A stretch of DNA of 64,000 nt from Actinomycetota bacterium (lineage in GTDB: Bacteria > Actinomycetota > Thermoleophilia > Gaiellales > Gaiellaceae), in assembly GCA_004366385.1 (NCBI GenBank), contig SIRU01000033.1:124001-188000 (forward strand). The letters are read 5' to 3'. A program made the translations under genes and the position numbers. Each line of letters starts with the position of its first letter. The stretch's first letter is position 1. The notes below the pieces were generated by a model, which saw only the letters and a list, made by a program, of their open reading frames with translations, was not told where the DNA came from and searched no databases. This document shows positions 1 through 64,000 of this stretch, piece by piece.

Positions 1-284
1 GTCGCCAGCACCGAGTCGACGGTCTCCGGCGCAACGCCCGCGCGGGCGAGGTCGTGCCGGATGAGGGCATCCCCGTTCCCCCGGCCGGCGAGCACGCGCG
101 CCCGCGACTCCGCGAAGCGCGTGTCGTCGAGCAGGCCCGTGCGGACGAGCGCCTCGATCGTCTCGTCGCGCTCGTCCTCGGGGTAGCCGCGCGCCCGCAG
201 GCGCTCGTCGAGCTCGCGGATGCTCACGTCGCGATGCCGAAGCGCGCGCAGTGCCGCCTCGTGCGCCGTGCGCGGCTCGGCCAC
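1..284 (-). CDS. recX: RecX regulatory protein, N-terminal part
   Basis: RecX modulates RecA by binding and capping its filaments. Only the first 94 residues are here; the gene continues past the left edge. The GTG start lies three bases after the recA stop. The visible sequence has the RecX tandem three-helix pattern: ALRALRHRDVSIRELDERL, then RGYPEDERDETIEAL and the typical GLLDDTRFAE segment. Position directly downstream of recA is the usual arrangement in actinobacteria and supports the call. The closely spaced start suggests co-transcription with recA. Confidence 0.93.
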   Translation of the reverse strand, partial: MAEPRTAHEAALRALRHRDVSIRELDERLRARGYPEDERDETIEALVRTGLLDDTRFAESRARVLAGRGNGDALIRHDLARAGVAPETVDSVLA

Positions 285-287
285 GAG

Positions 288-1364
288 CTACGCGTCGACC
301 GCCGCGGCCTCTTCGGCCTCTTCGGCCTCCGCGACCTCCTCCGAAGGAGGAACCCCCGGGAGCAGCCGCGCGGAGATCACCTGATCCTCGGGCGCGTCCG
401 CCTGGATCCGCGCGAGGATCTGCTGGACGAGGTCCGGGTTCTCGACGAGGAAGTTCGTCGCGTTCTGCCGGCCCTGGCCGAGCCGCTCGTCGCCGAAGCT
501 GAAGTACGACCCCGCCTTCTGCACGATCTTCCGCTCGAGCGCGACGTCGAGGACCGACCCCTCCCAGGGGATCCCCTGCCCGTAGACGATGTCGAACTCG
601 GCCTGCTTGAAGGGCGGCGCCACCTTGTTCTTCACGACCTTCACCCGCACGCGGTTGCCGAACGCCTCGGCGCCGTCCTTCAGCGTCTCGATGCGGCGGA
701 TGTCGAGCCGCACCGACGAGTAGAACTTCAGCGCGCGGCCGCCGGGTGTCGTCTCCGGGTTGCCGAACATGACGCCGATCTTCTCGCGGAGCTGGTTCGT
801 GAAGATGCAGATCGTGTCGGTGCGGTTGAGCGTGCCGGCGAGCTTGCGGAGGGCCTGGCTCATGAGCCTGGCCTGGAGGCCCACGTGGCTGTCCCCCATC
901 TCGCCCTCGATCTCGGCCTTCGGCACGAGTGCGGCGACGGAGTCGACGGCGACGATGTCGAGCGCGCCCGAGCGGATGAGGAGCTCGGTGATCTCGAGCG
1001 CCTGCTCGCCCGTGTCCGGCTGCGAGACGAGGAGGCTGTCGATGTCGACGCCGATGCGACGCGCGTACGCGGGGTCCATCGCGTGCTCGGCGTCGATGAA
1101 GGCGCAGATGCCGCCGCGGCGCTGCGCCTCGGCCATCGCGTGGTACACGAGCGTCGTCTTCCCCGACGCCTCGGGGCCGAAGATCTCGATGATGCGTCCG
1201 CGCGGGAGGCCGCCGATCCCGAGCGCCAGGTCGAGCGCGAGCGAGCCGGTCGACACAGCTCCCACGGCCACCTGCGGCCGGTCGCTCATGCGCATGACGG
1301 ACCCCTTGCCGAACTGGCGCTCGATCTGCCCGAGCGCGACGTCGAGGGCTTCTTCTCGCTTCAT
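288..1364 (-). CDS. recA: Recombinase RecA
   Basis: RecA forms ATP-dependent filaments on single-stranded DNA, catalyses strand exchange and triggers LexA self-cleavage in the SOS response. The 358-residue protein is full length. Walker A GPEASGKT is at residues 63-70, the MAW region [14 protein letters not shown] and the DNA-binding loop with [14 protein letters not shown] are present, and the C-terminus is acidic (Glu/Ala rich), as in most RecA proteins. A GGGAGGACGACGGAATG context gives a good ribosome binding site for the ATG. It follows thpR by 33 bases and is followed by recX. I do not see a clear LexA box in the short upstream gap, so the promoter may lie inside or before thpR. Confidence 0.98.
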
Positions 1365-1397
1365 TCCGTCGTCCTCCCTGCTCGCATCGTCGACTCT

Positions 1398-1997
1398 CTA
1401 GGCCTCTTCACGTTCCGCGCGCAGTGCGCAGGACTCGACTACCTCGTACTCCGCGCCGGTCCGGCGCAGACGTGAAAGGAAAGCAGCGGCGCCGGACGGA
1501 GCGAACGGCCCGATCTCCGGCAGCGGCGGCTCGAGCTTGGGGCGCACCGGGCCGCGCGTACGCCCGCGGGAGCGCGCAGTGGCAAAGCGCACGACCGTGA
1601 CGTGCGGGAGCCACGGGCGCGCCTCGCGCTCGTACACGCCGAGGGTCTCCAGGCGGTCGTGCAGCCGCTTCGCGAGCCGTGTCGCCTCGCCCGCCGGGTC
1701 GGCGAGGACCAGCATCCCGACCGACCGGGTCTCGCGGTAACGCACCGGCTCGAGCGTGAAGGGGGCGCACTCGGCCGCGGAGTCGCGCAGCGCTTCGACG
1801 ATCGCGTCGAGCTCGGAGGCGGGACGGTGGCCGAGGAACGCGAGCGTGACGTGAAACGTCGGGACGTGCCGGTAGCCGGGCGCGGTGAGGTGTCGATGCA
1901 CCCACTCGCGGAGCGTCGCCGCGACCGCAGGAGGGAGCTCGAGCGCAAGAAAGAGCCTGAGTCGTTCATCCCCCTCGACGGTAGCCGCCGGGCTCAC
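1398..1997 (-). CDS. thpR: RNA 2',3'-cyclic phosphodiesterase (LigT/2H family)
   Basis: Members of this 2H phosphoesterase family open 2',3'-cyclic phosphates at RNA ends and can ligate tRNA halves in vitro. The protein has the opening RLRLFLALELP and the two catalytic H-x-T motifs: FHVTLAF (His49, Thr51) and LPHVTVVRF (His132, Thr134). The 199-residue length fits the family. I chose the GTG at 1997 because it overlaps the cinA stop (GTGA), a coupling seen repeatedly in this genome. It sits in the cinA-thpR-recA order common in actinobacteria. Confidence 0.9.
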   Translation of the reverse strand: MSPAATVEGDERLRLFLALELPPAVAATLREWVHRHLTAPGYRHVPTFHVTLAFLGHRPASELDAIVEALRDSAAECAPFTLEPVRYRETRSVGMLVLADPAGEATRLAKRLHDRLETLGVYEREARPWLPHVTVVRFATARSRGRTRGPVRPKLEPPLPEIGPFAPSGAAAFLSRLRRTGAEYEVVESCALRAEREEA

Positions 1998-3262
1998 TCG
2001 TCCGTGTGCCGAGTCTGCAACAACTTCCGCGCGAGATGGAGCGCCGCCGCGGTCGCCCGTCCCCGCACCATCTCCCGGTCGCCCGGGAGCTCGGTGCGCC
2101 GCGCCTCCTCCCCGTCCGGCCCGGCCGCGTGCACGAAGACGAGCCCGACCGGCTTCTCCGGCGTGCCGCCCTCCGGCCCGGCGACGCCCGTGACCGCCAC
2201 TCCGACGTCGGCGCCGAGCCGCTCGCGGACGCCCTGCGCCATCGCCTGCGCGACCTCCGCGGACACCGCTCCGTGCTCCTCCAGGAGGGCATCCGGGACG
2301 CCGAGGCCGGCCCGCTTGACGTCGTCGGCGTACGCGACGACCCCGCCGACGAACACCTCGCTCGACCCGGGCACCGCCGTGAGCCGGGACGACACGAGCC
2401 CGCCGGTGCACGACTCCGCGGTCGCGAGCGTGAGGCCCAGCTCGCGGCAGAGGTCGAGGACGATCTCCGCGACCGTCCGCTCGTCCTCGGCGAACAGGTG
2501 CCGCCCGAGAGCGCTGCGAAGCGTCGACGCAATGCTGTCCGTGCGCGCCTCGGCGCCCGGCTCGGCAACGAGGTCGACGTGAATCTCGAACTCCCGCGCG
2601 CAGATCGTCACCTCCACGCCGTCGCCGTCACCGCCCGCGTCCGCGAGCGCGGTCGCGACGGCGGACTCGGGCGTCCCGAAGAAGCGGAGCACACGCCGCC
2701 GCACGGCCGGGGCGCGCGCGAGCACCGCCCGCACGCGCTCCGTCTCGAGCGCCCGGGGCCACAGCCGCTGGAGCTCCCGCGGCGGCCCGGGGAGGATGAC
2801 GACGACACAGCCGTTCGCGTCGAGCACGAGCCCGGGCGCGGTCCCGGCCAGCCCGAGCGAGACGGCGCCGTCGGGGAGCGTTGCCTGCTTGCGGACGCCG
2901 TCCTCGAAGTCCGAGTACGGGCGGCCGAGCCGCTCCGCCACCATCCGCGAGATCGCGGCGATCTCCGTCTCGAGGCCCTCGTCCACGTGCAGCTCGCGCC
3001 CCGCCGCCCGAGCGACCATCTCCACGGTGCGGTCGTCGTGCGTCGGCCCGAGCCCGCCGGAGACGAGGCAGAGGTCGGACTCCAGCGCCGCGGCCAGCAC
3101 CGGGCCGAGGTCGTCGGGCGCGTCGCCGACGATCACGATCCGGTCGGGATCGAGCCCCAGCCGGACGACCTCGGACGCGAGGAAGGGGCCGTTCCGGTCC
3201 TGCCGGTCGCCGCGTACCAGCTCGCTGCCGGTGACGACGATCGTCGCCCGGGGACGGCTCAA
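1994..3262 (-). CDS. cinA: CinA family protein (competence/damage-inducible; NMN amidohydrolase domain)
   Basis: The 422-residue protein has the two-domain CinA layout. The N-terminal molybdopterin-binding-like fold carries VTGSELVRG and GGLGPTHDD (about residues 69-77), linked to ADP-ribose pyrophosphatase activity in characterised homologs. The C-terminal PncC domain carries ESCTGGLVSSRLT and VAVTGVAGPEGG and is expected to deamidate nicotinamide mononucleotide in NAD recycling. The likely start is a TTG at 3262 that overlaps the preceding stop as TTGA; no better ATG or GTG precedes the conserved TIVVTGSEL strand. Translational coupling to the upstream gene is therefore likely. Confidence 0.92.
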   Translation of the reverse strand: MSRPRATIVVTGSELVRGDRQDRNGPFLASEVVRLGLDPDRIVIVGDAPDDLGPVLAAALESDLCLVSGGLGPTHDDRTVEMVARAAGRELHVDEGLETEIAAISRMVAERLGRPYSDFEDGVRKQATLPDGAVSLGLAGTAPGLVLDANGCVVVILPGPPRELQRLWPRALETERVRAVLARAPAVRRRVLRFFGTPESAVATALADAGGDGDGVEVTICAREFEIHVDLVAEPGAEARTDSIASTLRSALGRHLFAEDERTVAEIVLDLCRELGLTLATAESCTGGLVSSRLTAVPGSSEVFVGGVVAYADDVKRAGLGVPDALLEEHGAVSAEVAQAMAQGVRERLGADVGVAVTGVAGPEGGTPEKPVGLVFVHAAGPDGEEARRTELPGDREMVRGRATAAALHLARKLLQTRHTDE

Positions 3263-3969
3263 GGGGCCGCGGCGGCGATCCTGCGGGCGGAGACCACGAA
3301 CGTGGTGCCCGCGGGGAGGTCGACCCGCTTCCCGTTCAGCCGGACGACGACGTTGCCGGGCTTCGCGAGCGCGACTTGGAGCCGGCGCCCCTGGAACGTC
3401 TTCCGCTGCCCGAGCTCGAGCGTCCCGCTGTACAGGAGCTTCCCGGTCGCGGAGCCGGCCCGCACCTCCATCCACGACGAGTCGACCGCCCGGACGACGA
3501 GCGTCGCGCGGCGGGCGCCCGGCGCGACCGCAATCCCGGCGCCGCGGTCGACGGGGGCGAGTCTCGGGACGGTCTCCGGCTCGGGCCCGCCGAACCTCCA
3601 CGCGGCGATCACGAGCGCGGTCACGACGGCGATCGCGAGGAGGGCGAGGACTGCGATGCGCGACTCCCGCACGGCCGCGCGATCGCGGCGCTGCGCGGGG
3701 ATACGCCTCGTCCGCACCACGACGACGTCCTCTTCGACCGCGAAGCGGGAGTTGTACTCGTCCACGAACGGCTGCCCGTCGAGGCCGAGCGCTTCCGCGT
3801 ACGAGCGCAGGAAGCCCTTGACGTAGGTCGGGGCCGGGAGGATGTCGAAGCGCTCGTCCTCGAGCGCGCGGAGGTACTTCGGCCGGATCTTCGTCCGCTC
3901 CTCGAGCTCGGCGAAGTCGATCTCCTGGCGCATCCGGGCGTCGCGGAGGCTGGAGCCGATGTCGAACAC
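3259..3969 (-). CDS. RodZ-like HTH membrane protein (DUF4115)
   Basis: A 236-residue protein with an N-terminal cytoplasmic Xre/RodZ-type helix-turn-helix (residues 3-75; RMRQEIDFAELEERTKIRPKYLRALE), one transmembrane helix (about 104-124) and an extracytoplasmic DUF4115 beta domain (about 150-230). The architecture matches RodZ, which links MreB to the elongation machinery; in actinobacteria the role is less certain. The GTG at 3969 is preceded at 7 bases by a TACAAT box and has no Shine-Dalgarno sequence, so a leaderless transcript is likely. It starts the rodZ-cinA-thpR-recA-recX run. Confidence 0.85.
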   Translation of the reverse strand: MFDIGSSLRDARMRQEIDFAELEERTKIRPKYLRALEDERFDILPAPTYVKGFLRSYAEALGLDGQPFVDEYNSRFAVEEDVVVVRTRRIPAQRRDRAAVRESRIAVLALLAIAVVTALVIAAWRFGGPEPETVPRLAPVDRGAGIAVAPGARRATLVVRAVDSSWMEVRAGSATGKLLYSGTLELGQRKTFQGRRLQVALAKPGNVVVRLNGKRVDLPAGTTFVVSARRIAAAAP

Positions 3970-3976
3970 GCGCGGG

Positions 3977-3982
3977 ATTGTA
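3977..3982 (-). promoter_or_regulatory. -10 box, leaderless promoter of the rodZ-like gene
   Basis: TACAAT on the minus strand, 7 bases before the GTG start at 3969. No recognisable -35 and no ribosome binding site. Confidence 0.5.
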
Positions 3983-4024
3983 GACGGTCGAGGCTCCGCC
4001 CACCGGTTCGGCCCGGGGGCGCCC

Positions 4025-4393
4025 TCAGTCGCGTGTCCCGGCGTACTCGAGCAGGCCGTACACGCCGAGCGCCACGAGGCCTGCGAGGGCCAGGCACAGG
4101 CCGAGCACCCCGAGGGCGCGCGCGACGGCGGCGACACGGTCGGTCCCGCGCGGCCGGAGCGCCAGCGCCCGCCGCCGCCGCGCGCGGCCCGCGAGCCCGA
4201 GGGCGACGAACGCGAGCCCCAGCCCGACCGGGATCGCGAAGCCCGCGTGCAGGAGGTCGTAGGTCTCGCTGAAGCGCGTGGCGTAGACGGCGAGCGGGAG
4301 CGTCGCGACCGACGCGAGGCCGGCGAGGAGCGCGCCCCACGCCGATCCGCCGTCGTGACCTCCCCGGCTACTGCTTGACGTACGGCTTGCCAT
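4025..4393 (-). CDS. Small membrane protein, unknown function
   Basis: I do not recognise this 122-residue protein. It has three hydrophobic stretches long enough to span the membrane (about residues 17-40, 48-70 and 88-115) separated by short Arg-rich loops. Its ATG overlaps the end of the preceding permease gene by 26 bases, so it is probably expressed from the same mRNA as the nucleoside transporter. A GGGGAGGT sequence lies inside the beginning of the gene, but no in-frame start follows it closely. Reading frame quality (strong third-position GC) supports a real gene. No function can be assigned. Confidence 0.6.
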   Translation of the reverse strand: MASRTSSSSRGGHDGGSAWGALLAGLASVATLPLAVYATRFSETYDLLHAGFAIPVGLGLAFVALGLAGRARRRRALALRPRGTDRVAAVARALGVLGLCLALAGLVALGVYGLLEYAGTRD

Positions 4394-5597
4394 CGGCGGC
4401 AGGGGGCACCGAGCGTCCGACCACGCCGGCGACGATCACGAGCGTCGCGACGTACGGCAGGGTGCGGAAGAGGGTCGTCCAGGCCGCGTCCTCGCCGTAC
4501 GCGCCCGGGAGGCGCAGCGCGAGCGCCTCCGTGAACCCGAACAGGAGGCACGCGAGGAACGCGCCGACGGGCCTCCACCGCCCGATGATGACGGCCGCGA
4601 GGGCGATGAATCCTCTCCCGGCGGAGAGGTTCTCGTTGAACGAGTGCGTGATCCCGTTCGAGAGGTACACGCCGCCCATCCCGGCGAGCGCGCCGGACAC
4701 GATCACGGCCGCATAGCGAACGCCGTACACCGAGATCCCGACCGTGTCGGCCGCCTTCGGATGCTCGCCGACCGACCGCACGCGCAGCCCGATCGTCGTC
4801 CGGAAGAGGAAGACGTGCATCAAGAGGACGGCGGCGAACCCGGTCCAGATGAGGATGTGCAGGTTGCCGACCGCGGCGCCCACGAAGTCGACGTCGCGCA
4901 GCCCTGGGATCGAGAGCGACGGGATGTTCGAGACGTTCCCCGGCGTCCCCTGATCGGTGTAGACCTCGATGAAGAAGTACCCGGTCACCCCGAGCGCGAG
5001 GAAGTTGCAGGCGAACCCGCTCACGATCTGGTCGGCGCGCAGGTGGATGGACACGAACGCGTGCACCGCCGCGAGGCAGGCGCCGGCGAGGACGCCGCAC
5101 ACGATCCCCCACTGCCAGGCGCCGAGCTTGTCGGCGCCGAGGAAGCCGAAGAACGCGCCCATCAGCAGCATCCCCTCGAGCCCGATGTTCACGACGCCGC
5201 TCCGCTCGGAGATGATCCCGCCGAGCGCCGCGAACGTCAGCGGCGTCGCCGCGCGCAGGGTCGCTGCGATGAGCGCCGACCACACGAAGACCTGGTCGAG
5301 CGAGTCGACGTTCGAGCGGGTCGCGAGCCAGCCGAGGAGGATGCCGAGGACGCCCATCGCGACCACCGTCCTCCAGACGCGGGCCGGCACGCCGCCGCGC
5401 CAGGACCAGATGCCGGCCGCGATCCCGAGTGAGCCGACGACCAGCGGGACGAGCGGCGAGCGGGCGGTGACGGGAGGCAGCGTGAGCCAGAACGCGAGGA
5501 TCCCGAGCGCCCCGCCGGCCCACGCGACCGCGCGGGGCGAGATCGCACGGGCGAGTCCGCGGCCGCCGGGCTCGATCGCCGTGGCGCTCGTGCTCAT
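4368..5597 (-). CDS. BMP-type nucleoside ABC transporter permease (second subunit)
   Basis: A 409-residue integral membrane protein of the BPD_transp_2 family (RbsC/NupQ-like). The N-terminal 80 residues contain extra hydrophobic segments. The family core begins at TPLTFAALGGIISERSGVVNIGLEGMLL, a hallmark of the second permease in BMP-family importers, and later has the coupling motif VGEHPKAADTVGIS. The ATG start overlaps the preceding permease stop as ATGA, so translation is coupled. Together with the genes at 5594, 6910 and 8525 it forms a full importer; nucleosides are the likely substrate from the family. Confidence 0.93.
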   Translation of the reverse strand: MSTSATAIEPGGRGLARAISPRAVAWAGGALGILAFWLTLPPVTARSPLVPLVVGSLGIAAGIWSWRGGVPARVWRTVVAMGVLGILLGWLATRSNVDSLDQVFVWSALIAATLRAATPLTFAALGGIISERSGVVNIGLEGMLLMGAFFGFLGADKLGAWQWGIVCGVLAGACLAAVHAFVSIHLRADQIVSGFACNFLALGVTGYFFIEVYTDQGTPGNVSNIPSLSIPGLRDVDFVGAAVGNLHILIWTGFAAVLLMHVFLFRTTIGLRVRSVGEHPKAADTVGISVYGVRYAAVIVSGALAGMGGVYLSNGITHSFNENLSAGRGFIALAAVIIGRWRPVGAFLACLLFGFTEALALRLPGAYGEDAAWTTLFRTLPYVATLVIVAGVVGRSVPPAADGKPYVKQ

Positions 5598-6913
5598 GGC
5601 TCGGGCTCCGCCTTCCCGACGAGGCCTCCGCGTCCGCCTACCCCCAGGACCTGGCCCGTCCTCCGCCACAGGTAGAGGATGAGGATGTCCGCCCCGATGA
5701 AGAGCAGGACGAGCGCCTGGATCGTCAGCGAGAGGTTGCCGGCCTGCTCGGGGATGTCGAAGACGTCCGGCGGGATGTTGCGGGTCGCGGTGCCGTTGAT
5801 GAGCGAGCCGAACACGAGGGCGGAGAGCCCGACGCCGAGGGCGGTGTTCCGCCCGAGTAGCGCGACCGCGATCCCGACGAACCCGATCGTGCCCGACTGG
5901 ATGTCGCTGAATCCGATGGAGAACCGCCAGCCGAGCATGTCGATCGCGCCGGCGAGCCCGGCGAACACGCCCGAGATGGCCATCGCGAGGAAGTAGTTGC
6001 GGGCGACGGAGATCCCGCCGTAGCGGGCGGCATCGGGGTTGAACCCGACCGCGCGCACCTGGTACCCGAGCGTCGTCCGGTTGACGATCACCCAGAACGC
6101 CACGAGCGCGCCGAGCGCGATGAACAGCCCCACGTGCAGCCCCTGGAGCAGCGGGTCGCCCCAGAACACCGGCAGCCGCGCGTCCTCCAGGACCTCGTTC
6201 GAGGTCGGGCTGAACACCTGCTCCTTGTTCTGGAGCGGCCCGCCCTGGCCGAAGAGGTACAGCCCGGTGAAGTACGCGATCCAGTTGAGCATGATCGTCG
6301 TGATCACCTCGTGGGCCCCGACCGTCGCTTTCAGGATCCCGGCTATGCCCGCCCAGAGCGCGCCCGCGAGCGCCGCGGCGACGATCGCGAAGACGATGTG
6401 CAGGAAGCTGTTCATCCCCGCGAACGAGGAGCCGATCCAGATCGCGAAGTACGCGCCGACGAAGTACTGCCCCTGGCCTCCGATGTTGAAGAGCCCGCAG
6501 CGGAACGCGAACGCGACCGCGAGCCCGGTCAGGATGAGCGTCGCGGTGAGGATGAGGGTCTGCTGGAGGTTCTCGGCGGCGCGCGAGGAGGGATCCCACG
6601 GGAACCAGACCTTGGTGTCCGAGAACGGGAGGCCGACCTCGTACGAGCCGACCTGGAAGAACCATTCGAGCCCGGTGCCGTTCCAGATGCCGCGGTAGGC
6701 CTCGATCGGGTTCGAGCCCGTCCCGAGGACGACGAGGCCGCCGACGAGGAACGCGAGGACGGCCGTGACGACCGGCGCGACCACGCCGCCCGCCTTCTGC
6801 CACTGCGCGAGCCGGTCGGCCGTGTTCTCGGGCGGCGGCTCCGGCGCGCCCCCTGTGTCCTCGGTGCCCTCCGTGCTCTCCTCGGGGGTCTCGGGAGTCT
6901 CCGCGTCGCTCAC
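5594..6913 (-). CDS. BMP-type nucleoside ABC transporter permease (first subunit)
   Basis: A 439-residue permease of the BPD_transp_2 family. A hydrophilic, acidic N-terminal tail of about 40 residues (Glu/Thr/Pro rich) precedes the first membrane helix, then a periplasmic-type loop with many aromatic residues, then the conserved core LTATLILTGLAVAFAFRCGLFNIGGQGQ. The cytoplasmic coupling loop TTLGYQVRAVGFNPDAARYGGI is clear. The start overlaps the ATPase stop by four bases. It pairs with the second permease to form the heterodimeric channel. Confidence 0.93.
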   Translation of the reverse strand: MSDAETPETPEESTEGTEDTGGAPEPPPENTADRLAQWQKAGGVVAPVVTAVLAFLVGGLVVLGTGSNPIEAYRGIWNGTGLEWFFQVGSYEVGLPFSDTKVWFPWDPSSRAAENLQQTLILTATLILTGLAVAFAFRCGLFNIGGQGQYFVGAYFAIWIGSSFAGMNSFLHIVFAIVAAALAGALWAGIAGILKATVGAHEVITTIMLNWIAYFTGLYLFGQGGPLQNKEQVFSPTSNEVLEDARLPVFWGDPLLQGLHVGLFIALGALVAFWVIVNRTTLGYQVRAVGFNPDAARYGGISVARNYFLAMAISGVFAGLAGAIDMLGWRFSIGFSDIQSGTIGFVGIAVALLGRNTALGVGLSALVFGSLINGTATRNIPPDVFDIPEQAGNLSLTIQALVLLFIGADILILYLWRRTGQVLGVGGRGGLVGKAEPEP

Positions 6914-8445
6914 GCGGCTGCTTCCTTCTCGCGCGTCCCGCCCAGCATCGCCACGCCGAGCTCCTCCTCGGTGACGTCGGGCCCGTACTCGCCGACGACC
7001 TCGCCCTCGTACATGACGAGGATGCGGTCGGACAGGGACAGGATCTCGTCCAGCTCGAGCGACACGAGGAGGACCGCGCGGCCGCTGTCCCGCTCCTCCA
7101 CCAGCCGGCGGTGCACGAACTCGATCGCCCCCACGTCGAGCCCCCGGGTCGGCTGGGCGGCGATGAGGACGCGCGGGTCGTTCGCCACCTCCCGCGCGAC
7201 GACGACCTTCTGCTGGTTGCCGCCGGAGAGAGACTTGGCGAGCGTGTCGGGCCCGCCGCCCCGGACGTCGAACTCGTGCAGGATCCGCCGCGCGCGCTCG
7301 ACGATGCGGCCGAGACGCAGCCAGCCGAAGCGCGAGTACGGGCGGCGGTCGAAGTCGTGGAGCGCGACGTTCTCCGCGAGCGTGAACTCGAGGACGAGGC
7401 CTCGGAGCTGGCGGTCCTCCGGGATGTGGCCGACGCCCGCGTCGAGGATGTGGTGCGTCCCCGCGTGGGTGAGATCGCGGCCGTCGACGGAGAAGCGCCC
7501 GTCGAGGACCGGCCGGAGGCCGGTCAGCGCCTCCACGAGCTCGGTCTGGCCGTTCCCGTCCACGCCAGCGATGCCCACGATCTCGCCCGCGTGCACGTCG
7601 AGGGAGACGCCGCGAACCGTCTCGATCTCGCGGTCGTCGAGGACGCGCAGGTCGTCCACCTGGAGCAGCGGCTCCGCCGGCTTGGCGGGCGTCTTGTCCA
7701 CGCGCAGCAAGACCTCGCGCCCCACCATCAGACGCGCCAGGCCCTCCTCGGTCGCGCCCTCGGCGGGAAGCGTCTCGATCTTCCTCCCGCGCCGCAGGAC
7801 GGTGATGCGGTCGGCGATCTGGAGGACCTCGTTCAGCTTGTGGCTGATGAAGATGATCGACATCCCGTCCCGCTGCAGGCTCCGCAGGATCCCGAACAGC
7901 TCCTCCGCCTCCTGCGGCGTGAGCACCGCCGTCGGCTCGTCGAGGATGAGGATGTCAGCCTTGCGGTAGAGCGCCTTCAGGATCTCGACGCGCTGCTGCT
8001 GGCCGACCGAGATGTTCTCGATCCGTGCGTCGGGGTCGATGGCGAAGTTGAAGCTCTGCGCGAGCTCCGACACGCGGGCCCGGGCCGACGCGTAGTCGAG
8101 GACGATGCCGGCCTTGCTCGGCTCGCTGGCGAGGACGATGTTCTCGGCGACGGTCATGACGGGGATGAGCATGAAGTGCTGGTGCACCATCCCGATCCCC
8201 CGCTCGATCGCCTCCTTGGGCGTGTCGATCTCCACGCGCTCGCCGTTGATGAGGATCTCGCCCTCGTCCTGGCTGTAGAGGCCGTAGAGGATGCTCATGA
8301 GCGTCGACTTGCCCGCGCCGTTCTCGCCCAGCAGGGCATGCACCTCGCCGTGGCGGAGGTCGAAGTCGATGTGGTCGTTGGCGAGCACCCCCGGGAACTG
8401 CTTGGTGATGCCGCGGAGCTCGAGGACGACGCGCGACTCGCTCAT
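6910..8445 (-). CDS. BMP-type nucleoside ABC transporter ATPase (two NBDs)
   Basis: A 511-residue protein with two nucleotide-binding domains fused in tandem, as in RbsA/NupA-type sugar and nucleoside importers. NBD1 has Walker A GENGAGKST (40-48), signature SVGQQQRVEIL and Walker B LILDEP. NBD2 has the degenerate Walker A GVDGNGQTEL with Gln in place of Lys, which is normal for this subfamily, and an intact signature SGGNQQKV. The ATG is 10 bases after a TACAAT box and lacks a clear ribosome binding site, so besides read-through from the binding-protein genes it may have its own promoter. Confidence 0.95.
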   Translation of the reverse strand: MSESRVVLELRGITKQFPGVLANDHIDFDLRHGEVHALLGENGAGKSTLMSILYGLYSQDEGEILINGERVEIDTPKEAIERGIGMVHQHFMLIPVMTVAENIVLASEPSKAGIVLDYASARARVSELAQSFNFAIDPDARIENISVGQQQRVEILKALYRKADILILDEPTAVLTPQEAEELFGILRSLQRDGMSIIFISHKLNEVLQIADRITVLRRGRKIETLPAEGATEEGLARLMVGREVLLRVDKTPAKPAEPLLQVDDLRVLDDREIETVRGVSLDVHAGEIVGIAGVDGNGQTELVEALTGLRPVLDGRFSVDGRDLTHAGTHHILDAGVGHIPEDRQLRGLVLEFTLAENVALHDFDRRPYSRFGWLRLGRIVERARRILHEFDVRGGGPDTLAKSLSGGNQQKVVVAREVANDPRVLIAAQPTRGLDVGAIEFVHRRLVEERDSGRAVLLVSLELDEILSLSDRILVMYEGEVVGEYGPDVTEEELGVAMLGGTREKEAAA

Positions 8446-8455
8446 CGTGGCGGCG

Positions 8456-8461
8456 ATTGTA
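8456..8461 (-). promoter_or_regulatory. -10 box before the nucleoside ABC ATPase
   Basis: TACAAT on the minus strand, 10 bases before the ATG at 8445, in the 79-base gap after the lipoprotein gene. Confidence 0.45.
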
Positions 8462-8524
8462 CGGTGCTGGCTCGAGGGCCGTCCGAGGACCGCGGCACGA
8501 CCGGCTCGCGGCTCGCAGCTTGCG

Positions 8525-9538
8525 CTACAGGGTCGTCGGCGGCTCGATCTCGCCGGAGCGGATCTGCTCCTCGAGCTCGTTCATCTCGTCGATGAACTCC
8601 TCGGGGACGTCTGGGCTGATCTCGCCGACGGCCACGCCCTCGTTCTCGAGGTCGAACACGAGGTCCTCGGCGCCGGTGAACTCCTCGTCCGCGGCAGCCT
8701 TGATGGCCTCGAAGACGGCGACGTCGACGCGCTTGACGGCGCTCGTGAGGATGTGCGGGCCGAGGAACGACTGGTCGGTGTCGACGCCGACGCCCCAGAC
8801 CTGCTGCTCCCGGGCCGCGTCGAGCGCGCCGAGGCCACAGCCGCCGGCGACCTGGAACACGACCTGCGAGCCGCGGGCGATCTGGTTGAGCGCGAGCTCC
8901 TTGCACTTCGCCTGGTCGACGAAGTCCTGGGAGTAGTCGATGAGCGTCTGCGTGCCCGGCACGCAGCGCTCCGCGCCCGCCTTGTACGCGGCGATGAAGA
9001 TGTCGACCGTCGGGATCTTGATGCCGCCGACGGCGCTGATGACGGTGCGCCCCTCCTGCTCGGCCATGCGGGCCGCGAGGCAGCCGATGAGGTAGCTGTT
9101 CTCGTTCGTCTTGAAGGTCAGGCCGAGGACGTTCGTCTTCCCGCCCGCGAACGGGTCGGCGGCGGCGGAGTAGTCGACGATCGCGAAGTTCGAGTCGGGG
9201 AAGCGCCCGGCGGCGGTGTTCGTCGCCTCGGCGAGCAGGAACCCGGTCGCGACCGAGAGGCCCGCGCCGTCCCGGATCAGGCGCGTGAAGTTCGGGATGT
9301 AGTCGGACGTCGAGCGCGACTCGAGCGCCCGACACTCGGCTCCGAGCTCGGTCTCGGCGCGCTGGCAGCCCTCGAGCGCGAGCTGGTTGAAGCCCTTGTC
9401 GTTGAAGCGCCCGACGTCGCTGACGACGCCGGCGAGGAAGCCCTCGGCGCTCGACCCCTCGTCGTCGCCGCCGCACGCCGTGAGACCGAGAGCCAGCGCG
9501 GCGACCAGTGCGGGCAACACGAGAAGCAGCCGTGTCAC
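8525..9538 (-). CDS. BMP-family substrate-binding lipoprotein
   Basis: A 337-residue PnrA/BMP-family binding protein. The N-terminus is a lipoprotein signal ending in lipobox LTAC (Cys22), so the protein is lipid-anchored outside the membrane. The mature part starts with the family pattern AGVVSDVGRFNDKGFNQLA and continues with DQSF and TSAVKRVD. It should deliver nucleosides to the adjacent permeases. It is a clear paralog of the protein at 9627. The GTG start follows a TAGGGT box by 6 bases. Confidence 0.93.
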   Translation of the reverse strand: MTRLLLVLPALVAALALGLTACGGDDEGSSAEGFLAGVVSDVGRFNDKGFNQLALEGCQRAETELGAECRALESRSTSDYIPNFTRLIRDGAGLSVATGFLLAEATNTAAGRFPDSNFAIVDYSAAADPFAGGKTNVLGLTFKTNENSYLIGCLAARMAEQEGRTVISAVGGIKIPTVDIFIAAYKAGAERCVPGTQTLIDYSQDFVDQAKCKELALNQIARGSQVVFQVAGGCGLGALDAAREQQVWGVGVDTDQSFLGPHILTSAVKRVDVAVFEAIKAAADEEFTGAEDLVFDLENEGVAVGEISPDVPEEFIDEMNELEEQIRSGEIEPPTTL

Positions 9539-9544
9539 GCCTCC

Positions 9545-9550
9545 ACCCTA
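9545..9550 (-). promoter_or_regulatory. -10 box before the BMP lipoprotein gene
   Basis: TAGGGT on the minus strand, 6 bases before the GTG at 9538; the spacer GGAGGC is too close to the start to be an ordinary ribosome binding site. Confidence 0.4.
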
Positions 9551-9572
9551 GCGAATCCCGCCCCCGGGTGCG

Positions 9573-9601
9573 GCGAGGGCGGGCCGCAGGCCCGCCCTCG
9601 C
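9573..9601 (-). terminator. GC-rich hairpin between the two BMP genes
   Basis: A perfect 13-bp stem (GCGAGGGCGGGCC and its complement) with a three-base loop. It has no T-tract on either side, so it may only partly terminate, or protect the upstream mRNA from decay. It would set the ratio between the two paralogous binding proteins if they are transcribed together. Confidence 0.45.
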
Positions 9602-9626
9602 GCGTCGCTCACGCTCGCGGCGTGGC

Positions 9627-10658
9627 TCAGACCTTCGTCGGCGGCTTGATCTTGCCGGCGAGGATCTGCTTGCCGATCTGGTTCATCTTCGTGACGTACG
9701 CCTTCGGCACGCGGCGGTTGATCTTGCCGACCGCGACGCCGTTGTTCTTCAGGTTGAACGTCAGGTCGCGCCCACCCTTGAACGTGCCGTTCTTCGCGGC
9801 GAGGACGACCGTCTCGACGGAGACGTCCACCCTCTTGACCGCGCTCGTCAGGATGTGAGCCCCGAGGAACGACTGGTCGGTGTCGACGCCGACACCCCAG
9901 ACCTTCTGCTCCTTCGCGGCGTCGAGCGCGCCGAGGCCACAGCCGCCGGCGACCTGGAAGACGACCTTGGAGCCGCGCTCGATCTGGTTGAGCGCCAGCT
10001 CCTTGCACTTCGCCTGGTCGACGAAGTCCTGCGAGTAGTCGATCAGCGTCCGCGTCCCCTTGACGCACTTGGCGGCGCCCGCCCGGTACGCGGCGATGAA
10101 GATGTCGACGGTCGGGATCTTGATCCCACCGACGGCGCTGATGACGTTCCCGCCGGCCCGCTTGGCCATCTGCGCGGCCAGGCAGCCGATCATGTAGCTG
10201 TTCTGGTTCGTCGCGAACGTCAGCCCGACGACGTTCTTGTACAGCGGCTTGCCCTTGTTGTTCGCGAACGGCGAAGCCTTGACCGAGTAGTCCACGATCG
10301 CGAAGTTCGACTTCGGGAACCGCTTCGCCATCTTCGCCGTCCCGTCGGCGAGCAGGAAGCCCGTCGCGACCGAGATGTCCGCGCCGTCGCGTACGAGACG
10401 GGTGAAGTTCGGGATGTAGTCCGACGTCGCCTTCGACTCGAGGGCGCGACACGTGCCCTTGGCCTTCTTCGCGCCGCTCTTGCAGCCCTTCAGCGCGAGC
10501 TGGTTGAAGCCCTTGTCGTTGAAGCGGCCGACGTCGCTGACCACACCTGCGAGGAATGTGTCCTGCTGGCTCCCCGCCGGTGCGGCCGCGCTGACGATCA
10601 GCGCCGTCGCGGCGACGAGCGCCAGCACAGCGCCGATCGCTGTAGTGCGTCCTTTCAC
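9627..10658 (-). CDS. BMP-family substrate-binding protein without lipobox
   Basis: A 343-residue paralog of the neighbouring lipoprotein, with the same AGVVSDVGRFNDKGFNQLA start of the mature region and DQSFLGAHILTSAVKRVDV later. The signal peptide (about residues 1-29, ending SAAAPAGSQ) has no cysteine, so this copy should be released by ordinary signal peptidase rather than lipid-anchored. It is much richer in lysine than its paralog. A GTAAGGAGG ribosome binding site precedes the GTG, and a good sigma-70-like promoter lies upstream. It is the first gene of the importer cluster. Confidence 0.9.
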   Translation of the reverse strand: MKGRTTAIGAVLALVAATALIVSAAAPAGSQQDTFLAGVVSDVGRFNDKGFNQLALKGCKSGAKKAKGTCRALESKATSDYIPNFTRLVRDGADISVATGFLLADGTAKMAKRFPKSNFAIVDYSVKASPFANNKGKPLYKNVVGLTFATNQNSYMIGCLAAQMAKRAGGNVISAVGGIKIPTVDIFIAAYRAGAAKCVKGTRTLIDYSQDFVDQAKCKELALNQIERGSKVVFQVAGGCGLGALDAAKEQKVWGVGVDTDQSFLGAHILTSAVKRVDVSVETVVLAAKNGTFKGGRDLTFNLKNNGVAVGKINRRVPKAYVTKMNQIGKQILAGKIKPPTKV

Positions 10659-10702
10659 GTGCCCTCCTTACGATTTGGCCTGCCGCCCAGTTTGGACGCC
10701 TG

Positions 10703-10731
10703 ATCTAACCGCAACTCGGGCGGCACCGCAA
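10703..10731 (-). promoter_or_regulatory. Promoter of the BMP transporter cluster
   Basis: Minus-strand TTGCGG, 17-base spacer, TTAGAT. It gives a leader of about 40 bases with an AAGGAGG ribosome binding site before the GTG at 10658. I see no riboswitch-sized structure in the leader. Confidence 0.6.
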
Positions 10732-10761
10732 ATGCCTACCGCCCTCCTCGCGCGCGCAGGG

Positions 10762-12960
10762 TCAGACGGTCGGGGCCTCGGCCTCCGTGACGAGCACCCG
10801 CCGCGGCTTCGAGCCCTCGTACCCGGAGATGATCCCGCGCCGTTCGAGCATGTCGATGAGGCGGCCCGCGCGCGTGTAGCCGACGCGGAGCCGGCGCTGG
10901 AGGAGCGACACCGACGCGGTCTGCGTCTGCACGACGACCTCGATCGCGCGTTCGAGCAGCGGGTCCTCGTCCGGGTCGAAGTCGACGTCCTCGTCGCCCT
11001 CCTCGACGGGAGGCTCGTGGGCTTCGAGGAGCGACTCGTCGAGCTCCTGCCCCCGCTGCGAGCGGCACTGCTCGACGACGAGCGCGACCTCCTCCTCGCT
11101 CACGTACGCACCTTGAAGCCGCTGCAAACGAGAGGTTCCGAGCGGCTTGAAGAGCATGTCGCCCTGTCCGAGCAGGCTTTCCGCGCCGGCGGTGTCGAGG
11201 ATCACGCGCGAGTCTGTCTGGCTGGACACGGCGAACGCGATCCGGGACGGCACGTTGGCCTTGATCATCCCCGTGATGACGTCGACCGACGGCCGCTGGG
11301 TCGCGAGCACGAGGTGGATCCCGACCGCGCGCGACTTCTGCGCGAGCCGGATCACGCAATCCTCGACCGCCTGCGGGGAGACCATCATCAGGTCGGCGAG
11401 CTCGTCGATGACGACGAGGAGGTACGGGAGCGGGTCCTCGCCGCGCGAGCGAAACGCGCGGTTGGCCTCCGGGAGCGAGCGCGCGCGGACGAACGAGAGC
11501 CGCTCGTAGCGGCGCTCCATCTCGGCGACGACGTTCATCAGCACCGTCGCCGCCTCCTTCGGGCTCGAGACGACCGGCGTCAGCAGGTGCGGGATCGACT
11601 CGTAGTAGCCGAGCTCGATCCGCTTCGGGTCGATGAGGATCATCCGCACCTCGTCCGGGGTCGCGCGCAGGAGCGTGGACGTGAGGATCGTGTTGATGCA
11701 GCCGGACTTGCCCGAGCCGGTGGTGCCGGCGATCAGCAGGTGCGGCATGCGGGCGAGGTCGGTCCACACCGAGTTCCCGGAGATGTCCTTGCCGAGCCAG
11801 ACCGAGAGCGGGCTCGCGCTCGCGGGTAGCTCGTCGTAGATGTCGCCGAGCGTGACGAGCCGTGGCGACAGGTTCGGGACCTCGACGCCAACTGCCTGCT
11901 TGCCGGGGATCGGGGCGAGGATGCGGATCTCGGTGGTCGCGAGCGCGTACGAGAGGTCGTCCTTGAGCGCGGCCACCTTCGCCACCTTCGTGCCGGGCGC
12001 GAGCTGGAGCTCGTAGCGCGTCACGCGCGGGCCGGAGATCTGCCCGATCACGCTCGCGTCGACGCCGAACTCGGCGAGCGTGCGGACGAGAAGGTCGGCG
12101 ACACGGCCGTCCGTCTCCCCGCTCTTCGCGGCAGCGGCGGGCGAGCGCTGGAGGAGCTTGCGGTCGGGGAGCGTGTACTCGGCGTGCTCGGACGAGAGCT
12201 CGAAGACGCTCTCGGCGCTCTCCGGGTCCGGCTCGGGCGCTGGGACGAGAGGCGCGTGCTCGGCCGACGGCTCGAGCGAGCTGACGAGGTCGGGGTAGGC
12301 CTCGGTGCCGTCGACGACGTGGCGCTGCGCGAGCAGCGGCTCCGGCGCGGGCTCGGCGGCGGCGGCGAGGGCGTCCTCGGTCTGCGTCTCGGCGGAGACC
12401 CAGTCGAACGCGCGCCTCGCGTTCCCGCCCGCCCGCCGCACGACGTGCCCTGTGCGCCGGAGGATCGCGCCGGTCGAGGCGCCGCTGACGAGCAGCGCAC
12501 CTGCGAGGAGGAGCGCCCCGCCCACGATGGCCGCGCCCGTGTCGCCGATGAGGCCGGCGAGCGCGCCGCCGAGCGCCAGGCCGAGGACGCCGCCGCTGTC
12601 GCGCCCGAGGAGCGTCATGAGCCCGAGGAAGCCGACGCCCACGCCGAGCCGGAACGGGCGCACGTCGAGCAGGTCGCTCCGCGCGAGCAGCAGCCCGCCG
12701 ACGACGAGGAGCGCGACCGGGAGCACGAGCGCCGCGCCGCCGAGCAGCCCGTCCAGCGCGTCCGCGAGCCACGAGCCGACCGCGCCGCCGTCGAGACCGA
12801 GGTAGAGGATCGCCGAGAGCACGAGCCCGAGCGCGGCGAGCGCGAGCCCGAGGAGCTCGGTGTCGTGCTGCGACCGCGCGCGCTTCTTCGCCCGCCGCGT
12901 CCGCACACGCGAGGGGACGCGCGGGCGCAGCGGCCGCCTCTTCCGTCTCCGGCTCGCCAT
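10762..12960 (-). CDS. ftsK: DNA translocase FtsK/SpoIIIE
   Basis: A 732-residue septal DNA pump that moves chromosome ends and helps resolve dimers at division. A very basic N-terminal tail precedes four hydrophobic segments (about residues 35-160), then a variable linker, then the motor with Walker A GTTGSGKS (about 411-418), Walker B LLVVIDELADLMM and the RPSVDVITG region. The C-terminal winged-helix gamma domain (LLQRRLRVGYTRAGRLIDMLE) that reads orientation sequences is intact. The ATG at 12960 is chosen because it starts the basic tail; no strong ribosome binding site is visible. Confidence 0.95.
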   Translation of the reverse strand: MASRRRKRRPLRPRVPSRVRTRRAKKRARSQHDTELLGLALAALGLVLSAILYLGLDGGAVGSWLADALDGLLGGAALVLPVALLVVGGLLLARSDLLDVRPFRLGVGVGFLGLMTLLGRDSGGVLGLALGGALAGLIGDTGAAIVGGALLLAGALLVSGASTGAILRRTGHVVRRAGGNARRAFDWVSAETQTEDALAAAAEPAPEPLLAQRHVVDGTEAYPDLVSSLEPSAEHAPLVPAPEPDPESAESVFELSSEHAEYTLPDRKLLQRSPAAAAKSGETDGRVADLLVRTLAEFGVDASVIGQISGPRVTRYELQLAPGTKVAKVAALKDDLSYALATTEIRILAPIPGKQAVGVEVPNLSPRLVTLGDIYDELPASASPLSVWLGKDISGNSVWTDLARMPHLLIAGTTGSGKSGCINTILTSTLLRATPDEVRMILIDPKRIELGYYESIPHLLTPVVSSPKEAATVLMNVVAEMERRYERLSFVRARSLPEANRAFRSRGEDPLPYLLVVIDELADLMMVSPQAVEDCVIRLAQKSRAVGIHLVLATQRPSVDVITGMIKANVPSRIAFAVSSQTDSRVILDTAGAESLLGQGDMLFKPLGTSRLQRLQGAYVSEEEVALVVEQCRSQRGQELDESLLEAHEPPVEEGDEDVDFDPDEDPLLERAIEVVVQTQTASVSLLQRRLRVGYTRAGRLIDMLERRGIISGYEGSKPRRVLVTEAEAPTV

Positions 12961-13003
12961 GAGGGCGCGTTTCGACGCGCGACCGTGCGCTCCTGCGGCG
13001 GCG

Positions 13004-13462
13004 CTACCGGCGCAGCGTGGCCGTGAGTGCGCGCTCGTCGAGGAGCAGGTCGAGCGCCGCCGTGATCGAGCCGCAGACGACGTCCGCCGCGGCGACCGCC
13101 GCTGCAGCGGCGCCCTCCGGCCCGACGACGGCGATCCCGAGGGCGGCCTCTCCGAGCATTGCCGCGTCGTTGGCGCCGTTCCCGATCGCCGCGCACCCGT
13201 CGGCGCCGAGCCGGCGGACGACGGCGAGCTTGTCCTCACCGGTCGAGATCCGCTCCGCGCGGACGCCGAGCTCGCCGGCGAGCGCGTCGAGGCTCCCGAA
13301 CGTGTCCGCGGACACCAGGCGCACGTCGAGCTTCGGCCCGAGCCACGAGAGCCGCTCGGCGACGCCCTCGAGCAGCGTGCCGCGATCGGTGAGCGTGCCG
13401 TTCACGTCGAGCACGAGGCGCTCGAGCTCGAGCGGTGCGCGGCCGGGGATCTCGAATCGCAC
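13004..13462 (-). CDS. Small HAD-family hydrolase
   Basis: A 152-residue HAD protein without an obvious cap domain. Motif I reads LDVNGTLTD, so the nucleophile Asp is kept while the second Asp of the usual DxD is Asn, a form seen in soluble P-type-ATPase-like HAD proteins. Motif II Ser is in LVSAD, and motif IV is AIGNGANDAAML. The substrate is unknown. It starts three bases after the pyrophosphatase stop and is probably expressed with it. Confidence 0.8.
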   Translation of the reverse strand: MRFEIPGRAPLELERLVLDVNGTLTDRGTLLEGVAERLSWLGPKLDVRLVSADTFGSLDALAGELGVRAERISTGEDKLAVVRRLGADGCAAIGNGANDAAMLGEAALGIAVVGPEGAAAAAVAAADVVCGSITAALDLLLDERALTATLRR

Positions 13463-13465
13463 GGC

Positions 13466-13948
13466 CTACGCGCCCGCCCGGTCGCGGGCCTCGGCCACCA
13501 CGCGCTCCGCGTCCGCGCGGTTCCCGTACCCGTACGTCTCGACCTTCGCCTCCTCGAGGTCCTTGTAGACCTGGAAGAAGTGCTCCACCTCGTTGCGGAG
13601 CTCGGCGGGGATGTCGTGCACGTCGGTGACGCGCATCCACGCAGGGTCCTTGAGCGGCACGCAGATGACCTTCTCGTCCGGCCCCTTCTCGTCGGCCATG
13701 TGGAACACGCCGACGACGCGTGCGCGGATGCGGCAGCCGGGGAACGTCGGCTCGCCGACGAGCACGAGCGCGTCGAGCGGGTCGCCGTCCTCCCCCAGCG
13801 TCCCCTCGATGAAGCCGTAGTCCGCCGGGTACGCCATCGAGGTGAAGAGCCGCCGGTCGAGGACGACCTCCCCGAGCTCGGTGTCGAGCTCGTACTTGTT
13901 CCGGGAGCCCATGGGCACCTCGACGAAGACGACGACGTCCTCGGTCAC
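13466..13948 (-). CDS. ppa: Inorganic pyrophosphatase (family I)
   Basis: Soluble family I pyrophosphatase, which hydrolyses the pyrophosphate released by biosynthesis. The 160-residue length is typical. Metal-binding motifs are visible: GSRNKYELD, AYPADYGFIEGT, the signature DGDPLDALV, and VICVPLKDPAW. A leaderless arrangement is likely: TACGCT lies 7 bases upstream of the GTG and no Shine-Dalgarno sequence is present. Confidence 0.96.
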   Translation of the reverse strand: MTEDVVVFVEVPMGSRNKYELDTELGEVVLDRRLFTSMAYPADYGFIEGTLGEDGDPLDALVLVGEPTFPGCRIRARVVGVFHMADEKGPDEKVICVPLKDPAWMRVTDVHDIPAELRNEVEHFFQVYKDLEEAKVETYGYGNRADAERVVAEARDRAGA

Positions 13949-13955
13949 GGCCGTG

Positions 13956-13961
13956 AGCGTA
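13956..13961 (-). promoter_or_regulatory. -10 box, leaderless promoter of ppa
   Basis: TACGCT on the minus strand, 7 bases before the GTG at 13948, inside the 21-base gap after the adenosylhomocysteinase-like gene. Confidence 0.45.
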
Positions 13962-13969
13962 CCCCGGCC

Positions 13970-15187
13970 TCAGCGCTCGACCGTGGAGAGCGTGCCGAGC
14001 GCTTCCTCCGCGACCGCCTCGTCGATCTCGCGCGGCACCGCGTTGTAGCCGGCGGTGAACGCATCGGGGTCGAGCGAGAGCGCCCGTAGCGAGTGCGCCT
14101 GGAGCGCGAAGCCGAGATCCATGACCTGGATCTGATGGCCGCTCGCGGCCGCGAGGTTGAGCATCTCGCCGCGCGCGAGGAGGTAGAGCGTGCGGCCGTC
14201 CTCGAGGACGTACTCGGTCACGTCGTCCTTCAGCTCGCGCCTCGACGCTGCGAGCCGCTCGAGGCCCGGGACGTCGATCTCGGTCGCGAAGTGCCCGACG
14301 TTGGCGAGCAGCGCGCCGTCGCGCAGGTGCTTCATGACCTCGGTCGTCACGGCGCCGGGGCGGCCGGTGACGGTGACGAGGACATCCGCCAGCTCGGCGG
14401 CGCGCTCGACGGGCGCGACGCGCATCCCCTCGAATGCAGCCTCGAGCGCGCGCACCGGGTCGCGCTCGACGACGATCACGCTCGCGCCGAGGGCTCGGAG
14501 CGTTCGCGCGAGGCTCCGTCCGCACGAGCCGAACCCGACCACCGCGAACGTCTTCGCGGCGACGAGGCTGTTCGTCGCGCGCAGGAACCCGTCGAGCACC
14601 GCCGGCCCGATCCCCTGCTCGTTCTCGAACACGAGCTTGATCGGGCTGTCGTTGATCACGACGACGGGGAACGAGACACGGCCGGCGAGCTCTCCGAGCA
14701 GGCGATGGCGACCCGAGGTCGTCTCTTCGGTCGCCGCGACGACGCGCCCTCCCCCGGCCTCCACGGTCGCAGCGATGAGGTCGGCGCCGTTGTCGAGCAG
14801 GAGGTCCGGCTCGGAGGCGAGCACGCGGCGCACATGGGCGTGATGGTCGTCCATGGTGTCGGCCTTGCGCGCGTACACGCGGATCCCCGGGTCGCGCGCC
14901 AGGGCCGCCGCGACGCGGTCGTCCGTCGTCGCGGGGCTGCCGGTGAGGACGAGCTCGGCGCCGCCCGCGCGCAGCGCCTCGATCAGGACGGCAGTCTTCG
15001 CCTCGACGTGCAGGCACATCCCGATCCGCCGGCCCGCGAGCGGCCGCTCGCGGCCGAGCTCCTCGCGGAGGCGGGTCAAGAGCGGCATGTTCCGCCACGT
15101 CCACTCGAGGACGCGCTCGCCGGCGTCCGCGAGGCTCGCGTCCTCGACGGCGTTCGGCTCGAGCTCCGAGAGCGGCGGCGGGTTCAT
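13970..15187 (-). CDS. Adenosylhomocysteinase-like protein (short, divergent)
   Basis: Family members split S-adenosylhomocysteine into adenosine and homocysteine using bound NAD. This 405-residue protein is the short, archaeal-type form without the C-terminal Lys-Tyr tail. Recognisable motifs are LHVEAKTAVLIEAL, EETTSG, NDSPIKLVFEN, the NAD loop VGFGSCGRS (about 216-224) and NVGHFATEID. Several usually invariant positions differ: FDN is FEN (Asp to Glu) and DDGGD is DNGAD. It could therefore be a working but divergent enzyme or one with a changed substrate. It overlaps the nucleoside hydrolase stop as ATGA. Confidence 0.75.
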   Translation of the reverse strand: MNPPPLSELEPNAVEDASLADAGERVLEWTWRNMPLLTRLREELGRERPLAGRRIGMCLHVEAKTAVLIEALRAGGAELVLTGSPATTDDRVAAALARDPGIRVYARKADTMDDHHAHVRRVLASEPDLLLDNGADLIAATVEAGGGRVVAATEETTSGRHRLLGELAGRVSFPVVVINDSPIKLVFENEQGIGPAVLDGFLRATNSLVAAKTFAVVGFGSCGRSLARTLRALGASVIVVERDPVRALEAAFEGMRVAPVERAAELADVLVTVTGRPGAVTTEVMKHLRDGALLANVGHFATEIDVPGLERLAASRRELKDDVTEYVLEDGRTLYLLARGEMLNLAAASGHQIQVMDLGFALQAHSLRALSLDPDAFTAGYNAVPREIDEAVAEEALGTLSTVER

Positions 15188-16104
15188 CCGAGGCTCGCGA
15201 TCCGCTCCACGAGCAGGTCGAAGAACGCGTCGCGGTCGAGTGCGACCGCGACGTGGGCGTTCGGTTCGCGGCCGGTGCGGTTCCAGCGGTCGACCACCGT
15301 GCGGCCTCGGTTCAGCTCGGAGTCGACCTCGACCTCGACGTTCCGGAACTGCGTCTCGACGAGGCCTGGCCGCACGAGGTGCGCGACGGCGACGGCGTCG
15401 TGGATCGGCGCGCCGTCCCAGCCGTAGGTGCGGCGGTGGTACTCGGAGAAGAAGACGTTGAGCTCGGCGACGAACGTGCCGATGCGGCCGACCGCGCGCA
15501 GCCGCTTCTCCTCCGCGGGCCCGAGCAGCGCCTCGTGCGTCACGTCGAGCCCGACCATGGTCACGTCGAGGCCGCTCGAGAAGACGCGCTGTGCGGCCTC
15601 GGGGTCGCACCAGACGTTGAACTCGGCCGCGGGCGTGATGTTCCCCTCCCCGATCGCGCCGCCCATGAGCACGACGCGCTCGATCCCCTCCGTGCCGTGC
15701 TCGCCGAGGAGGCGGGCGAGGTTCGTCAGCGGCCCGACGGGGACGAGGGTGAGCGGGCCGCGCTCCCGTGCGGCGCGGGCGAGGAACGCGACGGCGTCCT
15801 CGGCGACGGATGACGTCCTGGGCGGCGGCAGCACCGGCCCGTCGAGGCCGCTCTCTCCGTGCACGTGCGCGGCGACGACGAGCTCGCGCCGGAACGGCCG
15901 GTCGGCCCCGGCGGCGACCGGGATGTCGCTGCGGCCGGCGAGCTCGAGCACGCGGAGCGCGTTCGCGGTCGTCTTCTCGAGCGTCTGGTTCCCGTACGTC
16001 GTCGTGACCCCGACGACCTCGACCTCCGGGCTCGCGAGCGCGAGCAGGAGCGCGATCGCGTCGTCGTGGCCGGGGTCGCAGTCGAGGACGATCGGCGTCG
16101 GCAC
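15184..16104 (-). CDS. Inosine/uridine-preferring nucleoside hydrolase
   Basis: Hydrolyses the N-glycosidic bond of ribonucleosides to free base and ribose. The 306-residue protein has the calcium-binding N-terminal signature PIVLDCDPGHDDAIALLLAL, the strand LTLVPVGPLTNLA, and the active-site block AAEFNVWCDPEAA, then the conserved His in GAPIHDAVAVAH. The GTG at 16104 is chosen because conservation begins right there. Its start is only 10-22 bases from the divergent mmcQ start. Downstream overlap with the adenosylhomocysteinase-like gene suggests joint salvage of adenosine. Confidence 0.93.
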   Translation of the reverse strand: MPTPIVLDCDPGHDDAIALLLALASPEVEVVGVTTTYGNQTLEKTTANALRVLELAGRSDIPVAAGADRPFRRELVVAAHVHGESGLDGPVLPPPRTSSVAEDAVAFLARAARERGPLTLVPVGPLTNLARLLGEHGTEGIERVVLMGGAIGEGNITPAAEFNVWCDPEAAQRVFSSGLDVTMVGLDVTHEALLGPAEEKRLRAVGRIGTFVAELNVFFSEYHRRTYGWDGAPIHDAVAVAHLVRPGLVETQFRNVEVEVDSELNRGRTVVDRWNRTGREPNAHVAVALDRDAFFDLLVERIASLG

Positions 16105-16110
16105 GGGGCG

Positions 16111-16116
16111 TATCGT
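16111..16116 (+). promoter_or_regulatory. -10 box, leaderless promoter of mmcQ
   Basis: TATCGT, 10 bases before the GTG at 16127, in the very short divergent gap with the nucleoside hydrolase. Confidence 0.35.
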
Positions 16117-16126
16117 GCCGTGCGCC

Positions 16127-16477
16127 GTGGCGACCGTCCGAGACAAGGTGCGCGACTTCGCGCTCACGCTGCCGGGAGCGTTCGAGGACACGCCCTGGGA
16201 GAACGACGTCGTCGTGAAGGTGCGCGGGAAGATCTTCGTCTTCCTCGGTCCCGACGGCTGGCGGCAGATGACCGTGAAGCTCGACGAGTCGCACGGGCAC
16301 GCGCTCTCTCTGGAAGGCGCGAAGGAGGCCGGCTACGGGCTCGGGCGCTCGGGCTGGGTCACGGTGCCGCTGCGTGCGCCCGGTGTCACGCTCGCGCTCC
16401 TCCGCGACTGGGTCGAGGAGAGCTACCGGATCGTCGCGCCGAAGACGCTCGTGGCCGAGCTCGAGGGCCGCGAGTAG
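16127..16477 (+). CDS. MmcQ/YjbR family protein
   Basis: A 116-residue protein of the MmcQ/YjbR (CyaY-like fold) family. Typical features are the opening VRDFALTLPGAFEDTPW, then VKVRGKIFVFLG and the C-terminal WVEESYRIVAPKTLVAEL. The family is described as DNA-binding, but the biochemical role is not settled. Two in-frame GTG codons, at 16115 and 16127, could start it; the second fits a leaderless start after TATCGT. It converges on ribokinase with a five-base gap. Confidence 0.82.
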   Translation: MATVRDKVRDFALTLPGAFEDTPWENDVVVKVRGKIFVFLGPDGWRQMTVKLDESHGHALSLEGAKEAGYGLGRSGWVTVPLRAPGVTLALLRDWVEESYRIVAPKTLVAELEGRE

Positions 16478-16482
16478 CCGGG

Positions 16483-17304
16483 TCAGACGAGGATCGCGTC
16501 CACCTCGGCCACCGTCGGCAACGAGGGCTGCGCGCCGAGCCGGGATGCCGCGAGCGCGCCTGCGGCACACGCGCGCTCCAGCGCCTCCTGGGGCTCGCGG
16601 CCCTCGAGCAGCGAGACGAGCAGGCAGGCGGTGAAGGCGTCGCCCGCCCCGGTCCCGTCGACTGCGTCGACGGGCGGCGGGGTTGCTCGCGCGATCTCCT
16701 CCCCGTCTTCGAGCAGGTACGCGCCCTCGGCGCCGAGCGTCACGGCCACGTAGCCGTCTCGGCGGGCGAGCGTCTCCAGCTCGTGGCGGTTGACGACGGT
16801 CAGGTCCGGGTCGACGGCGACGGGGCGCGCAGGCGCGGCGTTCAGGCAGCAGACCCCCGTGCATGCCTCCCAGGCGGCATGGACGGCCGCGTCCGGGATC
16901 TCGAGCTGGCAGAGGACGGCGTCGTGCTCCGGCAGGCCGATCAGGTCGACCGTGCGGTTCGCACCGGAGGCGACGACGATCTCCGTCTCCCCCTCGTCGT
17001 CGACGTAGATGAGCGCGACGCCCGTGGGCTCGTCCGAGACGGACAGCTCGAGCTGCACGCCCGCCTCGTGGAGCCCGGCGAGCGCCTCCTCCGCGAACGC
17101 GTCGCGGCCGATCGCGCCGACCATGATCACGTCCGCGCCGAGCCGCGCGCACGCGACGGCCTGGTTCGCGCCCTTGCCGCCGGGGACTCGCGTCAGGGTC
17201 GCGTCGCCGACGGTCTCCCCCGGCCGCGGCAACCGCTCGCAGCGGGCGACGAGGTCGAGGTTGATCGACCCGACGACGACGACGTGAGGGCGCCCGCGGG
17301 ACAT
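16483..17304 (-). CDS. rbsK: Ribokinase-family sugar kinase
   Basis: PfkB-family kinase, 273 residues, expected to convert ribose to ribose 5-phosphate. Motifs: VVGSINLDLVARCERLPRPGE near the N-terminus, GGKGANQAVA, and the C-terminal anion hole and catalytic base in DGTGAGDAFTA. It is somewhat shorter than E. coli RbsK (309). With the nucleoside hydrolase two genes away it would capture the ribose released from imported nucleosides; this pathway link is inferred. The ATG sits inside a 13-base sequence that is repeated at 30607. Confidence 0.88.
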   Translation of the reverse strand: MSRGRPHVVVVGSINLDLVARCERLPRPGETVGDATLTRVPGGKGANQAVACARLGADVIMVGAIGRDAFAEEALAGLHEAGVQLELSVSDEPTGVALIYVDDEGETEIVVASGANRTVDLIGLPEHDAVLCQLEIPDAAVHAAWEACTGVCCLNAAPARPVAVDPDLTVVNRHELETLARRDGYVAVTLGAEGAYLLEDGEEIARATPPPVDAVDGTGAGDAFTACLLVSLLEGREPQEALERACAAGALAASRLGAQPSLPTVAEVDAILV

Positions 17305-17312
17305 GTCCGAAA
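17300..17312. repeat. 13-base repeat GACATGTCCGAAA, copy 1
   Basis: Identical to 30607-30619. It covers the ribokinase start codon and lies 9 bases from a CGGTGTCAGACACCG palindrome; the second copy is also close to such a palindrome. Confidence 0.6.
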
Positions 17313-17321
17313 GGGGAGACT

Positions 17322-17336
17322 CGGTGTCAGACACCG
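17322..17336. repeat. Palindrome CGGTGTCAGACACCG, copy 1
   Basis: Perfect 7-bp arms around a central A, in the 142-base gap upstream of ribokinase. Two further copies are at 30506 and 30573. The same gap holds GTTGTGGACAAC directly downstream. I see no gene in this gap (17305-17446). Confidence 0.7.
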
Positions 17337-17446
17337 TTGTGGACAACTCGGCGTCGGCGGCGGAGATCTGGCCTGGTGAGCGACGTGCCTCGGGAACGGG
17401 GCAGCGCGCGAGTCGTACGCCCCGCCATGTCAGGAGTGGACATGCC

Positions 17447-17980
17447 TCACGCCGCGAGCGCGCGCAGGTCGTCCACGGTCGAGCCGAGGAGCGTGTCGCG
17501 GAGATCGAAGAGACCGGCCCAGAGCGACGACCGGTCGGGCGCCGCGTCCATGCTCGCCGCTGCGGCGAGGCCTTCGAGCGCGCGCACGAGCACGGCCAGC
17601 TCGAGGTACACCGCGGCCACGCGGTTCGGGCAGACGCGCACGCCTGCGCGGTCGAGCACCGGCGTCCACTCCACGAGCTCCGCTGCACCCGGGCCGGCGT
17701 ACCACGAGCGTCCCTCCGCGAGCTCGGGCTCGAGCTCGAGCAGGTACTGCGAGAGCGGCGCCTCGAGGCCCGCGATCGCCGTCTCCACTCGGTCGGCCGC
17801 GCGCCGCAGCGCCGCCTGCCGCGACCCCGCAGTCGCCGGCTTGGCGTCTCCACGGCCCCAGCGCTCGAGGAGACGGCAGAACGCGAGCGACGCCGCCTCG
17901 CACGCGCGGAGCGACTTCACGAGCCGCGCGGCGGTGAGCTCGCTCGCCGCGTTCCGCTCGATCACGGAGTCCCAGCCCAC
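17447..17980 (-). CDS. Conserved-looking helical protein, unknown function
   Basis: A 177-residue, mostly alpha-helical, Ala/Leu/Arg-rich cytoplasmic protein that I do not recognise. It has three cysteines, no membrane segment and no signal peptide. The C-terminal half contains the segment CPNRVAAVYLELAVLVRALE. The GTG start is two bases after the RNase J stop, so it should be translated from the RNase J mRNA. A role with RNase J can only be guessed from that position. Confidence 0.6.
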   Translation of the reverse strand: MGWDSVIERNAASELTAARLVKSLRACEAASLAFCRLLERWGRGDAKPATAGSRQAALRRAADRVETAIAGLEAPLSQYLLELEPELAEGRSWYAGPGAAELVEWTPVLDRAGVRVCPNRVAAVYLELAVLVRALEGLAAAASMDAAPDRSSLWAGLFDLRDTLLGSTVDDLRALAA

Positions 17981-17982
17981 GG

Positions 17983-19632
17983 CTAGATCTCGATGACGAC
18001 CGGGAGGATCATCGGCCGCCGCCGCGTCCGGTCGTAGACGATCTGACCGACCGCGTCGTGGATGTGCTCCTGGAGGAGCTTGATCTCGGTCGCGTGCTCG
18101 GCGGCGAGCGACTGCACGACGCGGTCGGCCTCGACGCGCAGCTCGTCCAGCAGGTCCTCCGACTCGACGACACCGCGCGCGATGAGCTCGGGCGGCGCGA
18201 TCTCGCCTCCATCCGAGGACGCGACGGTCGTGACGACGATGAGCACGCCGTCGTCCGCGAGCCGCCGCCGGTCGCGCAGCGCCACGTCCTGCACGTCTCC
18301 GACGCGGAGCCCGTCCACGAACGTGACGCCGGCGTCGACGCGGTCGACGAGCCTGGCCCCGCCGCGCGACAGCTCCACGACCGACCCGTTCTCGGCGAGC
18401 ATGATCCGGTCCTCCGGCACGCCTGCTTCGCGCGCGAGCTTCCCGTGCGCCGCCAGCATCCGGTACTCGCCGTGGATCGGCATGACGTACCTCGGCCGGA
18501 GCAGTGAGAGCATCGTCCGCAGCTCCTCCTGGCACGCGTGGCCCGAGACGTGCACCGGCGCGATCTCCTCGTGCAGCACCTCCGCCCCGGCGCGTGCGAG
18601 CTGGTTGATCGAGTCGTGCACCCGCAGCTCGTTCCCGGGAACCGGCTTCGCGGAGATGATCACCGTGTCGCCGGGCTCGACCCCGAGCGTCGGATGGTCG
18701 CCGTACGCGACGCGCGTGAGCGCCGACATCGGCTCGCCCTGGCTCCCGGTGCAGAGCGCGAGGACGTCCCCCGGCGGCAGCTCAGCCGCCTCGCCCGGGG
18801 AGACGATCGCCTCCTCCGGAATGTCCACGTACCCGAGGTTCCGCGCGATGTTGAGGTTCTTCCGCATCGAGCGGCCGACCACGGTGATCTTCCGGCCGCA
18901 CTCGATCGCGACGTCCGCGGCCTGCTGCATGCGGTGGATGTTCGACGCGAAGGAGGCGACGAGGACGCGCCCCGTGCGCAGCGGGATCAGCGTCCGGAAG
19001 GCCTCGCCCACGAGCCGCTCCGAGCCGGTCGACCCCGGCCGCTCGGCGTTCGTCGAGTCCCCGAGCAGGAGGTCGACTCCGAGGTTCCCGACCTCCGCGA
19101 GCGCGCCAACGTCGGTGCGCTGCCCGTCAACCGGCGTGTGGTCGAGCTTCCAGTCGCCCGTGTGCACGACGCGCCCCGCGTCCGTCTCGACGACGAGCGA
19201 GACAGCGTCCGGGATCGAGTGCGCGACCCTGATCATCCCGACTCGGAACGGCCCGAGCTCGAGCGGGTCGTCGCCCGGCGCAGCCTCGAGCAGCTCCGTC
19301 GACTTGCCGACGCCGTGCTCGTCCAGCTTCGACTTGACGAGCGCGAGCGTCAGGCGCGTGGCGACGACGGTCTGGACGTCCACCTCGCGCAGCAGGTACG
19401 GGAGCCCGCCCACGTGATCCTCGTGGCCGTGGGTCAGGACGACGGCGCGCACGCGCCGCCCCAGGAGGTAGCCGAAGTCGGGGAGCAGGAGGTCGATCCC
19501 GAGGTGCTCGTCGCGCGGGAACGCGAGCCCCGCCTCGACGACCATGAGCTCGCCGCCCGTCTCGTAGACGGTCATGTTCTTGCCGACCTCGCCGAGGCCG
19601 CCGAGCGGGATGATCCGAAGTGCGTCGCTCAC
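17983..19632 (-). CDS. rnj: Ribonuclease J
   Basis: Metallo-beta-lactamase/beta-CASP ribonuclease with 5' exonuclease and endonuclease activity, central to mRNA decay and rRNA maturation in bacteria lacking RNase E-type turnover. At 549 residues it is full length. The zinc motif LTHGHEDH is at residues 66-73, followed by HTGDWKLDHTP, the beta-CASP block VASFASNIHR, and PVHVSGHACQEEL, with PIHGEYRML and a C-terminal domain. TACACT lies 7 bases upstream of the GTG, suggesting a leaderless mRNA. Confidence 0.97.
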   Translation of the reverse strand: MSDALRIIPLGGLGEVGKNMTVYETGGELMVVEAGLAFPRDEHLGIDLLLPDFGYLLGRRVRAVVLTHGHEDHVGGLPYLLREVDVQTVVATRLTLALVKSKLDEHGVGKSTELLEAAPGDDPLELGPFRVGMIRVAHSIPDAVSLVVETDAGRVVHTGDWKLDHTPVDGQRTDVGALAEVGNLGVDLLLGDSTNAERPGSTGSERLVGEAFRTLIPLRTGRVLVASFASNIHRMQQAADVAIECGRKITVVGRSMRKNLNIARNLGYVDIPEEAIVSPGEAAELPPGDVLALCTGSQGEPMSALTRVAYGDHPTLGVEPGDTVIISAKPVPGNELRVHDSINQLARAGAEVLHEEIAPVHVSGHACQEELRTMLSLLRPRYVMPIHGEYRMLAAHGKLAREAGVPEDRIMLAENGSVVELSRGGARLVDRVDAGVTFVDGLRVGDVQDVALRDRRRLADDGVLIVVTTVASSDGGEIAPPELIARGVVESEDLLDELRVEADRVVQSLAAEHATEIKLLQEHIHDAVGQIVYDRTRRRPMILPVVIEI

Positions 19633-19639
19633 GCGTCTG

Positions 19640-19645
19640 AGTGTA
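19640..19645 (-). promoter_or_regulatory. -10 box, leaderless promoter of RNase J
   Basis: TACACT on the minus strand, 7 bases before the GTG at 19632; no Shine-Dalgarno sequence. Confidence 0.5.
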
Positions 19646-19671
19646 TGCGCGGCGCCTGGACGCCCCGACCG

Positions 19672-20553
19672 CTACGCGTGCGCGGGCTGGAGGAGGCCGA
19701 GGCGCTCGAGGCAGCCGCGGACGGCCTCGCGCTCCTCGGGCGAGGCCTCCACGAGCGGGAGGCGGCAGCCGCCCACCTCGTGCCCGAGAAGGTTCAGAGC
19801 CGCCTTGATCGCGATCGGGTTCGGCGCGACCTTGAGGATCTCGATCGAGGGCGCCAGCTCGCGGTCGAGCGCGCGCGCCGCCTCGAGGTCGCCCGCGCGC
19901 GCGAGCGTCACCATCTCCTTCACCTGCGGCCCGACGACGTGCGTGTGCACGCAGATCCCGCCGATCCCGCCGAGCTCGACGAACGGGAGGACGATGTCGT
20001 CGTCGCCGGCATACAGGTCGAGCCCCAGCTCGACGATCTGCCTCGCCTGCTCCAGGTCGGCGTTGGCCTGCTTCACCGCCTTCACGGTCGGGATCTCCGC
20101 GAGCTCGGCGATCGTCTCCGGCTCGAGGTTGAGGACGACGCGGCCGGGGATGTTGTAGACGACGATCGGGCGGTCGGTGACCTCCGCGATCGCCCGGAAG
20201 TGCGCGACGATCCCGCGCACAGGCGGCTTGTTGTAGTAGGGCGTGACGACGAGCATCGCGTCGACGCCGAGCTCGTGCGCCTTCTCGGTCAGGTGCACCG
20301 AGTGCGCGGTCGAGTAGGTCCCGGTGCCGGCGGTTACCGAGGCGCGGTCACCGACTTCGTCGACCGCGGCCTCCCACAGCGCGAAGCGCTCGTCGTCCGT
20401 GAGCGTCGGCGCCTCGCCGGTCGTCCCCGTGACGACGAGACCGTCCGAGCCGTTCTCGACGAGGTGCGCGCAGAGGGCCCGGAAGCGCCCGATGTCGACC
20501 GTCCCGTCCGCCTTGAAGGGCGTGACGACCGCGGTCAGGATCTCGCCGAGCAC
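19672..20553 (-). CDS. dapA: 4-Hydroxy-tetrahydrodipicolinate synthase
   Basis: Condenses pyruvate and aspartate semialdehyde in lysine/diaminopimelate synthesis. The 293-residue TIM-barrel protein has TGTTGEAPTL, the catalytic Tyr133 in VVYNIPGR and the Schiff-base Lys161 in TVKAVKQAN. The GTG at 20553 is preceded at 7 bases by TAGAAT without a ribosome binding site. It diverges from mscL with only 27 bases between start codons. dapB lies nearby on the same strand, beyond mscL and a macro-domain gene. Confidence 0.95.
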   Translation of the reverse strand: MLGEILTAVVTPFKADGTVDIGRFRALCAHLVENGSDGLVVTGTTGEAPTLTDDERFALWEAAVDEVGDRASVTAGTGTYSTAHSVHLTEKAHELGVDAMLVVTPYYNKPPVRGIVAHFRAIAEVTDRPIVVYNIPGRVVLNLEPETIAELAEIPTVKAVKQANADLEQARQIVELGLDLYAGDDDIVLPFVELGGIGGICVHTHVVGPQVKEMVTLARAGDLEAARALDRELAPSIEILKVAPNPIAIKAALNLLGHEVGGCRLPLVEASPEEREAVRGCLERLGLLQPAHA

Positions 20554-20560
20554 GCCAGGG

Positions 20561-20566
20561 ATTCTA
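20561..20566 (-). promoter_or_regulatory. -10 box, leaderless promoter of dapA
   Basis: TAGAAT on the minus strand, 7 bases before the GTG at 20553, within the 27-base divergent gap to mscL. Confidence 0.45.
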
Positions 20567-20580
20567 CGACAGGAGGGAAC

Positions 20581-20958
20581 ATGATCCGGGAATTCCGCGA
20601 CTTCCTCGTGCGCGGCAACCTCGTCGAGCTGGCGGTCGCGCTGGTGATGGGCCTCGCGTTCGCGGCGCTCGTGAACTCGTTCGTCGAGAGCCTGATCACG
20701 CCGATCATCGCGATGGTCGCCGGCGAGGCGGACTTCAACGACCTCGACCTCACGGTGAACGGCGCGGTCTTCCGCTACGGCGCCTTCCTCACCGCCTCGA
20801 TCACCTTCGTGACGACGGCCGCGGCGATCTTCTTCTTCGTGGTCAAGCCCGTGAACGCGATCATGGCGCGCGTGCGGCCGCCCGAGGAGCCGCCGGTTCC
20901 CGACGAGGAGCGGCGCCACCAGGAGCTGCTCGCCGCGATTCGGGAGAGCCGGGTCTAG
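20581..20958 (+). CDS. mscL: Large-conductance mechanosensitive channel MscL
   Basis: Pentameric channel that opens under membrane tension to release solutes on osmotic downshock. The 125-residue protein has the MscL opening EFRDFLVRGNLVELAVALVMG, two membrane helices (about 18-45 and 70-92) and a charged C-terminal helix starting PPEEPPVPDEE. A strong AGGAGGGAAC ribosome binding site precedes the ATG. Its TAG stop overlaps the converging macro-domain gene stop in a shared CTAG. Confidence 0.96.
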   Translation: MIREFRDFLVRGNLVELAVALVMGLAFAALVNSFVESLITPIIAMVAGEADFNDLDLTVNGAVFRYGAFLTASITFVTTAAAIFFFVVKPVNAIMARVRPPEEPPVPDEERRHQELLAAIRESRV

Positions 20959-21446
20959 GAGGCGGCGCGCTCGAACCGGTCGCGCGTCTCCTCGTCGAGG
21001 AAGACGAAGCGGATCTCGTGGAAGCGGTCTGCGAGGCCGAACACGGCGCCGACGGCGACAGGCGCCGCGAGCTCGAGCGGGTAGCCATAGATCCCCGTGG
21101 ACAGCGCGGGAAAGGCGACCGTGCGGCAGCCGAGCTCCTCCGCGACCTCGAGCGAGCGGCGGTACGCGGAGGCGAGCAGCTCGGCCTCGCCCGCGTCTCC
21201 CCCGCTCCACCTCGGTCCGACCGCGTGGATGACGTGTCGCGCCGGCAGCCGGCCAGCTCCTGTCGGCTTCGCGTCGCCGGTCGCGCAGCCGCCGAGGCGC
21301 GCGGCCTCCTCGAAGATCTCGTCGCCGCCCGCGCGGTGGATCGCGCCGCAGACGCCGCCGCCGGGCGCGAGCGCCTCGTTCGCAGCGTTCACGATCGCGT
21401 CCACCTCCTGCGCGGTGAGGTCGCCGACGGCGAAGGTGACGCTCAC
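20955..21446 (-). CDS. Macro-domain protein (ADP-ribose binding/hydrolase)
   Basis: A 163-residue stand-alone macro domain, likely to bind ADP-ribose or to deacylate O-acetyl-ADP-ribose. Motifs: VDAIVNAANEALAPGGGVCGAIHRAGG near the N-terminus (Asn pair and glycine loop), RHVIHAVGPRW in the middle, and the phosphate loop ALSTGIYGYPLE. The GTG overlaps the dapB stop as GTGA. It has no functional link to lysine synthesis that I know of. Confidence 0.93.
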   Translation of the reverse strand: MSVTFAVGDLTAQEVDAIVNAANEALAPGGGVCGAIHRAGGDEIFEEAARLGGCATGDAKPTGAGRLPARHVIHAVGPRWSGGDAGEAELLASAYRRSLEVAEELGCRTVAFPALSTGIYGYPLELAAPVAVGAVFGLADRFHEIRFVFLDEETRDRFERAAS

Positions 21447-22063
21447 AGCAGGGCGTCGAGGCCGACGGTGAGCCCCGGCGGGAGGTCGCCCACCCTCTCG
21501 AGCGCGAGCAGCACCCCCGGGACGAAGGCCTCGCGCGAGAGCGTGTCGTGCCGGATCGTGAGCACCTCGCCCCGGCCGCCGAAGACGACCTCCTGGTGCG
21601 CGACGAGACCGGGCAGCCGGATCGAGTGGATCGCGGGGTCGGTGCCCATACGTGCGGCGGTTGACTTCGCCGTGCCGGAGGGCGCGTCCAGCTTGGCCTC
21701 GTGGTGCGCCTCCACGATCTCCGCGCGCGGGAACGTCTTCGCCGCCTCCTCCGCGAAGCGCATCATCAGCACCGCCCCGAGCGCGAAGTTGGGAGCGTAG
21801 AAGCACGGGACGCCTGCCCCCGCGGCCGCCGCCCGCAGGGCGTCCACCTCGAAGCCGCTCGTCCCGATCACGACGGGGACAGCGGCGGCGAGGCAGCGAT
21901 CGACGTTGTCGAGCACCGCGTCCGGTCGCGTGAAGTCGACGGCCGCGTCGCAACCGTCCGGCCCGTCCGTCCGCCCGTCGACGACATCGTGCCCGGCCCC
22001 GGAGAGCGCCGGCGCGAGCACGGACCCGACCTTCCCGGAGCTGCCGAAGAGCGCGACCCTCAT
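21443..22063 (-). CDS. dapB: 4-Hydroxy-tetrahydrodipicolinate reductase (short)
   Basis: NAD(P)H-dependent reductase that follows DapA in diaminopimelate synthesis. The N-terminal Rossmann motif is ALFGSSGKVGS, followed by VDFTRPDAV, IGTSG and YAPNFALGA. The catalytic block EAHHEAKLDAPSGTAKS is intact (His pair and Lys). At 206 residues it is shorter than the usual 240-270, missing part of the loops around the central domain. A GAGGAGC ribosome binding site lies 8-9 bases upstream of the ATG and directly beside a GTGGCTCAGAGCCAC palindrome. Confidence 0.92.
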   Translation of the reverse strand: MRVALFGSSGKVGSVLAPALSGAGHDVVDGRTDGPDGCDAAVDFTRPDAVLDNVDRCLAAAVPVVIGTSGFEVDALRAAAAGAGVPCFYAPNFALGAVLMMRFAEEAAKTFPRAEIVEAHHEAKLDAPSGTAKSTAARMGTDPAIHSIRLPGLVAHQEVVFGGRGEVLTIRHDTLSREAFVPGVLLALERVGDLPPGLTVGLDALL

Positions 22064-22077
22064 GCACGTCGCTCCTC

Positions 22078-22092
22078 GTGGCTCAGAGCCAC
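22078..22092. repeat. Palindrome GTGGCTCAGAGCCAC, copy 1
   Basis: Perfect 7-bp arms around one central base, ending 14 bases before the dapB start and touching its ribosome binding site. Confidence 0.7.
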
Positions 22093-22154
22093 GAAGTCGG
22101 CGCCGACAGCCCTCACCCGCTCTTGCGCTCGGCAGGCGGCGGCAGACAACGCTA

Positions 22155-22169
22155 GTGGCTCAGAGCCAC
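22155..22169. repeat. Palindrome GTGGCTCAGAGCCAC, copy 2
   Basis: Second copy in the same dapB upstream gap, 62 bases from the first. The flanking bases (followed by AAGGTG) also resemble the copies at 22078 and 58652. Confidence 0.7.
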
Positions 22170-22196
22170 AAGGTGCCTCTCGCGCCGCGCGACCGC

Positions 22197-23480
22197 TCAC
22201 GCGGCGGCCTCGAGCAGCGACGGGCTCACGCGCTCGACCGCCTCGCGGAAGCGCGACGCGTCCGGTCCGATGCCGGCCGCCGACAGCTTCCCGACCGCGA
22301 GCAGGTCGTCCGCGAGCTCCGCGACCTCCGCCGCCGTCACGTGCTCCAGCCGGCGCACGACCTCCTCGATCGTCAGCAGCGGCGTGTCGGTCACGAGCGC
22401 CCTCCCGAGCCGCGTCATGCGGTTCGAGGTCGACTCCAGCGAGAGCAGGAGCCTGCCCTTCAGGTTTTCCTTCGCGCGCGCGAGCTCCTCGGCCCGCACG
22501 TTCCCGGCCGCGAGGTCGGCGAGCTCCGCGACCGCGATCTCGAGGCAGGCCGCGAGGTTCTCCTCGCGCGTGCCGACGTAGAGCCCGATCTGGCCCGCGT
22601 CCGCGTACTGCGAGGAGTAGCTGTACACCGAGTAGGCCATCCCGCGCTTCTCGCGGATCTCCTGGAACAGCCGGGAGGACGCCGAGCCGCCGACGATGGC
22701 GTCGAGCAGCGAGGCCGCGAACCGACGGTCGTCCAGCCGTGAGATCCCCGGCGCGCCGAGGCACACGTGGTACTGCTCGGTGTCCTTGCGCTGGAAGCGG
22801 AGACCCGGCCGCGGCAGGCGCTTCACCGCCCTGCGCGTGAGGCCGTCGGCCGCGACAGAGCCGTTGCGCCGCGCCTCGACCAGCTCGACGAGGCGCTCGT
22901 GACGGACGTTCCCGGCCGCCGCGAGCACGAGCCGCTGTCCCGAGTAGGCGCGGTGGTGGTACGACGCGAGCGCGCGCCGGGTCACCGACGAGATCACCTC
23001 GGCCCGCCCGATCACCGGCCGGCCGAGCGGGTGGCCGCCGAAGACAGCCTGCGAGGCGATGTCGTGGACGAGGTCGTGCGGCGTGTCCTCCACCATCGCG
23101 ATCTCCTCGAGCACGACCTCGCGCTCGGAGTCGACGTCCTCGAAGCGCGGGCGGTAGACCATGTCCGCCATGACGTCGAGCGCGGTCTCGAGCTTCTCGT
23201 CGGGGACGCGCGCGTAGACGACGGTCGTCTCGCGCGAGGTGGCCGCGTTCAGCTCCCCGCCGAGCTCGTCGAAGATCTCCGCGATCTCCTGCGCCGTGTA
23301 CCGCGACGAGCCCTTGAAGAGCAGGTGCTCGATGAAGTGCGAGACACCCGCGCGGCTCTCGGGCTCGTCGCGCGAGCCGGCGGCGATCCAGAACCCGAGC
23401 GCGACCGAGCGCACGCCGGGGACGCGCTCGGAGATGACGCGCTCGCCGGTCGCGAGCTCGCTCAGATCGTGCTTCGACAC
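22197..23480 (-). CDS. M16-family zinc metallopeptidase
   Basis: A 427-residue peptidase of the MPP/PqqL-like M16B group, often found after pnp. The inverted zinc motif HFIEH is at residues 48-52 and the third ligand is in EREVVLEEIAMVEDTPHD. The second half-domain has the usual GGSASSRLFQEIREKRGMAYSVYS, which closes the chamber. A bacterial role in peptide turnover is expected but the substrate is unknown. TACGAT lies 7 bases before the GTG, suggesting a leaderless mRNA. Confidence 0.92.
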   Translation of the reverse strand: MSKHDLSELATGERVISERVPGVRSVALGFWIAAGSRDEPESRAGVSHFIEHLLFKGSSRYTAQEIAEIFDELGGELNAATSRETTVVYARVPDEKLETALDVMADMVYRPRFEDVDSEREVVLEEIAMVEDTPHDLVHDIASQAVFGGHPLGRPVIGRAEVISSVTRRALASYHHRAYSGQRLVLAAAGNVRHERLVELVEARRNGSVAADGLTRRAVKRLPRPGLRFQRKDTEQYHVCLGAPGISRLDDRRFAASLLDAIVGGSASSRLFQEIREKRGMAYSVYSYSSQYADAGQIGLYVGTREENLAACLEIAVAELADLAAGNVRAEELARAKENLKGRLLLSLESTSNRMTRLGRALVTDTPLLTIEEVVRRLEHVTAAEVAELADDLLAVGKLSAAGIGPDASRFREAVERVSPSLLEAAA

Positions 23481-23487
23481 GCGGTTG

Positions 23488-23493
23488 ATCGTA
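23488..23493 (-). promoter_or_regulatory. -10 box, leaderless promoter of the M16 peptidase
   Basis: TACGAT on the minus strand, 7 bases before the GTG at 23480 and next to the inverted repeat at 23495. Confidence 0.45.
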
Positions 23494-23494
23494 C

Positions 23495-23548
23495 GGGGTC
23501 AGGTCTTGATCTGTGCACGGTCGCGCACACGGATCGAGACCTGACCCC
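23495..23548. repeat. REP-like inverted repeat with GGGGTCAGGTCT ends
   Basis: A 54-base element. Its 17-base outer arms match in reverse complement at 16 positions (GGGGTCAGGTCTTGATC at one end), and an inner pair TGTGC/GCACA extends the fold. It fills the gap between pnp and the M16 peptidase gene. The ends resemble the widely scattered GGGGTCAGGTCT repeats of other bacteria; no transposase is in the window. Confidence 0.7.
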
Positions 23549-23557
23549 GGGTCGTCT

Positions 23558-26038
23558 CTACGAGCGCTCCCGGGAGCGGCCGCGGTCGCGACCGCCGCCG
23601 CGGCCGCGGTCGCCGCGGGGACGCTCCTCGCGCTCCTCGCGCGGCGGCGCGCTCTTCGCCCTCTCGATGAGCTCCTCGGGCATGACGAGGCCGCCGTTCT
23701 CGTGCTTCGCGACGAGCTTGAGCCCGATGCGGCCGCGGTCCTTGTCGACCTCCTGCACGAGCACGTCGAGCACGTCGCCGCGCGAGATCACGTCCTCGAT
23801 GTGGCCGACCCGCCCGGGGCCGACGTTCGAGACGTGGAGCAGGCCGTCCGTGCCCTTCTTGAGCTCGACGAAGGCGCCGAACTGCGTGGTCTTCACGACC
23901 TTGCCCGTGTACTCGTCCCCGACCTCCGGCGACTTCGTGAGCGCCGTGACCGCCGAGATCGCGGCCTCGGCCTTGTCGCCCTCGGTCGCGTAGATGAGGA
24001 TCGTCCCGTCCTCCTCGATGTCGATCTGCACCTCGTAGTCGGCCTCGAGGCCGCGGATCGTCTCGCCGCCCTTGCCGATGACCATGCCGATCTTCTCGGG
24101 GTCGATCTTGACCGTCGAGATGCGCGGCGCGTGCCCTGCCATCTCCGAGCGCGGCTCGGGCAGGAGGGCGAGCATCTTCTCCAGGATGGCCACGCGTGCC
24201 TGCTTCGCCTGCTCGAGGGCCGAGCGCATGATCTCCTGCGTGACGCCGGTGATCTTGATGTCCATCTGGAGGGCCGTGATGCCCTCGGCGGTGCCGGCGA
24301 CCTTGAAGTCCATGTCGCCCAGGTGGTCCTCCGCGCCCTGGATGTCGGTGAGGATGACGTAGTCGTCGCCCTCCTTCACGAGGCCCATCGCGATCCCCGA
24401 CACCGGCGCCGTGATCGGCACGCCCGCGTCCATCAGCGAGAGCGTCGATCCGCACACCGAGCCCATCGACGAGGAGCCGTTCGACTCGAGCGTCTCGGAG
24501 ACGAGGCGGAGCGTGTACGGGAAGTCCTCCATGCTCGGGACCACGGACTCGAGCGCCCGCTGCGCGAGCGCGCCGTGGCCGATGTCGCGGCGCTTCGGGC
24601 CACGCATGAACCCCGTCTCCCCGACCGAGTAGGGCGGGAAGTTGTAGTGGTGGATGTAGCGCCGGTTCTGCTCGCGGGAGAGGTCGTCGATGCGCTGCCC
24701 CTCCTTGGCCGTGCCGAGCGTGAGCAGCGTCATGATCTGCGTCTCGCCGCGCTGGAAGAGCGCCGACCCGTGCGTCCTCGGGCTCACGCCCACCTCGCAC
24801 TCGATCGGGCGGATCTCCTCCGCGGAGCGACCGTCCGGGCGCCGCTTGTCGACGGCGATCTTCTTCCGCACGAGGTCCTTGTAGATCGCGCCGAACGCAC
24901 GCTTGACGTACTGCTTCGTTGCCGAGTCCTTCGTCTGAGCCTCGCCCTCGGCCGCGGCCGGCCCGACCGGGAAGGGGAGCTCGAGGTCCTCGAGGATCCG
25001 CTCGAGCAGGAGGTCGCGCTTCGCGGACTTGAGCTCCTTCGAGTCCTGCTCGGCGTCGGTGAGCTCCTGGATCTCGTTCAGGTACTTCTCGCGGATCGGG
25101 CCCTCCACCGCGGCCACCCGGGCCGCCTCGAAGATCGCGGCGAACGCCGCGCGGATCTGCTGGCGTCGCACCATGTCGTCCTCGGTGGAGGCGAGCGAGA
25201 TCGTCGGCGAGAGCTCCTCGACGAGCGCGTCAACGACGGGAGCCGCCTCGCGGAGCCCGTGCTCGGCGATCGCGCTCTCGATCGCGCCGAGATGCGCCGA
25301 CTCGAGCTCGGCCGTGAGGTCGACGTCGACCCACTTCGCCTTGCCGGCCTGGGCGCGCAAGTCGTCGAGCGCGTCGCAGATCTTCAGGATCTCCGTGTGC
25401 GCGAGCTCGAAGGCCTCGAGGATCGTGTCCTCGGGGACCTGGTCGCCTCCCGCCTCGATCATCGTGAGCGCGTCGCGCGTGCCGACGACGACGAGATCCA
25501 ACGCGGACTCCTCGAGGTCCTCGAGCGACGGGTTGACGACGAGCTCGCCCTCGAGGAGGCCGATCCGGACGGCGCCCACGGGGCCGAGGAACGGCAGCGG
25601 CGAGACCATGAGCGCCGCGGACGCCCCGTTGATGCAGAGGATGTCGTGCGGCGTGACGAGGTCGGCCGAGAGGACGGTGCACACGATGTGCACCTCGTTG
25701 CGGAAGCCCTTGGGCCAGAGCGGCCGGATGGGGCGGTCGATCATCCGCGCGGTCAGCGTCGCGCGCTCGGTCGCGCGGCCCTCGCGCTTGAAGAAGCCGC
25801 CCGGGATCTTCCCGGCGGCGTACATCCGCTCCTCGACGTCGACCGTGAGCGGGAAGAAGTCCGCGTCCGGCCGCGCTTCCGGACGGCCGACGGCCGTCGC
25901 GAGGATCATCGTGTCGCCGGAGCGGACGGCGACTGCGCCTCCCGCCTGCTTGGCGAGCCTGCCCGTCTCGAAGACGATCTCCTGATCGCCCACGTCGACG
26001 GACACCGTGGCGCCGTGCCCGGTGGTCGTAGTGCTCAT
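23558..26038 (-). CDS. pnp: Polyribonucleotide nucleotidyltransferase (PNPase)
   Basis: Phosphorolytic 3'-to-5' exoribonuclease of mRNA decay. The 826-residue protein has two RNase PH domains (second with RRYIHHYNFPPYSVGE and the catalytic SNGSSSMGSVCGSTLSLMDAG region), then a KH domain with IGKGGETIRG and an S1 domain with TGKVVKTTQFGAFVEL. A disordered Arg/Gly/Glu tail follows. GAAGGGATACCTCAC precedes the ATG as ribosome binding site. It lies downstream of rpsO, separated by a long hairpin. Confidence 0.97.
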   Translation of the reverse strand: MSTTTTGHGATVSVDVGDQEIVFETGRLAKQAGGAVAVRSGDTMILATAVGRPEARPDADFFPLTVDVEERMYAAGKIPGGFFKREGRATERATLTARMIDRPIRPLWPKGFRNEVHIVCTVLSADLVTPHDILCINGASAALMVSPLPFLGPVGAVRIGLLEGELVVNPSLEDLEESALDLVVVGTRDALTMIEAGGDQVPEDTILEAFELAHTEILKICDALDDLRAQAGKAKWVDVDLTAELESAHLGAIESAIAEHGLREAAPVVDALVEELSPTISLASTEDDMVRRQQIRAAFAAIFEAARVAAVEGPIREKYLNEIQELTDAEQDSKELKSAKRDLLLERILEDLELPFPVGPAAAEGEAQTKDSATKQYVKRAFGAIYKDLVRKKIAVDKRRPDGRSAEEIRPIECEVGVSPRTHGSALFQRGETQIMTLLTLGTAKEGQRIDDLSREQNRRYIHHYNFPPYSVGETGFMRGPKRRDIGHGALAQRALESVVPSMEDFPYTLRLVSETLESNGSSSMGSVCGSTLSLMDAGVPITAPVSGIAMGLVKEGDDYVILTDIQGAEDHLGDMDFKVAGTAEGITALQMDIKITGVTQEIMRSALEQAKQARVAILEKMLALLPEPRSEMAGHAPRISTVKIDPEKIGMVIGKGGETIRGLEADYEVQIDIEEDGTILIYATEGDKAEAAISAVTALTKSPEVGDEYTGKVVKTTQFGAFVELKKGTDGLLHVSNVGPGRVGHIEDVISRGDVLDVLVQEVDKDRGRIGLKLVAKHENGGLVMPEELIERAKSAPPREEREERPRGDRGRGGGRDRGRSRERS

Positions 26039-26071
26039 GTGAGGTATCCCTTCACCTTTCGGTTGTGTTCC

Positions 26072-26133
26072 GGAAGGTGGAGGTTTGAGACAGCCTCGCC
26101 GCTCGCCGGGGCTCGCTCAAACTTCCACCTTCC
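26072..26133 (-). promoter_or_regulatory. Long hairpin between rpsO and pnp
   Basis: 18-base arms (26072-26089 and 26116-26133) that pair with one mismatch, around a 26-base loop. It lies in the 110-base gap between the rpsO stop and the pnp start. In E. coli the same place holds an RNase III-cleaved stem used for PNPase autoregulation; a similar role here is inferred from position only. Confidence 0.7.
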
Positions 26134-26148
26134 CTCGGTGGCGGAGCG

Positions 26149-26418
26149 TTACCTTCTCAGGCCCAGCTCCTTGATGAGGGCCCGGTAGCCCTCGATGTCC
26201 TTTCTCTGGAGGTAGTCGAGGAACCTGCGTCGCCGCCCGACCAGCTTCAGCAGGCCGCGCCGCGAGTAGTGGTCCTTCGGGTGGGTGCGGAGGTGCTCGG
26301 TGAGGTCGTTGATCCGCCGCGTGAGGAGGGCGATCTGGACCTGTGGGGAGCCCGTGTCCGCGGGGCTCGAGCCGTGCTTCTCGATGACTTCCAGCTTCAC
26401 TTCCTTGGTGAGGCTCAT
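26149..26418 (-). CDS. rpsO: 30S ribosomal protein S15
   Basis: Primary rRNA-binding protein of the small subunit. The 89-residue length and motifs [48 protein letters not shown] are those of S15 (cited here as adjacent short motifs [17 protein letters not shown] and RRRRFLDYL). The ATG is preceded by GAGAGGAGTTGC. The rpsO-pnp order is conserved across bacteria. Confidence 0.98.
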
Positions 26419-26513
26419 GCAACTCCTCTCGTAGGATTTCTCCGCGATCCCCGCCCCGCGTGAGGAAGTGCACGCCGGGGCCGCGACCGCGGTCTCGCGG
26501 AAGGCTAGCAGCG

Positions 26514-27923
26514 ATGCCCGCCTCCGCCCCGCTCGCACTGCGGTTTCCGGGCAGGATTCCCGCCACGATGCGAGCGGGAGTCGCAGCGGGGCACCCCGCC
26601 ACGGCCGAGGTCGGCGCCGAGATCCTCGCCGAGGGCGGGACGGCGGGCGACGCGGTCGTGGCGATGGCGCTCGCTTCGTGCGTCGCGGAGTCGGTGATGA
26701 GCGGGCTGCTCGCCGGCTGCCACGCCGTCGTCTTCGACGGCTCCCGCCTCGCAGGCCTCGACGGGTTCGCAGCGGCGCCGTCGGAGCAGGGCGAGATGAT
26801 CGAGCTCCCGGTCGCGTTCGGCGACGAGGTCGTCGTCTACGAGCTCGGGGCTGCGTCGTGCGCGGTGCCGGGCCTCCCCGCGGCGCTCGGCGAGCTCTGG
26901 CAGCGGCTGGGGCGGCTCCCGTGGCAGCGCCTGGTGGAACCGGCGCTCGGGCTCGCGCGCACCGGGGTCCCGCTCCCCGAGATGCACGCGCGCACGCTCG
27001 CGATGCTGATCGACGTCCACTCCCGCGAGCACGGCGCGGACATCTTCATGCCCGGCGGCGAGATCCTCCAGGCGGGCGCGCTGCTCCACCAGCCCGGCCT
27101 GTTCGAGTGCCTCTCGGCGCTCGCGGACGAGGGCCACGAGAGCGTCTACCGCGGGACGCTCGCCGAGGCGCTGCTCGCGGTCGACGGCGTCACCTTCACG
27201 GCCGGCGACCTCCGCTCGTACCGCGCGCTCTGGCTCGACCCGGTGCTCGTCCCGTACAGGGGCCGCCGGGTCGCGACGCGCGCGGGCCTCTCGGGCGTCC
27301 CCGAGCTCCTCCCCCGCCTGCCCGAGCTGCGCGGCCGCACCGAGACCGAGCGCGTCCTCGCGCTGGTGGAGGCGCTGGAGACGCCCGCCGAGGGCGGCGA
27401 GCACACCACGAACATGGTCGCCGTCGACTCTCACGGGCGCGCGTGCGTCCTCACGCACTCGCTCGGCGTCGGCGCAGGCGTCTGGATACCGGGCTTCGAC
27501 GTCGAGCTCAACAACCTCCTCGGCGAGGAGGACATCGCGTTCGGCGAGCCGGCGCCCGGCGACCACCTCGAGAGCCGGATGGCTCCGTCGCTCGTGTTCG
27601 ACGACGACGGCCTCGAGCTCGCGATCGGGTCGGCCGGCGCGACGCGGCTGCGCACCGCGCTCGCGACGGTGCTCGCGGGGATCCTCGACGAGGGCCTGGA
27701 CGCGGAGGAGGCAGTCGCGCGCCCGCGCGTCCACCCCATCCCCGCCTGCGTCGACGCGGAGCCGGGCGTCGACGAGGATGCGCTCGCGCAGCTCGAGGCG
27801 CGAGGCCGCGTCGTCCGCCGGTGGGAGCGGATCCACCACTACTTCGGCGGCGTCAGCTGCGTCGGCCGGGCAGGCGCGGCCGGTGATCCACGCCGCAGCG
27901 GGGCGGCGATCCTGCTCCCGTAG
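26514..27923 (+). CDS. Gamma-glutamyltransferase family protein (short)
   Basis: An Ntn-hydrolase that autocleaves and transfers or hydrolyses gamma-glutamyl groups. Family landmarks: [24 protein letters not shown] at the N-terminus, and the processing site HTTNMVAVD with the likely nucleophile Thr298. Downstream are a [11 protein letters not shown] block and AIGSAGATR, in place of the usual GSPGG oxyanion residues. At 469 residues it is shorter than typical members (540-580) and I see no signal peptide, so it may be cytoplasmic with an untypical substrate. The TAG stop lies in a repeat shared with other gene ends. Confidence 0.82.
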
Positions 27924-27953
27924 AGACGAGGCTCGCCTCGCCCTGGGCCCTAC
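27920..27953. repeat. GTAG...CTAC hairpin repeat between convergent genes, copy 1
   Basis: A 34-base element with core CGAGGC-TC-GCCTCG. Its first GTAG contains the stop codon of the plus gene and its last CTAC contains the stop codon of the converging minus gene. It is a plausible two-way terminator. Related copies are at 45457 and 61621. Confidence 0.7.
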
Positions 27954-28753
27954 TTCAGCAGCAGTCCGTCGATCCGCTTCGACGCGAGCCACATCCCCAC
28001 GGCCCCGAGGCTCGCGAGGTACGCGACGTTGACGAGCTGGAATGCCGCGACCGTGCCCGTGGCCAGCGAGCGCACGAGCTCGATCCCGTGGTACAGCGGA
28101 AGGCAGCGGACGACCCACTCGAGCACCTCGGGATAGACCGAGATGGGATAGAAGGTCGCCGAGAACAGGAACATCGGGAGCATGATCAGCTGGAGCAGGT
28201 CGAAGTCCTTCCAGTTCCGCATCCACGTCACCGCCGCGATCCCGGCGCCCGCGAACCCGAAGCCGATCACGAAGCACGCCGGCAGGACGAGCAGCGCCCA
28301 CCACGACTCGACGAGCCCGAGTGCGACGATCACGACGAGGAACGCGGTCGAGTACATCATCGCGCGCGCCACCGCCCACAGCGTCTCGCCCACCGCCACG
28401 TCCTTCGGGCTCACCGGCGTCGAGAGCATCGCGTCGTACACCTTCCCGTAGCGCAGCTTCCAGAAGACGTTCGTCGCGTCGTAGAAGGCGCCGTTCATCG
28501 CGGACGCGGCGAGGAGCGCAGGCGCGACGAACGCCGCGTACTCGATCGCCTCGCCCTCGAACGTGATGCTCCCGATGAACCGCTCCAGCGGGTAGACGAA
28601 GAAGAAGAGGTAGAAGAGCGGCTCGAAGAAGCCGGAGAAGAGGATCATCCACGTGCGGCGGTAGACGAGGACGTTCCGCTCGACGACGAGCAGGCCGCCC
28701 ACGAGCGGGCGCGCGGTCGCGGCGATCGGCGTGCGGAGGACGTAGTCGGTCAC
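27950..28753 (-). CDS. ABC-2 type transporter permease (DrrB-like), second
   Basis: A 267-residue membrane protein with six hydrophobic segments and the ABC-2 fold. The segment QLIMLPMFLFSATFYPISVYP and the following LPLYHGIELVRSL are family hallmarks. It overlaps the preceding permease by four bases (GTGA), and the two probably form a heterodimer driven by the ATPase at 29523. DrrAB/NodIJ-type systems export drugs, lipids or polysaccharides; the substrate here is unknown. Confidence 0.9.
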   Translation of the reverse strand: MTDYVLRTPIAATARPLVGGLLVVERNVLVYRRTWMILFSGFFEPLFYLFFFVYPLERFIGSITFEGEAIEYAAFVAPALLAASAMNGAFYDATNVFWKLRYGKVYDAMLSTPVSPKDVAVGETLWAVARAMMYSTAFLVVIVALGLVESWWALLVLPACFVIGFGFAGAGIAAVTWMRNWKDFDLLQLIMLPMFLFSATFYPISVYPEVLEWVVRCLPLYHGIELVRSLATGTVAAFQLVNVAYLASLGAVGMWLASKRIDGLLLK

Positions 28754-29526
28754 AGGACCAACCGCCTCCGGTACGTGTAGAAGGCCGCGGTCAGGCCGGC
28801 CGCCACGAACGCGAGCAGGTACCCGAGGTGGCCGAGCGCGGGCAGGAGGTCGACGTCGCCGAGGGTCAGCATCCGGCAGAGCGAGACGCCGTGGAAGAGC
28901 GGGGTCACGTAGGCGAACGCCTCGAGCGGCGCGGGCAGGTTCTCGACCGGGAAGAACGTCCCCGAGAAGAGGAACATCGGGAGGATCACGAAGCGGAAGA
29001 TCGCGACGAACGAGGCCTCGTTCTCCGTCCGCGCCGCCCACGCTGCGATGGGGCACGAGAACGCGAGCCCGACGAGCGCGCCGACCGGGATCGCGAGCAG
29101 GCCGAGCGGCGAGCTCACGGCGCCGAAGGCCGCGATCACCGCGAGGTAGACCGCGGACGTCCCGAGCAGGCGCGCGCCGATGAAGGCCTGGTGCCCGAGC
29201 ACGACGTCGCGCACGCGGAGGGGCGTCGCGAGCATCGCGTGGTACTGGCGGTCCCACTTGATGGCCGACAGCACGGGCCAGCTCGACTCGAAGGTCGCGA
29301 GCTGCATCGCGGTCGCCGCGAGGAGCCCGGGCGCGACGAAGTCGAGGAAGGAGATCCCGCCGGGAAGGTCCGCCGAGCGGTCGACGAACACGCCGAGCCC
29401 CACGCCGAGCGCGAGCAGGAACACGACCGGCGTGACGACGCTCGTGATCGCGGTCCCGCGCCAGACGCGGCGGTACTGGGCGAAGAAGAACTCGAGCGGG
29501 CGGAGGGCGAGGGTGACGGCCGTCAC
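28750..29526 (-). CDS. ABC-2 type transporter permease (DrrB-like), first
   Basis: A 258-residue homolog of the next permease, with six membrane segments. It has the N-terminal interfacial helix RPLEFFFAQYRRVWRG, the pattern DFVAPGLLAATAMQLATFES and RFVILPMFLFSGTFFPVENLP. Its start overlaps the ATPase stop (four bases). Two distinct permeases plus one ATPase indicate a DrrA-B-B' exporter. Confidence 0.9.
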   Translation of the reverse strand: MTAVTLALRPLEFFFAQYRRVWRGTAITSVVTPVVFLLALGVGLGVFVDRSADLPGGISFLDFVAPGLLAATAMQLATFESSWPVLSAIKWDRQYHAMLATPLRVRDVVLGHQAFIGARLLGTSAVYLAVIAAFGAVSSPLGLLAIPVGALVGLAFSCPIAAWAARTENEASFVAIFRFVILPMFLFSGTFFPVENLPAPLEAFAYVTPLFHGVSLCRMLTLGDVDLLPALGHLGYLLAFVAAGLTAAFYTYRRRLVL

Positions 29527-30464
29527 TCGATGAGGCTCCGGCCCGTGAGGTGCAGGAAGACGTCCTCCAGCGTGCTGCGACGCACGAGCACGCTCTCCGG
29601 GACGAGCCCGCGCTCGTGCAGGGTGTGGGCCGCGCGGTCGCCGTCCTCCGTGTAGAGGAGCACGCGGTCGGGCAGCGACTCGACGCGGGTCACCTCGCCG
29701 TCGATCCAGTAGCTGAGATCCTCGGGGCGGTTCGCGTCGAACCGGAGCTCGACCACCTCGCGCGTCGAGTAGCGCTCGATCAGCTCGCGCGGCGAGCCCT
29801 CGGCGACGATCTTGCCCTTGTCCATGACGACGAGCCGGTCGCAGAGCTGTTCCGCCTCGTCCATGTAGTGCGTCGTGAGGACGAGCGTCACGCCCGACTG
29901 CTTCAGCCGGTAGAGGCGGTCCCAGACGACGTGCCGCGCCTGTGGGTCGAGCCCGGTCGTCGGCTCGTCGAGGAGCATCACGTCCGGGTCGTTGACGAGC
30001 GAGCGCGCGATCGTCAGCCGTCGCTTCATGCCGCCCGAGAGCGGCTCGACCTTGCTGTCCGCGCGCTCCGTGAGCTGGACGAACTCGAGCAGCTCGTCCG
30101 CGCGCGTGCGGAGCTCCTTGCGCGGGAGGCCGAAGTAGCGGCCGTAGATGACGATGTTCTCGCGCACGGTCAGCTCCATGTCGAGCGTGTCCAGCTGCGG
30201 GACGACGCCGAGCCGCGCGCGGATCTTCACGCCGTCCTGCGCCGGGTCGAGCCCGAACACGCGTAGCGTTCCGTCGGTCACGGGCGAGACGCAGCCGATC
30301 ATGCGCATCGTGGACGTCTTCCCCGCCCCGTTCGGGCCCAGGAAGCCGAACGCCTCGCCCCGCCGGAGGTCGAAGTCGATCGCGTCCACCGCGCGCAGGT
30401 CGCCGAACTGCTTGACGAGCCCGCGGGCGTGGATCAGCGAGGAGTCGCCGTTCGCGCCCGCCAC
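29523..30464 (-). CDS. ABC-2 exporter ATPase (DrrA/NodI-like)
   Basis: A single-NBD ATPase of about 313 residues. Motifs: Walker A GPNGAGKTS, Q-loop VVPQLDTLD, signature LSGGMKRRL, Walker B VMLLDEPTTGLD and the H-loop LVLTTHYMDEAE. A C-terminal regulatory domain of about 80 residues is typical of DrrA. The frame is open to a GTG at 30518, but that lies inside a palindromic repeat. I prefer the GTG at 30464 because TAGCGT lies 7 bases before it, matching other leaderless starts here. Confidence 0.92.
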   Translation of the reverse strand: MAGANGDSSLIHARGLVKQFGDLRAVDAIDFDLRRGEAFGFLGPNGAGKTSTMRMIGCVSPVTDGTLRVFGLDPAQDGVKIRARLGVVPQLDTLDMELTVRENIVIYGRYFGLPRKELRTRADELLEFVQLTERADSKVEPLSGGMKRRLTIARSLVNDPDVMLLDEPTTGLDPQARHVVWDRLYRLKQSGVTLVLTTHYMDEAEQLCDRLVVMDKGKIVAEGSPRELIERYSTREVVELRFDANRPEDLSYWIDGEVTRVESLPDRVLLYTEDGDRAAHTLHERGLVPESVLVRRSTLEDVFLHLTGRSLIE

Positions 30465-30471
30465 CCGGCGA

Positions 30472-30477
30472 ACGCTA
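30472..30477 (-). promoter_or_regulatory. -10 box, leaderless promoter of the ABC exporter ATPase
   Basis: TAGCGT on the minus strand, 7 bases before the GTG at 30464. Confidence 0.4.
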
Positions 30478-30505
30478 GCTACGGGTGCTCGGACTGCGCG
30501 GGAAC

Positions 30506-30520
30506 CGGTGTCTGACACCG
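30506..30520. repeat. Palindrome CGGTGTCTGACACCG, copy 2
   Basis: Perfect palindrome in the 174-base divergent gap between the ABC exporter ATPase and nucS. It faces copy 3 at 30573; each has a TTAAC sequence on the inner side. Confidence 0.7.
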
Positions 30521-30572
30521 ATTGTTAACGCAGGTACGGAGCGACGGGGATCTCGGCCGGTTGTGTTAAGAC

Positions 30573-30587
30573 CGGTGTCAGACACCG
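30573..30587. repeat. Palindrome CGGTGTCAGACACCG, copy 3
   Basis: Third copy, 52 bases beyond copy 2 and about 20 bases before the GACATGTCCGAAA repeat at 30607. Confidence 0.7.
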
Positions 30588-30606
30588 CATGTGAAGGCGC
30601 ACAAGT

Positions 30607-30625
30607 GACATGTCCGAAACGGACA
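30607..30625. repeat. GACATGTCCGAAA repeat copy 2 within palindrome TGTCCG-AAA-CGGACA
   Basis: Positions 30607-30619 repeat 17300-17312. Positions 30611-30625 form a 6-bp-arm palindrome that ends one base before the nucS -10 box, so it could be an operator as well as a repeat. Confidence 0.55.
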
Positions 30626-30626
30626 G

Positions 30627-30632
30627 TAGGTT
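30627..30632 (+). promoter_or_regulatory. -10 box, leaderless promoter of nucS
   Basis: TAGGTT, 6 bases before the GTG at 30639; no ribosome binding site. The upstream palindrome covers the spacer and -35 area. Confidence 0.45.
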
Positions 30633-30638
30633 GCCCCC

Positions 30639-31313
30639 GTGCGCCTGATCGTCGCCCGCTGCGAGGTCACCTACACCGGCCGCCTCTCCGCCTTCCTGCC
30701 GGAGTCCACGCGGCTCGTGCTCGTGAAGGCGGACGGCTCCGTGCTCGTGCACGCCGACGCGGGCGGGTACAAGCCGCTGAACTGGATGACGCCGCCGACC
30801 GCGATCGAGGAGGAGCCGGGCCTGCTCGTCGTGCGAAAGCGCGCCGGGAAGACCGAGGACCGGCTCGAGATCCGCCTGCACGAGGTGCTGAGTGACGCCG
30901 AGCTGGAGATGGGCGAGGCGGCGCCGCTCGAGAAGGACGGCGTCGAGGCCCACCTTCAGGAGCTGCTCGCGGGTAACCCGGCCGCGCTCGGGGAGCCGCT
31001 GCGGCTCGACCGGCGCGAGTGGCCGACCGACCTCGGCCCCGTCGACCTCATGTGCCGCGACGAGGACGGCGGCTGGGTCGCGGTCGAGGTGAAGCGGATC
31101 GCGGAGATCGACTCGGTGGAGCAGCTCACGCGCTACCTCGAGCGCATCCGTCTCGACCCGGCGCGAGCGGAGTGCCGCGGCATCCTCGCCGCGCAGCGCG
31201 TGAAGCCGCAGGCCGCGACGCTGGCAGAGGCGCGAGCCATCCGCTGCGTCGAGGTCGACCTTCAGGTCCTCCGCGGCGAGCGCGAGCCCGAGCTCACGCT
31301 CTTCGGCGCCTGA
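30639..31313 (+). CDS. nucS: Endonuclease NucS/EndoMS (mismatch-specific)
   Basis: Dimeric endonuclease that cuts both strands at mismatches and provides non-canonical mismatch repair in many archaea and actinobacteria. The 224-residue protein has an N-terminal DNA-binding/dimer domain (opening RLIVARCEVTYTGRLSAFLP, with KADGSVLVHADAGGYKPLNWM) and a C-terminal PD-D/ExK nuclease with PVDLM (Asp136) and VAVEVKR (Glu150, Lys152). The C-terminal LTLFGA resembles the short tail used to bind the sliding clamp in homologs. No mutS or mutL is in this window. Confidence 0.95.
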   Translation: MRLIVARCEVTYTGRLSAFLPESTRLVLVKADGSVLVHADAGGYKPLNWMTPPTAIEEEPGLLVVRKRAGKTEDRLEIRLHEVLSDAELEMGEAAPLEKDGVEAHLQELLAGNPAALGEPLRLDRREWPTDLGPVDLMCRDEDGGWVAVEVKRIAEIDSVEQLTRYLERIRLDPARAECRGILAAQRVKPQAATLAEARAIRCVEVDLQVLRGEREPELTLFGA

Positions 31314-31407
31314 GCTATCCTCCCGCCCGGAGCGCGAGCTCCGTCCTATGCGCATCAGCTGACCGATACCCCCGCCGCCCCGTTCCTCGGCCCAGGAGGT
31401 CAGCACG

Positions 31408-32745
31408 ATGTCGCGCGCACACGGCGTGCTCGCAGCCCGCTCCGTCAGCAAGTCCTTCGCGGACACGGTCGTCCTCGACCGGGTCTCGCTCGTCGTGTCG
31501 CCGGGCAACCGGATCGGCGTCGTCGGGCCGAACGGGATCGGCAAGTCGACGCTGCTCCGCGTGCTGGCCGGGCTCGAGGAGCCGGACTCCGGGACGGTCG
31601 CACGCGAGCCCGCCGGACTCGGCGTCGCGTACTTCCCGCAGACGGCGGAGCCGAGCCCGCGCTCGGGTGGCGAGGCCGCGCGCGCGAAGCTCGAGGCGGT
31701 CATGGCATCCGACGCTGACGTCCTCCTTCTCGACGAGCCGACGAACGACCTCGACTTCGCAGGGCTGGAGCTGCTCGAGCGCTTCCTCGACGGCCATCGC
31801 GGCGGGCTGGTCGTGGTCTCCCACGATCGAGCGTTCCTCGAGCGCATGACGAGGATCGTCGAGCTGGAGCCGGAGACGCGGCGCGTGCGCGAGTACGCGG
31901 GCGGCTGGAGCGAGTTCGTGGCTCAGCGGCTGCGTGTGCGCGAGGGCGACGAGCGCGCGTACCGCCACCACGCGGACGAGCGCTCTCGGATCGAGGAGCA
32001 GATGCGCACGATGCGCCGCTGGGAGGAGCGCGGCTACGGCCAGGGCCGCAAGAAGAAGAAGACCAAGGACGTCGGCAAGCGCTACGAGAAGAAGCTCGCC
32101 CAACTCGACCCGGTCGAGAAGCCGTGGTCGCCGTGGCGCCTCCAGCTCTCGCTCGTGCCCGTGCGCCGTCCCGGAGACGTCGTCGCGCGGCTCGACGGCG
32201 CCGTGGTCGAGCGCGACGGCTTCCGGCTCGGGCCGCTCGATCTCGAGCTCCGGCACGGCGACCGGCTCGCGATCAGCGGGCGGAACGGCGCCGGGAAGTC
32301 CACGCTGCTGGACGCGCTCCTCGGCGAGCTTCCGCTGGCCGAGGGCACGCGCTGGCTCGGGCCGGGAGTCGTCATCGGCGCGCTGCCGCAGGGGGAAGGG
32401 CCGTTCGCGGGAGTCGAGCGGCTGCTCGACGTCTTCGCGGCGGAGTCGGGACTCGAGACCGGCGCGGCGCGCACGCTGCTCGCGAAGTTCGCGCTCGGCG
32501 CTGACGACGTCCTCCGTCGCGGATCGTCGCTCTCACCCGGCGAGCGCAGCCGCGCCACCCTCGCGCTGCTGGCCGCGCGCGGCGTGAACACGCTCGTCCT
32601 CGACGAGCCGACGAACCACCTCGACCTGGAAGCGGTCACGGAGCTCGAGACCGCGCTCGCGGGCTACGAGGGCACACTCGTCCTCGTGACGCACGACCGC
32701 CGGTTCCTCGAAGAGTTCGCCGCGACGATGACGCTCGAGCTCTAG
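31408..32745 (+). CDS. ABC-F family ATPase with reduced first NBD
   Basis: Soluble protein with two nucleotide-binding domains joined by a basic linker (GRKKKKTKDVGKRYEKKL), the layout of ribosome-acting ABC-F proteins that relieve stalling or give antibiotic resistance. NBD1: Walker A GPNGIGKST (40-48), Q-loop YFPQ, signature-like RSGGE, Walker B LLLDEPTNDLD. Only seven residues separate the Q-loop Gln from the signature, so the helical arm of NBD1 is almost absent. NBD2 is normal (GRNGAGKST, LSPGERSR, LVLDEPTNHLD). 445 residues is short for the family. AGGAGG precedes the ATG. Confidence 0.9.
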   Translation: MSRAHGVLAARSVSKSFADTVVLDRVSLVVSPGNRIGVVGPNGIGKSTLLRVLAGLEEPDSGTVAREPAGLGVAYFPQTAEPSPRSGGEAARAKLEAVMASDADVLLLDEPTNDLDFAGLELLERFLDGHRGGLVVVSHDRAFLERMTRIVELEPETRRVREYAGGWSEFVAQRLRVREGDERAYRHHADERSRIEEQMRTMRRWEERGYGQGRKKKKTKDVGKRYEKKLAQLDPVEKPWSPWRLQLSLVPVRRPGDVVARLDGAVVERDGFRLGPLDLELRHGDRLAISGRNGAGKSTLLDALLGELPLAEGTRWLGPGVVIGALPQGEGPFAGVERLLDVFAAESGLETGAARTLLAKFALGADDVLRRGSSLSPGERSRATLALLAARGVNTLVLDEPTNHLDLEAVTELETALAGYEGTLVLVTHDRRFLEEFAATMTLEL

Positions 32746-33608
32746 GCGGGGCGGCGAGCGGCGCGCGTCTCCTCGACGTCACGGGCGATCTGCGCGACGA
32801 GCTCCTCCTCCGACTCGAAGACCGCTTCGTCGCGGAGGCGCTCCCACAGCTCGACGACGAGCCGCCGGCCGTAGAGGTCGCCGTCGAAGTCGAGAAGGTA
32901 CGGCTCGATCCGGCGCTCCGTTCCGCCGTAGTGCGGGTTCGTGCCGATGGAGACGGCCGCGCGGTGGCCGAGCGCCTCGCCGGCGTAGATCCCGTGCTCC
33001 GGCACCGCCAGGTCCGGCTCGAGTTTCAGGTTCGCCGTCGGGAAGCCCAGCGTCCCGCCGCGCTGATGCCCCGCCACCACCACGCCGTCGAGCTCGAACG
33101 GCCGGCCCAGCATCTGCGCTGCGTGGACGACGTCTCCCTGCCCCAGCGCTGCCCGGATCGCCGTGGAAGACACGCCCTCGACTTCCTCCGGCACGACGAC
33201 GCGAAACCCGAGCCGCTCCAGCAGCGCGAGGTCGCCCGAGCGCCTGACGCCGAAGCGGAAGTCCTCGCCCGCGACGACCGCCTCCGCGCCGGTCGCGCGC
33301 AGGTAGCGCCCTGCGAACTCCTCCGGCTCGAGCTGCTGGAGCTCGGGTGTGAACGCGGCGACGAGCGCGTCGTCCACGCCTGCGTCGTCGAGCAGCTCGA
33401 GACGGCGCTCGAGCGTCGTCAGCAGGTCGACCCTGTTCCCGAGTGCGATCCGCGGATGCGGGTCGAACGTGATCACGGTCGGCCTCAAGCCAGTCGCCCG
33501 CGCGGCGTCGAGCACCGCGCGATGTCCGCGGTGGACGCCGTCGAACGACCCGATCGCGACCGCGCGCGGGACGCGTTCGAGCTCCTCGGGCGCGTGAACG
33601 ATCCTCAC
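32742..33608 (-). CDS. ribF: Bifunctional riboflavin kinase/FMN adenylyltransferase
   Basis: Makes FMN and FAD from riboflavin. The N-terminal adenylyltransferase domain has AVAIGSFDGVHRGHRAVL and ITFDPHPR, then GEDFRFGVRRSGD and VSSTAIRAAL. The C-terminal riboflavin kinase domain has GTLGFPTANLKLE, GIYAG and IGTNPHYGGTERRIEPYLLDF. The 288 residues are near the usual 300. The GTG overlaps the truB stop as GTGA; the TAG stop shares CTAG with the converging ABC-F gene. Confidence 0.96.
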   Translation of the reverse strand: MRIVHAPEELERVPRAVAIGSFDGVHRGHRAVLDAARATGLRPTVITFDPHPRIALGNRVDLLTTLERRLELLDDAGVDDALVAAFTPELQQLEPEEFAGRYLRATGAEAVVAGEDFRFGVRRSGDLALLERLGFRVVVPEEVEGVSSTAIRAALGQGDVVHAAQMLGRPFELDGVVVAGHQRGGTLGFPTANLKLEPDLAVPEHGIYAGEALGHRAAVSIGTNPHYGGTERRIEPYLLDFDGDLYGRRLVVELWERLRDEAVFESEEELVAQIARDVEETRAARRPA

Positions 33609-34255
33609 GCGAGCCTCGCGAGCGCGTCCTCGACCGGGATGATCCGCTCCTCGTCCGCCTCCTCCACGCGAAACGGCCCGATCTCCGTCCGCCGCAGCGA
33701 GACGCAGTGCCCGCCGAGCGCGTCCGCGATCGCGCGCACGTACGTCCCCGAGGAGACGAGCAGGTCGAGCTCCACGACGCCGTCCTCGTAGCCCTCCAGC
33801 CGGAGCTCGTGCACGGTCGACCGCCGCACCGGCATCTCGACCGCGACGCCCTGCCGGTGCAGCTCGTACGCCCGCCGCCCGCCGATCTTCACCGCCGACG
33901 CCGCCGGGATCGGGAGCTCGACCTCACCGCGCAGCTCGTCCAGCGCCGCCTCGAGATCCGCCAGCGGCTCGTGCTCGTCCACCACCTCACCCTCGCGATC
34001 GCCCGTCGTCGTCGTCCGCGAGAGGTCGATCTCCGTCCGGTAGCGCTTGTCGAGCCCGACGAACCGCCCCTGCAACCGCGTCGCCGCTCCCGACAGGAGC
34101 AAGAGCAGCCCCGAAGCGAACGGGTCGAGCGTCCCCGCGTGCCCCGTCCGCGCGCCCGTCCGCCGCCGCACGGCCGCCACGATGTCGAACGAGGTCGGGC
34201 CGACCGGCTTGTCGACGAGCAGGATCCCGCTAGGCGAGAGCGCTCGCGGCAGCAT
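33605..34255 (-). CDS. truB: tRNA pseudouridine synthase B (short form)
   Basis: Makes pseudouridine 55 in the tRNA T-loop. Catalytic Asp44 is in GHAGTLDPFASG, preceded by LLVDKPVGPTSFD, and later motifs KRYRTEIDL, VSSGTYVRAIADALG and LRRTEIGPF are present. At 216 residues it lacks the C-terminal PUA-like domain of the E. coli enzyme (314), as some actinobacterial forms do. It overlaps the nrnA end by 26 bases and is coupled to ribF. Confidence 0.94.
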   Translation of the reverse strand: MLPRALSPSGILLVDKPVGPTSFDIVAAVRRRTGARTGHAGTLDPFASGLLLLLSGAATRLQGRFVGLDKRYRTEIDLSRTTTTGDREGEVVDEHEPLADLEAALDELRGEVELPIPAASAVKIGGRRAYELHRQGVAVEMPVRRSTVHELRLEGYEDGVVELDLLVSSGTYVRAIADALGGHCVSLRRTEIGPFRVEEADEERIIPVEDALARLA

Positions 34256-35228
34256 GCTCGAACTCGTCGACGATGAACTGCTTCAGGTCTTCCAGCGAGA
34301 GCTCGCTCGAGAAACCCGCGGCCTGCCGGTGGCCCCCGCCCCCGCTCTTGCGCGCGATCACGGAGACGTCGATCTCGTCCACGGACGCGCGCAGCGACAC
34401 GCGGTGCCGCGGCCCGTCCCCGCTCGGCGGCTGGCGGATCAGGGCAGCCACGATCGCGCCCTCGACCGCGCGCAGGTAGTCGATGATCCCCTCCGAGTAC
34501 GGCTCCACCGCGCCGACCTCGCCGAAGTCCTCCTTGCGCAGGTGCGAGATGACGAGCCGCCCGCCCGCGTGCACCTCCGCCCGCTCGAGCGCGCGCGCGA
34601 GGAGCTTCAGCTTCGCGAACTGGACGGTCTCGTACACGGTCTGGAAGACCTTGTGCCAGTCGGCGCCGGCCTCGATCAGGTCGGCGGCGAGCCGCAGGGC
34701 CTTCGGGCTCGTGTTCGCGTACTGGAAGCGGCCCGTGTCGGTGACGAGCGCGACGTACAGCGGCTCCGCGATCTCGGGCGTGAGCTCGACATCGAGCTCG
34801 CGGAAGACGTCCGCGAGGATCTCGCCCGTCGAGGACGCGTCCGGGACGATGAGGTTCACGTCGCCGAAGCGCGTGTTGTCGTGGTGGTGGTCGATGTCGA
34901 CTGTGAACGGCGCGTCGGCGAGCAGCGAGGGATCCGGCCCGAGCCGCTCCTCTTTCGCGCAGTCGACGGCCACGAGCACGCGCTGCGCGTGGTCGGCCGG
35001 AGTCTCGCGGTGGACGCCGTCGAGCGCGAGGAACCCGTACTCGCCCGGGAGCGGCGCCTGCCCAGGGACGAACATCGCGCTGTCCTTCCCGAGCTGCGTC
35101 AGGGCGAGGTGCATCGCGAGCAGCGACCCGAGCGCATCGCCGTCCGGGTTCTCGTGCGACGCGACCAGGAAACGCTCGTTCTCCCTGAGCGCGGCCACGA
35201 CCGCGTCCATGTCACTCGTCTTCGTCAC
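34230..35228 (-). CDS. nrnA: DHH/DHHA1 phosphoesterase, NrnA-like
   Basis: Nano-RNase/pAp phosphatase-type enzyme that degrades very short RNAs and 3'-phosphoadenosine 5'-phosphate; some relatives hydrolyse pApA. The 332-residue protein has SHENPDGDALGS, VAVDCAKEE, VDIDHHHDN, VTDTGRF and the DHHA1 substrate motif GGGGHRQAAG. GGAGGAG lies five bases before the GTG at 35228, which decides this start over the downstream ATG at 35210. It overlaps rbfA by 17 bases. Confidence 0.93.
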   Translation of the reverse strand: MTKTSDMDAVVAALRENERFLVASHENPDGDALGSLLAMHLALTQLGKDSAMFVPGQAPLPGEYGFLALDGVHRETPADHAQRVLVAVDCAKEERLGPDPSLLADAPFTVDIDHHHDNTRFGDVNLIVPDASSTGEILADVFRELDVELTPEIAEPLYVALVTDTGRFQYANTSPKALRLAADLIEAGADWHKVFQTVYETVQFAKLKLLARALERAEVHAGGRLVISHLRKEDFGEVGAVEPYSEGIIDYLRAVEGAIVAALIRQPPSGDGPRHRVSLRASVDEIDVSVIARKSGGGGHRQAAGFSSELSLEDLKQFIVDEFEHAAASALA

Positions 35229-35583
35229 GCTGCTCCTCCGCTGGCTCGGGCGGCGCGAGCTCGTCGATGAGCTGCCCGAGCCGCACGCCCCGCTCGACCG
35301 CGGGATCGTATTCGAAGGTGAGGACGGGCGTCCGCCGCAGCCCGAGCTCGCGCGCGACCTGCGCCTGGAGCACGCCGCGTGCGGCGGTGAGCCCCTCGAG
35401 CGTCTTCTCGCGCTCCTGCTCCGACCCGAGCACGCTGACGTACACCGTCGCCGTCGCGAAGTCCTTCGTCGCCTTCGCGCCGGTCACGGTGACGAAGCCG
35501 ATGCGCGGGTCCTTGAGCGTCGGGATCGCGTCCGAGAGCACCTGCCGGATCGCCTCGTCGACCCTGCGGCGCCGCTCACTCAC
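35212..35583 (-). CDS. rbfA: Ribosome-binding factor A
   Basis: KH-fold factor for 30S maturation. The 123-residue protein has the family pattern RVDEAIRQVLSDAI, DPRIGFVTVTGAKATKDFATATVYVSVLG and the C-terminal RRTPVLTFEYDPAVERG. The GTG at 35583 overlaps the end of the upstream DUF503 gene by eight bases. The acidic tail (PPEPAEEQRDEDE) is usual for this family. Confidence 0.94.
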   Translation of the reverse strand: MSERRRRVDEAIRQVLSDAIPTLKDPRIGFVTVTGAKATKDFATATVYVSVLGSEQEREKTLEGLTAARGVLQAQVARELGLRRTPVLTFEYDPAVERGVRLGQLIDELAPPEPAEEQRDEDE

Positions 35584-35875
35584 CGGGCCGCACCACCTCG
35601 CGCTCCGCCCGCAGGAGCTCGTACGCCTGCGAGCCGAGGTAGCGCTCGACGGCGTCGAGGTGCTCCTGGAGGTCGCGATGTCCGCGAGAGACGCACGCCA
35701 CCGTGAGCCGGGACCGCTGCCAGAGGTCGTGGTGGTCGACCTCCGCGACCGAGGCACCGAAGCGCTCGTGCAGCTGTGCCTTCGCCGAGGCCAGGTGCTT
35801 CCGCTTGCCCTTCAGCGACCCGGAGTCCGGGAAGTGCAGCTCGACGGTGAGGATGCCCACGTAGCCGCTCTCCAT
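35576..35875 (-). CDS. DUF503 family protein (YlxP-like)
   Basis: A 99-residue member of the DUF503/YlxP family, regularly found between infB and rbfA. Motifs: VGILTVELHFPDSGSLKGKRK and AEVDHHDLWQRSRLTVACVS. Its function is not established, though position suggests ribosome assembly or RNA handling. TACGAT lies 8 bases upstream of the ATG without a ribosome binding site. Confidence 0.9.
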   Translation of the reverse strand: MESGYVGILTVELHFPDSGSLKGKRKHLASAKAQLHERFGASVAEVDHHDLWQRSRLTVACVSRGHRDLQEHLDAVERYLGSQAYELLRAEREVVRPGE

Positions 35876-35883
35876 GCCACGGC

Positions 35884-35889
35884 ATCGTA
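35884..35889 (-). promoter_or_regulatory. -10 box before the DUF503 gene
   Basis: TACGAT on the minus strand, 8 bases before the ATG at 35875; an internal promoter in the nusA operon. Confidence 0.4.
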
Positions 35890-35899
35890 TGGGCGGGCG

Positions 35900-37897
35900 T
35901 TACGCGGATTCGTCGGACGTTGCGGGCGCGGCCGCTGCCGCCGGCTGCGGCTCGCCGAGATCCGTCCGCTCGACCGCGCGCGTCTCGAACGCCTCGAGGA
36001 CGTCGCCTTCCTTCACGTCGTTGAAGTTCTCGAGCAGGATCCCGCACTCGAAGCCCTCGGCGACTTCGCGGACGTCGTCCTTGAAGCGCTTGAGCTGCGC
36101 GATCGTCGTCTCGATGATCACGGTGCCGTCGCGGACGACGCGAACCTTCGCACCGCGGCGGACGACGCCGCTCGTGACCATGCAGCCGGCGATCGTCCCG
36201 AGGCGGGAGACCTTGAAGAGCGCGCGCACCTCGGCCTCGCCGAGCGTCTCCTCCGTCTCGACGGGCGAGAGCATCCCGACGAGCGCCTGCTGGATGTCCT
36301 CGGTGAGCTGGTAGATGACGCGGTAGGTGCGGATGTCGACGCCCTCCCGCTCCGCCAGCTGGCGGGCCTCCGCGCTCGGGCGCACGTTGAAGCCGAAGAC
36401 GAGCGCGTTCGACGCCGACGCGAGGTTCACGTCGTTCTCGGTGATCCCGCCGACGCCGGTGTGGATCACGTTCACGCGCACCTCGGAGTGCTGGATCTTC
36501 TGGAGCTCGCCGAGAAGCGCCTCGACCGAGCCCTGGACGTCGCCCTTGAGCACGATGTTCAGGTCCTGCACCGCACCGGCCTGGAGATCCTCGTGCAGCG
36601 TCTCCAGCGACACCCGGCGGCGCGGGCGCTGTGCGAGCTGCTCGCGGCGGAGCCGCTCGGCGCGTGTGTTCGCGAGATGCTTCGCCTGCCGCTCGTGCTC
36701 GACCGCGCGCACGAACTCGCCCGCGGACGGCGGCTTGTCGAACCCGAGCACCTCGACGGGCTCGCCCGGCTTCGCCTCCTGCACCTTCTCGCCGCGGTAG
36801 TCGTAGAGCGCGCGCACCTTCCCGGACGCGTCGCCCGCGACGATCGCATCGCCGACGTGGAGTGTCCCGCGGTGGACGAGGACGGTCGCGACGGGCCCGC
36901 GGCCGACGTCCAGGCGCGACTCGATGATCACGCCCGAGGCCTCGGCGTCCGGGTTCGCGCGCAGGTCGAGCTCCGCGTCCGCGACGAGGAGGATCTTCTC
37001 GAGCAGGTCGTCGAGGTTCGTCCGCTGCTTCGCGGAGACCTCGGAGAACTGCGTCGTGCCGCCCCAATCCTCGGGCTGGAGCCCCTCCGCGGCGAGCTCT
37101 GAGCGCACGCGGTCGGCGTTCGCGTCCGGGACGTCGATCTTGTTGACGGCGACGACGATCGGGACCTCGGCCGCGCGCGCATGCGAGATCGACTCTTTCG
37201 TCTGCGGCATGACGCCGTCGTCGGCGGCGACCACGAGCACCGCGATGTCCGTCACCTTCGCGCCGCGGGCGCGCATGGCCGTGAACGCCTCGTGGCCCGG
37301 CGTGTCGAGGAACGTGATCTTGCGGTCGTCGACCTCGGCCTGGTACGCGCCGATGTGCTGCGTGATCCCGCCCGCCTCGGTCTCGACCACGGCTGCCTGG
37401 CGAATCGCGTCCAGGAGCGTCGTCTTGCCGTGGTCGACGTGGCCCATGATCGTGACGACGGGCGGCCGCGGCGCGAGATCCTCCTCCGCGTCCTCGAACT
37501 CCGCCGGCTCGATCTCCTCCTCGGCGGCGTGCTTGATCGTGACCTCGCGCTTCAGCTCGGTCGCGATCAGCTCGACCTCCTCGTCGGAGAGCGTCTGGGT
37601 CGCCGTCCGCATCTGGCCGAGGCCCATGAGGATCTTGATCAGCTCACCCATCGGGACGCCGAGCGCGTGGGAGAGATCCTTGACGGTCGCGCCAGACTCG
37701 ACGGTGACCGGCCCGGTCGGCGGCGCCGCCGGCTGCTGCTGCTGGCGCGGCTGCCCGGTGCCCGTGCCGCCGGAGCGGTCACGCGGCTGGCGGCCCTCCC
37801 TGCTCCGCGCGCCTCCGCCCTCGATGACGACGCGCCGCTTCCGCCCGCCGGGTCCCTGGCGGGGTCGGATCGGGCGGTTGGGGCGATTACCGGCCAT
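35900..37897 (-). CDS. infB: Translation initiation factor IF-2
   Basis: GTPase that places initiator tRNA on the 30S subunit. The 665-residue protein has a short Arg/Gln/Pro-rich N-terminal region, the IF2-N motif [20 protein letters not shown], and the G domain with [18 protein letters not shown] and NKID. Domain II, the linker and C-terminal domain follow ([23 protein letters not shown]). It is shorter than the 900-1000-residue forms of Mycobacterium and Streptomyces. nusA is 29 bases upstream; ylxR, which normally lies between them, is missing. TACACT lies 9 bases before the ATG. Confidence 0.97.
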
Positions 37898-37906
37898 CAG
37901 CGGTCA

Positions 37907-37912
37907 AGTGTA
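37907..37912 (-). promoter_or_regulatory. -10 box before infB
   Basis: TACACT on the minus strand, 9 bases before the ATG at 37897, in the 29-base nusA-infB gap; no ribosome binding site. Confidence 0.4.
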
Positions 37913-37926
37913 GAGGCCGTCGTGAC

Positions 37927-39417
37927 TCAGTCCTCGTCCGGAGCGGGGTCCGACTCGGACGGTGCCTCGTCGGACGCCTCGCCCTCGGCCTCGACGACCG
38001 CTCCGACGGGCTCCGCCTCCGCGGTGGGAAGCTCGGGCTCCTCGGCGGGAGGCTCCCCGGTGAGTGCGGCCTCGGCAACGGTCTCGGGCTCGGGCTCGGT
38101 GACCTCCTGCACGCCGGCCTCTCCGACGACCGCACCGCCCGCGCCGTTGCCGTCGGCTGCGCCGGCGAGCTCCTGGTGCGCCGGCACGCCGCAGTACGCC
38201 GAGCCCGGGACGGCCGCGTTGGGGCAGCGCTTGCCGTTCGAGAGGATCGCGGCGCAGCGGCCGGAGTACTCCTCGTTGCTCGCGTCTCCGGCGAACGCCG
38301 CCTCGGCCTCGGCCTGCGCGAACTCGGACTCCGACTGGATGTCGATCTTCCAGCCGCAGAGCCGCGTCGCGAGGCGGGCGTTCAGGCCCTCCTTGCCGAT
38401 CGCGAGCGCGAGCTGGTCGTCCGGGACGATGACCGTCGCTTCCTTCGTCTCGTCGTCGATGTAGACCTCGCGCACGCGCGCCGGCGAGAGCGCCTTCGCG
38501 ACGAAGCGGGCCGGCTCCGTGTTCCACGGGATGATGTCGATCTTCTCGCCGCGGAGCTCGGACACGACCATGCGGACACGGGAGCCGCGCGGGCCGACGC
38601 ACGCGCCGACCGGGTCGACACCTTGCATGTGCGACTCGACCGCGATCTTCGACCGGTAGCCGGGCTCGCGCGCGACGCCGCGGATCTCCACGAGGCCGTC
38701 CGCGATCTCGGGCACCTCGAGCTCGAAGAGCGCGCGGATGAGCTCCGGGTCGCGCCGTGAGAGGATCACCTGCGGGCCCTTCGTGCCCGAGCGCACCTCG
38801 GCGATCACGGCCTTGATACGCGAGCCCTGCTCGTAGCGCTCGCCGTCGACCTGCTCGGAGCGCGGGAGCAGCGCCTCGACGCGGCCGAGGTCGACGAGGA
38901 CGTTGTTCCGGTCGCCCGCCTGCTGGACGATGCCGGTGACGACCTCGCCCTGGCGGTCGACGTACTCCTCGTACATGATCGCGCGCTCCGCCTCGCGGAT
39001 GCGCTGCTGGATGACCTGCTTCGCGGTCTGCGCGGCGATGCGGCCGAAGTCGTCGGGCGTGACGTCCGTGCGGACGATCTGACCCGGCGGCACCTGCGAC
39101 CAGTCGAGGTCGAGATCCTCGTCGGAGACGAGGGTGTGCTGGCGCTCGCCCGTCTCCTCCTCGATCCGCTCGAGCTCGGCGATGCGCGTCTCCCGCGCCT
39201 CCTCCACGAGGCGGACCTCGATGTCCTCCGGGATCTCGATCCCGTAGACGCGGAACTCGCCCTCGTCGTCGAGCTTGACCTCGGCGTGGCGGGACGCGTC
39301 GGGCGTCTTCTTGTACGCGGCGAGGAGCGCGTCCTCGAGCGCATCGATGAGGACGCCCTCCTCGATGCCCTTCTCGCGCTCGATCGCCTGAATGCCTTCG
39401 ATGATCTCCTGGCTCAT
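37927..39417 (-). CDS. nusA: Transcription factor NusA with Cys/His motif in an acidic tail
   Basis: Elongation, pausing and termination factor. The N-terminal RNAP-binding domain, S1 domain (TGIVQQAGDRNNVLVDLG) and KH domains (GACVGPRGSRVRMVVSEL; KEGLNARLATRLCGWKIDI) occupy about residues 1-350. Beyond them is a 145-residue extension: first Cys388-x9-Cys398-x10-Cys409-x4-His414 (GRCAAILSNGKRC, GSAYCGVPAH), then a Glu/Pro/Ala-rich acidic tail. The Cys/His pattern looks like a small zinc site; I do not know of it in standard NusA. GAGGGG precedes the ATG. Confidence 0.96.
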   Translation of the reverse strand: MSQEIIEGIQAIEREKGIEEGVLIDALEDALLAAYKKTPDASRHAEVKLDDEGEFRVYGIEIPEDIEVRLVEEARETRIAELERIEEETGERQHTLVSDEDLDLDWSQVPPGQIVRTDVTPDDFGRIAAQTAKQVIQQRIREAERAIMYEEYVDRQGEVVTGIVQQAGDRNNVLVDLGRVEALLPRSEQVDGERYEQGSRIKAVIAEVRSGTKGPQVILSRRDPELIRALFELEVPEIADGLVEIRGVAREPGYRSKIAVESHMQGVDPVGACVGPRGSRVRMVVSELRGEKIDIIPWNTEPARFVAKALSPARVREVYIDDETKEATVIVPDDQLALAIGKEGLNARLATRLCGWKIDIQSESEFAQAEAEAAFAGDASNEEYSGRCAAILSNGKRCPNAAVPGSAYCGVPAHQELAGAADGNGAGGAVVGEAGVQEVTEPEPETVAEAALTGEPPAEEPELPTAEAEPVGAVVEAEGEASDEAPSESDPAPDED

Positions 39418-39436
39418 GGTCTCAACCCCTCGTCGA

Positions 39437-39877
39437 TCAGGCTGTGCCGATCAGATTGGCTCGGACGATGGACTCGTACGGGATGCGGAGCTCCTTGCCG
39501 GACGTGGACAGCGTGACGGCGCCGTCCTCGGCGGCGAGCAGCTCGCCCTTGAAGCGGCTCTTGCCCTCGACGTCGCCGTCGGTTCGCAGGGAGACGCGCA
39601 GGCCGACCGCGGCTGCGAAGTGCTCGGGCTTGCGTAGCGGACGCTCGGGCCCCGGTGAGGACACGTCGATCGTGTAGTCGTCGCGGTACGCGTCGAGCAG
39701 GCGCGTCACGCGCGCGCAGAGGTCGTGGTCGACGCCGTCCGGATGGTCCACGTAGACGCAGAACCGGCTCGGCGAGAGCAGCTCGACCGCCAGCACCTCC
39801 ACCCCGGGCAGGCTGCGCTCGACCGCGGGTGCGATCTCGTCGGCGAGCGTGCGCTCCTTGGTGTACGTGGTGGTCAC
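39437..39877 (-). CDS. rimP: Ribosome maturation factor RimP
   Basis: Needed for 30S assembly. The 146-residue protein shows the RimP N-domain (VEVLAVELLSPSRFCVYVDHPDGVDHDLCARVTRLLDAY, given as short adjacent motifs VEVLAVEL and DGVDHDLC) and the motif YTIDVSSPGPERPLRKPEHF. GAGAGGG serves as ribosome binding site for the GTG and directly abuts an intrinsic terminator, so expression of rimP-nusA-infB is probably controlled by read-through. Confidence 0.94.
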   Translation of the reverse strand: MTTTYTKERTLADEIAPAVERSLPGVEVLAVELLSPSRFCVYVDHPDGVDHDLCARVTRLLDAYRDDYTIDVSSPGPERPLRKPEHFAAAVGLRVSLRTDGDVEGKSRFKGELLAAEDGAVTLSTSGKELRIPYESIVRANLIGTA

Positions 39878-39890
39878 GGAAAGGCCCTCT

Positions 39891-39920
39891 CAAAAACAAA
39901 TGGGCGCCGCGCGCCCATTT
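39891..39920 (-). terminator. Intrinsic terminator/attenuator before rimP-nusA-infB
   Basis: Minus-strand perfect 10-bp stem AAATGGGCGC/GCGCCCATTT with a three-base loop, followed by GTTTTTG. It ends next to the rimP ribosome binding site, about 14 bases from the GTG. It could be the dtd terminator, but a -10 box lies just upstream of it, so an attenuator is more likely. Confidence 0.8.
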
Positions 39921-39949
39921 CGTCCAGCCGGTGAAATGTGGTGCGCGGA

Positions 39950-39955
39950 AGTATA
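39950..39955 (-). promoter_or_regulatory. -10 box of the rimP-nusA-infB operon
   Basis: TATACT on the minus strand between the dtd stop and the terminator; no convincing -35. It would give a leader of about 66 bases that contains the terminator. Confidence 0.45.
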
Positions 39956-39973
39956 GCGAGAGACGAACGCCGG

Positions 39974-40414
39974 CTACGGAGCGTCCAGGACGATCGTCAC
40001 GGGGCCGTCGTTCACCAGCTCGACCTCCATGCGCGCGCCGAAGGCGCCGCGCGCGACGCGCACGCCCTCGGCCTCGAGCGCCGAGCAGAAGCGCTCGTAG
40101 AGCGGCTCCGCGACCTCGGGCGCGGCCGCGCCGGTGAAGCTCGGGCGGTTGCCCTTGCGCGTGTCCGCGATCAGCGTGAACTGGCTCACCACGAGCGCCT
40201 CGCCGCCGGTGTCGAGGAGCGAGCGGTCGAAGCGGCCGTCCTCGTTCTCGAAGACCCGTAGCCTCGCGACCTTCCCGGCGAGCCGTTCCGCCGTCGCGTC
40301 GCCGTCCCCGTCCCCGACCCCGAGCAGAATCGCGAGGCCGGCTCCGCACGCGCCGACGACGGCACCGTCGACTGTGACCGACGCCCTCCGGATCCGCTGC
40401 ACCACGGCTCGCAC
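39974..40414 (-). CDS. dtd: D-aminoacyl-tRNA deacylase
   Basis: Removes D-amino acids (and glycine from tRNA-Ala) from charged tRNA. The 146-residue protein has the opening [17 protein letters not shown], the catalytic [17 protein letters not shown] and the C-terminal [12 protein letters not shown], all typical. The GTG at 40414 follows GACAAT by six bases, a weaker leaderless-type signal. It diverges from the pilB-like gene. Confidence 0.95.
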
Positions 40415-40525
40415 GGGGGCATTGTCACTCACTGCTCTAAACACCTTTGCGACATCAGCCGATACCCGGCACAGAATGCGAGAGTTCTCATAGAAGCGGC
40501 ACAGTTCCCCTGGCCCGCGCTCGGC

Positions 40526-43500
40526 GTGCTCCTCGTCCGCGACGGTCTCGTCAGCGCCGACGATCTCGAGCGCGTGCTGCGTGAGCAGGGAGACGGTCGC
40601 GACAGCCGCTTGTCGAGCCTCCGGCTCGGCGAGGCACTCGTTCACGAAGGGCTGGTCTCCAAGGCTGAGGTCGCCCGGCTCGTCGCCGAGCAGCACGAGC
40701 TCCCGTTCGTCGACCTGGAGAGCCCCGACGCGACGGTGCCGGTCGCCTCACGCGTGCCGGAGGAGCTCGCACGCCGCCACTCCGCACTCCCGATCCGCGT
40801 CTTCCCCGACGGCTCCCTGCTCGTCGTCGTGGCCGACCCGACCAGGCTCGGCTGCTTCGACGAGATCCGCGGCGCGGCGGGCGTCCCGGTCCGGTTCGCC
40901 GTCGCCGCCGCGGAGGAGATCGAGGCCGCGATCGACGCCGCGGCCGCGCGTGGGCTCTTCGGCGTAGGCACCGCGACCGACGCGAGCCCTCCGGAGAGCA
41001 CGCCGCCCGGGCCGCCGACGCCGATCCTCGGCCTCGCCGCCTTCGGGCCCGACGAGCCCCCCGTGACGAGCTTCGAGCGGGCGTGGCCGGCGTTCGGCTC
41101 GCTGCTGCTGCGGGACGGTCTCGTCACGGCGGAGGAGCTGGAGACCGCGCTCGCCCAGCAGCGGCTGTCGGCCACCCGTCGCCTCGGCGAGATCCTCGTC
41201 GCACGCGGTTCGCTCTCGGACGACCAGGTGGCGCGGATCCTCGCGGAGCAGCACGAGCTGCCGTTCGTCGAGCTCGACACCCGTGACCTGGACGCCGAGA
41301 CCGCGAGGCGCCTCCCGGCCGAGGTCGCCCGAGAGCACTCCGCGATCCCGATCGCGACGGGCTCCGACGGCTCGCTCCTGGTCGCAGTCGCCGACCCGAC
41401 GAGCGCGCTCTCGTCCGAGGAGCTCCGTTCCGTCCTGGGCGCGCCGCTCCGCTTCGCGGTCGCCACGCACGACGCGATCGCAGCGGCCATCGACGCGGTC
41501 TCGGGACCGGAGCTGACCCTCGCCGTGTACCCACTCGAGGCCGAGGCCGAGGCCGAGGCGGAGGCCGAGGCCGACGGTCCCGCGGCGCCTGACGGCGACG
41601 GTGAACCCACCACTGCCTCCGCGCTAGATGACCTTCCGCCGCTGCTGCTCGCACAGCCGGTACAGGAAGCCGAGGACGGCGTCGAAGCGGACGTGCCCGT
41701 CGAGGAAGCTTCGCTCGAGACCCAGGCCGCGGAGGGCGCCGACGTCGTCGAGCTCGTCGAGCTCGCGGACCGTGAGGACTTGGGCATCACCTCCGAGGCC
41801 GAGACGGTGGAGGCAGAGAGTGACCACGCCGAGGCCGCCGCAGTCGAGCCGCTCGACGCCGACGTCGACACGGCCGAGGTCGAGCCGAGATTCGCCCTCG
41901 CGCACGAGCCGCTCGGCTTCGAGCCGGTCGAGTCAATCGCCGAGCCCACGGCGGAGGTCGTGGAGGAGGAGCCGAAGCTCGAGGAGGCCGGCGCCGAGAC
42001 CTGGACGCCGGCTGGGGACGAGCCCGATGCGCCCTCCTTCGAGCCGCTGGACGCAGACGTCGAGCCGGTCGCCGAGGCCGTCGAGGAGGAGCCCGAGCTC
42101 CCCGCAGCCGAAACCGCACTCGAGCCTGACGCCGAGGCCTGGGCACGTACCGACGACGAGACCGATCCCGAGGCGATCTCGTTCGAGCCGCTCGAGAGCG
42201 ACGCCGATCCGGTCACCGAGGCCGTCGAGGGCGAGCTCGGACCTCCGGAGGACGAGGCCGCCGTCGTGGCTTGGGCGCCGGACGAGGACGACACCCCGCC
42301 GGAGCCGTTCTCCTTCGGATCGCTCGAGAACGAGCCGGAGCGCCCCGAGGCTGAGACCGACCCCGATCCCTTCCCCTTCGAGCCGCTCGAGGCACACGTC
42401 GAGTCGGCCACCGAGGCCGTCGAGGACGAGCCGGAGCTCGCCGAGGCCGAGACCGTCGTCGAAGACGAGACCGAGCCGGAGCCGCTCCCCTTCGAGTGGT
42501 TCGTCGACGACGAGGCGCCGGACGCGGACACAGTGGCGCCGTTCTCAACCGAGGAGCGCGCTCCCGAGGTCGTCGAGGCGGCTGTCGAGGTCGCGTCGAC
42601 GGAGACACTCGAGCCGACCTCGCCCATCGTCCACGCGCTCGAGCGCGCGATCGCGCAGGGCGCGTCGGCCGTGCACGTCACTCCGACGCCCGACGGGCTC
42701 GTCGTCCGCGCGCGCGTCGACGGCGATGTCCGCGAGCTCGAGCGCATTCCCGGCACGCCGTCGGCCGTTGCGACCCATCTCTCCGACCTCGCTGCCTCGG
42801 GTCGCGTGACGCTCGACGGCGAGGAGGCGACGGCTGAGCTCCGCTTCGTCGTGCTCCCCACCGTGCGCGGCGTCCGCGCGACGTTCCGCCTCGTGAAGGA
42901 CTCCACGGCCCCGCGCACGCTCGCGGAGCTGGTGGGCGACGCGTTCGACGCGGTCGCGGAGGCGTTGCATCGTCCCGGCCTGGTCGTGGTCGGAGGCCCG
43001 CCGGGAAGCGGGACGACGACCACCCTGTACGCGGCGCTCGAAGAGCTCGCCGGCGACTCGGTCGCGCTCACGATCGAGGATCCCGTGGAGCGTCGTCTCG
43101 TGGGCGTCGACCAGATCGAGGTCGACCTTCGAGCCGGCCTCACCTACACCGCGGGCCTGCACGCCATCCTCCGCTCGGACCCCGACGTCGTGGGGATCGG
43201 CGAGCTCGCCGACCCGGAGACGGCGGCGCTCGCCGCGCGGGCCGCGAGCGAGGGCAAGCGCGTGCTCGCGACCGTCGGCGCGGACGGCGCTGCGGGCGCC
43301 GTGCGGCGCCTGCTCGACCACGGCGTCGATCCGGCAGTGCTCGCCCCGTCACTCTCGGGCGTCCTCTCCCAGCGGCTCGTGCGCAGGATCTGCACCGACT
43401 GCCGGGAGGCCTACTACGCGACCGCCGAGGAGCTCGTCGACCTCGGCCTCGGCGTCGAGGAGGGCGGCAGCCGCCTGCTCGGCCGCGGCAGCGGCTGCGA

Positions 43501-43708
43501 GAGCTGCGACGGCACGGGGCATCGCGGCCACGTCGCCGTCTTCGAGGTTCTTCCGCTCACGGACGACGTCGCCGCACAGATCGCCGCAGGCGCCACGGCG
43601 CACGCGATCGAGGAAGCGGCCGTCGCCGCGGGCATGCGCACCCTCCGCGAGGGTGCCGTCCGGCTCTGCCTCGAGGGCGTGACGACCGCGGACCAGGCAC
43701 GCCCCTAG
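40526..43708 (+). CDS. PilB/GspE-like pseudo-ATPase with two MshEN domains and acidic repeat linker
   Basis: A 1060-residue paralog of the PilB next door. Two MshEN (GspE N-terminal) domains lie at about residues 1-147 and 190-330. A Glu/Ala/Pro-rich linker (about 335-690) follows, with five degenerate repeats beginning FEPL. The C-terminal ATPase domain starts near 699. Walker A reads [10 protein letters not shown], with Thr830 for the essential Lys, and the HTxSA-type His box is VGADGAA without His. IEDPVE, GEL and the four zinc Cys (CTDC, CESC) are kept. ATP hydrolysis is unlikely; a structural or c-di-GMP-sensing partner of PilB is plausible. Homology to PilB extends upstream to an ATA at 40490. 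Confidence 0.85.
41537..41572 (+). repeat. GAGGCC hexanucleotide repeat inside the pilB-like gene
   Basis: Six tandem units, one with a single change, encoding Glu-Ala repeats at the start of the acidic linker. Length change by whole units would keep the frame. Confidence 0.75.
41918..42505 (+). repeat. Degenerate coding repeats in the acidic linker
   Basis: About five in-frame units of roughly 40-45 codons, each opening with FEPL/FEPV/FGSL/FEWF-like residues and often followed by a TEAVE.EPEL segment. They lie at residues 465-660 of the pilB-like protein and encode a highly negative, probably unfolded stretch. Confidence 0.6.
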
Positions 43709-43771
43709 CTCCCCGGGCGACGCGAGCGTCGACTCACGGTCGGCCCGCCCACGGCCGATATTCCAGTCGTC

Positions 43772-45460
43772 ATGGAAGCTGCCCAGCACTCGTGGCCCTC
43801 GCTCGGTGGGCTTCTCCTCCGCGACGGGCTCGTGTCCAGGGAGGATCTCGAGGCGGCGCTCGTCGAGCAGCGTGAGTCGGGCCGGCGCCTGGGCGAGATC
43901 CTCGCCGAGCGAGACCTCGTCACGCGCACGCAGATCGCCCGCGTGCTCGCCGAGCAGTTCGAGCTGCCGTTCGTCGACCTCGCAGAGTCGGAGGTGGAAG
44001 TCGACGCCGCAGCGCTCCTGCCGGAGGAGCTCGCGCGTCGCTACTGCGCCCTCCCGGTGAGCGTGGACCCGGAGGGCGCGCTGCTCGTCGCGGTCGCCGA
44101 CCCCACCAACGTCCTCCACTCGGACGAGCTCCGGCTCGCGCTCGACGTGCCGCTCCGCTTCGCCGTGGCCGCACCGGACGCGATCGACGCGGCGATCGCC
44201 TTCGTCCACCAGCAGGCGTTGACGCTCGTCGACGAGCAGACCGAGGAGCCGAGCGACGCCTCACTCGGCATCCACGACGTCGAAGAGGGCGACGTCGCGA
44301 CTCCTGCGGTGTCCCAGGTCAACAAGACGATCCAGCGCGCGCTCGCGCTCGGCGCCTCGGACATCCACTTCACGCCACAGCCGCGCGGGCTGGTCGTGCG
44401 GGCACGCGTGGACGGCGTCGTCCGGGAGCTCGCCGCGATCCCCGGCTCGCACCAGGGCGCGGTCACCAGCCGCCTCAAGGTCATGGGCCGGCTCGACATC
44501 GCCGAGCGGCGCGCCCCCCAGGACGGGCGCGTGGCCGTCAAGACCGGAGGCCAGACCGTCGACCTGCGCATGGCGGTCCTGCCCACGAAGTTCGGCGAGA
44601 AGGTCACGCTTCGCGTGCTCAACCAGGCCGCCGCGCCCGACTCGCTCTCCGAGCTCTGCATGGCGGCGGACACGGAGGAGATCCTCCGCAAGGCCATCCG
44701 GCAGCCTTACGGCGCGATCCTCACCTGCGGCCCGACCGGCAGCGGGAAGACGACGACGCTGTACGCCGCGCTCCAGGAGCTGAACACGCCCGAGCGCACG
44801 ATCATGACCATCGAGGACCCGGTCGAGTATGTGACCACGGGGGTCGACCAGGTCGAGGTCAACGTCCGGGCGGGCCTCACGTTCGCGCGTGGGCTGCGGA
44901 CCATCCTCCGCTCCGACCCCGACACGATCCTGGTCGGCGAGATTCGCGACGAGGAGACCGCGCAGATCGCGATCCGGGCAGCGATGACCGGCCACCTCGT
45001 GCTCTCCACGCTGCATACGCAGTCGGCGGCCGCGGCGATCCACCGGCTCACCGACATGGGCGTGGAGCCGGGGCTCGTCGCGAGCACCGTCACGTGCCTC
45101 GTCGCCCAGCGCCTCGTCCGCCGCATCTGCCCCGACTGCCGGGAGGAGTACACCGCAGGCGCGGAGGAGCGCGCCGTCCTCGTGAAGCCGCGCCAGAAGG
45201 TGCCGAAGCTCGCGCGTGGCACCGGCTGCACGGCGTGCGGCGAGACCGGCTTCCGGGGGCGGGTCGGGCTGTTCGAGGTGCTGCCGCTCACCGACGACAT
45301 CCGGGAGCTCGCGGCCGCCCGCGCTTCGACGGCCGAGATCCAGAGCCTCGCCGTCACCGCCGGCATGCGGACGCTGCGCGAGGACGGCGTCCGGCTCTGC
45401 CTCGAGGGCGTGACGACGACGGACGAGGTCCGCCGCGTCGCCGGCGACTGGAACGCGTAG
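43772..45460 (+). CDS. pilB: Type IV pilus/type II secretion assembly ATPase PilB/GspE
   Basis: Hexameric motor that drives pilin or pseudopilin assembly at the inner face of the membrane. The 562-residue protein has one MshEN domain (about 1-150, a known c-di-GMP-binding fold in related ATPases), then the ATPase domain with Walker A GPTGSGKTTT (Lys326), Asp box TIEDPVEY, Walker B ILVGEIRDEET, His box STLHTQSA and the tetracysteine zinc motif (CPDC, CTAC). All catalytic parts are intact. The ATG has no clear ribosome binding site. No pilC, pilT or pilin gene is in the window. Confidence 0.95.
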   Translation: MEAAQHSWPSLGGLLLRDGLVSREDLEAALVEQRESGRRLGEILAERDLVTRTQIARVLAEQFELPFVDLAESEVEVDAAALLPEELARRYCALPVSVDPEGALLVAVADPTNVLHSDELRLALDVPLRFAVAAPDAIDAAIAFVHQQALTLVDEQTEEPSDASLGIHDVEEGDVATPAVSQVNKTIQRALALGASDIHFTPQPRGLVVRARVDGVVRELAAIPGSHQGAVTSRLKVMGRLDIAERRAPQDGRVAVKTGGQTVDLRMAVLPTKFGEKVTLRVLNQAAAPDSLSELCMAADTEEILRKAIRQPYGAILTCGPTGSGKTTTLYAALQELNTPERTIMTIEDPVEYVTTGVDQVEVNVRAGLTFARGLRTILRSDPDTILVGEIRDEETAQIAIRAAMTGHLVLSTLHTQSAAAAIHRLTDMGVEPGLVASTVTCLVAQRLVRRICPDCREEYTAGAEERAVLVKPRQKVPKLARGTGCTACGETGFRGRVGLFEVLPLTDDIRELAAARASTAEIQSLAVTAGMRTLREDGVRLCLEGVTTTDEVRRVAGDWNA

Positions 45461-45489
45461 AGGCGAGGCTTGCCTCGTCCTCGCGCTAC
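45457..45489. repeat. GTAG...CTAC hairpin repeat between convergent genes, copy 2
   Basis: A 33-base element with core CGAGGC-TT-GCCTCG. Its first GTAG contains the pilB stop codon and its last CTAC contains the stop codon of the TPR gene on the other strand. Same layout as 27920-27953. Confidence 0.75.
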
Positions 45490-45827
45490 ACGTCCCCGTC
45501 GGCCGGCTTCCGCGGTCTGAGCGACCGCGCGAGCTTGAAGTGCGGGGCCGCTTCGGCGCTGCGGCCCTGTCTCGCGAGCGCCCGGCCCAGCGCGCGGTGC
45601 GCGAACTCGTCGTCCGGCGAGAGGTCGACCAACGCCTGGAACTCCGCCTCCGCCTCCTCCCAGCGCCCGAGCCGGAAGTACGCGATCCCGAGCGCCTCGC
45701 GGATCGAGCGGGACGCCGGCTCGCGCCGTTTCGCCTGCTCGAGCGACACGGTCGCCTGCGCCGGCCTGCCGTTCCGCAGGTGGGCGCGGCCGCGCTGGAA
45801 GAGCTCGTACGTGTCGCTCTCGCTCAT
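45486..45827 (-). CDS. Small TPR-repeat protein
   Basis: A 113-residue, soluble protein made of about three tetratricopeptide repeats: YELFQRGRAHLRNGRPAQAT, then REALGIAYFRLGRWEEAEAEF and FAHRALGRALARQGRSAEAA. It likely holds partner proteins together. Its ATG overlaps the transglutaminase gene end by four bases, so it belongs to the MoxR-DUF58-transglutaminase unit. Confidence 0.85.
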   Translation of the reverse strand: MSESDTYELFQRGRAHLRNGRPAQATVSLEQAKRREPASRSIREALGIAYFRLGRWEEAEAEFQALVDLSPDDEFAHRALGRALARQGRSAEAAPHFKLARSLRPRKPADGDV

Positions 45828-48034
45828 CCGTGGCGGCCGCCGTGGAGCGAGCGCAGCGACACGAGCCCGCGGGCGCGCTGCCAGAGCGAGAGCTGGCCGC
45901 GCGCACGGCGGAGGAGGGAGCGCAGCTCGCTGCGCGCCCGCTCGGCACCCGCGTTCGCGTCGTCCGGGCGACCGAAGCGCGCACGTGCGGCGGCGTCCGC
46001 GAACTGGCGGGCGTCGACGCCGAGCTCGAGTCCGACCGTGTGGCGCAGATCGTCGAGCGTCGCGCCGGCGGGGATCGCGACACCCTGGTCGCGAAGGTAG
46101 GCCTCGAGCTCCTGTCGGCTCGCCGTCGCCCTGCGCCTGGGGTCGCGGCTCAGGTAGCGGAGGCGCCGAACGAGCGTCTTCGCGATCCCGACGGCCGCGA
46201 CCCAGAGCGCTCCGCCGCCGACTGCGAGCGCGAAGAGGGACGGCGTCCGACGCTCGCTCGTCGTGCCCGTGAGCGGGAGATCCGCACTGTCGGGAAGCAC
46301 CTCGTCGCGGAGCGGCCTCTCCGCGAGCTCCCCTCGCCCGAGCGCGGCGACCGCTTCCTCGGAGTCCGAGGCGAAGGAGTACGAGCCGCCGAACGTCCCG
46401 CGGCCGGGCGTCGGGTCGAAGGGCACCCAGCCGTGCCCCGCGAACCACGCCTCCACCCACGCGTGCGCCTGGTGGTCGGTCACGATCCACTTGCCGTCCT
46501 CGAGCGTCCCGCTCGTGAACCCGACGGCCACGCGCGCCGGAATCCCGAGCATGCGGAGCATGAGCGCCATGGCGCCCGCGTAGTGCTGGCAGTAGCCGGC
46601 CTTCGTCCGGGTCACGAACGAGACGAGCGGTGGGCCGGGCGCCCTCGGCGGCTGCTCGTCGTAGCGGAAACCGCCGCGCTGCCGGAACCACTGCTCGAGG
46701 GCGAGCACGGTGGCGTACGGGGTCTGCGCCCTCCTCGTGACCCGCCGCGCGACGGCGTAGACCTCGCGGTACGGCGCGAACTGCTCGTACGAGGGGTCGT
46801 TCAGCAGCGTGCGGGCGGTCGCGTCGCGACCCTGGCTCCCGAACGGCGGGAACGTCCTGCTCTCGAGCGCGAGGTACCGGAGCGCCACGTTCGGGTAGCG
46901 CGGCCGGGAGCTCGCGAGCGCGGCCGGGGCCGGGTCGGGGGCGTAGCTCCAGACGCGGTACCGCTTGCCGCCGCGAAGCGGGTCGCGCACGCGGAGGACG
47001 CCACCCGACAGGCGGAAGACGGTGCCGAGCCGGCGCGCGTCGAGGGCCATCGGCGTCCCCGCGGCGGCGAGGTAGTCGTCGACGAGCGCGTGGATCTCGA
47101 CCTCCTGCTCGAGCCAGCGCCTCGGGTTGCGCGCCGCCGCCGGCGTGAGCCGGTCGGGGGGCATCCGCACGACGTCGTTCTCGAGCCCCTGCAGCCAGAG
47201 GAGGTTCTCGAACCAGTGGTCGTCCGTGAACAGGTCGAGCGTGGACGCCCTCCAGTACCGCGCCTTGACCGGCCCTTTCACGGTCAGCACCACGGTCTTC
47301 GTCCGGGGGAAGCGGATGCCCTCGTAGTTCGAGTCCCACGCGAACCGCACGGCGGTCGCCTCCCGCCCGGAGTCGTAGAAGCTCCAGCTCTCCCAGTCGA
47401 GCGCCGCCTCGCGCGCGATTGTCGTCGCCGAGGAGGTCCAGGCCGCGCCGGCGACGACGAAGCCGGCGGCGAGCGCCCCGACGAGGAGCGAGCGCCCGGT
47501 GCGGACGCGGAGGACGAGGGAGATCGACAGCGCCGCGCCGAGCGCGAGCGCGCCCAGGAGGACGGCGTCGGCTCCGAGCAGCGTCGCAGGCCAGCCGGCA
47601 CCGATGATCGTGGCCGCGGCGGCGGCCACCGGCCTGGCGGCCGCGACGAGGAGCGAGACGGCGAGCACGAAGCCGAAGATCGCGGCCAGTGTGAGCCCGT
47701 GCATCTCCGGGCTCGCGGCCGGGTCGAACGGGAGCAGGACGCGGTAGAAGTCCGCCAGCCCCTGTGCAACGGCCTCGCCGAGCGGCACGACGACGCGCTC
47801 GTTGCGATACGGAAGCACCTCCCACGCCTGGACGCCGAAGGCCACCCAGACTGCTCCGGCGGTCGCCGCGAGCGCCGCGGCGACACGGGCGGCGCCCCGC
47901 GGGACGAGCGCCGGGAGGAGGGCGAGCGCGACGATCGCGAGCGCGTCCCCGAACCGCACCGGTGTCTCGATCCGCAGCCATGCGACCGAGATCGCGATCG
48001 CCGGCAGCGTGCAGGCGGCGAGGGTCCTACCCAT
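45824..48034 (-). CDS. TgpA-type membrane transglutaminase-like protein
   Basis: A 736-residue protein with six or so membrane segments in the first 200 residues, a large outer domain with a transglutaminase core, and one more membrane segment before a cytoplasmic tail (DUF4129-like region). The catalytic triad is visible: Cys in TKAGYCQHYAGAM (about 483), His in DHQAHAWVEAWF, Asp in FDPTPGRG. TgpA-like proteins accompany MoxR and DUF58 genes, as here; the substrate is not known. It overlaps the DUF58 stop by eight bases. Confidence 0.9.
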   Translation of the reverse strand: MGRTLAACTLPAIAISVAWLRIETPVRFGDALAIVALALLPALVPRGAARVAAALAATAGAVWVAFGVQAWEVLPYRNERVVVPLGEAVAQGLADFYRVLLPFDPAASPEMHGLTLAAIFGFVLAVSLLVAAARPVAAAAATIIGAGWPATLLGADAVLLGALALGAALSISLVLRVRTGRSLLVGALAAGFVVAGAAWTSSATTIAREAALDWESWSFYDSGREATAVRFAWDSNYEGIRFPRTKTVVLTVKGPVKARYWRASTLDLFTDDHWFENLLWLQGLENDVVRMPPDRLTPAAARNPRRWLEQEVEIHALVDDYLAAAGTPMALDARRLGTVFRLSGGVLRVRDPLRGGKRYRVWSYAPDPAPAALASSRPRYPNVALRYLALESRTFPPFGSQGRDATARTLLNDPSYEQFAPYREVYAVARRVTRRAQTPYATVLALEQWFRQRGGFRYDEQPPRAPGPPLVSFVTRTKAGYCQHYAGAMALMLRMLGIPARVAVGFTSGTLEDGKWIVTDHQAHAWVEAWFAGHGWVPFDPTPGRGTFGGSYSFASDSEEAVAALGRGELAERPLRDEVLPDSADLPLTGTTSERRTPSLFALAVGGGALWVAAVGIAKTLVRRLRYLSRDPRRRATASRQELEAYLRDQGVAIPAGATLDDLRHTVGLELGVDARQFADAAARARFGRPDDANAGAERARSELRSLLRRARGQLSLWQRARGLVSLRSLHGGRHG

Positions 48035-49232
48035 GCGCCGCGAGCCCCTGCGACGCGCCGCCGAGCGCGGCGGCCAGATCGTCTCCGTGCCGCACGACGG
48101 CGACGGGAATGCCGCACGACGCCAGCCGCAGGGGCCCGGCGGCGGCGCGCGTCGAGCGGCCGGCGAAACTCGGCGCGTCGACCCAGACCACGGACGACAG
48201 CCGGCGCGCCGCGACGGCGAGAACGGCCTCGGCGGCCGCCGGGTCGAGATCCGCCGTGACGAGCACGAGCTCGCTCGCCTCGAGCGCCGGTACCGCGGCG
48301 CCGCGCAGCCAGCGCCCGATCCCGTGCGCCGCGTCGGCCTCGGCGGCCGCGAGCACGCCCAGCGCAGCCGCGAAGTCGTCATCGAGCGAGGAGACCCGCT
48401 GCACGACGGCTGCGCCGCCGGTGGTCACGAGGATCCCGCGCCGGCCGCGTGAGACGTACGCGCGGAGAACGGAGCCGGCGGCTCGCACCGCCGCGTCGAA
48501 GCTCGAGTCGGGGGGCTCGCCCGCAGCGCCTGCCGGATCGCAGTCGAGCACCACTGCGACGGCGTCGCGCGGCATGTCCTCCAACTCCTTGACCATGAGC
48601 TGCCCACGGCGCGCCGTCGTCGGCCAGTGCACGCGGCGCAGCGACTCGCCCTGGGCGTACTCGCGGACGGAGTGGAAGTCGAACCCGGCCGGTCTCCGCA
48701 GCAGGAGCCGCCGGCCGTCGCTTCCCAGCCTCCCCGCGTCGCTGAAGAGCGACTCGAGCTCCACGAGCCGTGGGTACACGACGAGGGCCTCGCCGGCCGC
48801 GTCGACCGGGATCTCGACCGACTGGAGCCCGAGGTGGTCCCCGAGCAGCAGACGCGCGTCGCCGATCGGGTACCGGCCGCGGGGCGGCCGCCCGAGATCG
48901 ACCGTTCCCGACGCCCGGCGCCCGCGGCCGTGCGCGCGGCACTCGAACGCCCCCCGTCGTCCCAGCGAGCCCTCGACCACGATCGACGCGGCCGGCAGCC
49001 GGGACGCCCGCTCGACCTCGACGCGGAGCCGCACCCGCTCTCCCTCCGTCGCCGTCGCCGGCACGGCCGCGAACGCGACCGACGCCGGGCCGTGCACCAG
49101 CCCGGCCCAGGCCCGGGCGACGAGCGCCGCCGCCAGCAGCCCCACGCCGACCACGCCCAGCGGGCGTGACCCGAAGGCCAGGGCCGCCAGCGTCACGGCG
49201 GCGCCCAGGAGGAGCACGCCCGCGCGGCTCAC
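48027..49232 (-). CDS. DUF58 domain-containing membrane protein
   Basis: A 401-residue protein with two N-terminal membrane helices (about 5-45), a beta-rich middle part and the DUF58 signature [21 protein letters not shown] vWA-like region follows with VLDCDP. DUF58 proteins are partners of MoxR ATPases in putative chaperone or metal-insertion systems. The GTG overlaps the moxR stop as GTGA, and it overlaps the transglutaminase start. Confidence 0.9.
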
Positions 49233-50203
49233 GACGGCACGGGTGTGCGGTCGAGGGCCTCGCGGACCACCTCCGCGCCCGTCACGCCCGCCGCCCGCGC
49301 CTCGGGAGCGACGATGAGCCGATGCTCGAGAACGGGAACGGCCACCGCGCCCACGTCCTCCGGCACGACGTAGTCGCGTCCACGCGTCACCGCTCGGGCC
49401 TTGGCCATGCGGAGGAGGGCGATCCCGGACCTCGGGCTCGCTCCCAGCGCGAGCCGCGGGCTCTCGCGCGTGTGGTGGAGCAGCCGCACGACGTAACTCC
49501 CGACGCTGCCCTCGACGTAGACCGAGCGGGCGGCCTCGATCGCCCCGAGGACGTCGTCGCGGTCGGCCACGGCCTCCAGGTGCAGCAACGGCGGGTCGGT
49601 CGTCTGCTCGGCGAGCATCCTCGCCTCCTCGGCCAGCGGCGGGTACCCGAGCGAGAGCCGCGCCGTGAAACGGTCGAGCTGCGCCTCGGGGAGCGGGTAG
49701 GTCCCCTCGTACTCGATCGGGTTCTGCGTGGCGACGACCAGGAACGGGAGCTCGAGCGCGTACGTCTCGCCGTCGATCGTCACCTGGTTCTCCTGCATCG
49801 CCTCGAGGAGCGCCGACTGCGTCTTCGGAGAGGCGCGGTTGATCTCGTCGACGAGCAGGACGTTCGTGAACACCGGCCCCGGCCGGAACTCGAACTCGTT
49901 CGTCTTCTGGCTGAACACGTTGACGCCCGTGACGTCCGTCGGCAGCAGGTCGGGGGTGAACTGGAGGCGCGAGAACGAGAGGTGCAGCGAGCGCGCGAGC
50001 GACTTCGCGAGGACGGTCTTCCCCACGCCCGGGAAGTCCTCGATGATCAGGTGGCCCTCGGCCAGGAGCGCCAGCACGCACAGCTCGAGGGTCTCGCGCG
50101 GAGCGCGCACCGCCGTCTCCAGGTTGCCGACGACGCGCTCGACGACACGCGCGGCGTCAGCCGGCGATGCCGTCCGCGCGCCCGCCGGGAGCGACTCGCT
50201 CAT
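49229..50203 (-). CDS. MoxR-family AAA+ ATPase
   Basis: A 324-residue AAA+ protein thought to act as a chaperone for vWA-domain partners. Walker A is [12 protein letters not shown], Walker [22 protein letters not shown], sensor 1 [24 protein letters not shown], and sensor 2 region [13 protein letters not shown]. It begins the MoxR-DUF58-transglutaminase-TPR set and starts in ATGA overlap with coaBC. The whole set is therefore probably on the same mRNA as gmk-rpoZ-coaBC. Confidence 0.93.
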
Positions 50204-51363
50204 GTCTTCGAGAGTAGCCGCTCGACCTCGTCCAGGATCGCCGCCGCGATCTCGCGCTTGGGCGCCTTCGGGACGCTCCGCTCGCCGGTCTGGGAGACGA
50301 CGACCACCTCGTTCTCGTCGGCGTCGAAGCCGATGTCGCCGCGGCTCACGTCGTTGTAGACGACGAGATCGGCCTTCTTGGCCACGCGCTTCGCCTTCGC
50401 GCGGTCGAGCCCGTTCTCGCCGCCTTCCGCGGCGAAGCCCACGAGCACCTGTCCGGGGCGGCGGGCGCTCCCGAGCGCGGCGAGAACGTCGGCCGTCGGC
50501 TCGAGCGCGACCGTCCACGGCTCGGCGTCCTTCGGGCGCTTGCCCCGCACGGGCTGGGACGGCGTGTAGTCCGCGACCGCGGCGGCCATGACGATGACGT
50601 CCGAGCCTCCACGCGCGAGCGCCTCCCGCTCGAGGTCGGCCGCCGTCGGCGTCTCCACCACCGTGACGCCTGCGGGCGCCGGCACCGCGAGGTTCGCGGC
50701 GAGGAGCGTCACGTCCGCGCCGCGGGCTCGCGCCTCCTCCGCGAGCGCGACGCCCATGCGCCCCGACGAGCGGTTCCCGACGTAACGGACGGCGTCGAGC
50801 GGCTCCCGTGTCCCTCCCGCGGAGACGAGCAGGGAGCGCCCGGCCAGCGGGCCCGGCGGCGCGGCGGCTCCGACGATCTCGGCGACCCGGGCCACGATCT
50901 CCTCCGGCTCCACCATGCGGCCGGCTCCGCTCTCGCCCTCCGCCAGCTCTCCCTCTGCCGGCCCCAGGATCTCGACCCCGCGCTCGCGCAGGAGCGCGAC
51001 GTTCGCCTGCGTCGCCGGGTGCTGCCACATGCGCACGTTCATCGCCGGCGCGACGAGCAGCGGGCCGTCGTGCGCGAGCGCCGCCTCCGTGAGGACGTCG
51101 TCCGCGAGCCCGTGCGCGAGGCGGGCGAGCGTGTTCGCGGTCAGCGGCGCGACGACGAGGAGGTCGGCGCGCTCGAGATGGGGGTACGGCCCCTGGGGGG
51201 ACTTCCGCGCGAGCGCGTGGAACGTCTCGGCGGCGACGAACCGCTCCGCGCCGGCCGTGAGCACGGGCAGGACGTCGTGGCCGGCACGCACCAGCAGCCT
51301 GGTCAGCGTGCACGCCTTGTAGGCCGCGATCCCCCCGGTCACTCCGAGCAGGATGCGAGCCAT
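50200..51363 (-). CDS. coaBC: Bifunctional phosphopantothenoylcysteine decarboxylase/synthetase
   Basis: Two successive steps of coenzyme A synthesis. The N-terminal flavoprotein domain (CoaC) has [22 protein letters not shown] and PAMNVRMW. The C-terminal synthetase domain (CoaB) has [24 protein letters not shown] and AAVADY. The flap of CoaC reads [13 protein letters not shown], so the Cys that is catalytic in E. coli Dfp (QACGDIGPGRM) is Glu here. The 387-residue length is near normal. GGAGGGGT precedes the ATG. Confidence 0.95.
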
Positions 51364-51374
51364 GACCCCTCCGG

Positions 51375-51611
51375 CTAGCCGGGCGTCTGGAAGGTGATCT
51401 TCCCGCCGGCGACCTCTTCCATCGCCATCGTCAGGTAGTTCTTCGAGCGGGACTCGATGAGCGGCGGCGGGGCCTCCTCGAAGCCGATGCCCTCGCCGAG
51501 CTGGTGGTGGTAGTTGTTGATCTGCCGGGCCCGCTTCGCGGCCACGATCACGAGCGCGTAGCGGGAGTTGGCGGTCTTGTCGAGCAACGAGTCGATGCGT
51601 GGATAGATCAT
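51375..51611 (-). CDS. rpoZ: RNA polymerase omega subunit
   Basis: Small subunit that helps assemble RNA polymerase. The 78-residue protein opens PRIDSLLDKTANSRYALVIVAAKRARQIN, the omega signature, and ends with ESRSKNYLTMAMEEVAGGKI. The ATG overlaps the gmk stop as ATGA. The gmk-rpoZ-coaBC order is common in actinobacteria. Confidence 0.95.
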   Translation of the reverse strand: MIYPRIDSLLDKTANSRYALVIVAAKRARQINNYHHQLGEGIGFEEAPPPLIESRSKNYLTMAMEEVAGGKITFQTPG

Positions 51612-52192
51612 GGGCGGCTCATGGTACCTGCGAGCGCGATCTCGCACTCGACGATGGCCGCGAGCGCTGCCGTCGCCCGCTCGAGGTCGTCGTTCCGCAC
51701 CATGTACCGGAAGAGGTGCGCCTGCTCGAGCTGCGTCCGGGCCAGCTCGATCCGCTCCCCGATCTCCCCCGTCGACTCCGTCGCGCGGTCGCGCAGCCGG
51801 CGCTCGAGCTCGGGGACGTCCGCGGCGATGAAGATCGTCACACTGCCCGGCACCTCACCCTGGACGACGAGCGCGCCGTCGAGCTCGAGCTCGAGCACGC
51901 AGACCTTCCCGTCGTCCGCGATGCGCTCGATCTCGGAGCGGAGCGTGCCGTAGCGGCGGCCGGAGACGTAGGAGACCCACTCGAGGAACTCCCCGCCGTC
52001 CACGCGACGGGTGAACTCGTCGTCGGAGAGGAACCAGTACTCGCGCCCGTGCACCTCGCCGGGCCTCTGCGAGCGCGTGGTGGCCGAGATCGCGACCTCG
52101 ATGCCCGCGACGCGCTCGAGCAGCCCCTTGATCAGGGTGCCTTTGCCGGCGCCGGATGGCCCTGTGACAACGAAGACGGGCCGCGCCGACAC
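51608..52192 (-). CDS. gmk: Guanylate kinase
   Basis: Phosphorylates GMP to GDP. The 194-residue protein has P-loop GPSGAGKGTL, the GMP-binding TTRSQRPGEVHGREYWFLS and ELDGALVVQ in place of the usual ELDVQGA. The GTG lies 6 bases after TACGCT with no ribosome binding site, suggesting a leaderless internal promoter in addition to any transcript from mihF. Confidence 0.96.
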   Translation of the reverse strand: MSARPVFVVTGPSGAGKGTLIKGLLERVAGIEVAISATTRSQRPGEVHGREYWFLSDDEFTRRVDGGEFLEWVSYVSGRRYGTLRSEIERIADDGKVCVLELELDGALVVQGEVPGSVTIFIAADVPELERRLRDRATESTGEIGERIELARTQLEQAHLFRYMVRNDDLERATAALAAIVECEIALAGTMSRP

Positions 52193-52198
52193 GCGCGA

Positions 52199-52204
52199 AG
52201 CGTA
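52199..52204 (-). promoter_or_regulatory. -10 box, leaderless promoter of gmk
   Basis: TACGCT on the minus strand, 6 bases before the GTG at 52192. Confidence 0.45.
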
Positions 52205-52215
52205 CTAGTGCGCAA

Positions 52216-52245
52216 GACCGCGATCCACGAGTGTGGATCGCGGTC
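52216..52245. terminator. Perfect hairpin between mihF and gmk
   Basis: 13-bp arms (GACCGCGATCCAC and its complement) with a four-base loop. No T-tract follows on either strand, so it is at best an imperfect terminator of the mihF transcript. The rest of the 249-base gap (52193-52441) holds nothing else I can recognise. Confidence 0.5.
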
Positions 52246-52441
52246 GCGCGGGAGAGCAGAAGCCCTGAAGGAGGCCGGCTGACGCGCGGCCGCGCTCGCT
52301 CCGCAACCAACCCGCCGCCGCCTGTGCGTACGACCGTGATCCCGCAAGCACACCGGGCAGCTGCACGTGCGCGCGAGCGACGACGGCGGCGCCTCGCGGC
52401 CGCAGTGCGCCTCCCTGACGAGCGTTCCGGTACCGAGACTT

Positions 52442-52777
52442 CTACGAGCGGTTGTTGAAGAGCTGGACGAGCTCCGCTCGCTGGCGCTCCGACAGGCCGC
52501 CGACGGTCTTCGACTGGCTGATGCGGCACTGGTTCAGGAGCCGCGCCGCCTTCACGCGGCCGAACTTGGGGACTGCCATGAGCATGTCGAACACCTTCGC
52601 GGTGGAGACGAACTCCGGTGGATCGAGGAGGATCGTCTCGATCTGGACCCGCCCCGCCTTCAGGTCCTTCTTGAGCTGTGCCCGGCGGACTCTGACGTCG
52701 TTCGCTCGCTGGAGGGCTTCCATGCGCTGGTCGAGGGAGCGGACCGGCGCCTGGGCGTGCGTCTTCGACGTGACCAT
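52442..52777 (-). CDS. mihF: Actinobacterial integration host factor (mIHF)
   Basis: Nucleoid-associated DNA-bending protein of the actinobacterial type, unrelated to proteobacterial IHF. The 111-residue protein has an N-terminal basic helix (RMEALQRANDVRVRRAQLKKDLKAG, cited as RANDVRVRRAQLKKDL) and the helix-two-turn-helix part with VFDMLMAVPKFGRVKAARLL and GLSERQRAEL. It sits before gmk as in other actinobacteria. A promoter with -35 and -10 boxes places the transcription start only a few bases before the ATG. Confidence 0.95.
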   Translation of the reverse strand: MVTSKTHAQAPVRSLDQRMEALQRANDVRVRRAQLKKDLKAGRVQIETILLDPPEFVSTAKVFDMLMAVPKFGRVKAARLLNQCRISQSKTVGGLSERQRAELVQLFNNRS

Positions 52778-52787
52778 GAGCCGGACG

Positions 52788-52815
52788 AGTCTACCAAGAC
52801 TCCTCTCGGGGTCAA
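52788..52815 (-). promoter_or_regulatory. Promoter of mihF
   Basis: Minus-strand TTGACC, 16-base spacer, TAGACT; the ATG at 52777 is 10 bases further, so the mRNA is essentially leaderless. Confidence 0.65.
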
Positions 52816-52856
52816 GCGGCAACGTTTTGGCCGATTTGCAGGGCTTTTTGCGTTCT

Positions 52857-53774
52857 CTACTTTGAAGACGCCTCCGCAGGAGCCGCCGATCCGAGCGCGA
52901 TCCCGCGAATCTCGGCCGCCGAGGAGTGCCCGCGAGCCCGCAGCTCCGACTCGAGCTCGGCGCGGATGCGGGCCGGCGCATGCGGGTCGGCGAAGAGGAT
53001 CGTCCCGAGCGCCACCGCGGTCGCTCCCGCGGCCACGAGGTCGAGCGCATCGCGCCCCGCCGCCACCCCGCCCATCCCCACGATCGGGAGCTCGACCGCC
53101 CGGGCGCACGCGTGGACGCAGGCGAGCGCGATCGGGCGGAGCGCCGGCCCGGAGGCGCCTCCGGCGCCGAGCGCCAGCCGAGGTCGGAGCGTGTGCGGGT
53201 CGAGCGCGAGGCCCCTGAGCGTGTTCACGAGCGAGAGCCCGTCGGCGCCGGCGGCCTCGACGGCTCGGGCCGCCTCGGCGATGTCGGAGGTCTGCGGAGA
53301 GAGCTTCGCGTAGAGCGGCTTCGCCGTCGCGGCGCGCGCCCCGGCGGTGAGCTCGGCGGCGGTCTCGGGTGCCTCGTCGACGTTGGGGCAGGAGAGGTTG
53401 AGCTCGATCGCCGCCACTCCCTTGAGGTCGTCCAGCCGCTCGCACACGAGCGCGTAGTCGTGTGCCGAGAAGCCGCCGACCGAGACCCAGAGCTCGGCGT
53501 CGAGCTCGACGAGGCGCGGGTAGCTGTCCTCCGCCCACGCGTCGATGCCGGGGTTCTGGAGCCCGATCGAGTTCAGCATCCAGTCGTCCGTCTCTGCGAT
53601 CCGCGGGGGCGGATTGCCCTCCCTGGGCAGCGGCGTCACCGTCTTGGTCACGAACGCGTCCAGGCTCCGAGCGACCTCCGGCGCGGTGAGCGCGTCGAGG
53701 CAGCCGCTCGCGTTCAGAAGCGGCACATCAGGTGCCGCTGTGGACGAGTTGTCACTCACTTGTTGCGCGCTCAT
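52857..53774 (-). CDS. pyrD: Dihydroorotate dehydrogenase, class 1B catalytic subunit
   Basis: Oxidises dihydroorotate to orotate; class 1B enzymes pass electrons through PyrK to NAD. The 305-residue TIM barrel has FVTKTVTPLPREGNPPPR, NSIGLQNPG, the NLSCPN catalytic-loop region, LVNTLRG and the FMN-phosphate motifs GMGGVAAGRDAL and LGTILFADP. GGAGAC precedes the ATG. It overlaps pyrK by 23 bases. Confidence 0.95.
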   Translation of the reverse strand: MSAQQVSDNSSTAAPDVPLLNASGCLDALTAPEVARSLDAFVTKTVTPLPREGNPPPRIAETDDWMLNSIGLQNPGIDAWAEDSYPRLVELDAELWVSVGGFSAHDYALVCERLDDLKGVAAIELNLSCPNVDEAPETAAELTAGARAATAKPLYAKLSPQTSDIAEAARAVEAAGADGLSLVNTLRGLALDPHTLRPRLALGAGGASGPALRPIALACVHACARAVELPIVGMGGVAAGRDALDLVAAGATAVALGTILFADPHAPARIRAELESELRARGHSSAAEIRGIALGSAAPAEASSK

Positions 53775-54521
53775 CGTCTCCTGCGGACGTGTCCAGGGTC
53801 TGACCCTCTCTTAGCACAGGGCCATAGGTGCAAAGACGTACATAGCTTTCTGAGAGTTCCACAACGCAGCCGTAGCAAGCTCCGTATCCGCACGCCATCG
53901 GCGCCTCCCACGCGAGCTGCGAGCTCGGGGCCAGCTCGCGAAGCGCCTCGAGCATCGGCTCGGGGCCGCACGCGAGGACGTCTCCCGGGTCGTCGGGGAG
54001 CAGCTCCGTCACGAGGCGCGGCTCGACCACCACCTCGGCGTCCGGCAGGAGCCGCGCAGCCTCGGCGTGCACGTCGCTCCGGAAGCCGAGCAGCACCGGC
54101 ACGTCCCCGCCCAGCCGCTCCGCGAGGTACGGCAGCGGCGCGATCCCGATCCCGCCGGCGACGAGGAGCGGCCGCTCGACGTCGAGGTCGAAGCCGTTTC
54201 CGAGCGGCCCGAGCACGTGGATCGCATCGCCCGGCCGCAGCCCGCACAACGCGCGCGTCCCCGCCCCGATCGGGTCGATCAGGAACGCGAGCTCGCCTGG
54301 GGGCGCCAGGCACAGGCTCATCGGTCGGGGGAGGATCCGCCCCGGCGCCTCGAGCATGAAGAACTGGCCCGGGATCCCGGGCTCCATGCCTCCCCGCTCG
54401 AGCCGGAGCAACGTGTACGGGCCCATCTGCGCCGTCCCCTTCACCGCGAGCAGCTCGCGGCGCGCGGGCCGTCCCGCCAGCACCAGACCGTTCCTTGCAG
54501 GAGTCGTAACGTGCTCGGGAA

Positions 54522-54525
<4 letters not shown>
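53752..54525 (-). CDS. pyrK: Dihydroorotate dehydrogenase electron transfer subunit
   Basis: FAD and [2Fe-2S] protein that links PyrD to NAD. The 257 residues hold the FAD domain (LPRPMSLC), the NAD domain with [16 protein letters not shown] and the C-terminal cluster motif CGYGACYGC followed by Cys in [10 protein letters not shown]. The GTG overlaps the carB stop as GTGA. Confidence 0.94.
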
Positions 54526-57583
<3,058 letters not shown>

Positions 57584-57584
<1 letters not shown>

Positions 57585-58630
57585 TAGCCCCTCAGCTCCT
57601 CGACCCAGGACTCGAGGATCGGCCACGCGTCGTGCGGGCCCGGGCCGGCCTCGGGGTGGAACTGGACGGAGCGCGCGCGGAGCTCCGGGAAGTCGAAGCC
57701 TTCGACCGTGCCGTCGTAGAGCGAGACGTGCGTCGCCTCCCTGTCCTCGGAGGGCTCGACGGCGAAGCCGTGGTTCTGGCTCGTGACGAGGACGCGACCC
57801 GTGCGCCGGTCGAGTACCGGGTGGTTCGCGCCGCGGTGGCCGAACGGGAGCTTGAACGTGCGGTGGCCGGTCGCGAGGCCGAGGAGCTGGTGGCCGAGGC
57901 AGATCCCGAGAATCGGCACCCGGCCGAGGAGCCGGCGGACGGCCTCCACCTCGGCCGCGAGCGGCTCGGGGTCGCCGGGGCCGTTCGAGAGGACGACGCC
58001 GTCGAACTCGGCGAGCTCGTCCGGCTGCGCCGAGTGCGGGAAGACGGTGACCGCGGCGCCCGCGTGGGCGAGGCGGCGCGAGATCGAGCGCTTCGTACCG
58101 TAGTCGACGAGGGCGACGCGCACTGCGCCCTCCTTCGCGAACACGTACGGCTCGGGAGTGGAGACGTCCGCCACGAGCGCCTGGCCCTCCATCGACGGCT
58201 GCGCGCGCACCTGCTCCAGCGCGTCCTCGACCGGGAGCTCGGCCTCGTCCGCGACCGCGACGGCGCGCATCGCGCCCGCGTCGCGCAGCTTCAGGACGAG
58301 TGCGCGGGTGTCGATCTCCTCGAGCCCGACCAGGCCGTGCTCGGTGAGCCAGTCGGCCCACTCGCGTCCGCCGAGCTGCCGCATGAGCGCCGCCCTCGCG
58401 TGCGGGCGGCCGGACTCGTCCCGCTCGTCGGCTACGCCGTAGTTCCCGACCATCGGCGCCGTGAAGCAGACGAGCTGCTCGGCGTAGCTCGGGTCGGTGA
58501 CGGTCTCCTGGTAACCGCTCATCGCCGTCGTGAACACCGCCTCGCCGAAGGCTGCGCCGGGGGCGGCGACGGAGCGGCCGTGGAAGACCGTGCCGTCCTC
58601 GAGCAGGAGGTAGCCACGCTTCGGGCTCAT
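57584..58630 (-). CDS. carA: Carbamoyl-phosphate synthase small chain
   Basis: Glutamine amidotransferase subunit. The 348-residue protein has the N-terminal CPSase domain ([31 protein letters not shown]) and a class I glutaminase domain with the nucleophile in GICLGHQLL and [11 protein letters not shown]. The frame is open further upstream into a GTGGCTCAGAGCCAC palindrome; I use the ATG at 58630 because GGAGG precedes it and conservation begins there. Confidence 0.95.
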
Positions 58631-58651
58631 CTCCGGCGCCCTCCGGACTTT

Positions 58652-58666
58652 GTGGCTCTGAGCCAC
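58652..58666. repeat. Palindrome GTGGCTCTGAGCCAC, copy 3
   Basis: Lies in the 58-base pyrC-carA gap, ending 21 bases before the carA ATG and just before its ribosome binding site; compare 22078 and 22155. Confidence 0.7.
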
Positions 58667-58688
58667 AAGGTGGTGTGCTCCTCTCCGT

Positions 58689-59960
58689 TCATGCCGAGAA
58701 CACCTCGCGCCCGTCGGCGACCGTGCGGGTGACGCGGCCGCGCAGCGTCTCGCCGAGCAGCCACGAGTTCGCGGACAGCGACTCGAAGCCCGCCTCGGTG
58801 ACCTCCCAGTCCGCGTCGAGGTCGAGCTGGACGAGGTTCGCGCGCGCGCCGACCTCGATCCGCAGCTCGGGGAGCCCGAACACGCGCGCCGGCCCGGCGG
58901 ACATGCGCTCCAGGATCGTCTCGAGTGTGACGACGCCTGGGAGGACGAGGTGCGTGTGGAGCGCGGCGAAGGCCGTCTCGAGCCCGATGACGCCGAACGG
59001 CGCCTCCTCGAACGGGACGTCCTTCTCGTGCCGCGCGTGCGGCGCGTGGTCGGTCGCGATCACGGAGAGCGTCCCGTCGCGCACCGCGTCGATCAGCGCC
59101 CTGCGGTCGTCCTCGGCGCGGAGCGGCGGGTTCATCTTCACGTTCGGGTCGAGCGAGCGCACGGCCTCGTCCGTGAGGACGAGGTGGTGCGGCGTCACCT
59201 CGCCGGTCGCGGAAGCGCCGGCGGCCCGCGCGCGGCGAAGAGCATGTACGGACTCGCGCGCCGAGACGTGCATGACGTGCAGCGGGCGCTCCTCGGCGGC
59301 TGCCAGCGCGAGGTCGCGCTCCACCATCACGCTCTCGCCGAGCGAGGGATAGCCGCCGAGCCCGAGCTCCGCAGTGACAGCGCCCTCATGTGCGTGGCCG
59401 CCGCGGGAGAGCGACGGGTCCTCGCAGTGGAGCGCCAGCGGCCGGCTCGTGAGCGAGCCGTACTGGAGCGCGCGGCGGAGCAACCCGGCGGACACGACCG
59501 GCCGCCCGTCGTCCGTGAACGCGGCGGCTCCGGCATTCGCGAGCTCGACCATCTCCGACAGCTCTTCCCCGCCCTGGCCTTTGCTGATCGCGGCCATGAA
59601 CCCGGTCGGTACGACCGCCTCCTCGCGCGCCCGCTCGACGAGGGAGCCGAGGACGGCCGCGGAGTCGACGACCGGCTCGGTGTTCGGCATCGCGAGGATC
59701 GCGCAGTAGCCCCCCGCTGCGGCGGCGCGCGTCCCCGACGCGATGGTCTCCTCGTCCTCGCGGCCGGGGGTGCGGAGGTGGACGTGCGGATCGACGAAGG
59801 CGGGCGCGAGGACGAGCGCGCTCGCAGGCGCCGGCTCGAGGGCGCTGATCACGCCGTCGCTCACCGTGACGCGCAGGCACTCGTCGATCCCCTGCGCCGG
59901 CGCGACGACGCGCCCTTCGAGCGTGAGCGAGTCGCCTCGCCCGTTCCGGCAGAAGAGCAT
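58689..59960 (-). CDS. pyrC: Dihydroorotase
   Basis: Zinc amidohydrolase closing carbamoyl-aspartate to dihydroorotate. The 423-residue class I enzyme has AFVDPHVHLRTPGRED, AMPNTEPVVDS, HCEDPSLS, HVMHVSARES and the catalytic ATDHAPHARHEKDVPFEEAPFG region (short motif ATDHAPH). The ATG shares an A with the pyrB stop (TGATG), so translation is coupled. Confidence 0.96.
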   Translation of the reverse strand: MLFCRNGRGDSLTLEGRVVAPAQGIDECLRVTVSDGVISALEPAPASALVLAPAFVDPHVHLRTPGREDEETIASGTRAAAAGGYCAILAMPNTEPVVDSAAVLGSLVERAREEAVVPTGFMAAISKGQGGEELSEMVELANAGAAAFTDDGRPVVSAGLLRRALQYGSLTSRPLALHCEDPSLSRGGHAHEGAVTAELGLGGYPSLGESVMVERDLALAAAEERPLHVMHVSARESVHALRRARAAGASATGEVTPHHLVLTDEAVRSLDPNVKMNPPLRAEDDRRALIDAVRDGTLSVIATDHAPHARHEKDVPFEEAPFGVIGLETAFAALHTHLVLPGVVTLETILERMSAGPARVFGLPELRIEVGARANLVQLDLDADWEVTEAGFESLSANSWLLGETLRGRVTRTVADGREVFSA

Positions 59961-60925
59961 CAGGCGACCGCCTCGGTCACGGGCGCCCGCACCGCCGCGA
60001 CGGTGAGCACGTCGTACAGCACCGCCATGCGAACCACCAGCCCCGCGCGCACCTGATCCGCGACGAGCGCGGCGTCGGAGTCGGCCACGCGCGGGTCGAT
60101 CTCGATCCCGCGGTTCATCGGCCCCGGGTGCATGACGACCTGGCCGGGCCGCACGCGCTCGGGCGTGATCCCGTAGAGCGCCGAGTACTCGCGGAGCGAG
60201 GGGACGAACGCCTCGCCCGCCTGCATCCGCTCGCGCTGCATGCGGAGGACGTAGAGGACGTCCGCATCGCGCGCGTCGGCGAGGTCGGTGGAGGCGGCGC
60301 AACCGAGCGCCTCGATGCCACGTGGAAGCAGCGTCGGCGGCCCGATCACGGTCGACCTGGCGCCCACGAGGGCGAGCGCCTGGACGAGCGAGCGCGCGAC
60401 GCGCGAGTGCAGCACGTCACCGACGATCGCGACGTGCAGCCCCTCGAGCCGGCCGAGCGCCTCCTCCATCGCGTACAGGTCGAGGAGGGCCTGCGTCGGG
60501 TGCTGGTGCTTCCCGTCGCCGGCGTTCACCACGTGCGCCTGCGTCGACCGGGCCACGACCTGCGGCGCGCCGATCGCGGGGTGGCGGATGACGATGACGT
60601 CCGGGTCGTACGCGGCCATGGTCGCGGCCGTGTCCTTCAACGACTCCCCCTTGTCCACCGAGGAGCCGGACGAGCGCAGCGACATCGTGTCCGCGGAGAG
60701 CCGCTTCGCCGCCAGCTCGAAGCTCGCGAGCGTGCGCGTCGAGGACTCGTAGAAGAGGTTGACGACCGTGCGGCCGCGGAGCGTGGGCAGCTTCTTCACC
60801 TCGCGGTCGAGCGAGCTCGCGAGCCCGTCCGCAGTCTCGAGGATGCGCGCGACGTCGTCGCTCGTCAGGTCGGAGACGGTAAGGAGATGCCGGCGCGGGC
60901 CGGCCGGAACGCGGGGGTCAGACAT
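59960..60925 (-). CDS. pyrB: Aspartate carbamoyltransferase catalytic subunit
   Basis: Joins carbamoyl phosphate and aspartate. The 321-residue protein has the carbamoyl-phosphate motif YESSTRTLASFE, SSVDKGESLKDT, RHPAIGAP, GDGKHQHPTQALLDL and HPGPMNRGIEI. No pyrI regulatory gene is present. It overlaps the pyrR stop by eight bases. Confidence 0.96.
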   Translation of the reverse strand: MSDPRVPAGPRRHLLTVSDLTSDDVARILETADGLASSLDREVKKLPTLRGRTVVNLFYESSTRTLASFELAAKRLSADTMSLRSSGSSVDKGESLKDTAATMAAYDPDVIVIRHPAIGAPQVVARSTQAHVVNAGDGKHQHPTQALLDLYAMEEALGRLEGLHVAIVGDVLHSRVARSLVQALALVGARSTVIGPPTLLPRGIEALGCAASTDLADARDADVLYVLRMQRERMQAGEAFVPSLREYSALYGITPERVRPGQVVMHPGPMNRGIEIDPRVADSDAALVADQVRAGLVVRMAVLYDVLTVAAVRAPVTEAVA

Positions 60926-61526
60926 CGCCGTCCTCGCTCTCCCCGACTAAAAGCACAGCGTCGACCTCGTCCACCTCGACGAGCTCGACCTGGATGCGCT
61001 CGCCGCGCGCGGTCGGGAGGTTCTTGCCGACGTAGTCCGGGCGGATCGGGAGCTCGCGGTGGCCGCGGTCCACGAGCACGGCGAGCTGGACCCGCGCCGG
61101 GCGGCCGAAGTCGAGCAGCGCGTCGATCGCGGCCCTGATCGTGCGGCCGGTGTAGAGGACGTCGTCGACGAGGACGACCGTCATGCCCTCGAGCGGGAAC
61201 GGGAGGCTCGTGGCGCGGACGACCGGCTGGCGACCGGGAGGCCGTCCGCCGTCGCGCACGTGCACGTCGTCGCGGTGGAACGTGATGTCGAGCGCGCCGA
61301 GCGGGAGCTCGACCCCGCTGCGCTCGGCGACGAGGGCGCGGAGCCGGGCCGCAAGCGGGACGCCGCGCGTCTGGATCCCGACCAGTGCGACCCGGTCGAG
61401 GTCGTCGCTCCCCTCGATGAGCTCGTGCGACATCCGCGCGAGCGCTCGCGCGATCGCGTCGGCGTCGAGCAGCTCCTTCGCGGTGTGCGCGCGCGCGGGG
61501 GCGCGGTCCGGGACGTGCGTCGACAT
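60918..61526 (-). CDS. pyrR: Pyrimidine operon regulator/uracil phosphoribosyltransferase PyrR
   Basis: UMP-sensing RNA-binding protein that controls the pyr operon and usually has some uracil phosphoribosyltransferase activity. The 202-residue protein has the PRPP loop VVLVDDVLYTGRTIRAAID, ALVGIQTRGVPLA and DITFHRDD. It leads the pyrRBC-carAB-pyrKD operon. The leader contains a PyrR-type hairpin that includes its own ribosome binding site AAAGGAG, so autogenous translational repression is expected. Confidence 0.96.
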   Translation of the reverse strand: MSTHVPDRAPARAHTAKELLDADAIARALARMSHELIEGSDDLDRVALVGIQTRGVPLAARLRALVAERSGVELPLGALDITFHRDDVHVRDGGRPPGRQPVVRATSLPFPLEGMTVVLVDDVLYTGRTIRAAIDALLDFGRPARVQLAVLVDRGHRELPIRPDYVGKNLPTARGERIQVELVEVDEVDAVLLVGESEDGDV

Positions 61527-61530
61527 CTCG

Positions 61531-61566
61531 CTCCTTTCCGGCCTCGCTGGACCGGGTTAAAGGGTC
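61531..61566 (-). promoter_or_regulatory. PyrR-binding leader hairpin of the pyr operon
   Basis: Minus strand: outer stem CCTTT/AAAGG, inner stem CCGG/CCGG, and loop TCCAGCGAGG matching the PyrR target (conserved TCCAG-N-GAGG). The 3' arm AAAGG is the ribosome binding site of pyrR. Bound PyrR-UMP would hide it. This is the translational type described in mycobacteria rather than the B. subtilis attenuator. Confidence 0.8.
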
Positions 61567-61572
61567 GTGGCC

Positions 61573-61578
61573 ACTATA
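61573..61578 (-). promoter_or_regulatory. -10 box of the pyr operon
   Basis: TATAGT on the minus strand; transcription would start near 61566, at the first base of the PyrR hairpin. No good -35 is visible. Confidence 0.5.
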
Positions 61579-61620
61579 GCCGGGGCAGGCGGACGGGCCT
61601 GGTCGGAGGGCGAGCGCGAC

Positions 61621-61643
61621 GGCGAGGCAAGCCTCGCCCCTAC
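61621..61643. repeat. GTAG-linked hairpin repeat, copy 3
   Basis: Contains the perfect palindrome GGCGAGGCAAGCCTCGCC followed by CCTAC; read on the minus strand it begins GTAG, which contains the stop codon of the DUF2007-like gene. Same family as 27920 and 45457, here with a gene on one side only. Confidence 0.7.
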
Positions 61644-61867
61644 TCGGTCTCGTCCTCGAGCTCGGTCAGCGCCTCGATGGCGTCCCGCGCCTCGTCGACC
61701 TCGGACTCGGCGACGAGGACCTTGAGCGGGGGATCGTCGTGCGCCTCGGGATCGTGCTCGGCGGCGGGCTCGAGCTCCGAGGCGATCCCGGCCTGGGACA
61801 GGAGCCCCTGAAGCTCCTCCGCTTCGGTCACGTCCCCGGCGACCGCCACCTGTACGAGCCTCGTCAC
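61640..61867 (-). CDS. DUF2007-like small protein
   Basis: A 75-residue protein with the two-strand, two-helix pattern of DUF2007 (putative signal-transducing protein): TRLVQVAVAGDVTEAEELQGLLSQAGI, then KVLVAESEVDEARDAIEAL. No catalytic residues are evident. The GTG overlaps the RNase Z stop as GTGA. The assignment rests on pattern only. Confidence 0.7.
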   Translation of the reverse strand: MTRLVQVAVAGDVTEAEELQGLLSQAGIASELEPAAEHDPEAHDDPPLKVLVAESEVDEARDAIEALTELEDETE

Positions 61868-62844
61868 GACTCCTCGGACCCTACAGCAGCCTTCTTCGTC
61901 CGCGCGCCGGAGCGGACCAGCTCGGGCGCTCCGCGCTCGGGGAAGGGGATCTCGACGACGTCGAAGTCACGCGGCACGACCGTGTCGGGGAAGACCTCTC
62001 GCGCCTCCTCGACGACCTGGTGGCCGAAGTACCGCGTCGACGAGTGCGTGAGCGCGAGCAGCGTGACGCCGGCCGCGCGGGCCGCGAGCGCGGCCTCGCC
62101 GGCGGTCGAGTGGAGCGTCTCGCGGGCGCGCTCGCGCTCGTCGGCCAGGAACGTCGCCTCGTGAACGAGCAGGTCGGCCCCCTGCGCCGCGTCGACTACC
62201 GACGCCGCAGGCGCCGTGTCGCCGGCGAGCACCACCTTGCGTCCGGGCCGCGCGGGGCCGAGGAGGTCGCCCGGCGAGATGCCCCGACCGTCCCCGATCG
62301 TCACGGCCTCACCGCGCTGGAGCGCCCCGCGCGCGGGGCCGTCCGGCACTCCCAGGCGGTCGGCCGCCTCGACGTCGAAGCGACCCGGGCGGCTCTCCTC
62401 GACGAGCGCGTAGCCGAGGGCGGGGACGCCGTGGTGCACGGCGAACGCCTCCAGGCGGTAGCCGTCGCGTTGCAGCGACTCCCCGGGCTCCAGCTCGACC
62501 GCGTCGACCGGGTACGTCAGCCGCCCGAAGATCCGGCGGAGGGTCGCCAGCAGCTCGCGCAGCCCCTCCGGCCCGTACAGCGTGAGCGGCAGCTCGCGAC
62601 CGCGGAGCCCGAAGGTCTTCAGCATGCCCGGCAGGCCGAGGTAGTGATCCGCGTGGAAGTGCGTGACGAAGATCTCCTCGAGCTCCACGAGCCCGATGTC
62701 GCTGCGCAGGAGCTGCCGCTGTGTCCCCTCGGCACAGTCGAACAGGAGCTTGTCGCCGCCCCGCCGCACGAGCGTCGCAGGGAGCGCGCGCTGCGCGGTC
62801 GGCATGGACCCGGACGTCCCGAGGAAGACGACGTCGAGGTCCAC
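61864..62844 (-). CDS. rnz: Ribonuclease Z
   Basis: Metallo-beta-lactamase endonuclease that matures tRNA 3' ends. The 326-residue protein has FLGTSGSMPTAQR at the N-terminus, the zinc motif VTHFHADHYLGLPG, VLAGDTAPAASV and LTHSSTRYF. It has the length of the bacterial short form. TACAAT lies 8 bases before the GTG and no ribosome binding site is seen. Confidence 0.95.
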   Translation of the reverse strand: MDLDVVFLGTSGSMPTAQRALPATLVRRGGDKLLFDCAEGTQRQLLRSDIGLVELEEIFVTHFHADHYLGLPGMLKTFGLRGRELPLTLYGPEGLRELLATLRRIFGRLTYPVDAVELEPGESLQRDGYRLEAFAVHHGVPALGYALVEESRPGRFDVEAADRLGVPDGPARGALQRGEAVTIGDGRGISPGDLLGPARPGRKVVLAGDTAPAASVVDAAQGADLLVHEATFLADERERARETLHSTAGEAALAARAAGVTLLALTHSSTRYFGHQVVEEAREVFPDTVVPRDFDVVEIPFPERGAPELVRSGARTKKAAVGSEES

Positions 62845-62852
62845 GGCGGCCG

Positions 62853-62858
62853 ATTGTA
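62853..62858 (-). promoter_or_regulatory. -10 box, leaderless promoter of rnz
   Basis: TACAAT on the minus strand, 8 bases before the GTG at 62844. Confidence 0.5.
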
Positions 62859-62965
62859 GTGCTGCACCGGCTCGGGCACCCCGGCGCCGCCGCGCTCACG
62901 TCGTGCTTCGTGAGAAAGCTCTAATCTCCATCGGCTCTCCCGCCGATACATGCCGTGTGCGTGAC

Positions 62966-64000
62966 ATGACACCTCGTGCATATCGGCCCGCCGGATTGAA
63001 GCGGTCCGTCGCCCAGCTCTGGACGTTCGTGGTCGCGTCGGCCGCGATCCTCGCAGCCGGCGCCCTCGTGCTGTCGTCGCTCCTCACCCAGAGCTTCCGC
63101 GACCAGGTCCTCGACGACAGCGCGCAGGAGGTGGGCCTGTTCGCGAACTCCGTGCTCGCGCCGACGCTGGTTCGCGGGAACCGTCTCGTGGTGCGCGGGA
63201 GCGATCTCACCCGGCTCGGGCGCACGATTCGCACTCCGGAGGACTTCGCGGGCGTCGCCGTGTGGACGCGAGAGGGGTCGCTCGTCTTCTCGACGCTCCC
63301 GGGACGCCGTCAGCTGACGGCGCGCCGGGACGTGGAGGCAGTCTTTCGGAGCGGTACGCCGTTCGCGGAGACGACGGAGGTGCCGAGGCGGGACGGGACC
63401 GCCACGAGCCGCTTCCTCTCCGTCTGGGCCCCCCTCACGGCGGCGAGCGGCCGGCCCGTCGCCGCCCTCCAGGTCCTGCTGCACCCGGACGAGCTCGATG
63501 CCAGCATCGCGCGCGCCACCCGCACGGTATGGATCGCCGTCGCTGTCGTCTTCGCCGTGCTCTGGCTGTTCCTCGCAGGGCTCGGACACGGCGCCGCCGT
63601 CCGCCTCACGCGCCAGAACGAGGCCCTGGAGAATCGGTCACGCGAGCTGCTCGACGCGTCTCGCGAGGTGGAGCGCAACCTTCTCGGCACGATCGAGACG
63701 CTGAACGCGGCGGTCGAGGCGCGCGACCCGTACACGGCCGGCCACTCGCTCCGCGTTCGCAGCGTCGCGCTCGCGGTCGGCCGCGAGCTCGGGCTGACGG
63801 CGCCGCAGCTCGGCTCCTTGGCGACGTCGGCGCTGTTCCACGACGTCGGCAAGATCGGGATCCCGGACTCGGTGCTCACCAAGCCGGGTGCGCTGGAGCC
63901 GGCCGAGGCGGCCGTCATGCGCGAGCACGTCGACCGCGGCGCCGAGATCGTCTCGAAGGTGTCGTCGTTCGAAGGCTCGGTGAGCGCCATCAGGCACCAC
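62966..64000 (+). CDS. Membrane-anchored HD-GYP domain protein, N-terminal part
   Basis: The first 345 residues are here; the gene runs off the right edge. A membrane helix (about 17-38), an extracytoplasmic sensor region of about 145 residues and a second helix (about 187-206) lead through a short coiled linker into an HD-GYP-type domain: EARDPYTAGHSLRVRSVALAVGREL and LFHDVGKIGIPDSVLTKPG, with metal ligands His292 and Asp293. Such proteins hydrolyse c-di-GMP. The GYP motif itself lies beyond the window. The ATG at 62966 starts the frame just before the first helix. Confidence 0.88.
   Translation, partial: MTPRAYRPAGLKRSVAQLWTFVVASAAILAAGALVLSSLLTQSFRDQVLDDSAQEVGLFANSVLAPTLVRGNRLVVRGSDLTRLGRTIRTPEDFAGVAVWTREGSLVFSTLPGRRQLTARRDVEAVFRSGTPFAETTEVPRRDGTATSRFLSVWAPLTAASGRPVAALQVLLHPDELDASIARATRTVWIAVAVVFAVLWLFLAGLGHGAAVRLTRQNEALENRSRELLDASREVERNLLGTIETLNAAVEARDPYTAGHSLRVRSVALAVGRELGLTAPQLGSLATSALFHDVGKIGIPDSVLTKPGALEPAEAAVMREHVDRGAEIVSKVSSFEGSVSAIRHH

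Follow-up and report, generated by a model that had tools for sequence, protein, structure and literature searches.

A pilB-like gene with ATA at its homologous start position and out of register with a WhiG/FliA-type promoter in a Gaiellaceae genome

In Rubrobacter, the sigma factor WhiG was reported to control type IV pili, and the WhiG/flagellar consensus is given as a -35 element TAAA and a -10 element GCCGATAA (Schumacher et al. 2021, PMC8325347). In Streptomyces coelicolor, the gene whiH, which has the WhiG -10 box GCCGACAA, has been described as leaderless (PMC3160421). Mycobacterial translation from a leaderless 5' end was reported to require ATG or GTG, and none of the leadered codons lacking a Shine-Dalgarno sequence was enriched (PMC4633059). 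Termination followed by re-initiation is known as well; it is aided by a Shine-Dalgarno sequence and declines with distance (PMC2268962). Streptomyces sigR is a long gene that starts with GTC, and the use of this codon was shown experimentally (PMC5472188). Among the papers listed on AUA or ATA start codons, most concern mitochondria or animals.

The locus described here lies in the window, the whole 64,000-nucleotide stretch of DNA from a Gaiellaceae genome that was analysed (Table 1). It resembles the Rubrobacter WhiG regulon in having a FliA/WhiG sigma factor, TAAA/GCCGATA promoters, and pilus and c-di-GMP-related targets (PMC8325347). It differs in that at most sites a start codon occupies the leaderless slot, whereas the main text of the Rubrobacter paper does not contain the word 'leaderless'. 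Whereas whiH is a single leaderless gene, the pattern found here runs through the family and is broken in one member. That member is a pilB-like gene and, as in sigR, none of ATG, GTG and TTG occupies its homologous start; unlike the GTC of sigR, however, the ATA found here occurs in one genome and is shared by no relative examined (PMC5472188).

Table 1. Features of the pilB-like/pilB region (window positions)
Feature	Position	Strand	Remarks
FliA/WhiG (sigma-28) type promoter	40438..40464	+	TAAA 40438-40441, 16-base spacer, GCCGATA 40458-40464
Five-codon frame ATG CGA GAG TTC TCA TAG (MREFS)	40476..40493	+	ATG 11 bases past GCCGATA; its frame differs from that of the pilB-like gene
ATA in place of the homologous start codon	40490..40492	+	overlaps the TAG (40491-40493) of the five-codon frame
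Eleven conserved N-terminal codons of the pilB-like gene	40493..40525	+	from alignment with homologues matching from residue 1
In-frame GTG	40526..40528	+	position 12 in the protein alignment; no ATG/GTG in any frame lies between it and the stop of the five-codon frame
pilB-like open frame, 1060 codons from GTG	40526..43708	+	MshEN and T2SSE domains; threonine in place of the Walker A lysine
Similar but weaker promoter upstream of pilB	43734..43760	+	TCAC, 16 bases, GCCGATA
pilB, intact Walker A	43772..45460	+	ATG 11 bases past GCCGATA

The predicted product of the pilB-like gene carries an MshEN domain (117.5 bits) and a T2SSE domain (218.5 bits), as do the PilB/GspE type IV pilus assembly ATPases. 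Unlike these ATPases, it has lost the Walker A lysine, while the neighbouring PilB keeps GPTGSGKTTT. When the orthologues were inspected for this residue, the lysine was missing in one (L099), again with threonine in its place, and kept in another (L004), and a third (L100) gave no match to the motif used.

The ATA was placed in the frame of the pilB-like gene by reading the sequence together with the list of open frames. It is followed by GAA GCG GCA CAG TTC CCC TGG CCC GCG CTC GGC and then by the GTG. The initial annotation had observed that no in-frame ATG, GTG or TTG precedes the ATA, and indeed none was found as far back as a TAG stop at 40259. It had also matched the upstream codons to the N-terminus of PilB and the ATA to the ATG of pilB, and both assignments were borne out by alignment. 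The pilB gene itself starts with ATG (sequence TCATGGAAGC; translation beginning MEAAQHSWPSLG), and E1, A2, A3, W7 and G11 are invariant across six aligned sequences covering the eleven N-terminal codons. Moreover, the pilB-like protein can be aligned from residue 1 with its three same-genus orthologues (52% identity with G008, 47% with G005 and 45% with G006), and all three have an ATG immediately before that residue. By this conservation, which exceeds chance, the eleven codons are native coding sequence.

The family was also searched with the N-terminal part of PilB as query, which gave a match in 82 of 103 genomes. Among the matches listed, 17 begin at residue 1, and ATG or GTG (RTG) directly precedes this residue in 16: PilB of the same genome, the three same-genus orthologues and 12 family members (ATG in eight, GTG in four). 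The only exception among these 17 is the pilB-like gene of the window. For this purpose, start codons were read at 24 of the 30 loci L069-L098; L069, which is the genome's own pilB, and five loci matching from residue 10 or later were left out. ATA was absent as a conserved start from the relatives examined, since all three genus orthologues have ATG and all 12 family homologues RTG. The displaced-start arrangement is carried by one genome only, and no closer strain was found in the genus sample of 11 genomes, the window's genome included. Because of this single occurrence, regulation and damage look alike.

Upstream of the gene we found a promoter that follows the pattern TAAA, 15-16 bases, GCCGATA(A), but in which the last A of the eight-base consensus is C. 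A gene for a FliA/WhiG sigma factor is present in the genome (TIGR02479, 289.6 bits; cut-off, 189.6), and the pattern TAAAN{14,17}GCCGATA occurs at only two sites in the whole 2.73 Mb, compared with none for the reversed control. At the second site (L033:1501-1538), a GTG eight bases on opens a 111-codon frame for a LuxR/GerE-type regulator. The pilB-like gene is therefore a putative member of a WhiG/FliA-type promoter regulon. The neighbouring pilB is preceded by a weaker promoter of this type and so does not have to rely on the damaged start upstream. A scan of ten proteins encoded by predicted regulon targets identified seven (T2SSF, GGDEF with response regulator, HD, response regulator, GerE, NlpC/P60 and sigma-70); the other three gave no match. 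Such targets agree with the Rubrobacter regulon, for which pilus and c-di-GMP genes are reported.

Sigma-28 transcripts start about seven bases beyond the -10 box, and we quantified the distance from this box to the next start codon. In the genus, 14 promoter sites were found in 10 of 11 genomes (reversed control, 2). All 14 have RTG 8-11 bases past GCCGATA, and at 13 of them it opens at least 96 codons, compared with five in the window. Family-wide, 152 sites were counted in 78 of 103 genomes (reversed control, 12; totals summed by hand), and RTG lies 8-11 bases past GCCGATA at 104 of them, although these sites come from related genomes and are not independent. The offset is 8 bases in 67 cases, 9 in 21, 10 in 7 and 11 in 9; at the remaining 48 sites RTG is absent from +8 to +11. 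By chance, RTG would fall into this slot at a rate of 8.1% (17,716 window positions), or 4.7% if it had to open 90 codons. Among the 36 sites for which DNA was retrieved (14 from the genus and 22 others), 30 have RTG at 8-11 bases, and the frame is shorter than 60 codons in six of these: five codons in the window, 26 in one case and 51-53 in four. In six of the 12 family homologues matching from residue 1, there is no GATA eight bases ahead of the start.

The spacing suggests that the mRNAs of the WhiG-type regulon are mostly leaderless or nearly so, and such a regulon is better supported than an ATA start. Our literature search, largely confined to sources outside subscription journals, found no report of a leaderless WhiG-type regulon for this family and nothing linking 'Gaiella' with 'leaderless'. 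The four frames of 51-53 codons (L183, L185, L187 and L193), of which that at L185 gave no Pfam match, may encode small pilin-like proteins.

In the window, promoter and start codon have lost this register. The ATG follows GATA by 8, 9 and 10 bases in the three same-genus orthologues and by 11 in pilB, whereas the ATA lies 25 bases past it, an excess of about 14 bases. The slot itself is filled by the ATG at 40476, which belongs to the five-codon frame and not to the long one, and the stop of this short frame covers the final two bases of the ATA. It is the only frame of fewer than 26 codons opened by a slot RTG among the 36 sites with retrieved DNA, but its ATG may be coincidence, as RTG occupies the slot in about 8% of cases by chance. 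The promoter, the ATG in the leaderless slot, the overlap of stop and ATA and the roughly 14 extra bases had all been overlooked by the initial annotation.

We conclude that a normal leaderless start is broken here, either by the extra bases, with or without a change of ATG to ATA, or by an assembly error. Two origins fit. In the first, an insertion between promoter and start was accompanied by a change of ATG to ATA, and the TCAT before GAAGC hints at this course. In the second, a single insertion of 14 bases took place directly after a kept ATG at 40476, so that the ATA represents the last bases of the insertion; this requires one event and retains the 11-base spacing of pilB. Comparison of the leaders gave 12 of 38 matching bases for one origin and 9 of 38 for the other, with shuffle fractions of 0.28 and 0.83, and favours neither. 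An eight-base direct repeat, CGGCACAG, is found around the short frame at 40467-40474 and 40497-40504, with 30 bases between the positions, and is possibly due to chance. We considered the CGGCACAG repeat as the trace of a duplication and rejected it, since the bases beyond the two copies do not match.

Neither candidate start of the long frame has the usual ribosome-binding signal. Pairing energies were calculated with what we take to be the anti-Shine-Dalgarno octamer. The duplex before the ATA reaches -3.0 kcal/mol, which equals the median of 3000 random 19-mers from the window (-3.0), and that before the GTG only -1.5 kcal/mol, indicating no support. A Shine-Dalgarno-driven start on ATA, considered on account of a GAGAG five bases before it, was rejected because of this background-level energy. 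RNA folding at the start gave no signal (z = 0.62). A ribosomal frameshift out of the short frame was also discarded: it would have to be -1, and no slippery heptamer was seen by eye at TTC TCA TAG.

Taking these results together, we favour, as somewhat better than an even proposition, the reading that the pilB-like gene is a leaderless WhiG-type gene whose start at 40490 was uncoupled from its promoter by about 14 bases, and that it is weakly translated. Ribosomes would meet the 5' end of the mRNA at the ATG at 40476, synthesise MREFS and be released at 40493, if the mycobacterial requirement for ATG or GTG applies here. The long frame would then be translated weakly, since the ATG in the slot yields only MREFS; most of what remains would come from re-initiation at the GTG, 32 bases past the stop of the short frame and 61 past the promoter, or from the ATA at a low level. 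With a start on GTG, the protein would lack the conserved N-terminal tail of the family and the first domain's residues L-G. We infer the transcription start, the leaderlessness and the effect on expression from the sequence. Against this reading, an intact frame of more than 1000 codons would be unexpected in a gene inactivated long ago.

The initial annotation had left a choice between translation from the ATA and a mutated start with weak expression or internal initiation at the GTG. A lost start is likely. A true ATA start, lacking Shine-Dalgarno support and lying 25 bases past the promoter, is unlikely, and less probable than poor expression or re-initiation at 40526. That an ATG was mutated is unproven, because the extra bases allow the ATA to have arisen as the end of an insertion.

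Among the other explanations, a sequencing or assembly error survives best, although we regard it as improbable. In the real organism, the gene would then begin with RTG or have its N-terminus in frame, and would be quite ordinary. The window belongs to a draft of 63 contigs, all 16 other listed starts at residue 1 are RTG, and a single miscalled base or an error of one base in length could create an odd start. However, no homopolymer longer than two bases occurs between 40476 and 40493, one base does not explain why the conserved codons also lie at an unusual distance from GATA, and the remaining 1060 codons run without a stop or frame break.

In our estimate there is only a slim chance that the ATA functions as a start that is weak by design, held down by IF3 like the GTC of Streptomyces sigR or the ATT/ATC of infC. 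Its position is homologous to RTG in relatives, the long frame is intact, and IF3-controlled non-canonical starts have been described in Actinobacteria (PMC5472188). Still, the codon has no Shine-Dalgarno sequence to assist it and recurs in none of the relatives examined, and mycobacterial leaderless reporters were functional with ATG and GTG only (PMC4633059).

We give similarly little credit to the idea that the five-codon frame is a functional leaderless upstream ORF, on which ribosomes load at 40476, terminate at 40493 and start again on the ATA or the GTG, keeping the pilB-like protein at a low, regulated level. Its ATG is in the expected slot, its stop and the ATA share bases in a way similar to coupled genes, and the first RTG past this stop is the in-frame GTG. 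On the other hand, the short frame is not conserved and has no equal among the 36 sites, damage fits the pattern equally well, and the distance from stop to GTG is probably long for re-initiation without a Shine-Dalgarno sequence, judging from what is reported on this process (PMC2268962). A more specific version, in which re-initiation on AUA or GTG lets initiation factors set the ratio of the pseudo-ATPase PilB-like protein to active PilB, appears more doubtful still. Finally, although the alignment with solved PilB relatives begins only at residues 9-10, which means that little of the domain would be lost, and although the mechanical list of open frames begins there, it is very improbable that the GTG is the normal start and the codons before it are untranslated, given that these are conserved in the family behind an RTG and that the GTG has neither Shine-Dalgarno support nor proximity to the promoter.

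If the arrangement is real, it represents a natural experiment on a leaderless gene that lost the register between promoter and start codon. For annotation of the family, the promoter is often sufficient to place the start codons of the WhiG-type regulon, 8-11 bases past GCCGATA. The results also suggest that the link between WhiG and pili known from Rubrobacter extends to another actinobacterial lineage, with largely leaderless mRNAs; in that case, pilus production would be tied to conditions that favour leaderless translation. With respect to the protein, the orthologues differ in the Walker A lysine as if a pilus ATPase were turning into a pseudo-enzyme. In the window, a long, acidic and repetitive linker rich in Glu, Asp, Ala and Pro (41500-42600) separates the N-terminal domains from the ATPase domain.

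Follow-up and report, generated by a model that had tools for sequence, protein, structure and literature searches.

A predicted pseudo-ATPase paralog of the pilus motor PilB, apparently maintained in a genus of Gaiellaceae

A gene on contig SIRU01000033.1 of an Actinomycetota assembly (GCA_004366385.1; Gaiellaceae) encodes a protein that, judged by its sequence, is a pseudo-ATPase of the PilB family, having lost the Walker A lysine, the His box and an arginine-bearing segment. Here, we analysed the 64,000-nucleotide stretch that contains it (positions 124,001 to 188,000 of the contig, hereafter the window) together with related genomes. From comparison of the coding sequences, this pseudo-PilB behaves as a maintained pseudoenzyme under purifying selection, with fast change and some losses. 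We favor, with modest confidence, the reading that it has been maintained as a type IV pilus pseudo-motor, which would regulate extension rather than power it. The gene, its domains and motifs and its neighbor are located in the window as follows:

40526–43708, + strand: pseudo-PilB gene of 1060 codons, counted from GTG as the first mechanical start, with no internal stop
40490–40987, + strand: MshEN domain 1, with half-motif I lacking its Arg and a spacer of 11 residues, not 5
41084–41545, + strand: MshEN domain 2, with AFG for RLG in half-motif I, half-motif II intact and a spacer of 6
41561–42595, + strand: acidic low-complexity linker of about 345 residues (E 23%, A 17%, P 12%, D 10%)
42584–43705, + strand: ATPase-like domain with a predicted PilB fold (pLDDT 87; nearest solved structure, Thermus thermophilus PilF)
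43013–43015, + strand: Walker A Lys replaced by Thr (Thr830, ACG), from sequence and alignment
43250–43285, + strand: former His box, both His lost, from sequence and alignment
43388–43507, + strand: zinc cysteines CTDC ... CESC, kept, from sequence and alignment
43772–45460, + strand: active PilB paralog with one MshEN domain and intact Walker A, Walker B and His box; sister to the pseudoenzyme clade

The product belongs by sequence to the PilB/GspE-type secretion ATPase family, with a T2SSE domain identified by Pfam (E = 1.4e-64). Pfam also placed two MshEN domains in it and one in the product of the neighboring gene. The original prediction had described a full PilB layout with C-terminal zinc cysteines, and two MshEN domains where the active copy has one; both descriptions held, with the T2SSE domain, the MshEN domains and the tetracysteine site all present. 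The predicted ATPase-like domain matched PilF with a TM-score of 0.87 (Foldseek), and the predicted N-terminal model shows two MshEN-type units, with a profile match to MshE (5htl). Pseudo-PilB thus resembles PilB and T. thermophilus PilF in the order of the MshEN (GSPII), N2 and C1/C2 domains, in the zinc site and in the predicted fold, and PilF, too, has more than one MshEN-type domain. It differs from both in the loss of the catalytic lysine, His box and Arg segment, in its long acidic linker, and in being a second copy in addition to the genome's complete main PilB.

The Walker A motif of the active neighbor reads GPTGSGKTTT, and it is the lysine of this motif that is replaced by threonine in pseudo-PilB, exactly at the codon originally predicted. 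The His box, GHLVLSTLH in the active neighbor, has become GKRVLATVG, so that the predicted loss extends to both histidines. The Arg-bearing segment RLKVMGRLDIAERRAPQDGR between N2 and C1 is shortened and mostly gone, and it was deleted or altered in all six of the pseudoenzymes compared. The Walker B glutamate and the Asp box are retained, and the four zinc cysteines are invariant across all 33 aligned rows.

Orthologs were found in six relatives from the same genus (G004, G005, G006, G007, G008 and G010), giving seven copies with that in the window. They share a locus with dtd on one side and transglutaminase, DUF58, MoxR and coaBC genes on the other. In G004, G007 and G010 the contig stops within the gene, leaving one flank visible, and the locus counts leave out G002, G003 and G009. 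The domain layout is common to all orthologs with enough sequence. The orthologs of all six relatives are degenerate, each in its own way; the window copy and those of five genus members keep open frames, at about 42–69% identity. The Walker A sequence is GPVGSGTTTT in G005 and G007, GSAGNGCSTT in G010 and PGSGLTTT in G004, while the corresponding position in G006 reads GPSSSVRADT, with no recognizable P-loop. The lysine is gone from six of the seven genus copies, its position being occupied by T (three times), C or L, or lying in the unrecognizable loop; the seventh, G008, has it intact. A sequencing or assembly error at the Walker codon in the window was ruled out, since the genus orthologs are degenerate as well.

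According to the original prediction, orthologs with an intact Walker lysine would indicate a sequencing error, and frameshifts or stops in relatives a decaying pseudogene. Both signs appeared in part. The ortholog in G008 has the lysine and an intact P-loop, yet it has lost the Arg segment and the first His. The G004 copy has two frameshifts, near the end of the contig, and in G001 the locus is intact and the gene cleanly lost; the five other frames are open. Other genera of the family have one or two PilB genes with intact motifs at this position, barring G109 and G038. In G109 (L106), the Walker lysine of the orphan gene, pilB2, is changed to Arg and the remaining motifs are intact, while G038 (L100) has an intact-type copy of pilB2 with a frameshift; the damage in the two genomes arose independently.

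In a tree of the ATPase domains, the pseudoenzymes formed one clade (100/98), the sister of which was the window's active neighbor (100/98), and copies from genus g30 came next. Both pseudoenzyme MshEN domains fell in one group of the MshEN tree, and domain 1 of the pseudoenzymes has a common 6-residue insertion between the half-motifs. The trees and this insertion therefore point to a duplication, at the base of the genus or earlier, that gave an active copy and a second that lost catalysis. Among genus members with a readable locus, only the window genome has an active copy beside the pseudoenzyme.

PilC-family matches occurred only in the main pilus cluster and in a second, Tad-like-looking cluster. 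The possibility of a second pilus gene set beside pilB2 was therefore ruled out, and pilB2 is considered an orphan. The main PilB of the genus keeps its Walker A motif. Two further candidates were set aside: a long ORF on C1 (841 codons), considered as a third PilB, is a PilT-type ATPase by its sequence, and for a protein on G001:C122 with MshEN-like segments Pfam makes no MshEN call.

The beginning of the gene in the window differs from that in the relatives at two features:

40490–40492, + strand: position of the relatives' ATG or GTG start, here ATA (by homology, IEAAQFPWP compared with MEAAPHPWP)
40476–40493, + strand: out-of-frame ATG at the relatives' start spacing (ATG CGA GAG TTC TCA TAG), from comparison of upstream regions

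Homology with the relatives thus places the true start at 40490. The promoter of the window copy is intact, the ATG at 40476 is separated from the homologous coding start at 40490 by a difference of 14 bases, and initiation at GTG 40526 would truncate the first half-motif of MshEN domain 1. Either a rare start is used in the window copy, or GTG 40526 is used, or the gene is poorly translated. As the window genome is the one that still has the active paralog, the dead copy may be in the process of being lost there. The stop of the five-codon frame at 40476–40493 overlaps the ATA at 40490, and the frame contains an inverted repeat, GAGA-GT-TCTC.

Upstream of both pilB2 paralogs, and of an HD-GYP gene near the end of the window, are sequences of the sigma28/WhiG promoter type:

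40438–40464, + strand: promoter before the pseudo-PilB gene, TAAA (40438–40441)-N16-GCCGATA (40458–40464), exact sequence
43734–43760, + strand: promoter before the active gene, TCAC-N16-GCCGATA, exact sequence
62922–62948, + strand: promoter before the HD-GYP gene, TAAT-N16-GCCGATA, exact sequence
62966–64000, + strand: HD-GYP phosphodiesterase-like gene (438 aa, extending beyond the window end), HD and GYP motifs intact

The orthologs in the genus and in g30 have TAAA-N16-GCCGATA or a near match upstream (TCAA, TCAT or TCAC; ACCGATA in G006), and the start codon follows 8–11 bases past the −10 box in all but the window pseudoenzyme. The orthologs share the N16 spacing with the main-cluster genes pilB, pilT and pilC. 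A search with TMAA-N15-17-GCCGATA gave 9 matches in the window genome, compared to 0 for the reversed control, and 49 compared to 4 over six genomes. A FliA/WhiG sigma factor scored above cut-off in all seven genomes searched (for the window genome, 289.6 bits to TIGR02479, with a cut-off of 189.6). No flagellin was found in the five genus members tested, no RsiG was found by a motif search of a few loci, and no Rfam element, such as a c-di-GMP riboswitch ahead of the pseudo-PilB gene, was found in the window.

In Rubrobacter, this promoter type (TAAA / GCCGATA) precedes type IV pilus genes and genes for diguanylate cyclases and phosphodiesterases, and c-di-GMP arms the anti-sigma factor RsiG against WhiG (Schumacher et al. 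2021, PMC8325347). The two cases are alike in having these elements before pilus and c-di-GMP turnover genes, together with a WhiG-type sigma; they differ in that no pilB is named in the main text of PMC8325347. By analogy with Rubrobacter, pseudo-PilB would belong to the pilus regulon and may be transcribed by WhiG. The WhiG-type promoters on pseudo-PilB, active PilB, main pilB, pilT and pilC, and the HD-GYP gene are new here. The original prediction had remarked that an HD-GYP gene in the window fits a c-di-GMP connection without proving one, and this gene indeed has a sigma promoter of the pilus-gene class. In G010, an HD-GYP gene with a like promoter (L131) is found on the pseudo-PilB contig. 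A putative WhiG/FliA regulon in these flagellin-free genomes (L044 (G000:C1), L108, L109, L112–L141) contains main pilB, pilT and pilC, as well as a small LuxR-type regulator (L115, L125, L128, L130) and an RpoD-like sigma (L121, L129). In the putative members, TMAA-N16-GCCGATA lies right ahead of the start, leaving very short leaders.

At least 8 strong GGDEF matches were found in the window genome. The MshEN motif was defined as two 24-residue half-motifs (RLGxx...) with a 5-residue spacer; half-motif II is complete in both pseudo-PilB domains, whereas half-motif I lacks its Arg and the spacers deviate in length (11 and 6). This Arg is missing in nearly all copies. In PilF, Ser in place of the half-motif II Arg is among the changes that prevent binding by the first GSPII domain (PMC12002112). 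The lack of Arg in half-motif I makes c-di-GMP binding doubtful. Where the original prediction had offered either a mixed motor or a c-di-GMP-sensing regulatory ring, a c-di-GMP-linked regulatory role is the best reading, and a mixed motor with the adjacent active PilB was not supported.

Selection was assessed with a branch codon model, using an in-house implementation of the MG94 type. For the ATPase domain, omega was 0.14 on the active branches and 0.19 (window), 0.21 (G010), 0.21 (G008), 0.36 (G006), 0.12 (G007) and 0.16 (G005) at the pseudoenzyme tips, values that are rough because synonymous sites are near saturation. An omega of 1 was rejected on every pseudoenzyme branch tested (2ΔlnL = 5.8–33), and the MshEN domains gave 0.12–0.22 on pseudoenzyme branches. 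G005 and G007 differ at codon positions 1, 2 and 3 by 0.20, 0.14 and 0.48; these two genomes have losses in common, and later constraint therefore acts on the dead form. Among columns invariant in the active copies, those surviving in all six pseudoenzymes were 12 of 16 in the zinc/C-terminal region, 20 of 40 in the RecA core and 9 of 25 in N2. The ATPase-domain branches of the pseudoenzymes are long (up to 1.1, compared to 0.2 for the active copy), a sign of relaxation. A decaying pseudogene would show stops or frameshifts and an omega near 1; here, five of the six relatives have open frames and omega is 0.12–0.36, the exceptions being the G004 frameshifts and the window start. The prediction of a pseudo-ATPase was borne out; across the genus its coding sequence is conserved and evolves under purifying selection.

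The main rival to a maintained regulator is slow decay, in which a redundant PilB2 that has lost its motor function is eroding, its frame kept open only through residual or recently lost constraint, and no longer has a role in the window genome. The rapid evolution of the pseudoenzyme branches speaks for it, as do the missing canonical start in the window, the frameshifted G004 copy, the clean loss in G001, and the damage to pilB2 in other genera (G038 and G109). Against it stand the open frames at such divergent identities, an omega well under 1 on each pseudoenzyme branch, the window's own included, the conserved promoter and start in G005, G006 and G008, and the retention of the zinc site, Asp box and Walker B Glu; on this evidence we regard erosion as somewhat unlikely. 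A mixed ring or regulatory pair that joins pseudo-PilB specifically to its active neighbor would suit two sister paralogs lying side by side on one strand under like promoters. It is nevertheless highly unlikely, since the pseudoenzyme has no such neighbor in G005, G006, G007, G008 and G010, and the sole genome with both copies has a damaged pseudoenzyme start codon. Given these five relatives, the originally predicted mixed motor with the adjacent PilB is not supported as a general explanation; a generally conserved partner, if any, would have to be the main PilB of the pilus cluster or another part of the pilus.

The protein might also be an ATP-independent signaling protein that acts off the pilus, for example on exopolysaccharide (EPS), resembling Myxococcus PilB in its reported nucleotide-free signaling state. 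Walker A and Walker B variants of M. xanthus PilB signal to EPS (PMC5544727), and a dead P-loop would suit a fixed nucleotide-free state; we nonetheless consider this improbable, as the surroundings of the locus revealed no EPS genes or partner and the promoter links pseudo-PilB to pilus genes. That it is still a motor, binding and hydrolysing ATP via other residues, is hardly credible. The retained Walker B Glu and Asp box, and the full P-loop in G008, would allow it, but the Walker Lys, His box and Arg segment were lost together, G006 is without a recognizable P-loop, and the changes vary between lineages, a pattern expected if catalysis is not under selection.

For the maintained pseudo-motor, we propose that pilB2, an extension ATPase gene found as an orphan between dtd and transglutaminase/coaBC, was duplicated in the genus ancestor. 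One duplicate would have acquired a second MshEN domain and the acidic linker. Its Arg segment and His box would have been lost, as would the Walker A Lys in most lineages, while the MshEN domains, the overall PilB fold and the zinc/C-terminal region were kept. Pseudo-PilB would be transcribed alongside the pilus genes from a WhiG/FliA-type promoter and would most likely bind at the base of the pilus, to the platform, the stator or the hexamer of main PilB, with no ATP hydrolysis. In that position it would tune extension by the main PilB as a brake, an adaptor or a subunit that responds to c-di-GMP. We infer both the binding to the pilus machine and the direction of the effect.

Several known systems offer partial parallels. 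In Acinetobacter baylyi, a second motor homologue, TfpB, and a PilB inhibitor, CpiA, control PilB (PMC8213720). As here, there is a second PilB homologue per cell, and a PilB-binding protein regulates extension, as pseudo-PilB may do; TfpB, however, is described as a motor, whereas pseudo-PilB is dead. ATPase-deficient M. xanthus PilB still signals to EPS, which the authors link to c-di-GMP (PMC5544727). It would share with pseudo-PilB a function without ATP hydrolysis, but it is a laboratory mutant of the pilus motor and not a natural, fixed paralog. PilU is a PilT-dependent partner ATPase (PMC13142100), a paralog relying on another pilus motor, as proposed for pseudo-PilB; it belongs to the retraction family, however, and is described as an ATPase. 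A literature search, mostly outside subscription journals, returned no paper on a pseudoATPase or degenerate Walker A in the PilB family.

Pilus extension is usually described in terms of homohexameric active motors. If our reading is correct, a natural, fixed and selectively maintained dead PilB would mean that the PilB scaffold is usable for regulation alone, and it would offer a natural case for testing whether PilB signals in its nucleotide-free state, as has been proposed. A WhiG-type promoter held in common with the pilus genes would carry the c-di-GMP/sigma/pilus link of Rubrobacter to another lineage, with a clear regulon. More tentatively, the twin-MshEN pseudo-PilB could be a genus-wide, dedicated c-di-GMP-controlled regulator of the pilus motor, under the c-di-GMP-gated sigma of the pilus, with most lineages having dropped the active parent. 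Under such a sigma, c-di-GMP would control motor synthesis as well as motor activity.

Tandem copies also occur in genus g11 (L050, L051, L052), in which two intact PilB2 genes occupy the same locus as the result of a separate duplication.
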